From: Bryobacteraceae bacterium | GTDB taxonomy: Bacteria; Acidobacteriota; Terriglobia; Bryobacterales; Bryobacteraceae | Length of the DNA: 64,000 nucleotides | Assembly: GCA_025055455.1 (NCBI GenBank) | Contig: JANWXD010000003.1 | Location: forward strand, 1-64,000 | Direction of reading: 5' to 3' | The notes under the pieces: model-generated | The model's input: only the letters and a program-made list of their open reading frames with translations | The model's database searches: none | What the model was told of the DNA's origin: nothing | Translations under genes and position numbers: made by a program | Shown: positions 1 to 64,000 of the stretch, piece by piece | Layout: the number at the start of each line of letters is the position of its first letter | Position numbering within the stretch: position 1 is the first letter of the stretch

Positions 1-2
1 AG

Positions 3-1175
3 GGCGCTTCGGAGGGACGGGTCCGGCTGTGGCTGGTCGGCGCGTTCGCCCTACTGTTCCGCCTCACCGTGTGGCCCTTGTTCCCTGCGCTGTCCGACGA
101 TGTATTCCGCTACCGCTGGGAAGGCAAGGTTCAGGTCCATGGGGGCAACCCGTACCAGGTCCGGCCCAACGACCCGGCGTGGGCACAGTTACGCGACGCG
201 ACGTTTTCTCTGATTCCGGGGCGCGACTTCCGCGCCGGCTACGGGCCGCTCCTCGAGCAGGCGCAAGCGTGGACCTACCGCGCGGCCTCTGCCCTCACGG
301 CCGACCCGTATCGGCAAGCCTTCTGGTTCAAGGCTCCAGCGGCGCTGTTCGATCTCGGCGTGATGCTGGCGCTCACCTGGCTGCTGCGCCTACGAGGACT
401 GCCTTGCGAGCGCCTCTTGCTCTACGCCTGGTCGCCGCTTTCGGTGATGGAGTTCTGGGGTACGGGGCACAACGACGCCGTGCCGGTCTGCTTCGTCGTT
501 GTGGCCCTGGCTCTGGCGGCGCGGCAACGGCCCACGGCCGCCTTCGCGTCTTTGTCGCTGGCCGCAGCGGCCAAGTTGTGGCCCCTGGTCCTCTTTCCGG
601 CCTTCGCCGGTTTCGGCAAATCCAGCCGGCTGGGTGGGCGACACGCCTGGCCGTTGCTGCCGGTGTTTTTCGTTTTGTGGTGGCCCTACCGGAGCGACGT
701 CGAAGAAAACCTCCGATTCATGACGGGCTTCGTCGGCGGGTGGCGCAACAACGATAGTTTGTTCGGCTTGCTGCTGTGGTTGGCCGGAGACCTCTACCGG
801 GCCAAGTACACGGCGTTTGCAATGATCGCGGCCGTAGCAGTGCTCGCTGCGTGGCGCTGCGGGACGCTGGAGAAAGCCTCGCTGGTAACCATCACCGCTT
901 TGTTGATGATCTCCGCCAATGTCCACCCATGGTATTTGACCTGGCTGCTTCCGCTGCTGGCGTTTTACCCGGTGCCCGCCCTGCTGTTGTGGACGGCCCT
1001 TGTCCCCCTGGCGTACCAGACCGTGATTGCCTGGTTGGAGCTCGGTGAGTGGCGCGGCTCGACGCCGGATCGGTGGTGGATCTACGGTCCGGTGTACGGG
1101 ATGCTGGTGGGCAGCTGGCTCGCCCGGCGAATCAGGACGCCCCGTCCCCCGTCGCCATCCCCGGCGCGGCCCTGA
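3..1175 (+). CDS. GT-C type membrane glycosyltransferase, 5' truncated
   Basis: This is a polytopic membrane protein whose reading frame is open back to the window edge, so the N-terminus is missing. The visible 390 residues carry an early Asp-Asp pair (SDDVFRYRWEG), then GGNPY, about eight hydrophobic segments, and a late HPWYLTWLLPLLA segment. Such acidic loop motifs between helices are typical of GT-C glycosyltransferases (GT87/mannosyltransferase-like), which use polyprenyl-phosphate sugars and act on the outer face of the inner membrane. A GTG at 69 could serve as a start, but it would discard a hydrophobic segment that precedes it, so I treat the gene as truncated. The sugar and acceptor cannot be read from the sequence. 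It converges on the DUF302 gene with a gap of only 10 bases. Confidence 0.75.
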   Translation, partial: GASEGRVRLWLVGAFALLFRLTVWPLFPALSDDVFRYRWEGKVQVHGGNPYQVRPNDPAWAQLRDATFSLIPGRDFRAGYGPLLEQAQAWTYRAASALTADPYRQAFWFKAPAALFDLGVMLALTWLLRLRGLPCERLLLYAWSPLSVMEFWGTGHNDAVPVCFVVVALALAARQRPTAAFASLSLAAAAKLWPLVLFPAFAGFGKSSRLGGRHAWPLLPVFFVLWWPYRSDVEENLRFMTGFVGGWRNNDSLFGLLLWLAGDLYRAKYTAFAMIAAVAVLAAWRCGTLEKASLVTITALLMISANVHPWYLTWLLPLLAFYPVPALLLWTALVPLAYQTVIAWLELGEWRGSTPDRWWIYGPVYGMLVGSWLARRIRTPRPPSPSPARP

Positions 1176-1177
1176 GG

Positions 1178-1194
1178 GCGGCCTTTTAGGCCGC
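1178..1194. terminator. Hairpin between convergent genes
   Basis: A perfect 7-bp stem with a 3-base loop (GCGGCCT, TTT, AGGCCGC) sits between the glycosyltransferase stop and the end of the convergent DUF302 gene, and includes the DUF302 stop codon. There is no clear T-run on either side, so termination is an inference from position. Confidence 0.35.
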
Positions 1195-1566
1195 TTCGTT
1201 CATCATCGCCACGAGGACCTGCTCGACTTCCTGCGCCACGGGCTCCAGTTCCGGACTTTGGAAGAGCTTCATGAGCGCTGTCGGCCGCAGCGTGGCGAGC
1301 TTGTTCACGTCGCCGGAGCGGTAGACGGAAATGCGGCAGGGAAGCGCCGTGGAAATGGCGCCGTTGGCTTCCAGGACCTTCTTGGCTTGTTGCGGGTTAC
1401 AGACCTCGTAGATCCGGCACTCGCCCTCGAAGTCGACGCCCTTTTCCCGCATTTTGTCCTTGAGGTCGTGGACCGCGATGATGCCGAACTTGTGCCGGGC
1501 GGCGGCCTCCTGCAGCCGCTGGTCAATCTCCTCCAAGGGACGTCGGGATTCCACTTCGTAAACCAT
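1186..1566 (-). CDS. DUF302 family protein
   Basis: A 126-residue soluble protein without a signal peptide. It has the DUF302 pattern: an N-terminal half with KFGIIAVHDLKDKMREKG, then EVCNPQQAKKVLEAN, then a strand region ending in the ALPCRISVYRSGD segment. DUF302 proteins have a TBP-like alpha/beta fold with no settled biochemical role; many occur beside stress or redox genes. The gene begins 16 bases after the universal stress protein gene on the same strand, so the two are probably one transcript and this protein may belong to the same stress response. Length is normal for the family. Confidence 0.85.
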   Translation of the reverse strand: MVYEVESRRPLEEIDQRLQEAAARHKFGIIAVHDLKDKMREKGVDFEGECRIYEVCNPQQAKKVLEANGAISTALPCRISVYRSGDVNKLATLRPTALMKLFQSPELEPVAQEVEQVLVAMMNEAA

Positions 1567-1582
1567 GAACGATGCCTCCCAC

Positions 1583-2449
1583 TCAGGATTCTTTGGATTC
1601 TTTGTCGATGACGGTGAGTACCGCGCACGGGGAATGCCGAACTACCCGGACGGTCGTCGTCCCGAGGACCGTCGTGTCGAAAAAGCGGCGGTGGCGCGCG
1701 CCCATCACGAGCAGATCGCAACGCGACTCCGAGGCTGCGGCGATGATTTCCCGCGCGGCTTCCCCCTGGCGTGTGACTTCGCGGAGCGAACACAGCGAGC
1801 GCAGCTCGGCGGGAACCCAGGCGCAGAGGTCTCCGATGCGATCCCGGGCGCCCGGTTCGCTCACATGCAGCACCGTCAACTCCGCCTGAAAACAATGGGC
1901 CATCTGCGCGGCATAGGCCAGCGAACGGCGAGCCACGGCGGTATCGTTCACTGGGCAGACGATGTGACGGGGCCTGTCAAAGGGCTCGGGTCCGTGCTCC
2001 GTGGGACGAACCGTCAGCACCGGCACGGGGCTGGCCCGCAGCACGCGCTCGGCCACCGAGCCGAGCATCAGGCGATTCACGCCGCTGCGCCCGTGGGTGC
2101 CCATCGCGATCAGGTCGGCGGGCAACTCGCGCACGGCACGCAGGATCCCGTCCACGGGTAGCGCTTCGATAACCTGCGTCTCGACCGCCTCAGCGCCGTC
2201 TGGGAGCGTCTCCGTTACGAATTTGTCGAGGCTCCGCCGCGCCTGCTCGAACCATTCTTGGCGCTGCCGCCGGAGCTCTTCGAGCCGGCTTTCGGTGAAG
2301 TAGGGCGGCGGCAGGAACGGATCGGCGAACAGCACCGTGAGCCGGGCTCCGGAGCAGCGGCCCAGGGCTGCCCCAAAGCGCAGGCCCAAAGCGGAAATCT
2401 CACTGAAATCTACGGGACAGAGGATGTGCTCGAGGGGCGCAGCGGGCAT
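1583..2449 (-). CDS. Tandem UspA-domain universal stress protein
   Basis: A 288-residue protein with two UspA domains in tandem. The first opens with HILCPVDFSEIS and holds an ATP-binding-type glycine motif, MGTHGRSGVNRLMLGSVAE. The second opens with HIVCPVNDTAVARRSL and ends with a degenerate equivalent, MGARHRRFFDTTVLGTTT. Usp proteins are cytoplasmic and respond to starvation and stress; the intact motif in domain 1 predicts nucleotide binding there. The start chosen at 2449 has AGGA nine bases upstream; an in-frame ATG at 2470 is possible but has poorer spacing. It is followed by the DUF302 gene as an apparent two-gene operon. Confidence 0.88.
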   Translation of the reverse strand: MPAAPLEHILCPVDFSEISALGLRFGAALGRCSGARLTVLFADPFLPPPYFTESRLEELRRQRQEWFEQARRSLDKFVTETLPDGAEAVETQVIEALPVDGILRAVRELPADLIAMGTHGRSGVNRLMLGSVAERVLRASPVPVLTVRPTEHGPEPFDRPRHIVCPVNDTAVARRSLAYAAQMAHCFQAELTVLHVSEPGARDRIGDLCAWVPAELRSLCSLREVTRQGEAAREIIAAASESRCDLLVMGARHRRFFDTTVLGTTTVRVVRHSPCAVLTVIDKESKES

Positions 2450-2616
2450 GGCTGTTGTTCCTACCAGCATAGATGCGCGCGTCCCCGGAAGGTGACAGAG
2501 GCAATGTTTCGGTGCGCTCGGGAGGTAATTGCGCGGCGCCGGCGCCTCGATCTGCGCGCGGCGGGCGAATTTCTGTGCCGCCGGTTCACGGAGGCGACAG
2601 AGGGGCGCCAACCGTG

Positions 2617-3831
2617 TCAGCCCCCAGGCGGACCGCTACACTCGAGGGTCACGCCGCTGAGGACAAGCTCCCCCTCGATCCGGATGGCGCCCAAAGGCCG
2701 GGCGTACTCCAGACTCAATCGGAACCACTCCGCCCCGGCAGGGGTGGTGAATTCGATTTGGGACGTGGTGGGCTCGCTGCTGCAAAGATCGTGCGCCGCA
2801 AGCGCCAGCGTCGAGCGGTCCGCCAGATCCGCCAGCCGCCAGCTCAATCCTCCGGGACAGGCAAACCCCGCGGTGTGATAACGGAACCGGAGCCGGCAAG
2901 AACCACGGGGCGGCAAGCGGAGAATCTGTTCGAGCAGTCGGCACCGCTCTGGTTGTCGCCCGGAAAAAGAGAAACGGGCCTCACCCACGCTCGGGACCAC
3001 CTGCGCGTGGGTACCCGGAGGGCGGCTGAGACGCCAGTCGAAACCTCCCTCGAAGGGCGAGACGCGAAAATCCCCGTTCGTGAGCGGACGGGCGGCGTTG
3101 GGCGGAGAGTAAGGGATGAGACGGCGAGTCGCCAGGCGGTCCCACCACTGCCAGGCGGAGGCGGCTTGGCCGCCCCGGATCAAGGCATCCACATAAGCCA
3201 CCAGCAGGGGAACGTGATCCTTCCAAGCCAGTTCCACCAATCGCTCTGCCGCGCCGGAGGCCGCATCCAGCCGGCCGTGGCGAAGCAGGTAGTCAAGATA
3301 CTGGGCTACGATCTCCACCCGGTCGGGGATCGCCTCGCGGAGAATTTCCTCGCCATCGCTGCTGAGCCGCCAGCAAAGATCAAACAGCGCGGACTGATCC
3401 ATGTACGCCATTTCGTTGGCGGCCCGGGCCCAGCGAAGGAACTGCTTGCGATGCCCGCGGCGGAAGTAGAAGTTGGCCACGGCCCACAACGGTTCGTAGG
3501 TGCGGTCGAAGCGCGCGGCTTCGAGCAGCAAGGCCTCGGCCCTTCGCAGATCGCCCGCCAGTTCGGCGCGCAAGGCCAGTTCGATGCGAGCCGCGGTGTG
3601 ATAAGGGTTCAAGCGCACGGCCGCCTCCAGATCCGCGCTGGAGTCGAGAGCGACGCGATAGTCGGCGTTGCCGGGGGCGAGGGCGGCGGCGCGCGCGCGG
3701 TCCCGCGGATTGCGCCGGCCGAACAGGTGGTCGGCCCAGGCTCGTTCCAGCGCGAGGAACGCCGCCCACAGCAGCACGCACGCCAGAGCCAAACAAAGCC
3801 CCGCCCGGGCGAGCTGGCCTGGCCGAACCAT
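2617..3831 (-). CDS. Membrane-anchored TPR-like protein with C-terminal beta-rich domain
   Basis: About 404 residues. An N-terminal hydrophobic stretch (residues about 8-25) is probably a signal anchor. Residues about 55-240 are helical with TPR-like repeats (AVRLNPYHTAARIELALRAELAGD is the clearest). The last 150 residues look like a beta-sandwich, with LTNGDFRVSPFEGGFDW resembling the start of a carbohydrate-binding-like module. Similar acidobacterial proteins often accompany O-antigen or exopolysaccharide genes; here the neighbours are FecR-like and rhamnose-synthesis genes, which fits an envelope role. No enzymatic motif is visible. A GTG at 3840 is an alternative start adding three residues. 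Confidence 0.6.
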   Translation of the reverse strand: MVRPGQLARAGLCLALACVLLWAAFLALERAWADHLFGRRNPRDRARAAALAPGNADYRVALDSSADLEAAVRLNPYHTAARIELALRAELAGDLRRAEALLLEAARFDRTYEPLWAVANFYFRRGHRKQFLRWARAANEMAYMDQSALFDLCWRLSSDGEEILREAIPDRVEIVAQYLDYLLRHGRLDAASGAAERLVELAWKDHVPLLVAYVDALIRGGQAASAWQWWDRLATRRLIPYSPPNAARPLTNGDFRVSPFEGGFDWRLSRPPGTHAQVVPSVGEARFSFSGRQPERCRLLEQILRLPPRGSCRLRFRYHTAGFACPGGLSWRLADLADRSTLALAAHDLCSSEPTTSQIEFTTPAGAEWFRLSLEYARPLGAIRIEGELVLSGVTLECSGPPGG

Positions 3832-3924
3832 GCTTCTCACCCTAGCACGGTGGTGCGCCCCGGCTGAAGTTCTCCCGCGGACCGCCGATGTAACCCCCGT
3901 GAGCCTATTTGTCGGGAGGACCTG

Positions 3925-4806
3925 ATGACCCCACGGAGAGCCTCACTGCTGCTATTGGGACTGACGTCGGCTTTGGCCGCCGGCGCCTGGGCGGCTGGCG
4001 CAAGCGCACTTGGAGTCGCCACGGCCAAAGGGCGGTTTTTCGTCAACGAAAGGCCGGTGGCGAGCCATGCGACTTTGCTGGAAGGCGCGGTAATCGAAAC
4101 CGACGCGGTCGCCTCGGATCTGCACCTGCCGGAAGGCGTGCGCCTGCGCCTCGCCAACTTGTCCCGGGGCCGCGTCCACCGCGACCGGTTTGTGCTGGAG
4201 CGGGGCGAAGGGCAGCTGATGCGGGGTGGCAGCTACCGGCTGGAAGCTGCCGGCTTTTCGATCGTGGCGGAAGAGACCGCGCGGGTGCGCGTGGACGAAA
4301 AAGGCGGAATCCAAGTCGGCGCGCTGTTCGGCCCCGTCCAGGTCGCGCGGGCGGATGGCCCCGTGCTCGCCACCGTGCCGCCGGGACTGGTTTTGCACTT
4401 CGCGGCCCAGGATGCGACGGGCTCGGCTCCCTACTGGGTCACCGGTTGCGTGACGGTCGTCAACGGGCGATATGTCCTACGGGATCCGGCTCTTGGATTG
4501 AATCTGGTTCTGGAAGGCAGGGACCTGAGACCGTTTGTGGGCCAGCGCGTGGAAATCCAGGGCGTGGCCGCCCGACCGGACGCGGGCGCTGCAGGGCAGG
4601 TGCGCGTGCTTCGGGTCACGCGAGTCGGGGGCGCTTGTCCGGCTGCCGCCAGCCCTTCTTCGAGTTCCGGACAGACCGCAAACACCGCTGCGAGGAGCAA
4701 AGTCAAGAAGGCGGTCATCGCCGGTATCCTGGTGGCGGGGGCGGCGGCAGGGGCTGCCGTGGCGCTGGAGGAGCCGGACGAGCAGCCGGAGACCATCAGC
4801 CGCTAG
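3925..4806 (+). CDS. FecR-like exported protein with C-terminal membrane helix
   Basis: A 293-residue protein with a Sec-type signal peptide (ASLLLLGLTSALAAGAWAAGA). The middle has the order seen in FecR-like domains: VNERPVASHATLLEGAVIETDAVASDLHL, then GVRLRLANLSRG and GSYRLEAAGFSIVAEET. The C-terminus has a Ser-rich linker, a KVKK patch, a glycine/alanine-rich transmembrane helix (about residues 255-275) and a short acidic tail. FecR-like domains in envelope proteins bind or sense ligands, but no sigma factor gene is adjacent, so regulation is not implied. GGAGG five bases before the ATG supports the start. Function is unknown. Confidence 0.6.
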   Translation: MTPRRASLLLLGLTSALAAGAWAAGASALGVATAKGRFFVNERPVASHATLLEGAVIETDAVASDLHLPEGVRLRLANLSRGRVHRDRFVLERGEGQLMRGGSYRLEAAGFSIVAEETARVRVDEKGGIQVGALFGPVQVARADGPVLATVPPGLVLHFAAQDATGSAPYWVTGCVTVVNGRYVLRDPALGLNLVLEGRDLRPFVGQRVEIQGVAARPDAGAAGQVRVLRVTRVGGACPAAASPSSSSGQTANTAARSKVKKAVIAGILVAGAAAGAAVALEEPDEQPETISR

Positions 4807-4875
4807 TCCGTGCGCCCGTCCGGCCTGTCGCTCCCGGCACAGTAGCCCCGCGCGCGGGGGATTGTCCATCCGCGC

Positions 4876-4881
4876 TATGCT
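4876..4881 (+). promoter_or_regulatory. -10 element of a probable leaderless rfbD transcript
   Basis: TATGCT ends six bases before the TTG start of rfbD, and no Shine-Dalgarno sequence is present. A transcript would begin at or next to the start codon. No good -35 is visible. Confidence 0.45.
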
Positions 4882-4887
4882 AGAACC

Positions 4888-5784
4888 TTGTCCGTGCCCG
4901 GCAAGGTTCTGATTTTTGGGGCCGCTGGCCAGTTAGGAACCGAACTGCTGAATGAGTTCCGCAAGCGCGGCTACAAGACGCGTGGGTTGGACCGCGCCAG
5001 CGTGGATATCACCGACGCGGACCGGGTCCAACAGAGCATCGCAGACTTCGATCCGGAAATCGTCATCAATGCGGCCGCCTATAACCAAGTGGACGTGGCC
5101 GAGCAAGAGCCGCAGGCCGCCTTCGCGGTGAACGCCTTGGCGGTGCGCCATATCGCCATGTCTTGCCGCCAGAACGGTGCCCTGCTGGTGCACTTTTCCA
5201 CGGATTATGTTTTCGACGGCCGGGCCGGGCGGCCGTATACGGAGGAAGATCCCCCGCGTCCGCTTGGCGCCTACGCCGTATCCAAGCTGGCCGGTGAATA
5301 TTTCGCCCAAGCATATCTGGAGGATCCTTTGATCATCCGCACCTCGGGCGTTTACGGGCCGGGAGGCTTGCGTACGGCGCGGGGCAACTTCATCGAGCTC
5401 ATGCTGCGGCTGGCCCAGAGCGGCCAACCGATTCGGGTCGTCGAAGACCATGTGGCCTCGCCCACCTTTGCTCCGGCGCTGGCGGCCCGAACGGCGGACC
5501 TCGTCGAGCGCGGTCACCGTGGCCTGTTTCACGTCGGCGGCGGCGTTGCCATTTCCTGGTTCGATTTCGCCAAGCTGATTTTTCGCGCCGCCGGACTGTC
5601 GCCCGAGCTCCGGCCGACGAATGAACGCGAGTACCGGACCGCCGCCCGCCGGCCCCGGTACTCGGCTTTGTCCAACGCTAAGATGGAGCGCGCTGGTCTC
5701 GAACCGATGCCGCCGCTGGAACAAGCCGTGTCCGCTTACTTTGCACTGCGGCGCCAGCAGATGCTCACTACGGCTCCCGCCTGA
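4888..5784 (+). CDS. rfbD: dTDP-4-dehydrorhamnose reductase
   Basis: This reduces dTDP-4-dehydro-L-rhamnose to dTDP-L-rhamnose with NAD(P)H, the last step in making the rhamnose donor for cell-surface polysaccharides. The extended-SDR features are visible: the nucleotide-binding LIFGAAGQLGTEL at the N-terminus, the VINAAAYNQVDVAE segment, STDYVFDG, and the catalytic YxxxK in YAVSKLAGE. At 298 residues it has the usual length. The TTG start gives MSVPGKVLIFG; a GTG two codons later is also possible. rfbA, rfbB and rfbC are not in the window. Its end overlaps the convergent vWA gene by 17 bases. Confidence 0.93.
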   Translation: MSVPGKVLIFGAAGQLGTELLNEFRKRGYKTRGLDRASVDITDADRVQQSIADFDPEIVINAAAYNQVDVAEQEPQAAFAVNALAVRHIAMSCRQNGALLVHFSTDYVFDGRAGRPYTEEDPPRPLGAYAVSKLAGEYFAQAYLEDPLIIRTSGVYGPGGLRTARGNFIELMLRLAQSGQPIRVVEDHVASPTFAPALAARTADLVERGHRGLFHVGGGVAISWFDFAKLIFRAAGLSPELRPTNEREYRTAARRPRYSALSNAKMERAGLEPMPPLEQAVSAYFALRRQQMLTTAPA

Positions 5785-6730
5785 GCGCGTAATAACCCTT
5801 GCGCGCCTGCACCTTCAAGCCCTTCTTGACGGTGCGAACCTCGATCCGGCGGAAGCTGCCGTCTTTGGCCGGATTGGTAGGCGTGTAGCCGATCGCGTAC
5901 TGGCTGCGCATCTCCTCCTGGAGTTCGTCGAAAATGTGCTGGAGGGTGCGCTTTTTCGACACGCGGAACACCCGGCCGCCTGTCTCCTCCGCCATTCTTT
6001 TCAGATCCCCGTCGCTTGGAAAGCGGAAGAAACCCCGACGCGAGTAAGCTTCAGGATCGACGTAGTAAATGGCGTAAATGATGGCATCCGCCTTTTGCGC
6101 CGCTTCGATGGCTTCTTCTAGCTTCACGCGGCTACCCACGTCCACTCCATCGGTGATCAAGACGATGGCTTTGCGGCCGACTTCTCGTTCGAGCTTTTCG
6201 CGCGCCGCAAGATACACCGCATCAAACAGCGCCGTGCTGCGGGGTTGGTGGATGGTCGGCACGGGTCCCGGATGCAACCCTCCCACGGCGCCGCTCAAGC
6301 GGAGCCGATCCAGGCCCGCCCGCAGCAGCTCCACCGAACTCGTCAGGTCTTGCAAGAGTTCGACCTCTGCGCCAAAACTGATCAGAAACGCCAGGTCCTT
6401 CGGTCGGAGGACGCTCTCGAAGAACTGGGCGGCGGCGCGCCGTTCGATCTCGAGCAGACGCTCCTGGCTGGGACTGACGTCCACGAGAAGCCCCAGGGTG
6501 AGCGGCACATCCGTCTCGCGCGTGAAATACCGGATCTGTTGGCGCTCTCCCTCCTCCACGACGATGAAATCGTCCCGGGTGAGGTTGGGCACGAGTGCGC
6601 CGTTCTTGTCTCGAACCGAACAGAGAATGTTGACGACCTCCACTTCGGCCGTGAAGGTGGGGATCTGCTGGGTTTGCTGGCTCCAGAGGATCGCAGCGAT
6701 CAGGCCGCCGCTGAGCCTGCCTCCCGCCAT
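5768..6730 (-). CDS. VWFA-related acidobacterial-domain exported protein
   Basis: A 320-residue protein matching the VWFA-related family expanded in Acidobacteria. An N-terminal hydrophobic segment (GGLIAAILWS) is a likely signal peptide. A beta-rich region follows, containing VRDKNGALVPNLTRDDFIVVEEG. The von Willebrand A domain shows the metal-site pattern: DVSPS (DxSxS), a central TALFDAVYLA segment, and VLITDGVD. The C-terminus carries SQYAIGYTPTNPAKDGSFRRIEV and ends KGYYALR, the family hallmark. Its partner is unknown; vWA domains usually mediate metal-dependent protein binding. The start at 6730 is the only ATG giving a sensible signal peptide. A divergent glycosylase gene begins 64 bases away. 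Confidence 0.88.
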   Translation of the reverse strand: MAGGRLSGGLIAAILWSQQTQQIPTFTAEVEVVNILCSVRDKNGALVPNLTRDDFIVVEEGERQQIRYFTRETDVPLTLGLLVDVSPSQERLLEIERRAAAQFFESVLRPKDLAFLISFGAEVELLQDLTSSVELLRAGLDRLRLSGAVGGLHPGPVPTIHQPRSTALFDAVYLAAREKLEREVGRKAIVLITDGVDVGSRVKLEEAIEAAQKADAIIYAIYYVDPEAYSRRGFFRFPSDGDLKRMAEETGGRVFRVSKKRTLQHIFDELQEEMRSQYAIGYTPTNPAKDGSFRRIEVRTVKKGLKVQARKGYYALRREP

Positions 6731-6794
6731 ACCATTACAATGGCATAGTGATGGACGCCATGGGCGTCGGGGCCGGTTTCGCGCAGACCGCGCT

Positions 6795-7400
6795 ATGCGA
6801 AAAGCCGTCGAGCACCTCAAGAGAGCCGATCCCAAGCTGGCGAAAGTGATCACCGAAGTCGGCCCTTACCGCATCCGGTATCTTCCTCCGAATTTCGAGA
6901 CTCTCGCCAAGGCGATCGTCTATCAGCAACTGAGTGGGAAAGTGGCCGGGGCTATCTTCCGGCGGCTCCGGGAGGCGGCCGGCAATGGGCGTTTGAGTCC
7001 GGAGGCCATCTTGCGCCTGGACCCGGAACGAATGCGGGCGACCGGCCTTTCGCGGCAAAAAATCGAATACCTGCGCACTCTCGCCCGTTGCGTGCAGGAC
7101 GGCAGTGTCGATTTGGCCTCCTTGCGCCATCTGCCGGACCAGGAAGTGGTGCGGCGCCTGACCCAACTCAAGGGTGTGGGGGAATGGACGGCGCACATGT
7201 TCTTGATCTTCGCGCTCCGCCGGCCAGACGTGCTCCCAGCGGGGGATCTGGGCATCCGGGCGGCCGTGCGGAAGCTCTACCATCTGCCGCGCTTGCCTTC
7301 CCCGCGGGAGGTGGAAAGTCTGGCTCGTCCGTGGCGTCCTTACGCGACGGTGGCGAGCTGGTATCTCTGGAGGAGTCTCGAGCCCGACGCCAACCTCTGA
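6795..7400 (+). CDS. DNA-3-methyladenine glycosylase II (AlkA-type HhH-GPD)
   Basis: A base-excision repair enzyme that removes alkylated purines. The 201-residue protein holds the HhH-GPD core: AIVYQQLSGKVAGAIFRRL, then helix-hairpin-helix LKGVGEWTAHMFLIFALRR, followed by the catalytic aspartate in LPAGDLGIRAAV. The ending RPWRPYATVASWYLWRSL is typical. It lacks the N-terminal beta domain of E. coli AlkA, as do the shorter bacterial homologues. The frame is open upstream to 6078, but that stretch is antisense to the vWA gene; ATG 6795 is the first start giving a conserved N-terminus. No clear Shine-Dalgarno sequence. Confidence 0.9.
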   Translation: MRKAVEHLKRADPKLAKVITEVGPYRIRYLPPNFETLAKAIVYQQLSGKVAGAIFRRLREAAGNGRLSPEAILRLDPERMRATGLSRQKIEYLRTLARCVQDGSVDLASLRHLPDQEVVRRLTQLKGVGEWTAHMFLIFALRRPDVLPAGDLGIRAAVRKLYHLPRLPSPREVESLARPWRPYATVASWYLWRSLEPDANL

Positions 7401-7454
7401 GGCCCGCCGTGGTATACATGGGTTCGGTCAGCGAGCCCTGGGGAGAGCAGCGCC

Positions 7455-8320
7455 GTGACCCAACTGCGAGTCAAACCGCTGGCGGGCGAGGAAAGTTTCG
7501 GTGAGCTGGTGCGCGTGACGCAGGAGACGGCCGGTTGGGACACCGTCTCGCTGCGGGTGGTGCGCCTGCGGCGCGGCCAGGCGTGGGTGCACGCTTCGCC
7601 CGGCGAGGAACTGCTGCTGGTTCTGCTCGGAGGGCAGGCTAAGGTTGCGGCGGGTGGCAAAACGTGGGCCGGAATCGGCGGCCGCCGGGACGTGTTTTCC
7701 GGGATGCCGCACGCCTTGTACCTCCCGTGCGGGCTGCGGGAGGTCCGGATCGAAGCTAGCAGCGAAGTTTGCGAGGTGGCCATCTGCGGGGCCCGGGCGG
7801 AACGGCCCTACGAGCCGGTCCTCATCGAACCCGGCTCGGTGGAGATCGAGATTCGGGGCGGGGAGAACGCCACGCGCCAGATCCATCACATCCTCAAACC
7901 CGACTTTCCGGCTGACCGCATCATGGTGGTCGAAGTGTACACGCCGGGCGGCAACTGGTCCTCGTATCCGCCGCACAAACACGACGAGCATCGCCCGCCG
8001 GAGGAGGCGGATCTGGACGAGATTTACTTTTACAAGTTGGCGCGCCCCGAAGGCTTTGCGATCCAGCGCGTCTACACACGGGACGGACGGCTCGATGAGA
8101 CGCTCACGGTGCGCCACCACGAAGTCGTGCTGATTCCCGAAGGCTACCACCCGGTCGTGGCGGCCCACGGCTACGATTGTTATTACCTCAATGTACTAGC
8201 GGGCTCGGCGCGGTCCATGGCGGCCAGCGACGATCCCGATTACGCCTGGGTCCGCGGGCTGTGGCGCACCAAGGACCCGCGCCTCCCGCTCGTGCGTGGA
8301 ACCACCGCGGAGGTTGGATC

Positions 8321-8324
<4 letters not shown>
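7455..8324 (+). CDS. iolB: 5-deoxy-glucuronate isomerase
   Basis: Converts 5-deoxy-D-glucuronate to 5-dehydro-2-deoxy-D-gluconate in myo-inositol catabolism. The 289-residue protein has the bicupin IolB arrangement; the metal-site region reads PPHKHDEHRPPEEADLDEIYFYK within the C-terminal cupin, and a later HPVVAAHGYDCYYLNVLAG completes the domain. The GTG start has a purine-rich GGGGAGAG upstream. The stop overlaps the iolD start (ATGA), so the genes are translationally coupled. Confidence 0.95.
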
Positions 8325-10173
<1,849 letters not shown>

Positions 10174-10177
<4 letters not shown>

Positions 10178-11121
10178 TCGACGTGGCGGTTCTGGGGCGC
10201 ATCGGCTACGACCTGATTTCCGAAGAGCCGGGCGTGCCCCTCAAAGACGTGCGGCGGTTTTCCCGCTATCTGGGGGGTTCGAGCGCCAACGTCGCCGTGG
10301 GGCTGTCGCGGCTGGGCGCCCGCGTGGGCATCATCGCCGCACTGGGCACGGACGCGCTGAGCGACTACCTGCTGGAATTTCTCCAGGCCGAGAAGGTCGA
10401 CACCACGCATGTGCGCCGCGTGCCGGGCTACTTGCCCTCGCTGGCGCTCACCGAAGTGACGCCGCCGGACCACTTCCCGCAGGTGTTTTATCGCCACGAT
10501 CCGGTGGACGTGAAGCTGGAAATCGGCGAGGCGGAGCTCGAATATCTGAGCCAGGCGCGGATGTTCGTCACCAACGGCACGTCGCTGTGCGCCTCCCCGT
10601 CGCGCGAGTCCACCTATCTGGCCCTCGAGCGAGCCAAGGCCGCGGGCGCGCGCGTGGTGCTGGACGTCGACTACCGGCCCATGTCTTGGCGGCGGGCCGC
10701 CGATGCTGGGCTGGCGGTGCGCCTGGCCTTGCCCTTCGTGAGCGTGTTGATCGGCAACGACATCGAACTCAAACTCGTCGCAGGTACGGAATCCCTCGAG
10801 GAAGCCACCCAGTGTCTGCGGGAGGCGGGCCTGCAGCTGCTAGTCTCCAAGCTCGGCGCGCAAGGGACTCGGGTGTGGGCCGGCGCGGAGTCCTGGTTCT
10901 TGGAGCCTTATCCGGTGGAGGTGCAATCCACGATCGGGGCCGGGGACGGCTTTGCGGCGGGCTTCCTGTGGGCCCTGCTGGATGGGCGCCCGCTCCAGGA
11001 CTGCTTGCGCTACGGCAACGCAGCCGCGGCCATCGTGGTGAGCCGACTGAGCTGCTCGGAAGCCATGCCCACGCGGGCCGAAATTGAGGCCCTCATCGGA
11101 GAGCGGCTCGCACACACCTAG
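10174..11121 (+). CDS. iolC: 5-dehydro-2-deoxygluconokinase (PfkB family)
   Basis: Phosphorylates 5-dehydro-2-deoxy-D-gluconate with ATP, following IolB in the inositol pathway. The 315-residue protein has the ribokinase fold with the N-terminal PfkB signature RYLGGSSANVAVGLSRLG and the C-terminal ATP/catalytic motif QSTIGAGDGFAAGFLWAL, in which the aspartate is the catalytic base. The GTG start overlaps the iolD stop (GTGA). iolE, iolG and the aldolase iolJ are not in the window, so the pathway must be completed elsewhere. Confidence 0.93.
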
Positions 11122-11297
11122 CCGAAACGCGTTCCACGCCTGCCGCCCCCTTCCGACAGGCACGTTGCGATCCCGCGGGCTCTGTGCTATCACAGGAGTA
11201 GACCGAAGCCGGAGCAAGAGCTGCTATCCGACCACCGGCTTGCGCAAATAGCCGACCGGGTGCGGTCACAGGACTGTCATCTTAAAGGAGTCATGCT

Positions 11298-11609
11298 GTG
11301 GAAGCCGCTATTAATCGAAAATTGATCCGACCTCCGCTCCATGAGGTCAAGGATAAGGTGAACGTGCGCCGGAATCAGAAGAAGCCCGTTCCTGCCGACC
11401 AGACCCATGCGGAGACGTTCTATTACCTTAAGCAGATGCAAGCGAAGACTCCCATGGTGGTGGTGCTGAAGGACGGCGAAACGATTCACGGCGTCATCGA
11501 GTGGTATGACAAGGCTTGCCTGAAGATTCACCGCAGCGACGGGCCGAACTTGCTCATCTACAAGCCGAGCATCAAGTACATGTTCAAGGCCAATCAGGCC
11601 CACGGCTAG
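11298..11609 (+). CDS. hfq: Divergent Hfq-like RNA chaperone
   Basis: A 103-residue protein with an Sm-fold core at about residues 38-98. FYYLKQMQAKTPMVVVLKDG corresponds to Hfq helix 1 and strand 1, IHGVIEWYDKACLKIHR to the Sm1 region, and LLIYKPSIKYMFKA to the Sm2 region in which E. coli Hfq has YKHAI. The N-terminal 37 residues are a basic extension (VRRNQKKPVPADQ) absent from E. coli Hfq. The usual YKH histidine is proline here. GTG 11298 is placed seven bases after AAAGGAG; an ATG at 11293 is out of frame. The 175 bases upstream back to iolC hold no gene. It overlaps the convergent thioesterase by 26 bases. Confidence 0.82.
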   Translation: MEAAINRKLIRPPLHEVKDKVNVRRNQKKPVPADQTHAETFYYLKQMQAKTPMVVVLKDGETIHGVIEWYDKACLKIHRSDGPNLLIYKPSIKYMFKANQAHG

Positions 11610-12105
11610 GGCGACCCGTCGGGGAGGCGCGGGAGCGCAGCTGGAGGCGATATTCCCGCCGCCGGCCCGCCTCTTCGTAGCGTCGTTTTTCTTCGTCCGT
11701 CTCGGGAATGACGGGCGGAACGGGGGTCGGGCGACCCTGTTCGTCCAACGCCACGAACGTTAGGTAGGCGGAAGAGGTGTGGCGGACCTCGCCGGTGGTC
11801 AGATCTTCCACCATCACCTTTACGCCGACCTCCATCGAAGTGCGAAAGGCGCGGTTGACGGACGACTTCAGCACGATCAGCTGTCCGATGTAGACCGGGT
11901 GGAGGAATGTCATGTGATCTACCGAGGCAGTGACGACGGGACGGCGGGCGTGGCGGGTGGCGGCCAGGGCGCCGGCCAGGTCCACCAAGTGCATCACGCG
12001 TCCGCCCAGCAGGTGGCCGAGAGGATTGGCATCGTTGGGGAGTGCGATTTCTGAATATTCGGAAGCCGAAGCGCGCACCGGACGCCCTTGCAAGATGTCG
12101 CTCAC
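11584..12105 (-). CDS. Hotdog-fold acyl-CoA thioesterase (YciA/ACOT type)
   Basis: Hydrolyses acyl-CoA to free acid and CoA. The 173-residue protein shows the hotdog pattern: SEIALPNDANPLGHLLGGR with the catalytic Asn/Asp region, VMHLVDLAGALAATRHARR as the hotdog helix, DHMTFLHPVYIGQLIVLKS, and RHTSSAYLTFVALDEQGRP. The start is a GTG with no clear ribosome-binding site; a TATGCT lies eight bases upstream, so this may be a near-leaderless transcript. The last 20 residues are Arg/Pro-rich and run past the family domain into the convergent hfq 3' end. Substrate chain length cannot be inferred. Confidence 0.88.
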   Translation of the reverse strand: MSDILQGRPVRASASEYSEIALPNDANPLGHLLGGRVMHLVDLAGALAATRHARRPVVTASVDHMTFLHPVYIGQLIVLKSSVNRAFRTSMEVGVKVMVEDLTTGEVRHTSSAYLTFVALDEQGRPTPVPPVIPETDEEKRRYEEAGRRREYRLQLRSRASPTGRPSRGPDWP

Positions 12106-12141
12106 GTCCCACTAGCATAGCCTAACGAGAAAGGAGGTTCG

Positions 12142-12456
12142 ATGCCGGAAAGCCGCTTGGAGATCCTTCACCGGCTCGTCGAGCAGAATCCCGAGGACAG
12201 CCGAACGCGTTACATGCTGGCCATGGAGCTGGCCGGCGCCGGAGACCTGGAGGGGGCGCTGCGCGAATACGAGGCGCTGCTGGCTCGCGATCCCGCGTAT
12301 TGTTATGCCTACTTCCACGCGGGCCGCACGCTCGAGCGACTGGGGCGCACTGAAGAGGCGCGTCAGATGTACCGTCGGGGCATCGAGGCCGCCGAGCGGG
12401 CAGGCGACGCCCACGCGCGCGAGGAATTGCGGGGGGCTCTGGAAGCGCTCGGTTGA
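12142..12456 (+). CDS. Small TPR-repeat protein
   Basis: A 104-residue soluble protein made almost entirely of three helical TPR repeats (LEILHRLVEQNPEDSRTRYM, LEGALREYEALLARDPAYCY, TEEARQMYRRGIEAAERAG). No catalytic motif; it is likely a protein-protein interaction module. AAGGAGG just upstream supports the start. It is divergent from the thioesterase with overlapping putative -10 elements around 12113-12123, and converges on ssb with a 10-base gap. Confidence 0.8.
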   Translation: MPESRLEILHRLVEQNPEDSRTRYMLAMELAGAGDLEGALREYEALLARDPAYCYAYFHAGRTLERLGRTEEARQMYRRGIEAAERAGDAHAREELRGALEALG

Positions 12457-12466
12457 GGCTCGACCC

Positions 12467-12931
12467 TCAGAAGGGCACGTCGTCGTCGGTGATGCCGAAG
12501 TCAGCCGGCGGCTCCTCGGCGGCAGGCTGCGAACGGTGCACTGGGCGCGGCGCCGCGGCCGTTTGCGCGAGCTCGTCGGGGGCGCCCAATTCTGCTCCGC
12601 GGCCTCCGAGCAGGATCAGATCGTCAGCTACCACTTCTGTGACGTAGATTTTCTTGCCGTCCTTGTCCTCGTAGCTGCGGGTTTGCAAGCGTCCTTCCAC
12701 GTAAACCTGGCGGCCCTTGATCAGATAGCTGGCGACGTTTTCCTGGCGCCACAGCACGACGTTGTGCCAATCGGTTTCCTCCCGCCATTCGCCGGTCTGC
12801 TGGTCTTTCCAGCGGCGGCTGGTGGCCACCGGGAAGGTGGTCCGGGCCGTTCCGTTTGCGGTGAAGCGGGTCTCGGCGTCCCGGCCGAGGTTGCCGATCA
12901 GGATCACTTTGTTGACGCTTCGGGATGCCAT
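12467..12931 (-). CDS. ssb: Single-stranded DNA-binding protein
   Basis: Binds single-stranded DNA during replication, recombination and repair. The 154-residue protein has the OB-fold: VNKVILIGNLGRDAETRF at the N-terminus, then TDWHNVVLWRQENVASYLIKG, VYVEGRLQTRSYEDKDGKK and TEVVADDLILLGG. A Pro/Ala-rich linker follows, and the acidic tail ends DDDVPF, the motif that recruits repair proteins. Its ATG lies inside the 3' end of the YkgJ-type gene (28-base overlap), so translation may be coupled. A TATGCT at 12947-12952 (minus strand) may give it its own promoter. Confidence 0.96.
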   Translation of the reverse strand: MASRSVNKVILIGNLGRDAETRFTANGTARTTFPVATSRRWKDQQTGEWREETDWHNVVLWRQENVASYLIKGRQVYVEGRLQTRSYEDKDGKKIYVTEVVADDLILLGGRGAELGAPDELAQTAAAPRPVHRSQPAAEEPPADFGITDDDVPF

Positions 12932-13581
12932 ATGTCTTTGCACTCTAGCATACCGGTCCGCTGGCAGTGGGGTGGATCCGCGAGCAGATCCGAAAAGTCT
13001 TCCAGCAAGGCCCGGGCCACCGTCAGCGGATGGGGATCTCGGTAGCCCCCGCTGGCGTTGTAATCGGCCTGGAGGCGTTTCCAGCGTTCGTGGATACCGG
13101 TCTGAATGGTGACAAGCTGCGAATCCGCGATCTCCTCGCCGTTGCGGAAGTTCAGCTCGCACGCGAAAACGCGGCCCGGCTTGTCGGGGTTATACAGCGG
13201 CATCCCGAACTTACGACAGATGAGAGGCCTCCACTCATAGATGCGGCACAGGCCGTCCTCTAGGGCGGGGCAAGCCAGCCGCGTCCCGGGCGGCGGCAGG
13301 TTGCCCCAGGCCTCCGGTTGGCCGCGCTCCCCCACGAGCTTGCGCCGCTCCTCCAAGTACGCCCGGGCACGTTCTTGCAACCGCTGCCGGATTTCGGGAT
13401 CCAGACGCCGTACCCCTTCGGAGATCACGGCCGCTTCGATTTCGGTGATCTGGAACAGTTGGTGGCAGCAGTCCGCGCATCCGGGCCGACATTGGATGCG
13501 GGCGCCATACCTTCGGCGATTCCGCTCGAACTCGGCCTCGACTTCCGTACAGATCTGGCGGAACCGGCCGATGAGGGACAT
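12904..13581 (-). CDS. YkgJ-family cysteine-cluster protein
   Basis: A 225-residue protein with the cysteine pattern of the putative zinc/iron-chelating family: CRPGCADCCHQLFQITEIEA at about residues 30-50, and CPALEDGLCRIYEWRPLICR near residue 110-130, where Cys and the RPxxCR motif are conserved. These proteins bind a metal or Fe-S cluster; no reaction is established. It is cytoplasmic, with no signal peptide. The frame continues upstream to 13764, but MSLIGRFRQIC at 13581 is the first sensible start. It overlaps ssb, suggesting cotranscription. Confidence 0.85.
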   Translation of the reverse strand: MSLIGRFRQICTEVEAEFERNRRRYGARIQCRPGCADCCHQLFQITEIEAAVISEGVRRLDPEIRQRLQERARAYLEERRKLVGERGQPEAWGNLPPPGTRLACPALEDGLCRIYEWRPLICRKFGMPLYNPDKPGRVFACELNFRNGEEIADSQLVTIQTGIHERWKRLQADYNASGGYRDPHPLTVARALLEDFSDLLADPPHCQRTGMLECKDIWHPEASTK

Positions 13582-13741
13582 GAGGGCCGAAGGCGATCCT
13601 GGCGCTCGCAAGATTCTCTTGCACTTTACCAGATTTCGGGCATAATCAAGACTTGGGAACGCGAGGACGCCCCGGGGGCGGGGGGTCGTCGTGTTCTTAA
13701 TGGCTGCCGCGAGAGTAGAATAAGGGAGGAGCCGGAAGGGT

Positions 13742-14986
13742 ATGGCGTCGAGGCCGGCGCCCACACCGCGTAAGAGGCTGTCGTTTGCGGCCGCGAGCCT
13801 CCTGTTGGCGTGTGCTCCGGGGATGGCTCAGAGGCTGATCCAAAGTTCCGCCTCCAACGGTCTGGTGCGGCTCCACAACACGGATTGGGCCGTGTTGGAG
13901 CTCCAGGAACCGCGCAAGGATTTGCCGTGTAACGTAACTCCGAGCAAGCCGGTGTTGGGCTTTGACCTGAAGTTCCACGCCGGCTACGAAGTCAGCGTTC
14001 CATTGAGGGACTTGGCGGGCTCGGAGAACCTCCTCACCATCCTGTTTCGAGTGACTCCGGAGCAGAAAGGGGCCCAACCGGCGTATTTTGTCCAGCACAT
14101 TCGTGTCCCGCCCATCGAGCCCGACGCGCGAGGGGAAGCGTACTTGCAGGGCAGCTTCGACCTGGGCGAGGGCCGCTATCATGTCGACTGGTTGATGCGC
14201 GACCGCGCCGAGCGGGTCTGCTCGGCGTATTGGGATGTGGAGGCGGCCCTCTCTCCCCGGGATCGGGACATCGTCGTAGCCCTCGCGCCGGCTACGGTGC
14301 AGCCTTCCGATCCCGAGCCGTTCCGCGACGAGCCGCCTGTGCGGCGCGCCGCAGAGGAACCGCCCCTGAACGTCAAGGTCCTGATCAATTTCGCGCCGCA
14401 GAACTCCTACTCGGCAGTGTTGCAGCCCCTCGACACCAACGCCCTGGTTTCGATCCTGCGGAGCATCGCGCGCGAGCCCCGCATCGGCAAGTTTTCCATT
14501 GTCGCCTTCAACCTGCAGGAGCAGCGCATCGTCTACCGGCAGGACGGAGCCGAACGGATCGATTTCCCCGCTCTGGGCGAGGCGTTGCAGACGCTCAACC
14601 TCGGCACGATCGACATCAAACGCCTGGGTCAGAAGGATGCCGAGACCCGGTTCCTGGCGGAATTGATCCGCAGCGAAACGGCGGCGGAGGATCGGCCGGA
14701 CGCCCTCATCTTTGCGGGCCCGAAGGTTCTGCTCCCCGAGAAGATTCAGGAGGAAGACCTCAAGCAGATCGGCGGGCTGGAGTATCCGGTCTTCTACATG
14801 AACTACAACCTGTATCCGCAGGCCAACCCATGGCGGGACGCGATCGGCGCGGTGGTGAAATTTTTCAAGGGAACCGAATTCACCATCAGCCGTCCGCGCG
14901 ATTTGTGGCACGCCATTACGGAGATGGTTTCGCGCATCGTGCAGTTCAAGCAGCAACGGGCGTCGTCCAATGGTGTCTCGCGGTAG
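13742..14986 (+). CDS. Exported vWA-like protein of acidobacterial type
   Basis: A 414-residue protein with a Sec signal peptide (RLSFAAASLLLACAPGMAQ). An N-terminal beta-rich part (residues 30-200) is followed by a Rossmann-like region (about 215-400) that resembles a vWA fold without a clear metal site: LNVKVLINFAPQNSY, KFSIVAFNLQEQRIVY, RPDALIFAGPKVLLPE and LEYPVFYMNYN. I do not recognise an enzyme motif. A good Shine-Dalgarno (GGAAGGG) precedes the ATG. Its last 17 bases overlap the start of the exported methyltransferase-like gene, so the two are translationally linked and possibly act together in the periplasm. Confidence 0.6.
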   Translation: MASRPAPTPRKRLSFAAASLLLACAPGMAQRLIQSSASNGLVRLHNTDWAVLELQEPRKDLPCNVTPSKPVLGFDLKFHAGYEVSVPLRDLAGSENLLTILFRVTPEQKGAQPAYFVQHIRVPPIEPDARGEAYLQGSFDLGEGRYHVDWLMRDRAERVCSAYWDVEAALSPRDRDIVVALAPATVQPSDPEPFRDEPPVRRAAEEPPLNVKVLINFAPQNSYSAVLQPLDTNALVSILRSIAREPRIGKFSIVAFNLQEQRIVYRQDGAERIDFPALGEALQTLNLGTIDIKRLGQKDAETRFLAELIRSETAAEDRPDALIFAGPKVLLPEKIQEEDLKQIGGLEYPVFYMNYNLYPQANPWRDAIGAVVKFFKGTEFTISRPRDLWHAITEMVSRIVQFKQQRASSNGVSR

Positions 14987-15572
14987 TTCGCGGCTACAGG
15001 GGGCTGCGCTGTTGGCGCTGGCGGTGCTCCTAGCCGCCCCTGAGCCCCTCACAGCGCAGCCACGGCGCATTCGTCCCGATCACTGGCGGCATCCTGACAA
15101 TTTGGCGCCCTTCGTGGCCACCCCCGAGTTGGTGGCGGAGAAGATGCTGGAGGCGGCCGGAGTGAAGCCCGGGGAGGTGGTCTACGACCTGGGCTGCGGC
15201 GACGGACGCATCCTGTTCGTGGCAGCTCAGAAATTTCAGGCCCGCGCCGTTGGCATCGAGCTTTCCCCAGCCTTGGTCCAGCAGGCCTCCGAGAAGGCGC
15301 GGAAACTGGGACTCACCGAACGCGTCCGAGTGGTTCAAGGGAACTTGTTCGACGCCGATCTCCGCGAGGCCGACGTCGTGACGCTGTACTTGATGCGCCT
15401 CTCCAACGAGCGCCTGAAGCCGAAGCTCGTGCACGAACTGAAGCCGGGCGCTCGGGTGGTGTCGCACGATTATGAGATCATGGGCTGGAAAGCCGACCGC
15501 GTCGAGACGGTGAAGCTGCACCGCCGGCCGCACACCATCTACGTCTACCGGATGCCCCCCACGCTGGAGTGA
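14970..15572 (+). CDS. SAM-methyltransferase-fold protein with signal peptide
   Basis: A 200-residue class I methyltransferase fold preceded by an apparent Sec signal peptide (LQGAALLALAVLLAAPEPLTA, predicted cleavage before QPRR). The SAM-binding core is complete: VVYDLGCGDGRILF (motif I), AVGIELSPALVQQASEKA (motif II), RVVQGNLFDADLREADVVT, then LKPGARVVSHDYEIMGW. The arrangement, including the leading PFVATPELVAEKMLEAAGVK, resembles the FAM173/ATPSCKMT lysine methyltransferases. SAM is not normally available outside the cytoplasm, so either the leader is a membrane anchor facing inwards, or the protein binds another ligand. It overlaps the preceding exported gene by 17 bases. Confidence 0.75.
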   Translation: MVSRGSSRLQGAALLALAVLLAAPEPLTAQPRRIRPDHWRHPDNLAPFVATPELVAEKMLEAAGVKPGEVVYDLGCGDGRILFVAAQKFQARAVGIELSPALVQQASEKARKLGLTERVRVVQGNLFDADLREADVVTLYLMRLSNERLKPKLVHELKPGARVVSHDYEIMGWKADRVETVKLHRRPHTIYVYRMPPTLE

Positions 15573-15639
15573 GACCTGCCCTCGCGGGACTCCGTTCGCC
15601 CCGGCTACGGACGTCTCGTCCCACGATCGGCGTACGTTC

Positions 15640-15645
15640 GATAAT
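15640..15645 (+). promoter_or_regulatory. -10 element of a probable leaderless pfkB-family transcript
   Basis: GATAAT ends six bases before the ATG at 15652 and no Shine-Dalgarno sequence is present. It would drive the four-gene operon ending in bshB1. The -35 is not evident. Confidence 0.4.
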
Positions 15646-15651
15646 CAGTCT

Positions 15652-16611
15652 ATGCCGGCATTCGATGTGGTGGGCATCGGCCTGAACGCCACCGACACCC
15701 TGCTGGTGGTACCCCGGTTCCCGGCCTACGCGGGCAAAGTAGCGATCGAAGACGAGCTCGTCAGCCCGGGCGGGCAAGTCGCCAGCGCCATGGTGACCTG
15801 CGCGCGCCTGGGCTTGCGCGTGAAGTACATCGGTACAGTGGGCGATGACGAACGCGGGCGCATTCAACTGGAAAGCTTGGTGGCGGAGGGGATCAATCTC
15901 GACGATGTTCAGGTGCGCGCCGGATGCCCCAACCAGAGCGCCTACATCGTCATCGACCGGTCCACGGGCGAGCGGACGGTCCTCTGGCGCCGACTCGAGT
16001 GCCTGCGCCTGGAGCCGGAGCAAATCCGCGAGGAGCAGATCACCTGTGCGCGCCTTCTCCACATTGACGGCCACGACACACCCGCCATCGAAAAGGCGGC
16101 CCGCATCGCAAAGTCCGTCGGAATCCCGGTGACCGTAGACGTCGACACGCTCTACCACGGCTTCGATCGGGTGCTGCCGCACGTGGATTATTTGATCGCC
16201 AGCTCCGAGTTCCCTACCCAGTGGACCAACGAGAGCGACCCGTTCAAGGCGTTGGAACTGATCCAGGAGGAGTACGGCATGCGGGTGGCGGCCATGACCC
16301 TGGGGGCCCACGGGGCGCTGGCGCGTGCGGAGGGACGCTTCGTTTACTCGCCCGCGTTCGTCGTCAACTGCGTGGACACTACGGGCGCCGGCGATGTCTT
16401 TCATGGGGCGTTTTGCTACGCCGTGCTGGCCCGGATGGACCTGGCGGAGGCGCTGGACTTTTCGAACGCCATGGCGGCGCTCAACTGCACGGCGCTGGGC
16501 GCCCGGGGAGGAATCCGCGATCAGACCGAGGCTCGGACGCTCATGCGGCGCGCCGAGCGGCGGGTGCATCCCGATTTCGCCGCCCACGCTTTCGTCACCG
16601 CACGGTCATGA
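15652..16611 (+). CDS. PfkB-family carbohydrate kinase
   Basis: A 319-residue ribokinase-fold kinase. The N-terminal motif is VSPGGQVASAMVTCARLGL and the C-terminal catalytic motif is CVDTTGAGDVFHGAFCYAVL with the catalytic aspartate in GAGD. It phosphorylates a sugar or nucleoside with ATP, but the substrate cannot be read from motifs. It heads an operon in which each downstream gene overlaps its neighbour; its stop overlaps the rhomboid start (ATGA). Confidence 0.9.
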   Translation: MPAFDVVGIGLNATDTLLVVPRFPAYAGKVAIEDELVSPGGQVASAMVTCARLGLRVKYIGTVGDDERGRIQLESLVAEGINLDDVQVRAGCPNQSAYIVIDRSTGERTVLWRRLECLRLEPEQIREEQITCARLLHIDGHDTPAIEKAARIAKSVGIPVTVDVDTLYHGFDRVLPHVDYLIASSEFPTQWTNESDPFKALELIQEEYGMRVAAMTLGAHGALARAEGRFVYSPAFVVNCVDTTGAGDVFHGAFCYAVLARMDLAEALDFSNAMAALNCTALGARGGIRDQTEARTLMRRAERRVHPDFAAHAFVTARS

Positions 16612-17276
16612 TTCCCCTGCGCGACTCCCAGCCGAGCTACACGACGCCGGTGGTGACCCTGAGTCTCATCGTCGTCAACGTCCTGGCGTTCTTGTACGAG
16701 ATTTCCCTGGATCCGTTCAGCCTGAACCATTTCATTGCCACGTACGGGGTGATTCCGGACCGGCTCGACCCCTTCACGCTGCTGACTTCCATGTTCCTCC
16801 ACGGCGGCTGGATGCACCTGATCGGCAACATGTGGTTTCTCTGGATTTACGGCGACAACGTGGAGGACATCTTGGGTCGGGGGAAGTTTCTTCTCTTCTA
16901 CCTGCTTTCCGGCATCGCTGCCGGTCTGGTGCACGTCGCCTTCAACCCTTACTCCCGCGTGCCGACCATCGGCGCCAGCGGGGCCATTGCCGGGGTCATG
17001 GGCGCCTATATGGTCAAGTTTCCTCGCTCCCGAATCATCACGCTCGTGCCTATTTTCGTGTTCCTGACGACGGTCGAAGTGCCGGCCTCGATCATTCTGC
17101 TGTACTGGTTCGTGATCCAGTTCTTCAGCGGACTGGGAACCATTGGCGAGTCGCACCTCTCCCAGGGGGGCGTGGCTTGGTTTGCTCACGTGGGCGGGTT
17201 CGTCGCCGGGGCGATCCTCATCAAGCTGTTCCGCACGCGCGAGCGCTGGCGGCGCAGGCCCGATCTGCATTGGTGA
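16608..17276 (+). CDS. Rhomboid-family intramembrane serine protease
   Basis: A 222-residue polytopic membrane protease with about six hydrophobic segments. The family features are present: HGGWMHLIGNMWFLWIYG after the first long loop, the catalytic serine in PTIGASGAIAGVMGAYM, and the catalytic histidine in WFAHVGGFVAGAILI. It cleaves transmembrane substrates within the bilayer; the substrate is unknown. It is coupled to the kinase gene before it and to the glutaredoxin-like gene after it (TGATG). Confidence 0.93.
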   Translation: MIPLRDSQPSYTTPVVTLSLIVVNVLAFLYEISLDPFSLNHFIATYGVIPDRLDPFTLLTSMFLHGGWMHLIGNMWFLWIYGDNVEDILGRGKFLLFYLLSGIAAGLVHVAFNPYSRVPTIGASGAIAGVMGAYMVKFPRSRIITLVPIFVFLTTVEVPASIILLYWFVIQFFSGLGTIGESHLSQGGVAWFAHVGGFVAGAILIKLFRTRERWRRRPDLHW

Positions 17277-17527
17277 TGGAACGAAGGCCCACCGTCACGC
17301 TGTACACCCGCCAGGGTTGTCACCTCTGCCGCCAGGCGCAGGAGGTGCTGAAGCGGGCGCGGCGCCGGGCGGAATTCCGCCTGCAAGTCGTCGACGTGGA
17401 TGGCGACGAGGAGTTGCGGCGCCGCTACGGGGAACGGGTGCCCGTGATTGCCGTCGACGGAGAGGACGCCTTTCAGTACTCGGTGGATGAGGAAGCCTTC
17501 CTCGAGCGGCTGGCGGCCCAATCATGA
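17276..17527 (+). CDS. Glutaredoxin-like thiol-disulfide protein
   Basis: An 83-residue thioredoxin-fold protein: VTLYTRQGCHLCRQAQEVL gives the CxxC active site at residues about 15-18, and ERVPVIAVDGED carries the cis-proline. The size and C-terminal SVDEEAFLERL fit the short DUF836/glutaredoxin-2-like family. Small proteins of this kind reduce disulfides or mixed disulfides with a low-molecular-weight thiol. It sits immediately before bshB1 and overlaps it by four bases, so bacillithiol is a plausible partner; that is inference from context. Confidence 0.85.
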   Translation: MERRPTVTLYTRQGCHLCRQAQEVLKRARRRAEFRLQVVDVDGDEELRRRYGERVPVIAVDGEDAFQYSVDEEAFLERLAAQS

Positions 17528-18237
17528 CCGAAGCGCTGGATATCCTCGCCATCGCAGCCCATCCGGACGACGTGGAGCAAACCTGCGGGGGCACGCTGAT
17601 CAAGATGGCCGAAGCCGGCTACCGGACGGGCGTGCTCGATCTGACCGCGGGCGAGATGGCCACGCGCGGAAGCGCCGAAACACGTCGGGCGGAGGCCGAG
17701 GAGGCCGCTCGTCACCTGCTCCTTTCCTGGCGAGGCAACATGGGCTTCCCCGACGCGCGGCTCGAGAATACTTTGGCGGCGCGCCTGTCCTTGGCGGTGA
17801 AGATTCGCGAACTCAAGCCGCGTGTGGTGATCCTACCGTACTGGCAGGGCCGCCATCCCGACCACTACCGCGCCAGCGAGCTCGGCTACGAGGCCTGTTT
17901 TCTGGCCGGATTGAAAAAGATCGATGAGTGCACCGAACCGCACCGTCCGTTCAAAATCCTCTACTCGGCGGCGTACGCGCCGGTGGCGCCATCCTTCGTC
18001 GTCGACATCACGCGCCAGTTCGAGCGGCGGATGGCGGCGCTGTTGAGCTACAAGTCGCAGTACGGGGGCGGAGACCGGCCGGACCTGTTTCCGAACGAAG
18101 CCGAGATCCGCGAGCGACTGGCCGCCATCGCGCGCTACTACGGCAACCTGATCGGGGTGCGCTACGGAGAGCCGTTTGTCACCCGCGAAACGATGCGCGT
18201 GGACGACATCGTGGCGCTGAGCGTCCGGAGCTTGTGA
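17524..18237 (+). CDS. bshB1: Bacillithiol biosynthesis deacetylase BshB1
   Basis: A PIG-L/LmbE-type zinc deacetylase that removes acetate from GlcNAc-malate to give GlcN-malate, the second step of bacillithiol synthesis. The 237-residue protein has the zinc motif [16 protein letters not shown] near the N-terminus and [19 protein letters not shown] with the second metal-site histidine. The BshB1 features [10 protein letters not shown] and LLSYKSQY are present, separating it from generic LmbE proteins. Length is normal. bshA and bshC are not in this window. Confidence 0.92.
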
Positions 18238-18310
18238 GCCTCGCCTCGCAAGGCGGCGGTGCGATCTCGAAGCGGGCGCTGCCCTGGTGGCGTACATCCT
18301 CGAGAGCCGC

Positions 18311-19750
18311 CTACGGCAGACGAGTCTCTCCCATCAGCCAGCGGTCGATGGCGCGGGCCGCTTGGCGGCCTTCCGCGATAGCCCAAACGACCAGTGACTG
18401 GCCCCGGCGGGCGTCGCCGGCCGCGAACACCCCCGGCACCGAGGACATGTAGTTCTCGTCCGTCTTGACGTTTCCTCGCGCGTCCAGCTCGACGCCCAGC
18501 GGCTCGAGCACGTCGCGCCGCACCGGGCCCAGAAAACCCATGGCCAGCAGCACCAAATCGACGTCCATGGTGATGTCGGTCCCTGGGATCGGTTCGAAGT
18601 TCGGCGGCGGCCCAACCCGCACCGCATGGAGCTTGCGGACATGGCCGTTTTCGTCCCCGCTGAATCCTGTCGTCGAAATGGACCATTCGCGGATGCCGCC
18701 TTCTTCATGGGAACTTTCCGAGCGCAACTGCAGCGGCCACAGCGGCCAGGGCGTCAGCGGCGAACGTTCCTCGGGCGGCCGCGGCAAAATCTCGAACTGG
18801 TGCACGGAAAGCGCCTTCTGGCGGTGGCAGGTGCCCAGACAGTCCGCCCCCGTGTCGCCGCCTCCGATGATGACCACGCGCTTGCCCGTGGCCAGGATCG
18901 GCTCCGGGTAGCGCGTTTCGTCCGCGGCCAGGTCCCGATCGCCGGCGTTGCGCTTGTTCTGCTGGGACAGGAAGTCCATGGCAAAGTGGATACCTTTGAG
19001 TTCGCGCCCCGGGACGTTCAGATCGCGCGGCTGCTCGGCGCCCACGGCGATCAGGAGGGCGTCGAAGTCTTTGCGCAGATCTTCCACCGGCACATTGCGC
19101 CCCACATGCGCCCGCGTAACGAACTGGACGCCCTCGGCCACGAGTTGCTCCAGGCGGCGGTCCAGGTACCGCTTCTCCATCTTGAAGTCGGGAATCCCGT
19201 AACGCAGCAGGCCGCCGATGCGGTCGGCCTTTTCGAAGACCGTGACCCAGTGGCCTGCGCGGTTGAGCTGTTGCGCCGCCGCCAGACCCGCCGGGCCGGA
19301 GCCGACGATCGCCACGCGTTTTCCGGTGCGCACCTCCGGGGGCTCGGGCCGGATCCACCCTCGTCGCCAGGCATGGTCCACGATGGCCCGCTCGATCGCT
19401 TTGATCGTGACCGGCGGCTCGTTGATGCCCAGCACGCAAGCCGCCTCGCAGGGGGCCGGACAGATTCGCCCGGTAAACTCGGGGAAGTTGTTCGTTGCGT
19501 GCAGCATGCGGATGGCGTCGCGCCACCGGTCGCGGTAGACGAGGTCGTTCCAGTCCGGAATGATGTTGTTGAGCGGACAGCCGGTGTGGCAGAACGGCAC
19601 GCCGCAGTCCATGCAGCGCGCCCCTTGGATGCGGACTTTGTCCTCCGGAAATTCCAGGTAGACTTCGAACCAGTCGTTGACGCGCTCGCTCACCGGACGC
19701 CGCGGGGGTGTCTCCCGCGCGTACTCCTTGAATCCCGTGACCTTGCCCAT
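18311..19750 (-). CDS. gltD: Glutamate synthase small (beta) subunit
   Basis: Supplies electrons from NADPH to GltB for making glutamate from glutamine and 2-oxoglutarate. The 479-residue flavoprotein has N-terminal [4Fe-4S]-type cysteines ([29 protein letters not shown]), the FAD-binding [17 protein letters not shown] with [18 protein letters not shown], and the NADPH-binding [14 protein letters not shown]. The C-terminus has [19 protein letters not shown], the second FAD contact. It follows gltB by 18 bases on the same strand, so gltBD is an operon. Confidence 0.96.
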
Positions 19751-19768
19751 CGTGGTTTCCGAAGCGAA

Positions 19769-24337
<4,569 letters not shown>

Positions 24338-24366
24338 GGCCCGTTGCGCGATCGGGTGTTTCCCCA

Positions 24367-24396
24367 AGTATACGGAACCGAAGCATCATTAGTCAA
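24367..24396 (-). promoter_or_regulatory. gltB promoter
   Basis: On the minus strand TTGACT (24396-24391), an 18-base spacer and TATACT (24372-24367) form a near-consensus sigma-70 promoter. Transcription would start about 24360, leaving a leader of some 23 bases before the gltB ATG. The AT-rich spacer region is shared with the divergent lysR and is a likely operator for it. Confidence 0.65.
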
Positions 24397-24436
24397 CTGG
24401 AATTTTTTATCGCTCTTCAATCAGATTTACTTATGG

Positions 24437-24442
24437 TATCCT
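24437..24442 (+). promoter_or_regulatory. Extended -10 of a probable leaderless lysR transcript
   Basis: TATCCT with a TGG just upstream (extended -10 type) ends six bases before the GTG start of lysR. The GAGGA between them is too close to the GTG to act as a ribosome-binding site. Confidence 0.45.
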
Positions 24443-24448
24443 CGAGGA

Positions 24449-25372
24449 GTGAACCTCGACACCCTGCGTCTGTTCCGAGACATAGCTCAGACGCGGAACC
24501 TGACCCGCGCGGCCGAAATGAACGGGGTGAGCCAGTCGGCGGCCAGCCAAGCGCTGAAGGCGCTAGAGGACGCGCTCGGGGTGGCGCTCCTCAACCGGCG
24601 TGTGCGTCCGATCGAGCTGACCGAAGCCGGTCGCCTGTACTACGACTTCTGCCGCGACGTGCTGCGGCGGCACGAAGAGCTGGAAGCCGGGCTCGAAAAG
24701 CTCAAGGGTCGGGTCGCCGGGACCGTGCGGATCGCCTCGATTTACTCGGTGGGGATTTCCGAGATGGCCCGTTTAGAGGGCGAGTTCGCGCGGCGGCTTC
24801 CGGGGGCGGAATTGCGCGTGGAATACTTGCGGCCCGAGAAAGTCTACGAGGCGGTCCTGGCCGACCGGGCCGATCTCGGCCTGGTGAGTTATCCCGAGCC
24901 GAGCCGCCACATCACCGTGATTCCCTGGCGCCAAGAGCAGATGGTGCTGGCGCTGGCGCCCTCGCATGCCTGGGCCGGCCGCGCCAGCGTGCGCCCGGAG
25001 GAACTCGAGGGGCAGGATTTTGTGGGCTTCGATCAGGACCTGCCCATCAGTCGCAACATCCGCCGCTTCCTGCGCGAGCACGGCGTCGAGGTCAACTGGG
25101 TGTTTCACTTCGACAACATCCAGAGCATGAAGGAGGCGGTGGCGCTCGGCACGGGCATGGCGATTTTGCCCGCTCCGGTGCTGCGGGCCGACATCGAACA
25201 AGGCCGGCTCGCGGCCGTGCGCCTGGAGGCGCCGGAGCTGGTGCGGCCGCTGGGCATCATTCATCGGAAGCGCAAACAGCTGCACCGGGCCGCTCAAGTG
25301 TTTGTCGAGATTCTGAGAGAGAAACCGGGCGAGACCGCCCTGCTTGACACCGCACCGGCCAGCGGGAGATGA
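24449..25372 (+). CDS. LysR-family transcriptional regulator, divergent from gltBD
   Basis: A 307-residue LysR regulator. The N-terminal winged helix-turn-helix is NLDTLRLFRDIAQTRNLTRAAEMNGVSQSAASQALKALE in sequence order (about residues 2-40), and residues about 90-295 form the two-lobed effector domain (RIASIYSVGISEM, EAVALGTGMAILPAPVL). It is transcribed away from gltB with 111 bases between the starts, the classic arrangement for control of the neighbouring gene, as GltC does in Bacillus; effector and direction of control are inferred. GTG 24449 is chosen because residues encoded further upstream do not fit the family. Confidence 0.9.
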   Translation: MNLDTLRLFRDIAQTRNLTRAAEMNGVSQSAASQALKALEDALGVALLNRRVRPIELTEAGRLYYDFCRDVLRRHEELEAGLEKLKGRVAGTVRIASIYSVGISEMARLEGEFARRLPGAELRVEYLRPEKVYEAVLADRADLGLVSYPEPSRHITVIPWRQEQMVLALAPSHAWAGRASVRPEELEGQDFVGFDQDLPISRNIRRFLREHGVEVNWVFHFDNIQSMKEAVALGTGMAILPAPVLRADIEQGRLAAVRLEAPELVRPLGIIHRKRKQLHRAAQVFVEILREKPGETALLDTAPASGR

Positions 25373-25404
25373 TCGTACGGTTGCAAGCGTTTGCAAGAGA
25401 AACG

Positions 25405-26535
25405 ATGAAGCCGTGGAAGTGGGCGGCGCTCGCCTGCGGGGCGGTGTTGTGGTCGGCGCCCTCCCCGCAACAGGCGCCGGAGCCGAAGATCATGAAGCAG
25501 GGATTCGGGAAGACCCCCGACGGTGTGCCCGTCGAACTCTACACGTTGACCAACAGGAAAGGCGTCCGCGTTTCGATCACCAACTACGGAGGCATCATCA
25601 CCTCGCTGCTTGTGCCGGATCGCAACGGTCGCAGCCGCGACATCGTCCTCGGTTTCGACACGCTGGAAGGGTATCTCAAGGGCCACCCGTATTTCGGCGC
25701 GATCATCGGCCGCTACGGCAACCGGATTGGCCAGGCGCGCTTCACGCTCGACGGGGTGGAGTACAAGCTGGCGAAGAACGACGGCGACAATCACCTCCAC
25801 GGGGGCTTGAAAGGCTTCGACAAAGTGGTGTGGAAGGCCCGCGAATATACGGATGGCGATGGACTGCACGTCGCGCTCGACTACCGGAGCCGAGACGGCG
25901 AAGAGGGCTATCCGGGCAACCTCGACGTCAACGTCGTCTACACGCTCAACGACAACAACCAGCTCCGGATCGAATATACGGCCACGACGGACAAACCGAC
26001 GGTCGTAAATCTGACCAACCACAGCTATTTCAACCTGGCAGGCGAGGGGGATATTCTGGGCCATGTGCTCCAGATCCAGGCGGATTACTTCACCCCCGTG
26101 GATCAAGGCTTGATCCCCACCGGAGAGTTGCGTCCGGTCAAGGGTACGCCGTTTGACTTCACCACGCCCACCGCGATTGGCGCGCGGATTGATGCCGACG
26201 ATCCGCAGATCCGTTTCGGGCGGGGCTACGACCACAACTTCGTGCTGCGGGGCGCGGCGGGGACGCTGCGCGAGGCGGCGGAGGTCTACGAGCCCAGTTC
26301 CGGGCGCGTGCTGCGCGTGCTGACCACGGAGCCGGGGCTCCAGTTTTACTCGGGCAATTTTCTGGACGGAACGCTCCGCGGCAAAGGCGGACAGGTCTAC
26401 GCCCACCGGTCGGGGTTTTGTCTTGAGACACAGCACTTTCCCGACTCTCCCAACAAACCGCAATTTCCCTCTACGGTGCTACGGCCGGGCCAGACCTACC
26501 GCTCGACGACGGTGTTTGAGTTTTCGGCGCGGTAA
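25405..26535 (+). CDS. galM: Exported aldose 1-epimerase (galactose mutarotase)
   Basis: Interconverts alpha and beta anomers of aldoses. From ATG 25405 the protein has 376 residues: a Sec signal peptide (WKWAALACGAVLWSAPS), then a complete mutarotase. Visible motifs are ITNYGGIITSLLVPD, IIGRYGNRIGQARF, NHLHGGLKGFDKVVW, the histidine in NLTNHSYFNLAG, and the catalytic glutamate in GFCLETQHFPDSPNKP. An ATG at 25369 overlaps the lysR stop but would add a charged leader before the signal peptide. Export implies it acts on sugars in the periplasm. Confidence 0.92.
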   Translation: MKPWKWAALACGAVLWSAPSPQQAPEPKIMKQGFGKTPDGVPVELYTLTNRKGVRVSITNYGGIITSLLVPDRNGRSRDIVLGFDTLEGYLKGHPYFGAIIGRYGNRIGQARFTLDGVEYKLAKNDGDNHLHGGLKGFDKVVWKAREYTDGDGLHVALDYRSRDGEEGYPGNLDVNVVYTLNDNNQLRIEYTATTDKPTVVNLTNHSYFNLAGEGDILGHVLQIQADYFTPVDQGLIPTGELRPVKGTPFDFTTPTAIGARIDADDPQIRFGRGYDHNFVLRGAAGTLREAAEVYEPSSGRVLRVLTTEPGLQFYSGNFLDGTLRGKGGQVYAHRSGFCLETQHFPDSPNKPQFPSTVLRPGQTYRSTTVFEFSAR

Positions 26536-26681
26536 GGGCCGGGACCGAATTAACAGGCGCCGGACCTGCGCAGCCCAGGGGGCGGATTCAAGGACTCGCA
26601 CGCCCGGGGCGGATCCCGCCCGGCCGGGAAGCCCCTCGAAAAACCCGGGCGATAGCGGGCGAAGAGAACGTAAGAAACCGA

Positions 26682-26710
26682 TTGACGAGCGACCCGAGAG
26701 GTAGTATATT
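26682..26710 (+). promoter_or_regulatory. Sigma-70 promoter of the first Oar-like gene
   Basis: TTGACG (26682-26687), a 17-base spacer and TATATT (26705-26710). The predicted start near 26717 leaves a 25-base leader with a G-rich ribosome-binding site (AGGGGGG) before the GTG at 26742. Confidence 0.7.
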
Positions 26711-26741
26711 CCCATTATACAAGAGGGTAGGGGGGTGCACC

Positions 26742-29700
26742 GTGAACCACTGCATTGGGATGTACGCACTTGCAGTTGTCTCAGTGGCCGTATCGGGGAC
26801 TTTAAGCTGGGCACAGACTTCGACGACGGCCACTGTGGTTGGCACCGTCACTGACGCTTCGGGTGGCATTATCGCGGGAGCGACCGTCGAGCTCACCGAA
26901 CTGTCCAGCAACCAAACTCGCCGCACCACGACGAACGACGTGGGCCAGTACGTGGTCAGCAGCGTTCAGCCGGGTACCTACAGGATGACGGTCTCCATGA
27001 GCGGGTTCCGCCAGGCGGTCCTTTCCAACCTGTCTTTTGACGTGGCTAAGTCCTACACGGTCAACGTGACGTTGGAGGTCGGGGCCATCACCGAAACCGT
27101 CACGGTTGAGGCAACCAGGGGTACTGAGTTGCAGACCCTGGATGCCACGGTCGGCGCGGTGCTGGCGGGTGAGCCGCTGTTACGCCTGCCGCGATCAGCC
27201 GGAGCGCGGTGAACCTTTTGGGCATTCAGCCGATGGTTCAGCCCGTCAGGGGCGTGGGAATCCTGGGCGGCGGGCAAGTATCGGGCGCCCGCAGCGACCA
27301 GAACACGTTTAACTTGGATGGAATGGACGCCACGGATCTGACCTCCGGCACAGCTCAGTACTTCGCGGGAGCGATCGATTCGGCGGGCCCGACGCCGTTC
27401 ATACCGGTTCCACTGGAGAGCTTGGAGGAGTTCCGCGTTTCCACGACCAACCCGAACGCTACGTTCGGCCGTTCTTCGGGTGGCCAGGTCAGCTTGGTCA
27501 CCAAGCGTGGCACCAACAGCTTGCATGGAAGCGTTTACTGGTACCATCAAAACGACAACCTGAACGCCAATTCCTGGACTTTCAACCGGCTGGGCATCCG
27601 CAAGCCCGAGCTAAAGGACAACCGTTTCGGCGCGACGTTGGGTGGGCCGCTCCTCAGGGATCGGGCCTTTTTGTTCGGACACTACGAAGGGCGTCGCTTT
27701 CCCCGCAGCGTGCTCGTAACGAAGCAGGTTCCGAGCCTGAGCCTGCGGCAGGGCGTGCTGCAATTCCGTGACGCGGCGGGCAACGTCAACAGTTACCGGG
27801 TCCGCGATTACGATCCCCGAGGCATCGGCATGAGTCCGGTGGTGGCGCGTTTGTGGAACGCTCTGCCGGAACCCAACAATCCGTCCGTGGGAGACGGATT
27901 GAACATCATAGGCTTTACCGGCCCAGCGGCTGCACCGTTGAACATGGATTTCGGCGTCGCGCGTTTCGACTATCACTTTTCAGACAAATGGCGCTATTAC
28001 GCCACATATCGTTACGCTCACCAGTTCGTATTTGACACGACGCAGGTGGACATCGCAGGTTTTACCCCGGGGGCTCAACGCGGAGTGATCAAGGCGACCG
28101 GACTCACGCCGGTCGAGCCGCGCTTTTTCAGCTCGCAGCTCGTCGGAACGCTGACGCCTCACGTCATCAATGAGCTGAACGTGGGTTATGCGCGGAACTT
28201 CTGGGCTTACCGGCGCGTGCATCCCTTCCCGCAGGTTCCGGGGACGAGCGCCGGCCTGCTGGTGGGCTTTTCCCAGGGTCTGCACTCCGGGATCGACTTC
28301 GATACTCAGAACGGGCGGAGCCGCATCTGGCGCGATCAGACTTACTACCTGAGCGATAATCTTACCTGGGTCAAGGGCAAACACACGCTACAATTCGGGG
28401 GCGCTGTGCGCCTGATGCCGTTCTTCCACGAGCGCGACGACAAGGTGATCGGTTCGCTGACATACCTTGTCTATGAGCTGAACGCTTCGAACTTCGTCAC
28501 GATCCCGGCCTCCAGCCGGCCGCCCACCATCGTGCCCGCTGACGTCCAGCGCTGGAATGACCTGCTTGCGGCCTCCCTGGGGATCATGGACCGGGCGGGC
28601 GTGATCGTGACCCGGGACGGCAATCTGCGGGATCAGCCTCTCGGTACCCCCATGCGGATTTGGGGGCGTTTCAATAGCTACGAATTCTATGCGCAGGACG
28701 TCTGGCGGCCCACCCCGGGACTCACGCTTACGGCAGGCCTAACCTGGTCCATCTCCACGCCCCCAGTGGACAAGAATGGGCTTCAGACCCTCATCATCGA
28801 CACCGCCACGCGGGAGTATCTGGACAGCGACAAAGTGCTGGGACGACGGCGAGAGGCGGCGCTACAAGGCCGCACGTATAATCCCACGATCGGTTATCTG
28901 CCGATCCGGAACTCCGATCGAAAGTACATCTATGACATCGACTGGAACAACGTGGGTCCGCGTGTCTCGCTTGCCTGGAGTCCGTCGTTCAGCGGCGGAG
29001 TGCTGGGGCGGCTGTTTGGACAGAGAAACACGGTCATCCGTGGAGGTTATGGGGTCACGTTCGACCGCACAAACGGGGTGGGTGTAGTGATGTTGCCCAT
29101 CCTCGGCGTCGGCTTTTCGCAGACCATCACGTGTAACGGGCCACGCATCGACGGCACTTGCCCGCAGTCCAGCGATATCACCAACGCATGGCGGCTCGGC
29201 GTGGACGGATCCACAGCGCCACTCCCTCCCTTCCCCAGAGTCTCTTCGCCCGTGGTGCCAGGCATCGCAGGAGAGCAGCTCTCCTTCTCGATTGACCCCA
29301 GGTACCTCATCGGCAGGTCGCAGAGCATCAACTTCACCATCCAGCGGGAATTGCCGGGGGGATTCCTCCTGGAGCTGGGGTATGCCGGGCGTTATTCCAA
29401 TAACCTGCCGGTCAACAAGCAGTGGAACTCGGCGCCGTACTTCTTCAAGGATCCCGCTTCGGGCCAGACCTTTGCCCAGGCGTTCGATGTCGTGGCCACC
29501 GAATTGCGGGCCGGCGTCGCGGCCGCGAATGTCACGCCTCAGCCTTGGTTCGAGAATCAGTTGCGCGGCGTGGCGGCTTGCGGCCCGTCCTGCACGCGCT
29601 ACCTAGCGGCTCAGCGCACGGCGGCGTTCCAGCAGGGGCAGATCAATAATCTGTTCAACTTGATGAACACCCTGCGGCCCGACGGACCGTTCTATAATCG

Positions 29701-30544
29701 CCAGGTATTTGATCTCTTCGTCAGAGCCAGTGGGAGCCGGTCTAACTACAATGCCGGTTTTGTCACTCTCACGCGGCGTTTCTCGCAGGGTCTGGCATTC
29801 ACCGCGAACTACACTCTCTCGCGCAATCTCGACCAATACGGGCTCAACCAGGAATTTATCGGCATCGCGTCCACGTCCTATGACCTGAATGTGGACTACG
29901 GACCGGCCCTGTGGGACCGGACCCACGTCTTCAACCTTCACAGCTTCTATGAACTGCCTTTCGGTCCCGGCAAGTGGCTTGCGGCCCGTGGGGCCTTGGG
30001 CAAGATCGTTGGTGGCTGGTATCTGGCGGGTATCTTCACGGCCAACAGCGGCCTGCCTCTTACGGTCAACCAGCACGCCCAAGCCTTCGGCGGCGCCCAA
30101 GCTTTCGGCGGCATCGCTCCGGGCGTGCTGCCCATCCGACCGGGCACGAAGTATTCCAACACTATAAGCCGCGGCGTAACCGGCTCGGGTGGGGTCGGCG
30201 TGAACAGCGACCCGGCGCGCCGGGGCACAGGGCTGAACATGTTCGCCAATCCGGAAGCGGTCTACAGGAGCTTCCGGCCGATCCTGTTGAGCGCGGACGG
30301 CCGCCATGGCCGGGGTATCCTTCGGGGATTCCCCCGCTGGAATCTCGACCTCTCGGTCGGCAAGAAAACTCAGATCAATGAACGCGCTCAGGCGGTCTTC
30401 ACCTTTGACATGATCAACGCCCTCAATCGCGTGGAGTTCGCCGATCCTTCGTTGAACTATCAGGCGCCGGCCTCTTTCGGCGTCATCACCGACCAATTTG
30501 GCGGGCCACGGGCGATCCAGATCGGTTTGCGGGTGGAGTTCTGA
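26742..30544 (+). pseudogene. Oar-like TonB-dependent outer-membrane protein, frameshifted
   Basis: A large outer-membrane beta-barrel protein split between two reading frames. The first frame (26742-27212) encodes a signal peptide, a carboxypeptidase-regulatory-like domain (TVVGTVTDASGGIIAGATVEL, GTYRMTVSMSGFRQAV) and the linker ending EPLLRLP. The plug and barrel continue in another frame (SRSAVNLLGIQPMVQP onward) to a terminal phenylalanine at 30544 (QIGLRVEF), giving about 1266 residues in total. The frame change lies at about 27189-27194, equivalent to one missing base. A GTG at 27209 overlaps the first frame's stop (GTGA), so reinitiation could in principle make a second polypeptide, but it would lack a signal peptide. 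The family imports or binds large substrates such as peptides or glycans; substrate unknown. Confidence 0.8.
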
Positions 30545-30732
30545 AGGCGCGGCCGTGGAGCTCTCCGAGGCGGCTGCCTCCGGGACCCAACCAAGCAGGC
30601 TCGGAAGTGGTCCAACCGGGGGGATCACTTCCGTCCGCAGGGTTGCGGAGGATGGCGGCTGACGAGGGTCCCTGAGTTCTCAGTGCGGTACCGGACACGG
30701 CGGAATTAACAGGCTGCGAGCGCCGGTGACGC

Positions 30733-30762
30733 TTGACCGGGTAATACGCTCTGTAGTACTTT
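30733..30762 (+). promoter_or_regulatory. Possible promoter of the second Oar-like gene
   Basis: TTGACC (30733-30738), an 18-base spacer and TACTTT (30757-30762) precede a strong AAGGAGGAGG ribosome-binding site and the ATG at 30783. The -35 is good and the -10 weak. Confidence 0.4.
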
Positions 30763-30782
30763 GACCGCCAAGGAGGAGGGGT

Positions 30783-33700
30783 ATGGTGTCCGGAGGAAAA
30801 AAGCTCGTTACTTTGGGTGTGCTTCTCGGCCTGTTGCTCTGCCACGCGCCGAGCTACGCCCAGGTGCTTTACGGTTCGATCGTTGGCGCGGTAACCGATC
30901 CCACGGGCGCCGTGGTTCCCAGGGCCAGCGTCACGATCACGAACAAGGCCACCGGTCTGAGTCGCGAGACCGTTGCCGACGAGGCCGGCCGCTATTCGCT
31001 GCTCAACGTGCCGGCAGGCCTCTACGACCTGAGGGTCAGCGCTCCAGGTTTCCGCACGGCCACCCAGACGGACGTCGTAGTCACCATCAACGAGGTGGCG
31101 CGCGTTGACGTGAAACTCGAAGTTGGGTCTCTGACCGAGCAGGTGACCGTGGCCGCCTCGGCCGCCATGCTGCAGACCGACAAAAGCGACGTCCGGCACG
31201 AACTCACGCCCGTAGCCATCACCGAGCTGCCGCTGCCCTACTATCGGAACTACCAGAGCTTGCTCGACCTGTTGCCGGGCACGACCCCGTCGGAGTTTCA
31301 GAATGCGATTGTGGACACGCCGGCACGCGCTCTGACGACCCGCGTGAACGGCACGCCGCGGAACAACAACAACACCCTGACGGATGGTGCCGTGAACATC
31401 TTCATCTGGCTCCCGCACCATACCGTCTATGTACAGCCGGCCGAAAGCATCGAGACGGTCACCATCACCACGAACGCCTTTGACGCCGAACAGGGCATGG
31501 CTGGAGGCGCCGCCATTACCGTGGCCACCAAGTCGGGCACAAACGAAGTGCATGGCAGCGGTTTTTGGTATCACAACAATCAACGCTGGCAAGCTGCTCC
31601 TTACTTCCGCGCCCCTGGCTTCCGCAAACCCAAGGACATCTTTAATCAGTTCGGAGGTACCGTCGGCGGGCCCATCCGAAAGGACAAACTGTTTTACTTT
31701 TTGAGTTTTGAAGGGACGTATTATCGGCAAGGCGGCGCCGGCAACTTCTCGGTGCCCCCCGCGACCTTCCGGGAGGGAACTTCAGCACTTGGCCCGGCTG
31801 CACGGTGTGCGGCGCGGCCTACTCGGTCGTCTACGATCCCGCCACGACCCTGGGGGGCGATCCCCGCACTCGACAGCCCTTCCCCGGCAACATCATCCCC
31901 AGAAACCGGATCAGTCCCATCTTCGATGAGATCCAGAAGCGCATCCCGCTGCCCAACCAGGTGTCGCCGACGGATCCGGCCAACAACCTGTTTGGAAATT
32001 TCGGCGCCTCCGGTACGCTGAAGTTCGACCGGCGCAATTATGACGTCAAAGTCAACTGGAACCCGACCACTCAGGCGGTGCTATGGGGAAAGCTGAGCCG
32101 GATGGGCGCTCCGGTAACGGGAAAACATGTTTTCGGTGAGATGGTGGGTCCGAACATCGGAACGGCGGGCGACGGTGACGTACGGGTCAACATGCCCACC
32201 TTCGGCTTCAGCTACACCTTTTCTCCCACGTTCATCATGGACGCGGTCTTCGGCTACACGCGTCACGATCAGGACATCGTGGGCATCGGCCAGGGGACGA
32301 ACTGGGGACTGGACATCTTCAAGATTCCTGGCACGAACGGGGGCCGCCAGTATGCGGGCGACCTCCGCTACAGCGGAGTGCCCTGTTTCTCCACGGGCTT
32401 CAGCGACTGGGGGCTGTGCGAGACCTGGCTGCCGCTGTTCCGCCGCGAGCGGTCCTACACCGCGCCCGTGAATTTCAGCAAAATCTACGGTTCTCACGAG
32501 CTGCGCTGGGGCTTCGAAGCGCGGCGGCTCGAGATGAATCACTGGCAGCCGGAAACGGCCAACCCCCGCGGCGCCATCACCTTCGGCAGCGGCCCCACGG
32601 TCGTCCCCGGACAGACTCCGCGCGTGCTCAACAACTACGCTACGGCTCTGCTCGGTCTAGCCACAAGTTACACCAAGTCCATCCAGTTTTTCCTGATGCA
32701 AACGCGCGAATGGCAGCATGCGTGGTATTTCCGCGACCGCTGGCAAGCCACGCGCCGCCTGACCCTGAACCTCGGGCTGCGCTATGAGTACTACCCGCTC
32801 ATGAACCGCGGCAACCGGGGTCTGGAGGTTTGGAACCCGTATACGAACATCGTGTATTTGGGCGGCCTCGGAAACGTGCCCCGCAATGCCGGCATGTCCG
32901 TCAGCAAGAGGATGTTTGCGCCTCGCGTGGGCTTTGCCTACCGGCTGCGAGAGAATTGGGTGGTGCGCTCCGGCTACGGAATCAGTTGGAACCCGATGCC
33001 CCTGTCCCGGCCCTTGCGCGGCCCCTACCCGGCCACGCTCACGGGCAACTGGGACGCCGGAACCGCGGACGCCGAATTCCGCAACCCGACGTTCGGCTGG
33101 TATAACACCTTGGACAAAGGGATTCCCGACGTGCCGACGCCAGACGTCAGCACGGGCGTCTTGACGCTTCCCCTCCATCTGACGATGGGAGCCCGCAGTC
33201 CCTGGGGCGGCCGACTCAATCGCGGCTACATCCAGTCCTGGAATTTCATCGTCGAGCGCAAGCTGCCGTTCGACACCGTCATCTCGGCAGGCTACGTGGC
33301 CACGCGCACGATTCGCCAGTTCTTGCACCGTAACATCAACGTGGTCGGGCCGGGCCTCGGCGCCGACACGCGGAACCTGCCGCTCGCCAGACTCTACGGC
33401 CGCACCACAGTCGCTAACCTCTGGGACGGCATCGGCTACGGCACGTACAACTCCCTGCAAGTGACGATGAACAAGTCCTTCAGCCGCGGATTGTTTTTCA
33501 AAGGCGCCTATACCTGGAGCCGTTACATGAACATGGCCGAGGACGACGGCACAGACACATTCGCGCTGTGGCAGTGGGAGCCGATGATCCCGCGCAACTA
33601 CGCGCCTTCGAGCTGGGACCGGCGCCACAGCTTCTCGATCGGCTGGGTCTACGAGCTGCCTTTCGGCGCCGGCCGGGCCTATCCGATGAGCGGCATCGCC

Positions 33701-34213
33701 GACAAGATCCTGGGCGGCTGGAAGATCAACGGTATGTTCTTCGCCTACAGCGGCACGCCCTTCACGGTCACGGGCAGTGCCTCCTCACTGATGTGCATCG
33801 GGTGCACACAGACCGCCGACCAAGTCGGCCCCGTGCGCAAATTAGGAGGCAAGGGGCCCAACCAGCCGTACTACGACCCGACGTCCTTCCGCGACCCGCT
33901 GTTTTTCTTCGATGCGCGCAATCCCGTCTACCGCCCGGGGACCATGGGCCGCAACGCCCTGTACGGCCCGGGCTTCTGGCGGATTGATCCAGCTCTGTAC
34001 AAAGAATTCCGCGTGAGCGAGCGTGTCACGATGGAGTTGCGGATGGAGGCGCGCAACGGCACCAACACGCCGCGCTGGGGCAACCCGAACAGCGGCGCCG
34101 GCGCCATGCGGCTGAATCCGGACGGCAGCATTGCCGCCCTGAACAACTTCATGGCGATCACCAGCGCCAGCGCGGAGCGGCAGTTCCGCATGGGGATCCG
34201 CTTGCAATACTGA
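30783..34213 (+). pseudogene. Second Oar-like TonB-dependent outer-membrane protein, frameshifted
   Basis: A second large beta-barrel protein split between two frames. The first part, from ATG 30783, has a signal peptide (VTLGVLLGLLLCHAPSYAQ), a carboxypeptidase-regulatory-like domain (VGAVTDPTGAVVPRASVTI), and the plug (LLDLLPGTTPSEFQN, ATKSGTNEVHGSGFWYH). At about 31776-31778, in GGGAGGGAAC, one base appears to be missing: restoring it reads FREG, then NFSTWPGCTVCGAAYSVVYD in the second frame, which runs to 34213 and ends in RMGIRLQY. The reconstructed length is about 1143 residues. Without correction the first frame runs on to 32021 with low-complexity sequence. It is a paralogue of the gene before it. 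Confidence 0.8.
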
Positions 34214-34422
34214 AAAGCGCGCGCCCGGCGCGGCTTCGAAGGGGCGGTATCCGCAACGGACGGCGTCTTCTTGGCCTTTCGCCGGCGGCGCGGAGGCAGC
34301 TGGAATTTTCCGGTGAGCGGAAGGCAGCGGCGGTTCCAGCCTCCCGCAAAACCACGCCCTGGGTTGAAGACAGACGCTGACGCCACGCGGCTGTAACTGC
34401 CACAAAGGGGGGAACGTACGCT

Positions 34423-35220
34423 CTACTGCGCCTGCTTCTTTTTCCAGCGCTCCAAGCCGACGTTGTCGAGGAATTGGCGGGCGGCTTGGGCGACTTCTTC
34501 GGCGCGTTCGCGGGGAACCACCACCACGCCATCCCCGTCGGCCACCACCACGTCGCCGGGACGGACGAGCACCCCGCCGATGGTGACCGGGCGGTTGACG
34601 GACTCCAGTTCGTTGCGACCCGGACGGATGCCGCGCGCCAAGCGCCGGTAGTAAGCGGGAACCTTGTGGTAGATGATCTCGTCGCTGTCGGCCAGACCGC
34701 CGCTGGTGACCACGCCGATCATGCCGCGCTTCTGCCAGTTGCGGATATTGGTCGAGCCGATGGAGCGCGATTCGCCGTCGTCGGTGGCGTCGATGACGAG
34801 CACGGCGCCGGGAAACAGCACGTCCTGAAATGCCTCCGACGTGATGTCCCGGTACCAGCGGCTGATCGTGGCCGGATCCATCCTCGGTTCCCGTTTATTC
34901 GTGGGCACGTAACGGGCCGTGACGGCGATGCCGATGATGCGGTGCGTGAAATTCTCCGTGTCGCGCCACAGCGCCTTGATCTCAGGGTCCACGATGCCAA
35001 CGTCGGCCAGTCCGACCACATCCATGCCGTCCGAGACGTCGGCTACGCGCAGGCCGTCGAACATTTTCAGGATGCGCTGGTTTTCCTCCTGCGTGTAGTC
35101 CTTGTACGGGATGAAGAGCTTGACTTTGCCGTTTTCAAGGGTCAATTGTGCGGCAAGCGGCAGCGCCAACAGGGCCGACCCAACGCGCAGAGCGTTGGCG
35201 AACACGCGGGGAACAGACAT
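34423..35220 (-). CDS. Exported RraA-family (aldolase-like) protein
   Basis: A 265-residue protein with a Sec signal peptide (RVFANALRVGSALLALPLAAQ) followed by an RraA/HMG-aldolase-like fold: LRVADVSDGMDVVGLADVG, VLFPGAVLVIDATDDGES, RNWQKRGMIGVVTSGGLAD, and VRPGDVVVADGDGVVVVPRE. Characterised 4-hydroxy-4-methyl-2-oxoglutarate aldolases carry an Arg-Asp pair where this reads Ala-Asp (GGLADSDEI), so aldolase activity is doubtful although the metal-binding aspartate is kept. GGAGG eight bases before ATG 35220 sets the start. It is probably cotranscribed with the symporter upstream (33-base gap). Confidence 0.75.
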   Translation of the reverse strand: MSVPRVFANALRVGSALLALPLAAQLTLENGKVKLFIPYKDYTQEENQRILKMFDGLRVADVSDGMDVVGLADVGIVDPEIKALWRDTENFTHRIIGIAVTARYVPTNKREPRMDPATISRWYRDITSEAFQDVLFPGAVLVIDATDDGESRSIGSTNIRNWQKRGMIGVVTSGGLADSDEIIYHKVPAYYRRLARGIRPGRNELESVNRPVTIGGVLVRPGDVVVADGDGVVVVPRERAEEVAQAARQFLDNVGLERWKKKQAQ

Positions 35221-35253
35221 GGCTCTTACCTCCAAAATCCGTTGGGACGCAAC

Positions 35254-36894
35254 TTACCAGAAACGAATGTAGAACACCACAATCACGCCCACGATGATGG
35301 CGGTGTGGATGACGTCCCAGTGGTTCCAACTGGCGCGGGTTTCGGCGATCTGCTCCGGCGTGGCGGAACCGAGGGTAAGGCCTCGGATGCGTTCCGGATC
35401 CGGCGGCGAGCCGAAGCGGTTCACCACGGCCATGACCAGGATCGTGATTACGAACAGAAGGATGCAGTAGTGCAGCCAGTTAATGGTTTCGATGCGCCAC
35501 AACAGACTGCCGGGAGTGAGGCGGTCACGGAAGACGTCGAGGGTGAGGCGGAACATGCCGAGACAGAAGCTGACCACGAGCCCGGCCGTGCCCGCTATGC
35601 CGCCGACGCGCTTGGAAAGAATTCCGACCAGAAACACCGCTGCGATGCCCGGTCCGATGAGCGACTGTACCATCTGGAGGTACTCGTAGAGCACGCCCGC
35701 GACGTTCTTCATCAGTGGGATCCACACGATGCCGAGGCCTACGACCGTAGCGGTGGCGACGCGGCCGACAAAGACCAGATGGCGCTCGCTCGACTGAGGA
35801 CGGAATTTCTTGTAGAAGTCCACCGTGAAGAGCGTGGCGGAGGAGTTGAACAGGGAGGCGAGGGAACTCATCAGAGCCGCCACCAGACCTCCGACGACCA
35901 CGCCCTTGACCCCGGCCGGCAGCAGCGTGGCCACCAGCGTGGGAAACGCTTGGTCGGCGCTTTCGATGTGGATCAACCCCTTCTGCTTGAGGGCGTATGC
36001 GATCATGCCCGGAACCAGGAAGATGAAGACCGGCAGCAGCTTCATGTAGGCGGCGAAAATGGCGCCTCGCCGTGCCTCTCTCTGGTTCCGCGCCGACAAC
36101 GTGCGCTGGACGATGTACTGGTCCGTGCACCAATACCAAAAGCCGATCAACGCGGATCCCAGCAGCACTCCCGTCCAGGGAAACATGGGATCGCTGGCGG
36201 GGCGGATGAGTCTCATGTTCGGCCCGCAGATGCGCTCTACTTCGCTCCAGCCGCCGACGGCGGAAAGGCCCGTAAACAGAATCACCACCGACCCAATGAT
36301 CAAAACGGGGGCCTGGAGGATGGAGGTGTAGAGAACCGCTTTCATTCCGCCGAGCACCGTGAACAAGCCTGTGACGGCCACCAGACCGATGGCGCTGATC
36401 CAGAAAAAGTCGATGCCCATCCATTGGTCGATGCCCAGGACCGTCTTGAAGACGACCCCGCCCGCGTAGACCGTGACGGCCACCTTGGTGAGCACATAAC
36501 TGACAAGGGAGATCAGGGACAGAAACGTGCGCGCCGAAGGGCTGTAGCGCCGCTCGAGGAATTCCGGCATGGTAAAGACGCGCGCGCGGGCGTAGAAGGG
36601 GACAAAGACCCAGCCGAGAACCAGGATTAGCCAGGCGTGCATCTCCCAGTGGGCCATCGCCATGCCGCTTTCGAAGCCGGCGCCGGCTAAGCCCACCAAG
36701 TGTTCTGAGCCAATGTTGGAGGCGAAGATCGAAGCGCCGACCGCCACCCAGCCGGCGTCACGGCCTGCCAGGAAGTAGTCGGCCGTATCCTCTTCCTTTT
36801 GTTTGAGCACCCAGACGATGATGCCGGCCAACCCGGCGAAGAACAGGATCAAAACCGCCCAATCCCATCCGGCAAATCCGACCGTGTGTGGCAT
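35254..36894 (-). CDS. Sodium:solute symporter (SSS family, sugar-type)
   Basis: A 546-residue inner-membrane transporter with about 14 hydrophobic segments, coupling solute uptake to sodium. Family features include DYFLAGRDAGWVAVGASIFASNIGSEHLVGLAGAG in order at residues about 39-73, the FVPFYARARVFTMPEFLERRY segment, and FWYWCTDQYIVQRTLSARN, all close to SGLT-type sugar symporters. It lies between xylulokinase and the exported RraA-like gene on one strand, so its substrate is probably a sugar or sugar-derived compound handled by them. AAGGA precedes the ATG. Confidence 0.9.
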   Translation of the reverse strand: MPHTVGFAGWDWAVLILFFAGLAGIIVWVLKQKEEDTADYFLAGRDAGWVAVGASIFASNIGSEHLVGLAGAGFESGMAMAHWEMHAWLILVLGWVFVPFYARARVFTMPEFLERRYSPSARTFLSLISLVSYVLTKVAVTVYAGGVVFKTVLGIDQWMGIDFFWISAIGLVAVTGLFTVLGGMKAVLYTSILQAPVLIIGSVVILFTGLSAVGGWSEVERICGPNMRLIRPASDPMFPWTGVLLGSALIGFWYWCTDQYIVQRTLSARNQREARRGAIFAAYMKLLPVFIFLVPGMIAYALKQKGLIHIESADQAFPTLVATLLPAGVKGVVVGGLVAALMSSLASLFNSSATLFTVDFYKKFRPQSSERHLVFVGRVATATVVGLGIVWIPLMKNVAGVLYEYLQMVQSLIGPGIAAVFLVGILSKRVGGIAGTAGLVVSFCLGMFRLTLDVFRDRLTPGSLLWRIETINWLHYCILLFVITILVMAVVNRFGSPPDPERIRGLTLGSATPEQIAETRASWNHWDVIHTAIIVGVIVVFYIRFW

Positions 36895-37002
36895 TGGTTC
36901 CTTCCCTACGGGGGCGACGGCTGGGCCGTCGCCGGGTTAAATCCTTGAGTATCGCTCAAGCGGGGCCGTCTTGGGAAGCGCTTTCACCGAACCGCGCCGG
37001 TG

Positions 37003-38499
37003 CTATTGCAAATTTTGGATCAGTCCATAGAGGGGCTTCAGCGCGGGGTAGAGGGCGCGGTAGACCTCGTGGCCGCGCTGGTAGAGCTGGGACTCGTGGG
37101 GTCGGGGAAGCACCGAGTCCACCTCGCGGATTACAGCGCGGCAGGCTTCGGGCACCGAGCCGTAGACTCCGGTGCCGACGAGCGCTAGCAAGGCAGCGCC
37201 GTAGGCCGAGCCTTCCTGAGAGGCGAGCGTGACGACGCGTTTGCCCAGGATGTCGGCCAGCAACTGGCGCCAGAAAGCGCTCCGGGCTCCGCCGCCGGAG
37301 GCCCGGATCGACTCGACCGGCACTCCCATGCCCTCGATGATATCCAGGCAGTCCTTCTGGCTGTAGGAGACGCCCTCCAGCAATGACCGCAACAAATCGG
37401 CTCGAGTATGTTTCGCCGTCAGGCCGATCCAGCCGCCCCGGGCGGCCGAATCCAGATGGGGGGTACGTTCTCCCATCAGGTACGGCAGCCAGAACAGACC
37501 GTGCGAGAGAGGCGGGGCGGTGGCGGCTTCGGCCGTGAGGGCGTCGTAGTCGGTTCCGGGAGCGAGCTGGTTGCGGAACCACTGCAAGCTCAGGCCGGCG
37601 CCTTGGGTGACGCCCATGACGTGCCAGGCGCCGCGGACGGCGTGGCAGAAGGTATGCACCCGACCCAGCGGGTCGTAGGCGGGCCGGTCCATGTGGGCGA
37701 AGACCACGCCGGAAGTTCCCAAGGTGCACGAGACGAGGCCGGCTTCGACGATGCCGTTGCCCACGGCGCTGGCGGCTTGATCCCCGCCGCCTCCAACGAC
37801 CGGGGTGCCAGGAGCCAAGCCCGTGGCGGCCGCGGCAGTCGGCGTCACCTTTCCCGTGACCTCGCTCGATTCGTAGACCTGCGGCAGCAGCGCGGGATCC
37901 AGCCGCAACCGCTCGAGCATCTGCGCGGACCAGCGGCGCATGACCACATCGAACATCGAGGTTCCGGAGGCGTCGGAGACCTCCGTGGCGTACTCCCCAG
38001 TCAGACAGAAGCGGACGTAGTCCTTGGGAAGCAGCAGCTTCCGCGCGCGCTGGAAGTTGGCGGGCTCATGGTCGCGCACCCAGAGGAGTTTGGGCAGGGT
38101 GAACCCGGTCAGCACAGGGTTGGCCGTGAAGGCGAGGACGTTTTCTTTGCCGACGGTGCGGTTGACATAATCCACCTGCGCCTGACTCCGCTGGTCGCAC
38201 CAGATCAAGGCGGGGCGGATCACGCGGTTGTGCTCGTCCAGCAAAACGAGACCGTGCATCTGGCCGGACAGTCCCACGCCGCGAACGTCGCCACCGGAGA
38301 CGCCCGCTTCGGCCAGCACGCCGCGGATGGCTTGCTGGGCAGCCTCCCACCAGTTTTCTGGGCGCTGCTCGGCCCACAAGGGCCGCTCCATGCGCATGTC
38401 TTCGTGCGGGGCGGTGAAGGCCGCCTTGAGGTTTCCTTTTTCGTCCACGAGCAACGCCCGGCTGCCGCCGGTACCCACGTCCAACCCGAGCCAGTACAT
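37003..38499 (-). CDS. xylB: Xylulokinase (FGGY family)
   Basis: Phosphorylates D-xylulose with ATP to feed the pentose phosphate pathway. From ATG 38499 the protein has 498 residues, normal for XylB: YWLGLDVGTGGSRALLVDE at the N-terminus, GVGLSGQMHGLVLLDE, WCDQRSQAQVDYVN, VGGGGDQAASAVGNGI with the catalytic aspartate, and IRASGGGARSAFWRQLLADI near the C-terminus. The MHGLV and GGGDQA motifs favour xylulokinase over glycerol or gluconate kinases. The open frame upstream to 38886 lacks family similarity. It heads a probable operon with the symporter and the RraA-like gene. Confidence 0.92.
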   Translation of the reverse strand: MYWLGLDVGTGGSRALLVDEKGNLKAAFTAPHEDMRMERPLWAEQRPENWWEAAQQAIRGVLAEAGVSGGDVRGVGLSGQMHGLVLLDEHNRVIRPALIWCDQRSQAQVDYVNRTVGKENVLAFTANPVLTGFTLPKLLWVRDHEPANFQRARKLLLPKDYVRFCLTGEYATEVSDASGTSMFDVVMRRWSAQMLERLRLDPALLPQVYESSEVTGKVTPTAAAATGLAPGTPVVGGGGDQAASAVGNGIVEAGLVSCTLGTSGVVFAHMDRPAYDPLGRVHTFCHAVRGAWHVMGVTQGAGLSLQWFRNQLAPGTDYDALTAEAATAPPLSHGLFWLPYLMGERTPHLDSAARGGWIGLTAKHTRADLLRSLLEGVSYSQKDCLDIIEGMGVPVESIRASGGGARSAFWRQLLADILGKRVVTLASQEGSAYGAALLALVGTGVYGSVPEACRAVIREVDSVLPRPHESQLYQRGHEVYRALYPALKPLYGLIQNLQ

Positions 38500-38535
38500 G
38501 AAGAGCCAGACCTCGCGGAAATTTTGCGATCCCGC

Positions 38536-38541
38536 ATGATA
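38536..38541 (-). promoter_or_regulatory. Extended -10 of the xylB promoter
   Basis: On the minus strand TATCAT is preceded by TGT (extended -10 type). Transcription would start about 38529, giving a 30-base leader containing GAGG before ATG 38499. Confidence 0.45.
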
Positions 38542-38663
38542 ACAAATCGCCGCGGGGCGGGGAAAAGCGTGGCGAAGGCTGCACGGGCTGAGGGGACGGC
38601 CCGTAGCCCGGCCAAGACTGCCGGGCACGCGCGCGGCCTTGCCGACCGCATCCGCTCGAGACC

Positions 38664-38974
38664 TCACGCACCGGTCCCGTGGGACGGGCGATTTTCGGAG
38701 TCCCAGCGGGCGTAGGCCGGCAGCGTCAACGCCAGTGCCGCGGCAAAAAGCGCGAGCGCCGCCAGGATCAGCAGAAGCGAGGAGTACGACCCGGTAGCGT
38801 CGTAGGCGCGGCCCATGAGGACGGGGCTGGCCCGGCGTACGCGGTCCAAGCGAATCCGTACAGTGTCGAAAAAGAACGCAACCCAAAGTAGCGCGTCAGC
38901 AAATAGGGAACCACGTCCGCCTCGCCGCCCAACCCCAGGCGGAACATCCCACAGCTCGGACCGCACTGGAGCAA
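38664..38974 (-). pseudogene. Remnant of an MFS transporter C-terminus
   Basis: Two adjoining frames on the minus strand together read like the last quarter of a major facilitator transporter. The first gives GLGGEADVVPYLLTRYFGLR and then SFSTLYGFAWTAYAGPA. The second continues SPVLMGRAYDATGSYSSLLL followed by a final hydrophobic helix and a short tail. The frame changes near 38830, and there is no recognisable N-terminal three quarters. This is a decayed gene. The rest of the roughly 600-base gap between xylB and the next gene (38500-38663 and 38975-39098) shows nothing I can identify. Confidence 0.65.
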
Positions 38975-39098
38975 GGCGCCATCGCGCCATGGACCGGAGC
39001 GCTCGCGTGGCCGCTTTTGGGCCTCCAGCAGCTTTGGTCTGCGTCGGGCACGGCTCGTTCGAACACGCGCGTCCCCCGGTTGGCGAACGAACGGCTCG

Positions 39099-39803
39099 CT
39101 ATCGGGGGCCCGCGCCTTGGTGGAGCCGCCTCCACAGCTCGCGGTAGCGGAGTTCGTCGAGGGGTTGCCTTAGCTGAAAGTGGAAGGCCTTCCAGTTGCC
39201 GTAGTGAAATCGGGAGCGCTCGAAGGTCGTGATCGTGAGCTCGAACGGCCCAGTGCTGCTGATGTTTGCAATGTCCGCATCCCGCCAGGTGCGCGACCGA
39301 CCGGGCTTCGAAGTCCGGTAAACGATGCGGTCCTCCCCGACGAGGAGAAAGCCCTCCGAGCCCCACAGCCGGCCGAGGAGCTTCACGGGAAGCTGCCAGA
39401 TGGGGCGCACCGTTTCGTCTGCCAGGGCTGCCACCAGCCGTTGATCGAGCCGCTCTCTGAGGAAGACATACGCATCCCGAAAGCTTTGCCCATTCGCGGC
39501 GCGGAAGGTGTATGCGCGGTCCGCGCCCAGACGCCACTTGCTGTCTCGGTAGGTGAGCACGCGCAACTCATCTTCCGCCACCACCAGCTGTTGGATATCC
39601 TCCCAACCCCAGAACCAGTCGTGGTCGGACTTCCCTTTCTTGGCCGTCTCCGCGTACGCCATGCCGTCGTCTCGGATGCGCAAGATCCCGGGCCGGTCGC
39701 GGAAGGCATGATCGTGGCGCACGGAAAACTCGATGGTCTCGGCCGCGGCCGCGCACACGATACTCAAGACGAGGAAAGTTGTTTTTTCAGCTCGAAATGC
39801 CAT
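39099..39803 (-). CDS. Exported protein of unknown function at the end of the cus operon
   Basis: A 234-residue protein with a signal peptide (TTFLVLSIVCAAAAETIEF). The mature part seems to have two similar beta-rich halves, each with a Trp-centred motif (FWGWEDIQQLVVAEDELRV and RTWRDADIANISSTGPFEL), which recalls paired PH-like domains; this is a weak, eye-made comparison. I do not recognise the family. Its ATG lies 40 bases inside the cusA 3' end, so it is translated from the efflux transcript. Confidence 0.55.
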   Translation of the reverse strand: MAFRAEKTTFLVLSIVCAAAAETIEFSVRHDHAFRDRPGILRIRDDGMAYAETAKKGKSDHDWFWGWEDIQQLVVAEDELRVLTYRDSKWRLGADRAYTFRAANGQSFRDAYVFLRERLDQRLVAALADETVRPIWQLPVKLLGRLWGSEGFLLVGEDRIVYRTSKPGRSRTWRDADIANISSTGPFELTITTFERSRFHYGNWKAFHFQLRQPLDELRYRELWRRLHQGAGPR

Positions 39804-42800
39804 TTCCAAATCTCGTAAATCGCCGGATATACCAGTAACTCGATAACGAATGAAGTAAAGACGCCACCAATCATGGGTGCAGCGATGCGCTTCATCACGT
39901 CGGCACCCGTACCCGTGGACCACATGATCGGGATCAGCCCCAGGAACATCGTGGCCACAGTCATGAATTTGGGCCGGATGCGCTTCACGGCGCCATGGAG
40001 AATTGCCTGCCGCAAATCCCCCAGATTGCGCAGCCGGCCTTCCTTGCGCGCCTGCTCGTAAGCCAAGTCCAAATAGAGCAGCATGAAGACGCCCGTTTCG
40101 GCGTCCACGCCCAGCAATGCGATCAGGCCCACCCACACCCCGATGCTCAGGTTGTAATCGAGCAGATACAGCAGCCAGATGGCGCCTACGGCCGAAAAGG
40201 GGACGGCGAGCAAAATGATCATGGTCTTGGCCACCGAGCGCGTGTTCAGGTACAGCAGCATCAGAATCAGGAACAGGGTCAGCGGGACCACGAGGAGCAG
40301 GCGCTCCCGGACGCGTTCCATCGCCTCGTATTGCCCGCTCCAGGTGACCGAATAACCCGGCGGCAGTCGCACTTTTTCCCGCACCACGCGCCTGGCCTCC
40401 TCCACGTAGCCGCCGAGATCCCTGCCCGCCACGTCCACGTACACGTAAGCGGCCAGCAAGCCGTCCTCGTTGCGGTACATGGAGGGACCGGGCACGACTT
40501 CAATGGAAGCCAATTGAGACACGGGAATTTGCAGCTTCCCGCCCATCGCCGGCACCAGCGCCCGGCCCAGCCGGTCGAGGCTGCTGCGGTAGTCGCGGAA
40601 ATACCGCACGTTGACGGGGTAGCGCTCGCGGCCTTCCACGGTCGTGGTCACATGTTCGCCGCCCACGGCATTGGCAACCACCATCTGGGCCTCGTCAATG
40701 CTAAGACCGTAGCGCGCGAGTTCGTCGCGCTTCCAGCGGATGTCCAGAAAGTAACCGCCGCTCGTGCGCTCCGCGAACACGCTGCGCGTTCCGGCCACCT
40801 GGGGCAGAACGGATTCGATCTCAGCGCCGATGCGCTCGAGCTCCCGAACATCCGCGCCGAAGATCTTGATGCCGACGGGAGTTCGGATGCCCGTCGTCAG
40901 CATGTCGATCCGGTTCTTGATGGGCATAGTCCAGGCGTTGGACACCCCAGGAAGTTGCAGCGCCTCGTTCATCTGGCTGACGAGCTCCTCGGTGGAAATA
41001 TGGTCGGGCGTGATGTGTCGGAGAATCCGTTTGGCCCACTCCGGCGCCCACGCCGAGTACCAGGTCTGCCTTTTGCGCCATTCGCTTTTGGGCTTGAGAA
41101 GCACGATGGTCTCGATCATCGAAAGCGGCGCCGGATCCGTGGAGGTCTCTGCGCGCCCGGCCTTACCCAGCACCCGCTCGACTTCGGGAAACTGCATGAG
41201 GATCCTGTCGGTGAGCTGGAGCAGCCGCTGCGCCTCGGTGACCGAGATGCCGGGCAGCGTCGAGGGCATGTACAGCAGCGAGCCTTCATCCAGGGGCGGC
41301 ATGAACTCCGAGCCCAGCCGCCGGTAGATCGGAATCGTCGCCAGCACGGCCACGACCGCGCCGCCGATCACCAGCCACTTCCAACGGAGCGACCAGGCGC
41401 AAACCGGCTCGTACGCCCGGATGAGGATGCGGCTGATGGGGTGTTTCTCTTCGGAGTGAATCTTGCCCACGAGCACCGCGTTCGCAGCGCGGGCCAGCCA
41501 GCGCGGCCGGAAGTCGAAGTTGCGCATGTGCGTGAACAGGAGCCGCATGGCCGGATCGAGCGTAATCGCCAGCACCGCGGCGACAATCATGGCCAGGTTC
41601 TTGGTATACGCCAGCGGCTTGAACAGCCGGCCTTCCTGCGCTTCCAGGGCAAGCACCGGAAGGAAGGACACCGCGATGACCAGCAGGGCAAAAAAGCTCG
41701 GCCCGCCGACCTCCTTGACCGCCGAGATCACCACATCGCGATAGTCTTCCTTGCGCCCGCTGCGCTCCCATTCCTCCAGCTTCTTGTGCGTCTGCTCGAC
41801 GACGACGATGGCGGCGTCCACCATCGCGCCAATGGCGATGGCGATCCCCCCGAGCGACATGATGTTGGAGGTCAGCCCCATCTGCTGCATCGGGAGGAAC
41901 GAGATGATGATCGCTACCGGAATCGTGAGGATGGGGATGATGGCGCTGGGGATGTGCCAGAGAAAAATCAGAATCACGGCGGAGACGACGATCAGCTCTT
42001 CGGTGAGGGTCCGCTTCAGCGTGTCAATGGAGCGGCGAATCAAATCCGAGCGGTCGTAGGCCGTGACGATTCTCACGCCCGGCGGCAAGCCCGGCTCGAT
42101 TTCCTGGAGCTTTGCCTTGACGCGCTCGATCACGCGCAGGGCATTTTCTCCCTGGCGCATGACCACGATGCCGGAGACCACCTCGCCCTGCCCGTCGAGG
42201 TCGGCGATCCCGCGGCGGATGTCCGGGCCGAGCACCACCTGACCGACGTCGCGCACGCGGATCGGGACGCCGTTGGCGGTGGAAGCCAGCACAATGTTCG
42301 CGATGTCATCCCGGGAGGTTGCGTAGCCCCGCCCGCGGACCATGTACTCGGCGCCGCTGAACTCCACTAGGCGGCCGCCTACGTCCTGGTTGCCCTGCCG
42401 CACCGCTTCGACGACCCGCGAGAGGGGAATGTTCAACGCGGCCAGTCGGTTGGGATCCACGTTGACCTGATACTGGCGGACGAAGCCACCCAGCGGGGCC
42501 ACCTCCGCCACGCCCGGCACGGACTGCAAGTGGTACCGGAGAAACCAGTCCTGGAGCGAGCGCAGCTCGGCCAGGTCCCGCTGGCCCGTAGTGTCCACCA
42601 AAGCGTACTGGAAGACCCAGCCGAGTCCGGTAGCGTCCGGCCCGAGCTCCGTGCGCACCCCTTGGGGCAGGCGCGGAAGCACGCCCGAAAGGTACTCGAG
42701 GGTGCGCGAACGCGCCCAGTAAATGTCGGTGCCTTCTTCGAAGATGATGTAAACGTAGGAATAACCGAAGTCCGAAAATCCGCGTACCGTCCGCACCCGC

Positions 42801-43027
42801 GGCGCTCCCAGCATGGCCGTCACGATCGGGTAGGTGACTTGGTCTTCGATGATGTCCGGACTGCGATCCCAGCGGGAGTAGACGATCACCTGTGTCTCGC
42901 TCAAATCGGGTATGGCGTCGAGGGGCACATTTTGCATGGCCCACAGTCCCGCCAGCACCGCTGCGGCGACCACCACAAACACGATGAACCTGTTGTGCGC
43001 GGAGCACTCGATAATGCGTTCAATCAT
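39764..43027 (-). CDS. cusA: Cu(I)/Ag(I)-type heavy-metal RND efflux pump
   Basis: The inner-membrane proton-driven pump of a tripartite metal exporter. The 1087-residue protein has 12 predicted membrane helices and two large periplasmic loops. HME-type features include LDAIPDLSETQVIVYSRW and GAMVDAAIVVVEQTHKKLEE. The three methionines of the CusA metal site are conserved by alignment: M587 in LLYMPSTLPGIS, M637 in APLSMIET and M709 in NRIDMLTTGI. The spacing M587-M637 (50) equals that in E. coli CusA; about 23 extra residues sit before M709. This favours copper or silver over zinc/cobalt/cadmium. It overlaps cusB by 8 bases. Confidence 0.95.
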   Translation of the reverse strand: MIERIIECSAHNRFIVFVVVAAAVLAGLWAMQNVPLDAIPDLSETQVIVYSRWDRSPDIIEDQVTYPIVTAMLGAPRVRTVRGFSDFGYSYVYIIFEEGTDIYWARSRTLEYLSGVLPRLPQGVRTELGPDATGLGWVFQYALVDTTGQRDLAELRSLQDWFLRYHLQSVPGVAEVAPLGGFVRQYQVNVDPNRLAALNIPLSRVVEAVRQGNQDVGGRLVEFSGAEYMVRGRGYATSRDDIANIVLASTANGVPIRVRDVGQVVLGPDIRRGIADLDGQGEVVSGIVVMRQGENALRVIERVKAKLQEIEPGLPPGVRIVTAYDRSDLIRRSIDTLKRTLTEELIVVSAVILIFLWHIPSAIIPILTIPVAIIISFLPMQQMGLTSNIMSLGGIAIAIGAMVDAAIVVVEQTHKKLEEWERSGRKEDYRDVVISAVKEVGGPSFFALLVIAVSFLPVLALEAQEGRLFKPLAYTKNLAMIVAAVLAITLDPAMRLLFTHMRNFDFRPRWLARAANAVLVGKIHSEEKHPISRILIRAYEPVCAWSLRWKWLVIGGAVVAVLATIPIYRRLGSEFMPPLDEGSLLYMPSTLPGISVTEAQRLLQLTDRILMQFPEVERVLGKAGRAETSTDPAPLSMIETIVLLKPKSEWRKRQTWYSAWAPEWAKRILRHITPDHISTEELVSQMNEALQLPGVSNAWTMPIKNRIDMLTTGIRTPVGIKIFGADVRELERIGAEIESVLPQVAGTRSVFAERTSGGYFLDIRWKRDELARYGLSIDEAQMVVANAVGGEHVTTTVEGRERYPVNVRYFRDYRSSLDRLGRALVPAMGGKLQIPVSQLASIEVVPGPSMYRNEDGLLAAYVYVDVAGRDLGGYVEEARRVVREKVRLPPGYSVTWSGQYEAMERVRERLLLVVPLTLFLILMLLYLNTRSVAKTMIILLAVPFSAVGAIWLLYLLDYNLSIGVWVGLIALLGVDAETGVFMLLYLDLAYEQARKEGRLRNLGDLRQAILHGAVKRIRPKFMTVATMFLGLIPIMWSTGTGADVMKRIAAPMIGGVFTSFVIELLVYPAIYEIWKWHFELKKQLSSS

Positions 43028-44417
43028 GCCGGTGCTCCCCTGACGGCGGCACCGGTGCGCGAGCCGGAGCGGCGGGCTCGGTCGTGGCGTGCGCCTGCGG
43101 CGTCATGCCCGCGGCTGCGGCCTTGAGCCGGCTCTCGGAATCAATCAGGAACGTGCCGGAGGTGACGATGCGCTCGCCCGGCTGCAGGCCCTTGACGATC
43201 ACGATCCGGTCGCCGAGGAGCTCGCCGGTCTCCACCGGCCGCGGCTCCAGATACCCGTTGCCGCGGTCCACGAACACCGTCTTCGTCAGGCCCGAATCGA
43301 GCACCGCATCCACCGGCACGGTCAGCCGCGGCGGCTCTGCAATCCGGAACTCGACGTCCACGAACATCTCCGGCTTGAGCACCAGTCTCGGATTGGCAAG
43401 TTCCAAACGGACTTTGAGCGTGCGGGTCGTGGGATCCACGGAAGGCTGCACATAGTTCACGCGCGCCGGGAACCTCCGGCCGGGATCGTAGGGCAGCGAG
43501 ACAATCGCCGCTTGCCCGAGGCGAATGGCCGCCGCCTCGCTTTCGAAGACGTCCGCGATCACCCACACCCGGCTGAAGTCGACGAGGGTGTACAGCTCCA
43601 CCTCCGGCGCGACCCGCTGCTTCGGGAAGGCATTTCGCGCCGTGACGTAGCCGGAGATGGGCGCATACAGCGTTACGGTGCGCCGCGGTTTTCCCGTCCG
43701 CTCCAGCTCTTCGATTTGCGTGGGACTCACGTCCCAAAGTTCTAGCCGGCGCCGCGCCGCCTCCAGCAGGCTTTCGCCCATCTCCCACCGCTCCATCTGC
43801 CGCCGGGCGTCCCGGAGCATGGTATGCGTCTCGGCCGCGGACGGCGGACTGGGACTCAGCACGCGCCGGGCCCGGAGCGCCAACAGATACTCTTGTTGGG
43901 TCGCCAGCAGTTCGGGGCTGTAGATCGTAAGCAGCGGCTCTCCCTGTTTGACGAACTTACCCACGAAATCCACGAAAACTTCCTCGATCCACCCCTCCAC
44001 CTTCGGGTGAATCCGTGCGATCTTCGTCTCGTCCACGCCCACCTTGCCCACCGCGCGTACGGTCCGAAGGCCCGAGGTCACTTCCACGGTCCCGTACCGC
44101 ACGCCGATCAGCTGCTGACGTTCCACGGGGACGTGAAAAACTCCATGGGGAAGTTCCGAGGCGCGGTCGGAGGCGCCGGCAGGTTGCTGTGTTTTGTCTT
44201 CCAGCGCAACGAGTCGCATGCCGCAGATCGGACAGTCGCCCGGCCGATCCAAGGTATAACTGGGATGCATCGGACAGTAATAAATGGCGGGTTTTTTCTC
44301 GGCGGCGCTCGTCGAGGGCATGCGGGCCGACCGCCCGTACCAGCGACCCCAGCCGTAGCCGGCGAGGAACGCGGCCGCGATCGCGAGCAGAACGCCAAGC
44401 CATCTTGCGAGTTTCAT
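43020..44417 (-). CDS. cusB: Efflux periplasmic adaptor with N-terminal heavy-metal-binding domain
   Basis: The membrane-fusion protein linking pump and outer-membrane channel. The 465-residue protein has an N-terminal membrane anchor (WLGVLLAIAAAFLAGYGWG), then a compact metal-binding domain with YYCPMHPSYTLDRPGDCPIC and GM (Cys/Met/His ligands), then lipoyl, beta-barrel and membrane-proximal domains (HPKVEGWIEEVFVDFVGKFV, LYAPISGYVTARNAF). The metal-binding domain likely receives Cu(I) in the periplasm. The start at 44417 has GAGGAG six bases upstream; an ATG at 44423 abuts the GAGGAG and is less likely. Confidence 0.93.
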   Translation of the reverse strand: MKLARWLGVLLAIAAAFLAGYGWGRWYGRSARMPSTSAAEKKPAIYYCPMHPSYTLDRPGDCPICGMRLVALEDKTQQPAGASDRASELPHGVFHVPVERQQLIGVRYGTVEVTSGLRTVRAVGKVGVDETKIARIHPKVEGWIEEVFVDFVGKFVKQGEPLLTIYSPELLATQQEYLLALRARRVLSPSPPSAAETHTMLRDARRQMERWEMGESLLEAARRRLELWDVSPTQIEELERTGKPRRTVTLYAPISGYVTARNAFPKQRVAPEVELYTLVDFSRVWVIADVFESEAAAIRLGQAAIVSLPYDPGRRFPARVNYVQPSVDPTTRTLKVRLELANPRLVLKPEMFVDVEFRIAEPPRLTVPVDAVLDSGLTKTVFVDRGNGYLEPRPVETGELLGDRIVIVKGLQPGERIVTSGTFLIDSESRLKAAAAGMTPQAHATTEPAAPARAPVPPSGEHRHD

Positions 44418-44427
44418 GCGCATCTCC

Positions 44428-45690
44428 TCACTTGACCCAATCGATCAGCTCTGTCCCCGTCAACTCTTCCAGACGCACGAGCGAAAGATGGAAGCTGAGC
44501 ATCTCCTCGTGGTATTTCTCTTCCGACTCGAATACCGTAGTGAAATTCGAAAGCACTGTCAGAAAATCTCCGGCGCCGGTTTCGTAAGATGCGAGCGAAG
44601 ACTCCAACGCCAGGCTCGCCTGCGGGATGACCTCGTCCGCATAGGAGCGCATCAAGCGGTACGAAGTTTGTGCCATTAGGTAGTTCTCCCGGATCTGGAA
44701 CCGGATGGTCTGATCCAGGGCCTGGAAGCTGCGGCGCTCCTCGGATAGTCCGTGAGCTTGTTCGGCCACCTCCGCGCGCTGTTTTCGCCAGAAATACGCC
44801 GGAAGCTTGAAATCCACGCGGACTTGGTACATGTCCGGCATTCGTCCCATGTTGAAGTAACCCGCCGACACAGCATAGTCGGGATAATAGTCTTTCCGCG
44901 CCAGGTTCAGCGCCAACTCCGCCCGCTGGATCCTTTTCTCTTGGCGCGCGAGTAAGGGCGAATGTTCCCGCGCGCGAGCGTAGAGCTCGTCGAGCTGGAC
45001 GCGAAGTTCGCCGGGGAGGATCGCGCCCGGGCGAGGCAGTGGCGCGTCGGGAGGGCGGGCCAGCAGCCAGTTGATTTCCGCCTCGGCGCGGCGCTTTTCC
45101 TGCTCCATCTTTTCGATGCGCGTCTCGAGGATCGAAATTCGGGTGTGCGTTTGGAACAGGTCTGTTTGCGCCGCACGCCCGACCGCGTAGCGGGCCTCCG
45201 CCGCGCGGAGCAACTGGCGCAGCAGCTCGCGGCTTCGCTCCATCACCGCAATGGCTTCATAGCTGTGGTGCAGACGGTGGTAAGCCTGCTTGAGTCGCGA
45301 GAGCACGCTGAGCTGCGCCGCCCGGTAGTCCTGAAAGGCCGCTTCGGCCTCTTTGAAGGCGATATCTCCGCGCAGCTTGCGTTTCCCCGGAAACGGGAAG
45401 TCCTGGCTGATCAGGAAGCCGACGTTGCTGGTCGGCTGGACTCCCAAGCCCGCCAGCGGGAGCGGATTGCCGCTGCTGGCATAGCCCAGCGACACCACCG
45501 GCTCCGGTAAACTGCTGTCGCGGTCCGGCCGTTGACGGACCGCCTCGTAGCGTTTCTGCGCCGCCAAAATCTCGGGGTTGTTGCGTAGCGCCTCCCGGAT
45601 CAAAGGACGCAACAACAGCCGTTCTTCCTGGCCCGGAAGGCGCCAACACCAGACACAAGTGGCCACCAGCGGCAGCAACCAGCGCGTCAC
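44428..45690 (-). CDS. cusC: Outer-membrane efflux protein (TolC/CusC family)
   Basis: The outer-membrane channel of the metal exporter. The 420-residue protein has a signal peptide and two repeats of long amphipathic helices typical of OEP proteins (IREALRNNPEILAAQKRYE opening the first; YARAREHSPLLARQEKRIQ opening the second). No N-terminal lipid-anchor cysteine is evident, unlike E. coli CusC. The GTG start has GGAGG upstream. The next gene, cusB, starts 10 bases after its stop. Confidence 0.9.
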   Translation of the reverse strand: MTRWLLPLVATCVWCWRLPGQEERLLLRPLIREALRNNPEILAAQKRYEAVRQRPDRDSSLPEPVVSLGYASSGNPLPLAGLGVQPTSNVGFLISQDFPFPGKRKLRGDIAFKEAEAAFQDYRAAQLSVLSRLKQAYHRLHHSYEAIAVMERSRELLRQLLRAAEARYAVGRAAQTDLFQTHTRISILETRIEKMEQEKRRAEAEINWLLARPPDAPLPRPGAILPGELRVQLDELYARAREHSPLLARQEKRIQRAELALNLARKDYYPDYAVSAGYFNMGRMPDMYQVRVDFKLPAYFWRKQRAEVAEQAHGLSEERRSFQALDQTIRFQIRENYLMAQTSYRLMRSYADEVIPQASLALESSLASYETGAGDFLTVLSNFTTVFESEEKYHEEMLSFHLSLVRLEELTGTELIDWVK

Positions 45691-45737
45691 GGTTCACCTC
45701 CCGCGAACGGACCGCCTGCCCGGTCCGTCGCCCGGCG

Positions 45738-46109
45738 TCACTTCGATTCGGAGATCTCCCGAATCACAATGCCCCGCATGCCGCCCTTCTGCATCACGAC
45801 GCCCGTGACCTTCACGCGTTTCTCCACATAGGGCAGCAATTTTTCATTCGGGTTCTTGTGATCGAGCGAAAGCGGCAGGTAGAGCAAGCCGCTTGCGTCT
45901 TCCAGCACCGCCAGTGGAATGCCCGCCTTCGCGCAAAGGGTCGCACATTTGGCATGCCCGGCGCCTTTGGCGTCGTGACCGATGTAGCAGGCGGTGTCCA
46001 CGATAACGCCGGTAATGGTTGTCGGCTTTCCGCCGCCTGGGCCTCCGGCAACTAGAGCCATGCTCGGCGCCAAGCTGGCGAGGACGATACGAGCAAGTCT
46101 CGACTTCAT
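45738..46109 (-). CDS. Small exported Cys/His protein in the cus operon
   Basis: A 123-residue protein with a signal peptide (RLARIVLASLAPSMALVAG). The mature part starts with a strand-rich TITGVIVDTACYIGH and carries C, H, H, C and C in the stretch CYIGHDAKGAGHAKCATLC, a plausible metal or redox site. The C-terminal KRVKVTGVVMQKGGMRGIVI looks like the end of an OB-like barrel. Similar small proteins occur in Acidobacteria, but I know of no function. Its place just before cusC suggests a periplasmic metal-handling role, comparable in position to CusF but unrelated in sequence. GGAGG seven bases upstream supports ATG 46109. Confidence 0.7.
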   Translation of the reverse strand: MKSRLARIVLASLAPSMALVAGGPGGGKPTTITGVIVDTACYIGHDAKGAGHAKCATLCAKAGIPLAVLEDASGLLYLPLSLDHKNPNEKLLPYVEKRVKVTGVVMQKGGMRGIVIREISESK

Positions 46110-46218
46110 CTCCAATCCTCCTTCTGCTTACGTGGCTTCCCTCTCCTTGGCCGGCCACGGCTTCAGGCCGCAGCGCAGCCGGACACGAGCGACACGCGCC
46201 AGGACGGCTCGCGGAGGA

Positions 46219-46587
46219 TCAGATCAGAAGAACGAGGTTCCGCAGGTAAGGCTTGGGTGGGGATCCCGAAACCGGGTGATTTTCTAACCGGTCCGCTCTC
46301 GCCGCCGCAGAGAGACTGCTGGATGCGGAAACTTCGACGCGCGCCAAGGCGGGTGGAGGGACGGCCCGCAGCGACCCAGCATCCTTGAGCGGATAGTCGC
46401 TCGTGACGCGCAAGTCTTCGGGACAGCGGGAAGGCGCTTGCGAATCGCCACAATGGCCGGCAGGGGGCGGACAGCAGCCGTGTCTCTGTTCCCCCGAAAC
46501 GTCATAGGTCGGACACCAGACACACGGGGCGGTGAGCCCGGCTGCCAGCGCTGCCGCAGCCACTGCGATGGCGAGGGCGGACTTCAC
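46219..46587 (-). CDS. Cys-rich exported small protein, first gene of the cus operon
   Basis: A 122-residue protein. The signal peptide (ALAIAVAAAALAAGLTAP) is followed at once by a Cys/His cluster: CVWCPTYDVSGEQRHGCCPP and then CGDSQAPSRCPED. The remaining 70 residues are hydrophilic and low in conserved features. The cluster and the position upstream of a Cus-type exporter suggest a periplasmic metal-binding protein; this is inference. The GTG start lacks a Shine-Dalgarno but is six bases after a TATGCT. A gap of 109 bases separates it from the next gene. Confidence 0.6.
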   Translation of the reverse strand: MKSALAIAVAAAALAAGLTAPCVWCPTYDVSGEQRHGCCPPPAGHCGDSQAPSRCPEDLRVTSDYPLKDAGSLRAVPPPALARVEVSASSSLSAAARADRLENHPVSGSPPKPYLRNLVLLI

Positions 46588-46593
46588 GTGAGT

Positions 46594-46599
46594 AGCATA
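46594..46599 (-). promoter_or_regulatory. -10 element of a probable leaderless cus operon transcript
   Basis: TATGCT on the minus strand ends six bases before the GTG at 46587, with no ribosome-binding site. It may be the promoter of the whole efflux operon. Confidence 0.45.
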
Positions 46600-46646
46600 A
46601 CATAGGCGCTCGCCGGCGGGCGAGAATAAAGACGAAGGACGCGGGA

Positions 46647-48740
46647 ATGAGCTCCCAGCCTGTGGAAGGCATCCCCCACCGCTTCTTCCAGTTGTCCACG
46701 GTGGCTCTCGCGGCCACCGGTTTTGTCGCACTGGCCGGGTCAGGGCAGTTCCGCTTGCCGGAGACCGTGATTGTCGGATCCGCATTGTTGCTGGCCTTTC
46801 TGCGCTCTCTGGGTTGGATCCGCTTCCAGCTCCCGACGGCGATCGCGACCGGCGCTGCGGCCGCGGTGTTCGCCTGGGCCGCCTGGGAACGCTTCCTCGG
46901 CGCCGGCGAACCCGCTCTGCCGCTGACTCGGTTGGTGGCCTTTCTGGCCGCGGTGCAACTGCTGGCGGCCTCCGGCGCGCGCGATTACGTGTTCGTGAAG
47001 ATCCTGGCGCTGCTTCAATTGTTTCTGGCGGCCGTGGTTTCCGCCAGCTTCAACTTCTTTGCCTACCTGGCCGTGTTCGTGTTCTTCAGCGTGGCCTCGT
47101 TGGCCGGCGGAGAAATTTACCGCTGCTCGCGCCAAGGATGGCTGGTGGCTCACGGTGGGCTTTCGCGGTTGGTCCTTCATCTGTCGGCATTCAGCCTCGT
47201 GGCGAGCCTGGCCATCCTCGCGCTGACGGTTTGCTTCTTCCTGGTGTTGCCTCGCACGGCTGGTGCGGCGTTTCGCCGCCTCGTCAACGAGCGGGCCGTG
47301 CTCGCTGGATTCTCCGAGGACGTGCGTCTCGGACAGATCGGAGAGATCTTGCAGCGTTCCACCCCTGTGATGCGCATCCGCGTTCACGAAGGACGCCTGC
47401 CGGATCCGCTCCGCCTGCGAGGTGCTGCGCTGGTGCGCTTCGACGGCTGGCGCTGGTTCACGCCGCCGGCTGCGGGTGGCTTCGTTCCGTTCCAGAGCGG
47501 CCGCGCCGTTCTCGCCACCGACGAGCAGCGCCGTCGGGCGGGCCCGCGCGTACTCTACGAAGTACACTCGCTGCCTACCTTGGCCGGGGTGCTCTTCGTG
47601 GCGGGCGCACCGGAAGTGCTCTGGATGGATGCGCCGGGCCTTTGGCGCACGCCCGTGGGAACGCTGCGCGTGGCCCCCCGACTGAGCTCGACGCTTCGCT
47701 ACGCCGTGCACAGCTTCCTGGGCGAACCCGGACCGGCCGCCGCCGCATCTCCGGATCACCTACAGCTGCCACGGCTGGACCCTCGCATCGAACGTCTAGC
47801 TAGAGACATCACCCGCGGAGTGGACACCGACGAAGCAAAAGCGCGCGCCCTCGAGACGTACTTGCGAACGCGCTATCAGTACGCGCTCGAACTGCCCGAG
47901 CAGAAGTCTGGGGATCCCTTGGCCGATTTTCTGTTCCGGCGGCGCAAGGGGCACTGCGAGTACTTCGCCTCGGCGATGGCCGTCATGCTCCGCACGCTGG
48001 GCATCCCGTCCCGCGTCGTGACCGGGTTCTATTCTGCCGCCTACAACCCCGGGAGCGAATGGCACATCGTGCGCTCTTCGGATGCGCATAGCTGGGTGGA
48101 AGCCTGGATCCCGGAGCGTGGCTGGGTGACGTTTGACCCGACGCCGGCGGCGCCGTCCAGACGGGCCTCGGCGCTGTGGGCGCGCCTGAGCTTCTATTTG
48201 GACGCGGCGGAGATGTTCTGGCAGGAGTGGGTGGTGGGATATGACCGCGACCGCCAGCTCCTGCTCGCCGCGCTCATGGGAAACTCCGGCCGCAGCCTGG
48301 GCTCGCGCTGGCTGGAGCCCGTGGCGGTGCGCCTTGCCGTCTGGCGGGCGAACGCCCGAGAATGGACCGGGCGGTACGGGCTGGCCACGATTGCGTTGCT
48401 GGCCATCGCCGGCTTGACTTTCTGGGCCGCTCCTCGCATCCGCCGGCGCTGGAAAGCCTGGCGTCAGGTCGAGCGCGCCCGGAGGGGCCAAGCTGACGCC
48501 TCGGATGCCACCTTGCTGTACGGGCGCCTGCTGGAAATCCTGGACCGCCGCGGATTTCGTCGGCCCGGTTGGCTCACCCCAAGAGAATTTGCGGCCACCC
48601 TGCCGTCCGGGGCGATTCGGCGGGTAGTGGACGAATTTACGGCTCTCTACTACGCTCTTCGCTTCGGCGCGCGTCAGGACGTAGCCCCGCGGCTTGCGGC
48701 CCTGCTCGAAGAGCTCGACGGCACGCTGGGGTCGAGGTAA
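46647..48740 (+). CDS. TgpA-like transmembrane transglutaminase
   Basis: A 697-residue membrane protein of the DUF3488 plus transglutaminase-core type. The N-terminal third has about six hydrophobic helices, followed by a periplasmic region. The transglutaminase/cysteine-protease triad is visible as KGHCEYFASAMAVMLRTLGIP (Cys), DAHSWVEAWIPERGWVTFDP (His and Asp). A further helix (TIALLAIAGLTFWAAP) leads to a cytoplasmic C-terminal domain (DUF4129-like). Homologues such as Pseudomonas TgpA act on envelope components, but the substrate is not known. It is divergent from the cus operon. Confidence 0.9.
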   Translation: MSSQPVEGIPHRFFQLSTVALAATGFVALAGSGQFRLPETVIVGSALLLAFLRSLGWIRFQLPTAIATGAAAAVFAWAAWERFLGAGEPALPLTRLVAFLAAVQLLAASGARDYVFVKILALLQLFLAAVVSASFNFFAYLAVFVFFSVASLAGGEIYRCSRQGWLVAHGGLSRLVLHLSAFSLVASLAILALTVCFFLVLPRTAGAAFRRLVNERAVLAGFSEDVRLGQIGEILQRSTPVMRIRVHEGRLPDPLRLRGAALVRFDGWRWFTPPAAGGFVPFQSGRAVLATDEQRRRAGPRVLYEVHSLPTLAGVLFVAGAPEVLWMDAPGLWRTPVGTLRVAPRLSSTLRYAVHSFLGEPGPAAAASPDHLQLPRLDPRIERLARDITRGVDTDEAKARALETYLRTRYQYALELPEQKSGDPLADFLFRRRKGHCEYFASAMAVMLRTLGIPSRVVTGFYSAAYNPGSEWHIVRSSDAHSWVEAWIPERGWVTFDPTPAAPSRRASALWARLSFYLDAAEMFWQEWVVGYDRDRQLLLAALMGNSGRSLGSRWLEPVAVRLAVWRANAREWTGRYGLATIALLAIAGLTFWAAPRIRRRWKAWRQVERARRGQADASDATLLYGRLLEILDRRGFRRPGWLTPREFAATLPSGAIRRVVDEFTALYYALRFGARQDVAPRLAALLEELDGTLGSR

Positions 48741-48968
48741 GCGTCCTCGAAATGCCGGGTTGCCGCCCGGCGGATCCGGTGATTCCGCTGTGGACCCCGT
48801 GTGTGCTCGAGGGGGCACATCTCGGCGCGCCGGCTTCGTTCAGGCGGATCAACGCCCGTGAAGGCGGTGCCACTGTCGCCTCGAAGTCGCGCGACGCCAC
48901 CCCTCTCCCTAACCGGGATGTCGCGCAGGCCACGATCCGTTTGCGAAGTTGGAGCGGACTCTTGTCTC

Positions 48969-48996
48969 TTGCCACCGCCGCCGCAGGCAGTATACT
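48969..48996 (+). promoter_or_regulatory. Promoter of the DUF1080 gene
   Basis: TTGCCA (48969-48974), a 16-base spacer and TATACT (48991-48996), followed by GGAAGG and ATG 49008. The preceding 230 bases after the transglutaminase gene show no gene. Confidence 0.5.
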
Positions 48997-49007
48997 ACGG
49001 AAGGTTT

Positions 49008-49964
49008 ATGCGGAACGCGATGTTTCTCGGGCTTGTGTTGTCGTGCGCGGTGCCGGCCGGCGTCGAGGAATTCAACGGCCGATGGAACATCGCCGTGTTC
49101 GGCGAAGCACGCAGCCGTGCCTGGTGGCTCGAGGTCAAGGGCGCCGGGACGGCGGCGCCGGAGGGCTGGTTCGTCGGCGCACCGGGGGGCGGCTTGGACC
49201 GGATTCCGAATCTCGAGATTCGCGACGGCGAGCTCTCCTTCAGTTTCGAGCGCGCCTTCCGCGTGGCGCTGGACCGGCCGCCGGTCGAAGCGAAGGGCGT
49301 CTGGCGCGCGCGGCTGAAAGACGGCCGCCTCGAAGGGACGTTCGAGCTGGAGGGGCACGACGTTCCACCGCTGAAATGGATCGGGATGCGCGCCCCGGTC
49401 ATGACCGACCGCGACGACGGCACTTGGCGGGAGGGAAAGCCCGTGGAGCTGTTCAACGGCAAGGACCTGTCCAACTGGCTGCCCATGATTCCAGGCCGTG
49501 AACTGGGCTGGACCGTGCGCGATGGAATCATGGTGAACGTGGAGGGCGCTAATAACCTTGTCTCGAAGGAGAGATTCTGGAACTTCAAGCTACATGCTGA
49601 ATTCCGCCTGGGCCCCCGCAGCAACAGCGGCATCGGACTCCGCGGCCGCTACGAAGTGCAGATCCTGGACGACTACGGCCGGTCGCCGAGCAAACACACC
49701 AACGGGGCCATTTACAGCCGCATCGCGCCCTCCGAGAACGCCAGCCGCCCGCCGGGGGAGTGGCAGACCTTCGACGTGACTCTGATCGGACGGCAGGTCA
49801 CGGTGGTGGTCAACGGGCGCAAAGTGATCGACCGCCAGGAGATCGAGGGCCTCACCGCTATGGCGCACGATCCGAACGAAGCAGAACCCGGTCCGATCAG
49901 CTTGCAAGGGGACCACGGCGTGGTCGAGTTCCGCAAAATTACCGTCACGCCCCTGGTGCGTTGA
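49008..49964 (+). CDS. Exported DUF1080 (3-keto-disaccharide hydrolase-like) protein
   Basis: A 318-residue protein with a signal peptide (MFLGLVLSCAVPAG). An N-terminal beta-rich region (residues about 20-140: EFNGRWNIAVFGEARSRAWW) precedes the DUF1080 domain, recognisable from PVELFNGKDLSNWLPM, WTVRDGIMVN, HAEFRLGPRSNSGIGLRGRY, YEVQILDDYG and PGEWQTFDVTLIG. DUF1080 domains have a concanavalin-like jelly roll; some members hydrolyse 3-keto-glycosides. The extra N-terminal domain is unassigned. No partner oxidoreductase gene is nearby. Confidence 0.85.
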   Translation: MRNAMFLGLVLSCAVPAGVEEFNGRWNIAVFGEARSRAWWLEVKGAGTAAPEGWFVGAPGGGLDRIPNLEIRDGELSFSFERAFRVALDRPPVEAKGVWRARLKDGRLEGTFELEGHDVPPLKWIGMRAPVMTDRDDGTWREGKPVELFNGKDLSNWLPMIPGRELGWTVRDGIMVNVEGANNLVSKERFWNFKLHAEFRLGPRSNSGIGLRGRYEVQILDDYGRSPSKHTNGAIYSRIAPSENASRPPGEWQTFDVTLIGRQVTVVVNGRKVIDRQEIEGLTAMAHDPNEAEPGPISLQGDHGVVEFRKITVTPLVR

Positions 49965-50158
49965 GTCACGGTTGCGCGCAGATCCGCCCGACCCGCGATG
50001 CGGAGCGAGGGTGGTTCGCATTCCGCGCGGGTGGAAAGGCGCCGACATGCTCGGCGTCACATTGAGTGCCCCCGAGAGGCGCCAATGTGCGGGCGTTACG
50101 CTCCTGAAAAAAGGCCGAAGAACTGCTTTTCTAGCCGCAAGCCGTCACCGGGCCCAAG

Positions 50159-53100
50159 TCAAAACTCGAGCCGCAACGACACCTGGCCCGTGCGCCCGCC
50201 GCCGAAGTCCACGCCGCGCGCGCTCGTGATGCGGCCGAAGTTCGTATCGGCGATGTTCAGATTGGGGTCCGCCAGGTTGGTCCAGTTCGGCAGATTGGTG
50301 AAGCTGCCCTCCAAACGCAGATCCAGCCCCTCGCGCAAGGAGAACCTCTTGCTGAGCGCGGCGTTCAGTGCAAACGTTCCCGGACCCGTCAGGATGCCCA
50401 CGCCGGAATTTCCGAAGCGTCCGATCGGCGCCGGATCGCGGCCTGGCACGGCCCCGACGTTGCAATTGAACTGCAGCGCTCCTGGAGTTCGTCCTGGGCA
50501 CAGGAAAGCGTTGCGGTCGAGCCAGCGCTCTCGCGTGGGGTTGTCCAGTGCGCCACTGCCGATCCGGTCCGGCCGCTGCGCGCCCCGCGTCGGAGCGCCG
50601 GTTCCGGAAGGATCTCCGCTGCCGCTGAAGACCGGCGTCAGATAGGGTCCGCTTTGCAGCGTGAGGATGCCGGAGAGCTGCCAGCCGCCGAGCACTGCAT
50701 CCGCCAACCGCCCTGCACCCGACAGCCACCGCCGGCCTTTGCCGAACGGCAGTTGCCAAACGAAGGTGTTCAAGAAGCGGTGGCGGCGCGTGGCGTAGAC
50801 GTTGCCGCGGTCCGCGCGGCGATCGAGGGAATTGGTCACACGTCCGCCGCCCGTTTCTCCTGCAAAGCCCGAAGGCGCTGGGCCCGCATTGTCCGCCAAG
50901 TTTTTCGCCAGCGTGTAGGCCAGGCCGTAGGTCAGACCCTGGGCGAAGCGGCGGTTCACCTCCACCTGAAGGGAGTTGTACAGGGCGTTGCCTCCCGGAG
51001 CGCGCGTGAAAATCAGGCCCCAGTTCGGAAAGGGACGTTCCAGCCGGGAACGCTCGGAGAAAAATCGCGTAGAGGGCGCCATCATGTTGATGTCGGGAGC
51101 CCAAGGCAACTGGTACGACCGGTTGCCGATGTAGGAAACGCGCAAACCTGTGTTGGCCGTCAGCTCGCGATCCACCGTCAGCCCCCACTGGAGCATCTGC
51201 GGGGGCTTGAAGAAAATTTCGTTCGCCGTGCGGAACTCGAAGGTGCCGAGCGAGCCACCCCGCACGCCGCTGCCGGGCGTGCGCGTCTCCGGCAGTACGA
51301 AAATCGGACGCCCGTCGGGGCCGATGTTGTTGAACAGCCGCACGTCGGTCTGCACCGTGCCCGTGAGCGAGAAAAAGACGGAGCCCAGCAGCAGCATGTT
51401 GTAGAGTCCGGCGCTGCCCCGCACCGTGGTTTTCGGGTTCAGACGGTAAGCGAACCCCAGGCGCGGGAGAAACTCGGTCTTGTAAGTCTTGCGCAGGCCT
51501 TCCGGGAGTCCCACTTCCCGGGCGGTGACGAACGGCGTGCAGCCGATCCCGTCAATGTCGGGTCCGGGACATGCGTTGACCGAAAGCAGCGCCCCTGGGG
51601 CCACGAACTGTCGCGCCCTCGGGTCCGACATCAGCACCACTCGGCCAGTACGCGGAATGCGCGGGTCGAAGTTCGCGATGTTGAGTCCCGCATCCGTGAA
51701 TCCGGGCTGCAGCTCGTACCGCACGCCGATGTCCACGGTGAGCTTGCTGCTCACGCGAATCGTGTCCTGCGCGTAGGCCTTGTAGTGGGTGGCGCGCCCG
51801 TCGTTGTCGCGTGTCACCACCGCAATGCTCGTGCGGGAAGGGACACCGAGCAGGAAATCCGCGAACGGATCGCCGCTGAAGGCGCCCGTGAAGAAATAGT
51901 CGCCGTAATTGTTTCCCGTGGTGAAGCCCAAGTCGCTCACGCTTTGCAATTTGCGCAGCTCGAAGCCGAACTTGAAGGTGTGGGCGCCCCGCACCCAGGT
52001 GACATTGTCGAGGACCTGGTTAGTGACGGAAAAGGTGAATCCGGGCCGGCTCTTGGCAAAGCTAGTGTACAGATCGATGCTGAAATTCGGCAACCCGTTG
52101 AAGAAGATGTCGCGCGGGATATCCCTCAGGTTCAACGAATTCGTGAACGCGCGGCCGTCGAAGGGGAAAACCCGCGAAGAGTCGGAACGGACGTGACCGA
52201 AACGGAATTCATTCAATACGTTCGGGCGAACGGAGTAAGTCCAAGACGCGGTGCCTTGCCAAAACTTATTGGCCACAGTATCACTGGGCAGCAACAAGTT
52301 ATTCGGGCTCAATATGGGGTTGTTCTTGTAGAAAATCCGCGCGAAGATGGCATGTTTGTCGCCGAGGTACTGGTCGGCGCGGCCTTCGTATTGGTCCGAG
52401 TCGACGTCCGTCGCCCGGTTGTCCCGGTAATTGCCGCTGGCCCTTCGGTCGCCGGAGCCCGTGTTCGGAAGGGGGTAAAAGGGTAAGACCGCCTTGGCCA
52501 CGGGATGGATCCGGTCGGCGGGAATCAGGTTCCCGGGAAACGGCTGGCCAGTGAAGGGATCTCGGATCGTGACGCCTTCCCGGTTGAAATCGCCGTTGCG
52601 CACGAACTGCGTCGGCACGGTGTTCTGGATCGTGCCTTGTCGCGGGAAGCGCATCGACTCCCAGACGAAGTAGAAAAACGTCCGGTCCCGGCCGTCGTAG
52701 AGCTTGGGCAGGTAAACCGGCCCGCCGAGCGTGGCGCCGAAGGTGTTTCCGACTTTGCTCGGCAAGGTCGTCTGGCCGAAACTGCGGGCGTCCAGGGCGC
52801 GGTTTTGGTGGTACCAGAACAGCGCGCCGTGGGCTTGGTTGGTTCCGCTCTTGGAAATCACGGTGATGTCGCCCGGCTGGCCGTACTCCGCCGTATTGCC
52901 CGCGCCTTGTACGCGCAACTCACCGATGGACTCGACGGAAGGGAACAGGTCGCGGTTGGGAGTGTTGTTTCGAACCTGCGTGATCGAAATGCCGTCCACC
53001 GTGGTTTCCAGTTGCGCCGGCAGGCCGCCTTGCACGGAGAGGTTCAGGCCGTTGTCCGCCTGCACTCCCGGAAGCACCTGAAGCATGGCGTACGGACTGG

Positions 53101-53557
53101 TGCTGCCCGCGCCGCGGACGTTGGTGGGCAGGTTCAACACTTTCTCCAGGGTCAGCGTCGAAGCGATGGCGGGCGTGTCGGTGGCGATGACGCCCGCCGC
53201 CGTAGAAACTTCGATGGACTGAGCGAGGTCGCCGACCTCGAGCGTGGCGTCTACGCGCAAGCGGCCACGGGCCGCTAGCTCCAGTCCCGACGCCGTGAAC
53301 GTCTTGAAGCCCGGCGCCGCCACCGTCACCTGGTAGGGGCCCGGCAATACGTTCTGGAATTCGTAGCTGCCGTTGTCGGCGGTTTTCGTCTCGCGGCTGA
53401 TATTTTGAGCCGTGTGAGTGATGCGCACTGTGGCGTCGCGAATCACGGCCCCGGTCGGATCCCGCACGTCACCTAAGATCACCCCGAACGTTGACTGTCC
53501 GCTGGCCGCCCCGGCCGCCAGCAACACCAATGGCGCCAGAAACCCCCTCCCATGCAT
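50159..53557 (-). CDS. Oar-like TonB-dependent outer-membrane protein, intact
   Basis: A 1132-residue outer-membrane beta-barrel in one open frame. It has a signal peptide (FLAPLVLLAAGAASGQS), a carboxypeptidase-regulatory-like domain (ILGDVRDPTGAVIRDATVRI, GPYQVTVAAPGFKTFTA), a plug (VLNLPTNVRGAGSTSPYAML, GDITVISKSGTNQAHGALFW), and a long barrel ending in a C-terminal phenylalanine (TGQVSLRLEF) expected of BAM substrates. A full GAGGAGG sits nine bases before ATG 53557. It is a distant paralogue of the two frameshifted genes. It is divergent from the glutamine-synthetase-like gene. Confidence 0.9.
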   Translation of the reverse strand: MHGRGFLAPLVLLAAGAASGQSTFGVILGDVRDPTGAVIRDATVRITHTAQNISRETKTADNGSYEFQNVLPGPYQVTVAAPGFKTFTASGLELAARGRLRVDATLEVGDLAQSIEVSTAAGVIATDTPAIASTLTLEKVLNLPTNVRGAGSTSPYAMLQVLPGVQADNGLNLSVQGGLPAQLETTVDGISITQVRNNTPNRDLFPSVESIGELRVQGAGNTAEYGQPGDITVISKSGTNQAHGALFWYHQNRALDARSFGQTTLPSKVGNTFGATLGGPVYLPKLYDGRDRTFFYFVWESMRFPRQGTIQNTVPTQFVRNGDFNREGVTIRDPFTGQPFPGNLIPADRIHPVAKAVLPFYPLPNTGSGDRRASGNYRDNRATDVDSDQYEGRADQYLGDKHAIFARIFYKNNPILSPNNLLLPSDTVANKFWQGTASWTYSVRPNVLNEFRFGHVRSDSSRVFPFDGRAFTNSLNLRDIPRDIFFNGLPNFSIDLYTSFAKSRPGFTFSVTNQVLDNVTWVRGAHTFKFGFELRKLQSVSDLGFTTGNNYGDYFFTGAFSGDPFADFLLGVPSRTSIAVVTRDNDGRATHYKAYAQDTIRVSSKLTVDIGVRYELQPGFTDAGLNIANFDPRIPRTGRVVLMSDPRARQFVAPGALLSVNACPGPDIDGIGCTPFVTAREVGLPEGLRKTYKTEFLPRLGFAYRLNPKTTVRGSAGLYNMLLLGSVFFSLTGTVQTDVRLFNNIGPDGRPIFVLPETRTPGSGVRGGSLGTFEFRTANEIFFKPPQMLQWGLTVDRELTANTGLRVSYIGNRSYQLPWAPDINMMAPSTRFFSERSRLERPFPNWGLIFTRAPGGNALYNSLQVEVNRRFAQGLTYGLAYTLAKNLADNAGPAPSGFAGETGGGRVTNSLDRRADRGNVYATRRHRFLNTFVWQLPFGKGRRWLSGAGRLADAVLGGWQLSGILTLQSGPYLTPVFSGSGDPSGTGAPTRGAQRPDRIGSGALDNPTRERWLDRNAFLCPGRTPGALQFNCNVGAVPGRDPAPIGRFGNSGVGILTGPGTFALNAALSKRFSLREGLDLRLEGSFTNLPNWTNLADPNLNIADTNFGRITSARGVDFGGGRTGQVSLRLEF

Positions 53558-53764
53558 GTTTGTTTGCCTCCTCTCGACCAACGCCCCGGCGGGCGTTTCG
53601 CCAAGTCTACCTCAGCGGCGCTAAAGGGCGCAATCCGCGCCCGCCAGAACCGACAGCCTATCGTCTTCGGGTAACAACTTGATTGACAGTTTCGTGAATT
53701 TTCGCACCTAAGCCCTCGCTGCGGTTCCGAACTGGTAGAACAGTACGGAGGGAATAGGAGGCAA

Positions 53765-55147
53765 ATGGCCGACGCGACACGGGGCATCCTCACGCCCGAC
53801 CAGCTGCGGGCCGGCGTCGAAGCCGGCGAGATCGACACTGTTCTGTTGACCTTCACCGATCTTTACGGGCGCCAGCTCGGCAAGCGCGTAGATGCAGGCT
53901 TTTTCCTCGAGCAGAGCGGGCATCCCGGCACGCACGCGTGTAACTATCTGCTCACCGTGGACATGAACATGGATCCCGCGCCGGGGTACCGTTTTGCCAA
54001 CTGGGAGAAGGGGTACGGGGATTTCCACTTGGCCGCCGACCTGACGACGCTGCGCACGGCCGCCTGGTTGGAGAAAACCGCGCTGGTGATTTGCGACGTG
54101 GTGGATCCGGAAACCCATCAGCTTGTGGCACAAGCCCCGCGCTCCGTGCTCAAGCGTCAGCTTGCCCGGGCGGCGGAGTTGGGCTTCCAGCCGATGATCG
54201 GCTCCGAGCTCGAGTATTACATCTTCCGGGATTCGTATCGGGATGCCGCCGCTCGCGGCTATAGCGGTCTGGAGCCTGCCGGCTGGTACATCGAGGACTA
54301 TCACGTGCTCCAGGGCACGCGGGAAGAAACGCTGCACGCCGCCGTGCGGAGGTGTCTCCGCCAGTCGGGCATTCCGGTGGAGTCTTCGAAGGGGGAATGG
54401 GGCCGGGGCCAGCACGAGCTGAACCTCCGCTTCGCCGACGCGCTCGCCATGGCCGACCGGCACGTGCTGTTCAAGCAGTGCCTGAAGGAGACCGCCGACC
54501 GGCTCGGCATGAGCGTTACTTTCATGGCCAAGTTCGACGCCGCGCAGGCCGGTTCGAGCTGCCACGTGCATTGCAGCCTCTGGCGCGACGGCGCCAACGC
54601 TTTCGCGGGCCAGACCGCATTGGGCAAGGTGCAGGCCAGCGACGTATTTCGCTGGTTTCTGGCCGGCTGGATCGCCCACGTGCCGGAGTTCATGGTGTTC
54701 TACGCGCCCACGGTGAACTCCTATAAGCGCTTCCGGGCTGGATCCTGGGCGCCGACGCGCCTGGCGTGGAGCTACGACAACCGCACCGCTGGCTTTCGCA
54801 TCGTCGGCCACGGACCGTCCCTGCGGATCGAGTGCCGTATCCCGGGCGCCGACTGCAACCCGTACCTTTGCTTCGCCGCGGCGCTCGCTTCCGGTCTGGA
54901 CGGCATTGCGCGGCGGCTGGAGCCGCCGCCTGCCTTCTCCGGGGACGCCTATCAGGCTCACGACCTTCCCGCCGTGCCCTCCACGCTCCGCGAGGCCGTC
55001 GCTCGATTCGAGTCCAGCGCCTTCGTTCGCGAAGCCTTAGGCGACGAAGTCGTCGAGCATTACGCCCACTTCTTTCGCCTCGAGCAGGAGGCCTTCGACG
55101 CCGCCGTGACCGACTGGGAGCGGAAGCGTTATTTCGAGCAGATCTAA
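53765..55147 (+). CDS. Glutamine synthetase family ligase
   Basis: A 460-residue cytoplasmic ATP-dependent ligase that joins ammonia or an amine to a glutamate-like carboxylate. Motifs: VLLTFTDLYGRQLGKRV in the N-terminal beta-grasp domain, GSELEYYIFRD with the metal-binding glutamates, SSCHVHCSLWRDGANAF, YAPTVNSYKRFRAGSWAPT and RIECRIPGADCNPYLCFAAA. The sequence departs from housekeeping GlnA in the substrate region and resembles the PuuA/gamma-glutamylamine branch, so an amine substrate is likely but unproven. TAGGAGG before the ATG fixes the start. Confidence 0.85.
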   Translation: MADATRGILTPDQLRAGVEAGEIDTVLLTFTDLYGRQLGKRVDAGFFLEQSGHPGTHACNYLLTVDMNMDPAPGYRFANWEKGYGDFHLAADLTTLRTAAWLEKTALVICDVVDPETHQLVAQAPRSVLKRQLARAAELGFQPMIGSELEYYIFRDSYRDAAARGYSGLEPAGWYIEDYHVLQGTREETLHAAVRRCLRQSGIPVESSKGEWGRGQHELNLRFADALAMADRHVLFKQCLKETADRLGMSVTFMAKFDAAQAGSSCHVHCSLWRDGANAFAGQTALGKVQASDVFRWFLAGWIAHVPEFMVFYAPTVNSYKRFRAGSWAPTRLAWSYDNRTAGFRIVGHGPSLRIECRIPGADCNPYLCFAAALASGLDGIARRLEPPPAFSGDAYQAHDLPAVPSTLREAVARFESSAFVREALGDEVVEHYAHFFRLEQEAFDAAVTDWERKRYFEQI

Positions 55148-55168
55148 AGCGCCTGCTGCGGTGATCGG

Positions 55169-55301
55169 GTGACAACCAAAATGGAGGTGCTGCAACGGCA
55201 AGCCTACGGCTTCCGCAACTTCCAAAACTACCGGTTGAGGGTTAAGGTAATATGTTCTTGATGCTCAGAGCCTCGGCCTGCCCCCATTAACGACCGAGAG
55301 C
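55169..55301 (+). mobile_element. Remnant of an ISL3-like transposase and element end
   Basis: A 30-residue open frame (55169-55261) reads TTKMEVLQRQAYGFRNFQNY then RLRVKVICS and a stop. This is close to the C-terminal signature I associate with ISL3-type DDE transposases (NK-type start, then QAYGFRNFENYRLR). No more of the transposase is present upstream, where the glutamine-synthetase-like gene ends. Downstream, CCATTAACGACCGAGAGCC (ending about 55301) would lie where the element's terminal repeat should be. It is next to tRNA-Ala. Confidence 0.6.
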
Positions 55302-55313
55302 CAGCTTGCCGCT

Positions 55314-55389
55314 TGGTGGACCTGACGGGATTCGAACCCGTGACCTCTTCAATGCCATTGAAGCGCGCTCCCAACTGCGCCACAGGCCC
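55314..55389 (-). tRNA. tRNA-Ala (anticodon GGC)
   Basis: A complete cloverleaf. The acceptor stem GGGCCTG pairs with CAGGTCC and contains the G3-U70 wobble pair that identifies alanine tRNAs. The anticodon stem CTTCA/TGAAG encloses the loop ATGGCAT with anticodon GGC. The T-arm carries GGTTCGAATCC. The 3' CCA is encoded. A TATAAT on the minus strand at 55414-55409 is a suitable -10. Confidence 0.97.
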
Positions 55390-55408
55390 ACGCGCAACTC
55401 TGTCATCC

Positions 55409-55416
55409 ATTATAGT
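55409..55416. promoter_or_regulatory. Overlapping divergent -10 elements (tRNA-Ala and HD gene)
   Basis: ATTATAGT reads as TATAAT on the minus strand (55414-55409, towards tRNA-Ala) and TATAGT on the plus strand (55411-55416, ending six bases before the HD-gene ATG at 55423). RNA polymerase could occupy only one at a time. Confidence 0.5.
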
Positions 55417-55422
55417 ACAGGC

Positions 55423-55989
55423 ATGATCACCCGCGAGGAAGCCTGGCAGATCCTGTGCGAATTCACCAAGTCCGAGAACCTGCGCAAGCACGCCCTGGCG
55501 GTGGAGGCCTGCGTCGTGGCCTATGCCCGCCGCTTCGGCGAGGACGAAGCCAAGTGGTCCGTCACGGCGCTGCTGCACGACTTCGACTGGGAGATTCATC
55601 CGCAGGCGCCGGATCATCCCCTCAAAGGCGAACCCATTTTGGCCGCGCGCGGCGTGGACGAAGAGATCCGGCGGGCGATCCTCTCGCATGCCGACTACAG
55701 TGGCGTTCCACGGCAGTCGCCGCTCGAGAAAACTCTGTTTGCCTGCGACGAGCTGGCCGGCTTCCTCACCGCTGTCTCGCTGGTCAAGCCCCACAAGAGC
55801 ATCTTCGAAGTCGACGTGCCCTCGGTCCGCAAGAAGCTCAAGGACAAGGCCTTCGCCCGCTCGGTGAACCGCGAGGACATCGTCCGGGGCGCCGAGGAAC
55901 TGGGCATTCCCCTCGACGAGCACATCGGCTTCTGCATCCGGGCTATGCAGGAGCGGGCCGAGGAGCTGGGGCTCAAAGGAAACCTATAG
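55423..55989 (+). CDS. HD-domain (HDIG-type) protein
   Basis: A 188-residue cytoplasmic protein with the HD metal-phosphohydrolase pattern: the first histidine in LRKHALAVEACVVAYARRFG, the HD pair in WSVTALLHDFDWEIHP, and the later histidine in RRAILSHADYSG. HD proteins hydrolyse phosphate esters or nucleotides; the substrate is not predictable. The frame is open upstream to 55306, but that part crosses the tRNA gene on the other strand, so ATG 55423 is taken. No Shine-Dalgarno; probably leaderless. Confidence 0.88.
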   Translation: MITREEAWQILCEFTKSENLRKHALAVEACVVAYARRFGEDEAKWSVTALLHDFDWEIHPQAPDHPLKGEPILAARGVDEEIRRAILSHADYSGVPRQSPLEKTLFACDELAGFLTAVSLVKPHKSIFEVDVPSVRKKLKDKAFARSVNREDIVRGAEELGIPLDEHIGFCIRAMQERAEELGLKGNL

Positions 55990-56061
55990 TAAGCGCCCGC
56001 ATTCCGAAAACAGCGGAGCAAGCCCGGACTCAGCGAAGCTCCGGCTCATGGAAGCCTCTCG

Positions 56062-57750
56062 TCAGCGCGGCTCCTCGAGATCGAGGTATCGGTCCGCCGT
56101 GACGTTCTCGAGCCGCTGAACGACGCCCGAGGGCCATCGGACCTCGACGAGCTTGGCCAGCCGATTTTTTCCCAAGCCGAAATGGACAGCCCGGTCGCTC
56201 GAACAGGCGAATCCCACCGAAGTCGTCACGTGGTTCCACTGCTCCAGGCCCGATGCGGCCACCACCCGCACGCGCGCGCCGATGCCGTCGCGGTTGCTCC
56301 GATGCCCGCGCAAGCGCAGGGCCAGCCAGTGGTTCGCCGCCGGCGAAGTGTTGCGTAGCAGCGCCGCAGGCTCATTGAGCCGGGTCACGATCGCGTCCAC
56401 GCGCCCGTCGCCGTCGAAGTCGCCGAAGGCGGCGCCACGGTGCCAAGCTGCGGTCTGAAGCGCCGGACCGGCCCCGGCCGTGACGTCCTCGAAAGTGCCG
56501 TCCTTCAGATTCGCCAGGAGCAGGTTGCGCTGGCGGGCCTTCCGGCTCGAGTACAGCTCCGTGTTATCCTGCACGTCGCCGTTGGCGGCAAACAGGTCCT
56601 TCCAGCCGTCGTTGTTGAAATCGAAGATGCCGTTGCTCCAGCCGCTGAACGGAAGGCTCGCCCGGCCGACGCGGCTCGAATAGGTCGCGTCGAAGAAAAA
56701 GCCGCGGCCCTCGTTGCGAAACAGCGGGAAGGTTTCGTTGGCCAGCGCCGTGATGAACAGGTCTTCGCGGCCGTCGTTGTCGTAGTCGCGGAAATCGGCG
56801 CCCATCGACGAGAGAACTTGCCCGTCGTCGTTATAGGCCACGCCGGCGCGCACGGCGACTTCGGTGAAGCGCCCCCCATCGTTGCGGAACAGGAAGTTCG
56901 GCACGGTGTCGTTGGCCACGAAGACGTCGAGGTCGCCGTCCTGATCGTAGTCGGCGAACGCCACCCCCATGCCCTTGCCGATGTGGCGTGCAATCCCCGC
57001 CGTTTCGGAAACGTCTGTGAACGTGCCGTCGCGATTGTTCCGGTAAAGAAAGTTCGGGAGCCCCTCGTAGTACTTCGGATGGCAGTAGGTGCGGTAGCCG
57101 GCTTGGAGGTCGCCGCAGAAAGGTTCCTTTTCCGGCTTCCACACGCAATAGTTGACCACGAACAGATCCAGCCAGCCGTCGTTGTCGTAATCGAACCACC
57201 CGGCGGCGATGGACCAGAGCTTGCCCCGCTCGGGGTGGATGCCTTCTAGCCCGGCTTTGCGCGTCACATCTTCGAACGTGCCGTCGCCGCGGTTGCGGTA
57301 CAGGAGGTTGCGGTTCAGGCCCGGCAGGAACAGGTCGGTGAAGCCGTCATTGTCGTAGTCTGCGGTCGCCACGCCCATGCCGTAACCTTCCCCGGGGACG
57401 CCCGCCCGGAGCGTCACGTCGGTGAACGTCCCGTCGCCGTTGTTATGGTAGAGGCGGTTGAAATATTCGGGACCGGCCTTGTCGAGCTCGGGCATGCGCG
57501 CACCGTTGACGAAGTAGAGGTCCAGTCGGCCGTCGTTGTCGTAGTCGAAGACCGCTACGCCGGCCAGCATGGTCTCCGGCTGGTGCTTGTTCGGAGTGGC
57601 GGAATTGCGGGCGACGAAGCGGACACCGGAGGGAGCCGTTACGTCTTCGAACCGGATCGGATCCAGCGGGAGGTTCCCTGCCGCGCGCGCCCACCAGACC
57701 CAGAACGCTGCGGCGAGTACCGCTGTCAGAGCCGCAGATCTCACCGCCAC
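56062..57750 (-). CDS. Exported CRTAC1-type FG-GAP/ASPIC-UnbV protein
   Basis: A 562-residue exported protein (signal peptide ALTAVLAAAFWVWWARAAG). It is a beta-propeller of FG-GAP/VCBS repeats, each with a DxDxDGxxD calcium loop (VFDYDNDGRLDLYFVNG, TADYDNDGFTDLFLPG, FADYDQDGDLDVFVAND, FGDFDGDGRVDAIVTR), ending with the ASPIC/UnbV domain (NHWLALRLRGHRSNRDGIGA, VHFGLGKNRLAKLVEVRWPS). The family is abundant in Acidobacteria and likely binds ligands at the cell surface. GTG 57750 gives the best signal peptide. It lies 67 bases after a related gene on the same strand. Confidence 0.9.
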   Translation of the reverse strand: MAVRSAALTAVLAAAFWVWWARAAGNLPLDPIRFEDVTAPSGVRFVARNSATPNKHQPETMLAGVAVFDYDNDGRLDLYFVNGARMPELDKAGPEYFNRLYHNNGDGTFTDVTLRAGVPGEGYGMGVATADYDNDGFTDLFLPGLNRNLLYRNRGDGTFEDVTRKAGLEGIHPERGKLWSIAAGWFDYDNDGWLDLFVVNYCVWKPEKEPFCGDLQAGYRTYCHPKYYEGLPNFLYRNNRDGTFTDVSETAGIARHIGKGMGVAFADYDQDGDLDVFVANDTVPNFLFRNDGGRFTEVAVRAGVAYNDDGQVLSSMGADFRDYDNDGREDLFITALANETFPLFRNEGRGFFFDATYSSRVGRASLPFSGWSNGIFDFNNDGWKDLFAANGDVQDNTELYSSRKARQRNLLLANLKDGTFEDVTAGAGPALQTAAWHRGAAFGDFDGDGRVDAIVTRLNEPAALLRNTSPAANHWLALRLRGHRSNRDGIGARVRVVAASGLEQWNHVTTSVGFACSSDRAVHFGLGKNRLAKLVEVRWPSGVVQRLENVTADRYLDLEEPR

Positions 57751-57817
57751 TCATTTTGGCACGGCGCCACCGCCCCGGCGCTCGCCAGGCGACACGCCCG
57801 TTGCGTCCGCGCCCGGC

Positions 57818-60205
57818 TCAGCGGAGCCGCCGCCAGCTCGCACTGTCCTGGCGGATCTGAATGACTTGGTTGGCCTCGATGTCCCGGAACTCCTGGCTGG
57901 ATCCGCCGGGCCAGCGGACTTCGAGCCGTTCGGCGCGGCGGTGCGGGCCCAGCCCGAAATGAACCCGGTACGGGCTCGTCGAACCGAACCCCTCGCTGCC
58001 CTTGACCTCCCGGTGGAGCGTCCAGTTACCGGCCTGGAGCAGAAGCTGAGCCCCGACGGCGAAACGGTTGCCGCGCGCCGGAACCAGTTCCACTCCGAGC
58101 CAGTGATTTTCGCTGCCGCGCTCGTTGCGGTAGAACACGTTCTCGGCAGCGTCGCCCGGATAGTGGCCGCCTTGCTGGGCGTATAGGTCGAGGTCGCCGT
58201 CTTCGTCGAAGTCCACGAAGCAGACTCCGTGCCCCTTCTTGCCCGGGCGAGCGACCCCGGCGAAAAAGGTCAAATCCGTGAAGGTCCCGTCGCCGTTGTT
58301 GCGGAACAGGCGGTTGGGTTCCAGCCGGCTCAGGGACGGATCGCCCGTGCCCAAGTAAATGTCCAGAAAGCCGTCGTTGTCGAGATCGGCCACCCCGGCC
58401 CCCATGGTACCCGCAGGGTAGTACAGCCGTGCCGAAAAGGTCACGTCGGTGAACGTGCCGTCCCGGTTGTTGCGGAACAGCCGGGTCGCATCCGGATGCA
58501 CTCCCGCGGCGCTCGGGACCGAGAACTGCCGCGTCAGCCCCTGGAGCACCGCGTCCCAGGGCGCCAGGCTGGTGGTGAGCAGGTCCGGCCAGCCGTCGTT
58601 GTTGTAATCGAAAAAGAACGCGACAAAACCGTTGTGCGGCGCCTGGGCGACCCCCGCGCGGTCGGTTACGTTCGTGAATGTGAAGTCGCCGTTGTTCCGG
58701 TACAATCGGTTCGGCCCATTGCCCAGCCCGTTGACGAACAAATCCAGGTCGCCGTCGCGGTCGTAATCGCCGAGCGCGATTCCGATGGCGCCCCAGTCCG
58801 GCGGCTCCTCCAGACCCGCCCGGCGGGTCACGTTGGCGAAGGTGCCGTCGCCGTTGTTGCGATAAATCTGGGGCACGGAGCCGTCCTTCAGAACCCCGTT
58901 GGCCACCACCAGATCCAGCCAGCCGTCATGGTCCAGATCGCCCCACAGCGAAACGAAGCCGGAGCCGGGATCGGCCAGGCCCGCCTCGCGCGAGACGTCC
59001 TGAAACCGCCCGTCTCCGAGGTTCCGCAGCAAGCGGTTCGGGTAGGGACCGCTCCAGCCGTTCAAACTGACGTAAAGATCGAGGCGGCCGTCGTTGTCGT
59101 AGTCCACCAGGTTGAGGCTGTAGCCCGAAGGCACCCGCGCCAGTCCGGCTTGCTCGGTGGCGTCGCGGAATTTGCCGCCCTCGTTGCGAAACAGCGCGAC
59201 AAAGTGGCCGCTGCCGGCGGTGAACAGGTCCAAGTCGCCGTCGCCGTCGTAGTCGCCCCAGGCGCAGGTGCCGTTGCCGTCCCGGCGGTTGATGCCGAGC
59301 TCGGGTGCGATATCGGTGAAGCGCAGCCGGGGCGGATCGCTGGGGTCGAAGCGCTCCTCGCGTAGCGGGAAGACCGACGCCCGGTCGGCTCCGCCGCTCT
59401 GTTCCGCCGCAAGCTGCAACAGCCACAGGTCGAGCAGCGTCGGCCGGGTTTGCACTGCGGCGCGAAACATCCGGGCGGCCTCGGCATAGCTGCCCATGCG
59501 GTAGAAGCTGGTGCCGAGCTCCCGCAGCACCTCGGCCCGCTGCTCGGCCGACAGCGGCCGGTTGAGCAGCGTCCGGAAGTAACCGAGGGAGGCGGCGTAG
59601 CTGCCCCGCTTGGCCAGCGTGCGGCCCATCAGCAGCAGGGCCCGCTGCTCGTCCGCCTCGAACGGGATCGCAGCCGCGAGCAAGTCCCCCAGCAGGCCGA
59701 TCGCCCGGTCCAGACCGAGCAGGGGATCCTGGGGCACGCGGTCTTCCCGCTGGCCGAGAAACCGCACTTCGCCACCAAGCCAATCAGCCAGCGCCAGCAG
59801 GTACTCGTGAGCGCGCGGCTCCAGGCGGGCGGCCCGGCTGGCCAGCTCCCAGGCCAAATTGGGATCGTAGCGGAGAAGCTCAGGCCGCGCGTGCAGGGAC
59901 GCTTTGCTTTTCAGGGCGGCGACGTGGTTGGGATCGAGTTCGAGGGCTCGACGGAGCGCCTCGATGGCTTGGTCCAGAGAGGGTGCCCCGCGCGGCCCGC
60001 CGGCCGCGTAGAAATCATGCAAGTGGGTGCGAGCAAGCTGATAGTACAGTTCCGCGTCGCCGGGCCGGCTCTGGAGCAGGCGCTGGATTTCGGCCCGGGC
60101 CTCCTGGGTGCGGCCCTCCTGGATGAGGGTGACCACTTGCGGCGGCGCGCCGGCGCGAAGGCCGCCCGCTAGCACCGCCGCCAGTGCAACACATCGGGCC
60201 AGCAT
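57818..60205 (-). CDS. TPR plus FG-GAP/ASPIC-UnbV exported protein
   Basis: A 795-residue protein with a signal peptide (ARCVALAAVLAGGLRAGA). Residues about 25-270 are TPR repeats (AEIQRLLQSRPGDAELYYQL, AIEALRRALELDPNHVAALK, GTSFYRMGSYAEAARMFRAA). Then come about eight FG-GAP repeats with calcium loops (WGDYDGDGDLDLFTAG, LVDYDNDGRLDLYVSL, LGDYDRDGDLDLFVNG, VADLDNDGFLDIYLGT) and a C-terminal ASPIC/UnbV domain (NHWLGVELVPARGNRFAVGA, RVHFGLGPHRRAERLEVRWP). It is a scaffold or binding protein outside the cell membrane rather than an enzyme. It is followed by the shorter relative. Confidence 0.9.
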   Translation of the reverse strand: MLARCVALAAVLAGGLRAGAPPQVVTLIQEGRTQEARAEIQRLLQSRPGDAELYYQLARTHLHDFYAAGGPRGAPSLDQAIEALRRALELDPNHVAALKSKASLHARPELLRYDPNLAWELASRAARLEPRAHEYLLALADWLGGEVRFLGQREDRVPQDPLLGLDRAIGLLGDLLAAAIPFEADEQRALLLMGRTLAKRGSYAASLGYFRTLLNRPLSAEQRAEVLRELGTSFYRMGSYAEAARMFRAAVQTRPTLLDLWLLQLAAEQSGGADRASVFPLREERFDPSDPPRLRFTDIAPELGINRRDGNGTCAWGDYDGDGDLDLFTAGSGHFVALFRNEGGKFRDATEQAGLARVPSGYSLNLVDYDNDGRLDLYVSLNGWSGPYPNRLLRNLGDGRFQDVSREAGLADPGSGFVSLWGDLDHDGWLDLVVANGVLKDGSVPQIYRNNGDGTFANVTRRAGLEEPPDWGAIGIALGDYDRDGDLDLFVNGLGNGPNRLYRNNGDFTFTNVTDRAGVAQAPHNGFVAFFFDYNNDGWPDLLTTSLAPWDAVLQGLTRQFSVPSAAGVHPDATRLFRNNRDGTFTDVTFSARLYYPAGTMGAGVADLDNDGFLDIYLGTGDPSLSRLEPNRLFRNNGDGTFTDLTFFAGVARPGKKGHGVCFVDFDEDGDLDLYAQQGGHYPGDAAENVFYRNERGSENHWLGVELVPARGNRFAVGAQLLLQAGNWTLHREVKGSEGFGSTSPYRVHFGLGPHRRAERLEVRWPGGSSQEFRDIEANQVIQIRQDSASWRRLR

Positions 60206-60211
60206 GCCCGC

Positions 60212-60217
60212 ATGGTA
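60212..60217 (-). promoter_or_regulatory. -10 element of a probable leaderless transcript
   Basis: TACCAT on the minus strand ends six bases before the ATG at 60205. No ribosome-binding site is visible. It lies in the 37-base gap after the penicillin-binding protein gene. Confidence 0.35.
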
Positions 60218-60242
60218 GCACCCGGGCGATAGCGGTGGGTGC

Positions 60243-63200
60243 TCAGTGCCGCTTCCGGGAAGCCAGCAGCGGACGCGCGGGTGGCTCTGGCTCTGGCTGG
60301 GCCAGCACCGGCGCGAGCGCTGGCGTCAGGTGCTTGAAGACCGCCACCGGCAGCGAGCTGGTGAAGCGGTAGGCAGCGGCCTCCTGGCCCGGCACGAAGG
60401 CCGTGATCGTCCCAAAGTAGCGGTCGCCGATGAAAAAGACGAAGGTGGCGGTGCGGTTCATCACGCGCGAAGCCACGGGACGGCCGCCCGGAGCATAGGC
60501 CTCGAAACGGTTGTCGCCCGTGCCGGTCTTGCCGCCCACCGCCAGCTTGGTCCCGTCCTCCAGCACGACGCCGCCCGCGGCCCGGCGCGCCGTGCCGCGC
60601 TCGACCACCCCGATCATCTCCTGCCGCACGAAGGCGGCGATTTCCGCCGGCAGGACCCGCTCGCCGGGCTGGGGCTTCCACTGCACTGCCGTTTCGAACG
60701 GCGTCTGGCCGGCAAACTCCAGCCGCTCGATCCGGATGCTCGGATACTGCACGCCGTCGTTGACGATGATGCCGGCCAGCTCCGCCAGCGCCGCTGGCGT
60801 GTCGCCGGAGCTGCCAATCGCCGTGGCGTAGGAGGGCACCAGCCGGTCGAAGGGATAGCCCAGCTTCTTCCAGGACCGGTGGATCTCCCGGAACGCGTCC
60901 TCTTCGAGCAGGATCCGGATGCGCTTGTCCTGAGCCTCCTTCTGCTGGGGCTCGAACAGCCACCGGTAGACTTGCTGGCGCTCATGGGCGCTGGCGGCCA
61001 CCACGTCGGCCCACTTGGCCTCCGGGTTGCGGAACTTGTACCCGACCAGCCACAGCTCCAGCGGGTGGATCCGCGCCAGATAGCCCAGATCCTGGAGATC
61101 GAACTTGTCGGGGGCGTAGTCGCGGTACAGGGCCTGGACGAGTTTCTCGCTCACGGCACCCGCCGGCAAGTGCGCCTTCAGGAAGCCCGCCAGCTCCTCA
61201 GGGCCGGCCTCGGGCCGCACGGAACGGAATATCACCGCCAGCCGCTTGGGAGTTTTCGAGTGCAGTCCCGCGACCAGCGTCGCCAAAGCCTGCTCGGGCG
61301 GCTGGCCCCGATATTTCTCGTAGAACCGACCCAAAAAGACCCGGCCTTCCCGATCGGCGAAGCGCTCCAGGTACCGCCGGCGAACCGGATGCTTGGGATT
61401 GCTCAAGATCTCCGGAGTGTAGGCGGGCAACCGCACCGTGTAATAAGCCACGATGTCCCGCATCAGGCGGATGAAGACCAGGTTGACGGAGCGCTCGAAC
61501 GCTTCGCGCACCGTCAGGATTCGCCCGTTGTCCTCCTTGTCGAAGTTGGCGAAATAGTGCAGGCCCCCTCCGGTGAAGAAGGCTTCCCCCGGGCTGGCCG
61601 AATAGCGCCGGTTCATCGCCGCTTCGAGCATGGCGGTCAAGCTGCGGTCCTGAGCGGTCGCCAGGTAGCCCGCTGCCCAGCGCGTCAGCGGATCCTGGGC
61701 GGAAGCGGTCTGCTCGGCGAGCGTCGGGGCAGGCAGAGCCGCCAGCCGGCCGTGCAGCTCCCGGATGATTTCCAGGTACGTGATCAGAGTGCGCAGTTTG
61801 GCCGTCGAGCCCAGCTCCAGCTTGGTCTGCTCGTTGATATTGAGCGGGCCGTTGTAGTTGTCGGCCTGCACGCGGAGCAGATTGGCGCCGGGGCCGCGTT
61901 CGTAGAGCGTGAAGCTATAGATCACCTGGGACGGGTCGGCGCTGCCGAGCAAGCGTTCGCCCACCAGGCCCGCGTTGAGCACGTAGTTGCGATCGCGCAG
62001 ATTTTGAAGTACATCCGTCACGGCCTGTTGCGCGCTCTTGTCCAGCGTGGTCGTCACCGTCAGGTCCAGCCGGTCCAGCTCATAGGTGGAGGCCACACCC
62101 AGCAGCGAAAGCAGGTCCACCCGCACCGAATCCCGCCCTTTGCGCTCGGCGAACGGAACGAAGTCCAGAGCCGGGGCCGCATCTCGGTAGCCGGGGGTGG
62201 CCTTCAATGCCGCGTCGCGCAAGGCCGGGCTGATGATCCCCTCCCGGGCGAGCAGGGCCAAATAGCGCTCTACCCGGGCGTCCAGCGCCGCCCGATCCCC
62301 GGCGAGATACAAATGGGGCTTGTTCAGCGCCAGCAGCAGGCTGAGCACCTGCCGGTAGGCGCGGCCCCGCTCGGCCAGCAGCGGATCGGAGGCGGCGGCC
62401 CGTTCGGCGCCCCGCAGTAGCTCGTTGACCCGGTGGAAATCCGCTCCGAACCAAGCCCACAACCCGTCGCCCAGCCCGTTGACCTCTCCATAGCCGCGGA
62501 TGCCAGCCAAGGGGATCGAGTTCAAGTAGTCGCGCAGGATCCGTTTCCGGGCAGCGACGGTCTGTTCCCCGTCCAGATAGACTCGGAGCGAGGCCGAACC
62601 CATCTGGCGCAGTTTCTCTGCCGGAGAGCCAGTTCGCCCGCCGGGCGAATGGCGCATCTTCTCAAGCTGCGTCGCCAGCGTGCTGCCCCCGCTGACCGGA
62701 TGGCTCGGATTCAATTGGGCATAGCCGTAGTCCAGCACCGCCTTGAAAAAGCGGTCCCACTCCACCGAAGGATTTCGATACGGGAATCTCTCATCGAACA
62801 ACTCCCGGTTCTCGATGAACAGAAGCGTCTTGACGACCACGGGCGGGATGGACTCGAAATCGGTGTATAGCCGCGACGGGTAGCGAGCCTCGAAGATGGC
62901 CTTACCGTGGCGGTCCAGTAAAACCAGTCCCGCCGTAGTCTTTTCCCGGTATATGGGGAATAATCCAGCCGCCGTGAGCGCTCCAAACAGCCAGGAAGGT
63001 CGGGCTTGGGCGGCGACCTCGTAGCCGGACTTACTCAAGTGCCGCACAAAGACCGGGATGCGGGTGTAGCCCAGCTTTTCGTTATACGGTCCGGTTTTCG
63101 GGAACCGCAGCGACGGATTGGCGCCGGGGGCCACGGTGTAGGTGAGGCCTCGAGCAAAGGCGGCCAAGATGCGCGACTGCAACCAGGAGGTCTTGATCTC

Positions 63201-63353
63201 CGCGATCGCCAGCGCGGCGAGCAGGAAAACCGCCACAATTTTGCCGCGCTTCAGCCACGGATTCGGGCGCAATTCCTCCGTCGCCTCGCGCGCCTCGCGG
63301 GCGTTGACCCTGTTCCACCACTCTGATGCCCAGATCTCGAGCGACCGAATCAT
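60243..63353 (-). CDS. Class A penicillin-binding protein (GT51 and transpeptidase)
   Basis: A bifunctional peptidoglycan synthase, 1036 residues. A cytoplasmic N-terminus and a membrane anchor (residues about 38-58) precede the GT51 glycosyltransferase domain: the catalytic glutamate E181 in LFIENRELFDERFPY, then SGGSTLATQLEKMR and KRILRDYLNSIPLAGIRGYG. The transpeptidase domain has the acyl-acceptor serine S516 in GSTAKLR and KTGT at 942-945. About 425 residues separate SxxK and KTG, more than usual for class A proteins, implying an inserted module (about 600-850: YLARIHPLELWLVGYKFRNP). An AGGGG precedes the start. Confidence 0.9.
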   Translation of the reverse strand: MIRSLEIWASEWWNRVNAREAREATEELRPNPWLKRGKIVAVFLLAALAIAEIKTSWLQSRILAAFARGLTYTVAPGANPSLRFPKTGPYNEKLGYTRIPVFVRHLSKSGYEVAAQARPSWLFGALTAAGLFPIYREKTTAGLVLLDRHGKAIFEARYPSRLYTDFESIPPVVVKTLLFIENRELFDERFPYRNPSVEWDRFFKAVLDYGYAQLNPSHPVSGGSTLATQLEKMRHSPGGRTGSPAEKLRQMGSASLRVYLDGEQTVAARKRILRDYLNSIPLAGIRGYGEVNGLGDGLWAWFGADFHRVNELLRGAERAAASDPLLAERGRAYRQVLSLLLALNKPHLYLAGDRAALDARVERYLALLAREGIISPALRDAALKATPGYRDAAPALDFVPFAERKGRDSVRVDLLSLLGVASTYELDRLDLTVTTTLDKSAQQAVTDVLQNLRDRNYVLNAGLVGERLLGSADPSQVIYSFTLYERGPGANLLRVQADNYNGPLNINEQTKLELGSTAKLRTLITYLEIIRELHGRLAALPAPTLAEQTASAQDPLTRWAAGYLATAQDRSLTAMLEAAMNRRYSASPGEAFFTGGGLHYFANFDKEDNGRILTVREAFERSVNLVFIRLMRDIVAYYTVRLPAYTPEILSNPKHPVRRRYLERFADREGRVFLGRFYEKYRGQPPEQALATLVAGLHSKTPKRLAVIFRSVRPEAGPEELAGFLKAHLPAGAVSEKLVQALYRDYAPDKFDLQDLGYLARIHPLELWLVGYKFRNPEAKWADVVAASAHERQQVYRWLFEPQQKEAQDKRIRILLEEDAFREIHRSWKKLGYPFDRLVPSYATAIGSSGDTPAALAELAGIIVNDGVQYPSIRIERLEFAGQTPFETAVQWKPQPGERVLPAEIAAFVRQEMIGVVERGTARRAAGGVVLEDGTKLAVGGKTGTGDNRFEAYAPGGRPVASRVMNRTATFVFFIGDRYFGTITAFVPGQEAAAYRFTSSLPVAVFKHLTPALAPVLAQPEPEPPARPLLASRKRH

Positions 63354-63398
63354 CCATGACCCCTATTGGTATGATGCGGGCCGCCGCGCCATTGTTGC

Positions 63399-63414
63399 AC
63401 CGCCGTACGGCGGT
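63399..63414. repeat. Perfect 16-base palindrome
   Basis: ACCGCCGTACGGCGGT lies in the 169-base gap between ferrochelatase and the penicillin-binding protein. It could be a protein-binding site or a stem. There is no adjacent T-run, so it is not a typical terminator. Confidence 0.5.
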
Positions 63415-63522
63415 CCCTGAGCGTGCATGTTGCTTGGTAAATCGGCGGGTTTTACGGAGTTTTCGAGAGGGAATTTCCGGTCGGCTGGCGGATGAAACTG
63501 CTGTGACCGGTGGTTGGCTCGC

Positions 63523-64000
63523 TCAGAGCGCCTGCCGCACGAGCTCGGCCAGCGCGCCGATGAAGCGCGGCGAATCGTTCAAGCCGGGCATCATCCGGTA
63601 CTCCCGGATGCCGACTCGCGCGGCAATCTCACGGTGCTCGATGGCGATTTCGTACAGCGTCTCGACGTGGTCGGAAACGAAAGAGATGGGCACCACCAGC
63701 ACCTGTTGGGCCCCGGCGACAGCCAGCTTCTCCAGCGTTTCCTTGAGCATGGGCCGCAGCCAGCGGGATGGTCCCACCTTGCTCTGGTAGCAGATGTGAT
63801 GGCGGTTCGGCCAGCCGCCGCGCTCACAGACGAGCTCCACCGTCCGCTCCACCTGCCGCGGATACGGATCGCCCCGCTCGACGACGTCCAGGGGCACGCT
63901 ATGGGCGCTGAAGACGATCTCCACGGCCTCAGGTTCCGTAAAACCGGCCAGCGCCTCCTCCACGTGGGCCGCGACGGCTTCAATGTAGGCGGGATGATCG
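63523..64000 (-). CDS. hemH: Ferrochelatase, C-terminal part (cut by window edge)
   Basis: Inserts Fe2+ into a porphyrin at the end of haem synthesis. The frame is open to the window edge, so about the C-terminal 158 residues are seen. They include FSAHSVPLDVVERGDPYPRQ with the conserved catalytic histidine, CYQSKVGPSRWLRPMLKETL, and VVPISFVSDHVETLYEIAIE, which has the glutamate expected near the metal. The C-terminus is short and lacks the extra [2Fe-2S] tail seen in some relatives. The PBP gene is 169 bases downstream on the same strand. Confidence 0.95.
   Translation of the reverse strand, partial: DHPAYIEAVAAHVEEALAGFTEPEAVEIVFSAHSVPLDVVERGDPYPRQVERTVELVCERGGWPNRHHICYQSKVGPSRWLRPMLKETLEKLAVAGAQQVLVVPISFVSDHVETLYEIAIEHREIAARVGIREYRMMPGLNDSPRFIGALAELVRQAL

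Follow-up and report, generated by a model that had tools for sequence, protein, structure and literature searches.

Bacterial methylation that depends on SAM is assumed to take place in the cytoplasm, where SAM is synthesised. A locus in the 64,000-nucleotide stretch of Bryobacteraceae DNA analysed here (the window) raises the question of where a methyltransferase that begins with a signal sequence would act, and from where it would obtain its SAM. The first-pass annotation described a FAM173/ATPSCKMT-like methyltransferase with a Sec leader whose gene overlaps that of an exported vWA-like protein, and it offered an inner-membrane anchor facing the cytoplasm, a fold repurposed for another ligand, and real export of the cofactor as possible solutions. 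Both reading frames are present in the window with an overlap of 17 bp, and the features of the locus are as follows.

13742–14986, + strand: gene of the exported partner protein (414 aa; signal peptide, beta-rich region at the N-terminus, vWA-like alpha/beta domain at the C-terminus, no MIDAS motif)
13742–13828, + strand: predicted Sec signal peptide of the partner (residues 1–29, cleavage between GMA and Q)
14970–15572, + strand: gene of the exported aKMT/FAM173-like class I SAM methyltransferase (200 aa; profile, PDB and AlphaFold-model matches)
14970–14986, + strand: 17-bp overlap of the two genes, read as translational coupling
14970–15056, + strand: predicted Sec/SPI signal peptide of the methyltransferase (residues 1–29, cleavage between LTA and Q)
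15102–15569, + strand: conserved catalytic core of the methyltransferase (residues 45–200, modelled class I methyltransferase fold)
15186–15209, + strand: motif I DLGCGDGR, SAM binding (residues 73–80)
15652–16611, + strand: PfkB-type sugar kinase gene, downstream of the methyltransferase

Fold and family of the methyltransferase

The 200-aa protein is a class I SAM methyltransferase, and its closest characterised relative is the archaeal aKMT. It matches Pfam Methyltransf_31 (E 2.6e-14), the NCBIfam profile NF041081 for archaeal protein-lysine N-methyltransferases (E 1.2e-43, 148.7 bits) and the PDB structure of aKMT 5fa8 (E 9.3e-42), with 5fad and 5jwj also matched; together with motif I, these matches bear out the methyltransferase fold and SAM-binding motifs of the first-pass annotation. 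The AlphaFold model superposes on 5fad with a TMt of 0.91, an rmsd of 0.8 and 48% identity, and its pLDDT is 97–99 for most of the core (residues 51–190) and only 49–63 for the leader. Fold and motif I (D-L-G-x-G-D-G-R) place the protein among the aKMT/FAM173-like class I methyltransferases at the level of homology. The curated cut-off of NF041081 is 200 bits, so the protein is not a member of that equivalog and is a homologue only. As to the FAM173/ATPSCKMT label, the nearest characterised relative is archaeal aKMT, and FAM173 is the eukaryotic relative.

Two further copies are present in the window genome, and all three carry leaders. All 61 sampled genomes of the bacterial family hold the methyltransferase, in one to six copies each. 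The downstream PfkB-type kinase gene recurs at 13 of 38 related loci and is probably a matter of synteny, not a member of the system.

Conservation of the leader across bacterial relatives

The methyltransferase starts with MVSRGSSRLQGAALLALAVLLAAPEPLTA followed by QP, in which a positive n-region, a hydrophobic core and a c-region with an AxA-type site can be recognised, as required of a Sec/SPI leader and as judged by our own pattern rule. Relatives were gathered from named genomes and four phylum samples, giving 200 distinct cores (156 bacterial and 44 archaeal). With a moderately loose rule, a leader is found in 152 of the 156 bacterial relatives and in none of the 44 archaeal ones, which upholds the signal sequence proposed for this protein. 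Homologues starting at MLEAAGVKP without a leader would have refuted the proposal; instead, the leader precedes a conserved [LD][AV]P[FY]VPTP block in these 152. Because the loose rule proved uninformative as a control, being passed also by 48% of other long ORFs at the same loci, a strict rule was adopted. It is met by 130 of the 156 bacterial relatives, where codon-shuffled upstream sequence would give 6.5%, and again by no archaeal one (0/44).

Analysis of the four bacterial exceptions reveals that one (L168) has a leader missed by the rule and two (L175 and L180) look truly leaderless. The fourth (L045, LJUY01000078.1, from a 'Zixibacteria' MAG) lacks a leader, and its aKMT groups inside Bathyarchaeota on the tree; this contig is probably mis-binned archaeal DNA.

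The type of signal varies within the branch. Clear lipoboxes occur in Rokubacteria and Rhodothermota relatives (L097, L102, L108, L116, L117, L160 and L227). Leaders with a Tat-like RRxFL motif are seen in Betaproteobacteria and in part of the Acidobacteriota (L067, L087, L089 and L104); both calls are pattern-based. The four leader states (SPI, lipobox, Tat-like and none) need 14 changes on a tree of 102 rows, with lipobox and Tat-like leaders arising several times, although the tree was made by a quick method and many of its forks are weak. We base the case for export on the strict rule, on the contrast with archaea and on these switches of signal type; judged from such sequence patterns, the methyltransferase is almost certainly exported. 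Exported relatives span at least six bacterial phyla.

A glutamine directly after the predicted signal-peptidase site is very common (112 of 136 SPI leaders, as well as both window proteins), and many of the leaders concerned are from Acidobacteriota. The Q-rule of Bacteroidetes resembles these leaders and has been reported as unshared by most other phyla tested in that study (PMC5837995). In three relatives (L120, L131 and L145), the aKMT domain is fused to an additional domain on its N-terminal side, which begins with a hydrophobic or lipoprotein-like stretch.

The exported partner protein

The partner begins with MASRPAPTPRKRLSFAAASLLLACAPGMA followed by QR, and the glutamine at position 30 is invariant in 10 orthologues. 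In 57 of 60 genomes of the family, a partner orthologue (47–67% identity) is encoded directly upstream of the methyltransferase and on the same strand, and in two of the three genomes without an adjacent partner the locus is at a contig end. The median gap between the two genes is −4 bp over 39 loci. Distant partner paralogues without an adjacent methyltransferase are also present among the matches listed.

In the model of the partner (pLDDT 77.5), the N-terminal part looks beta-rich and the C-terminal part vWA-like, with only weak Foldseek support (ITIH1, the copine BON1, the PilB pilin, Ku and p34, with TMq at most 0.30). No Pfam or NCBIfam match was found for the window protein or for related proteins, and classification as a vWA protein by these profiles is rejected. 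The DxSxS motif of the MIDAS is absent from the partner, where the region reads NVKVLINFAPQNS. The earlier description of an exported vWA-like protein is thus supported as to the predicted leader but only partly as to vWA, which has the weak Foldseek matches in its favour and the missing profile match and MIDAS against it.

Proposed explanation and a candidate route for SAM

We propose that the product of 14970–15572 belongs to an exported branch of the aKMT/FAM173 family that is widespread in bacteria and probably methylates extracytoplasmic proteins; as a whole, this explanation is in our judgement equally apt to be right or wrong. The leader shared across phyla, the conserved SAM pocket and active-site surroundings, and the tightly coupled, conserved gene of an exported partner are all observed in the sequences, whereas catalysis outside the cytoplasm and SAM delivery are inferred. 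The protein would be translocated by Sec, cleaved before Q30, fold outside the cytoplasm and bind SAM there. It would then methylate an extracytoplasmic substrate, most likely protein lysines, with the 13742–14986 protein possibly serving as substrate or docking partner. At the level of the family only, SAM might reach the periplasm via a LAT/APC-type exchanger acting as a SAM/SAH antiporter, a route suggested by the presence of a permease gene of this type next to exported members in six phyla. For the window protein itself, data on localisation, binding or activity are lacking, and periplasmic SAM is not established.

The permease was first met beside a betaproteobacterial tandem array (L190:518-1897) and recurs beside exported aKMT genes in many phyla (for example at L233, L062, L086, L078 and L118). 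It matches Pfam AA_permease_2, and its closest solved relatives are SLC7 light chains and BasC, which makes it LAT-type. The close form (E<1e-128) is present in 15 of 20 genomes tested, exactly one in each, and in all 15 it adjoins an exported methyltransferase on the same strand; these genomes come from Acidobacteriota, Bacteroidota, Rhodothermota, Myxococcota, Pseudomonadota and Armatimonadota. The 20 genomes were chosen partly for having the methyltransferase, and therefore the independent tests are two phylum samples. Among 148 Bacteroidota genomes the permease occurs in 5, all within the 6 that are methyltransferase-positive, and in none of the 142 negatives (hypergeometric p about 1e-8, calculated by hand). 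Among 249 Pseudomonadota genomes it occurs in 4 at E<1e-120, all within the 6 positives, but this cut was chosen after the gap was seen. At the looser E<1e-60, four of eight permease genomes lack the methyltransferase, and those four have a form that is 41–42% identical.

Members of the LAT/SLC7 group are amino-acid exchangers, and SAM is an alpha-amino acid. The fungal amino-acid permeases Sam3 and Gap4, of the APC superfamily, carry SAM (PMC5177730) and in this respect resemble the proposed role of the LAT permease. However, they are uptake carriers of the fungal amino-acid permease family, while the bacterial permease is LAT/SLC7-like. SAM transport by the LAT-type permease in the linked lineages is inferred from gene pairing and co-occurrence only, and we offer it as a tentative possibility.

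It is also conceivable that the permease does not supply SAM and is itself the target of methylation, as the carrier ANT is for FAM173A (PMC9006661), or imports a methylated product, in keeping with its LAT-type relatives being amino-acid transporters. However, no column that is mainly lysine was found among 28 aligned permeases, on which ground the permease is rejected as a lysine-methylation substrate. Import of a product is not excluded, and such a non-supplying role remains doubtful but alive. If the permease is instead a SAM carrier, many bacteria may run a dedicated extracytoplasmic methylation system, in which an exported aKMT-type methyltransferase is combined with a LAT-type antiporter (supplying the enzyme with SAM and clearing SAH, a counterpart of the mitochondrial SAM carrier) and with lineage-specific partners such as the vWA-like protein. 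This wider scheme is speculative, and we consider it unlikely to hold in full.

Of the options raised at the outset, real cofactor export thus gains a concrete candidate in other lineages, but not in the window genome. The dedicated LAT form was not found there; the four APC permeases of this genome show 37% identity or less to it, and none adjoins any of the three methyltransferase copies. The SAM source of the window enzyme is unresolved because no LAT permease lies beside these copies. One of the four is 57.5% identical to a second APC type that is encoded divergently beside exported copies at L060, L092 and L111, which is a weak link to the methyltransferase. The gene of this second-type permease directly precedes one that reads as folD, of one-carbon metabolism (L266:3427-6346, G000:C11).

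Tandem arrays of about 7–8 exported aKMT-like genes are present in betaproteobacterial MAGs (L190:1894-11177 and 15659-16576 in G189:C40; L191:1600-10200 in G179:C45). The array genes have an extra C-terminal domain of about 110 aa without a Pfam match. Encoded alongside the arrays are a membrane protein resembling spermidine synthase and a lipoprotein from a different methyltransferase family.

The SAM pocket and catalysis

Residues D73, G75, G77, D78, G79 and R80 are conserved at 0.99–1.00 in the exported copies, and so the loss of key SAM-binding residues in orthologues, which would have counted against the first-pass annotation, has not occurred. Outside the SAM loop, the exported copies also keep N146 (0.97), P151 (0.99) and W173 (0.97), which are conserved in the archaeal enzymes. 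H166 is at 1.00 in archaea but at 0.84 in the exported copies, and from this difference in the alignment catalysis may have drifted in some of them.

The protein of PDB 5bxy, from Salinibacter ruber, was crystallised with SAH and is 45% identical to the window protein. Over residues 2–154 it is 100% identical to G735:C1:1299674-1300132, and the full ORF of its gene (L233) begins MSRLRFLSVVLLALGLLLGHGPRSGYAQQ, a Sec-type leader, with some 49 residues absent from the construct. Since this protein natively has a leader, the structure shows SAH in the pocket of an exported family member, albeit in a construct made without the leader. The entry is labelled an RNA methyltransferase in the PDB, whereas by sequence it is an exported aKMT-family protein; no support for the label was found in this analysis.

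We consider it very likely that the exported methyltransferase binds SAM or SAH, although there are no binding data for the window protein itself. Without activity data, we lean only slightly towards catalysis outside the cytoplasm, and lysine as its target is an inference that falls somewhat short of probable. The exported fold might alternatively bind an extracellular ligand (SAM, SAH or a different nucleoside or amino acid) for scavenging or sensing, without methylation. The SAH held in 5bxy would suit such a binder, SAM outside the cytoplasm is not established, and an exchanger beside the exported copies is also compatible with ligand uptake. However, N146, P151 and W173 (with H166 at 0.84) are kept beyond the SAM loop, which is more than a pure binder needs, and we regard a non-catalytic role as unlikely. 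The near-invariant pocket, and the structure of an exported member with SAH, in addition speak against repurposing for a ligand other than SAM.

Site of action and start codon

Alternatively, the precursor could methylate substrates in the cytoplasm before export, or an internal start could yield a cytoplasmic form: the Tat-like leaders of some lineages would permit folding with SAM bound before export, and the window gene has a TTG at residue 45. Against this, the leaders are mostly of Sec type, which implies export in the unfolded state; an ATG near the start of the core is found in 10 of 156 bacterial versus 23 of 44 archaeal genes, and a TTG at the residue-45 codon in 11 of 73. Activity before export therefore appears quite improbable. 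Dual use of an internal start is rejected, since that start is not conserved.

The anchor option, in which the leader is an uncleaved signal anchor or a reverse anchor and the enzyme stays in or on the cytoplasmic side, would make SAM supply trivial. It has a precedent in the mitochondrial FAM173 proteins, which have a putative TMD before the methyltransferase domain and act on the matrix side (PMC9006661). However, the net charge of the leaders is +1.98 before the hydrophobic core and −0.09 after it, which predicts that the C-terminus is out, and their median uncharged or apolar run is 16 residues. An AxA site followed by Q occurs in 112 of 136 SPI-type leaders, and lipobox and Tat-like leaders are used besides. 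True export is favoured over an anchor because swapping of signal types is sensible only if export itself is kept, and cytoplasm-facing anchoring is very unlikely. A mis-annotated start, with the true protein beginning at an internal codon without a leader, has the absence of a strong Shine-Dalgarno before 14970 in its favour but can practically be discounted, being ruled out, as far as sequence can, by leaders in 152 of 156 bacterial relatives and both paralogues of the window genome, by starts at the end of the upstream gene at the 39 loci (median gap −4 bp), and by the conserved FVATPELVAEK segment that a start at MLEAAGVKP would remove.

Relation to known systems

The window protein resembles aKMT/aKMT4 of Sulfolobus islandicus (5fa8, 5fad, 5jwj; NF041081) in fold, motif I and active-site surroundings, with 48% identity. 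However, the archaeal aKMT-type enzymes have no leader (0/44), whereas the window protein has one and is under the NF041081 cut-off, and it does not meet the description of a cytoplasmic, leaderless aKMT. The Salinibacter ruber 5bxy protein is closer in kind, being natively exported, at 45% identity and solved with SAH, but its gene adjoins the LAT-type permease where the window gene adjoins the vWA-like partner.

FAM173B/ATPSc-KMT and FAM173A/ANT-KMT are distant aKMT homologues with a hydrophobic segment before the methyltransferase domain (PMC9006661). They differ from the exported branch in being topologically cytoplasmic (matrix side), with an uncleaved TMD and with ATP synthase subunit c and ANT as targets; the cleavable-type leaders and C-out charge bias of the bacterial proteins do not fit that arrangement. 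Rickettsia PKMT1/2 and Acinetobacter KmtA methylate lysines of surface proteins in Gram-negative bacteria, and the paper describing this mentions no signal peptide (PMC11784438). The exported branch may share the theme of surface-protein lysine methylation with these outer-membrane PKMTs, a likeness behind which there is no sequence comparison.

In the open-licence literature, no description of the exported aKMT branch or of its pairing with the LAT permease was found, and a search there for periplasmic, exported or secreted bacterial SAM methyltransferases or SAM export gave only pathogen effectors, PilD and the outer-membrane PKMTs as relevant. Fold and reaction type are already known; the exported branch and its LAT pairing appear undescribed in that literature. 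That exported methyltransferases are conserved in at least six phyla, with their pockets intact, implies that methyl chemistry takes place in the periplasm or that the fold has been put to a new use. With the paired exchanger, the source of the SAM becomes a matter for a direct transport experiment, and for an exported member a crystal structure, 5bxy, is already available.

The window genome encodes another leader-bearing protein (L005; G000:C83:1669-2568, minus strand), which has two methyltransferase domains of a different family; exported SAM-type folds thus extend beyond aKMT.
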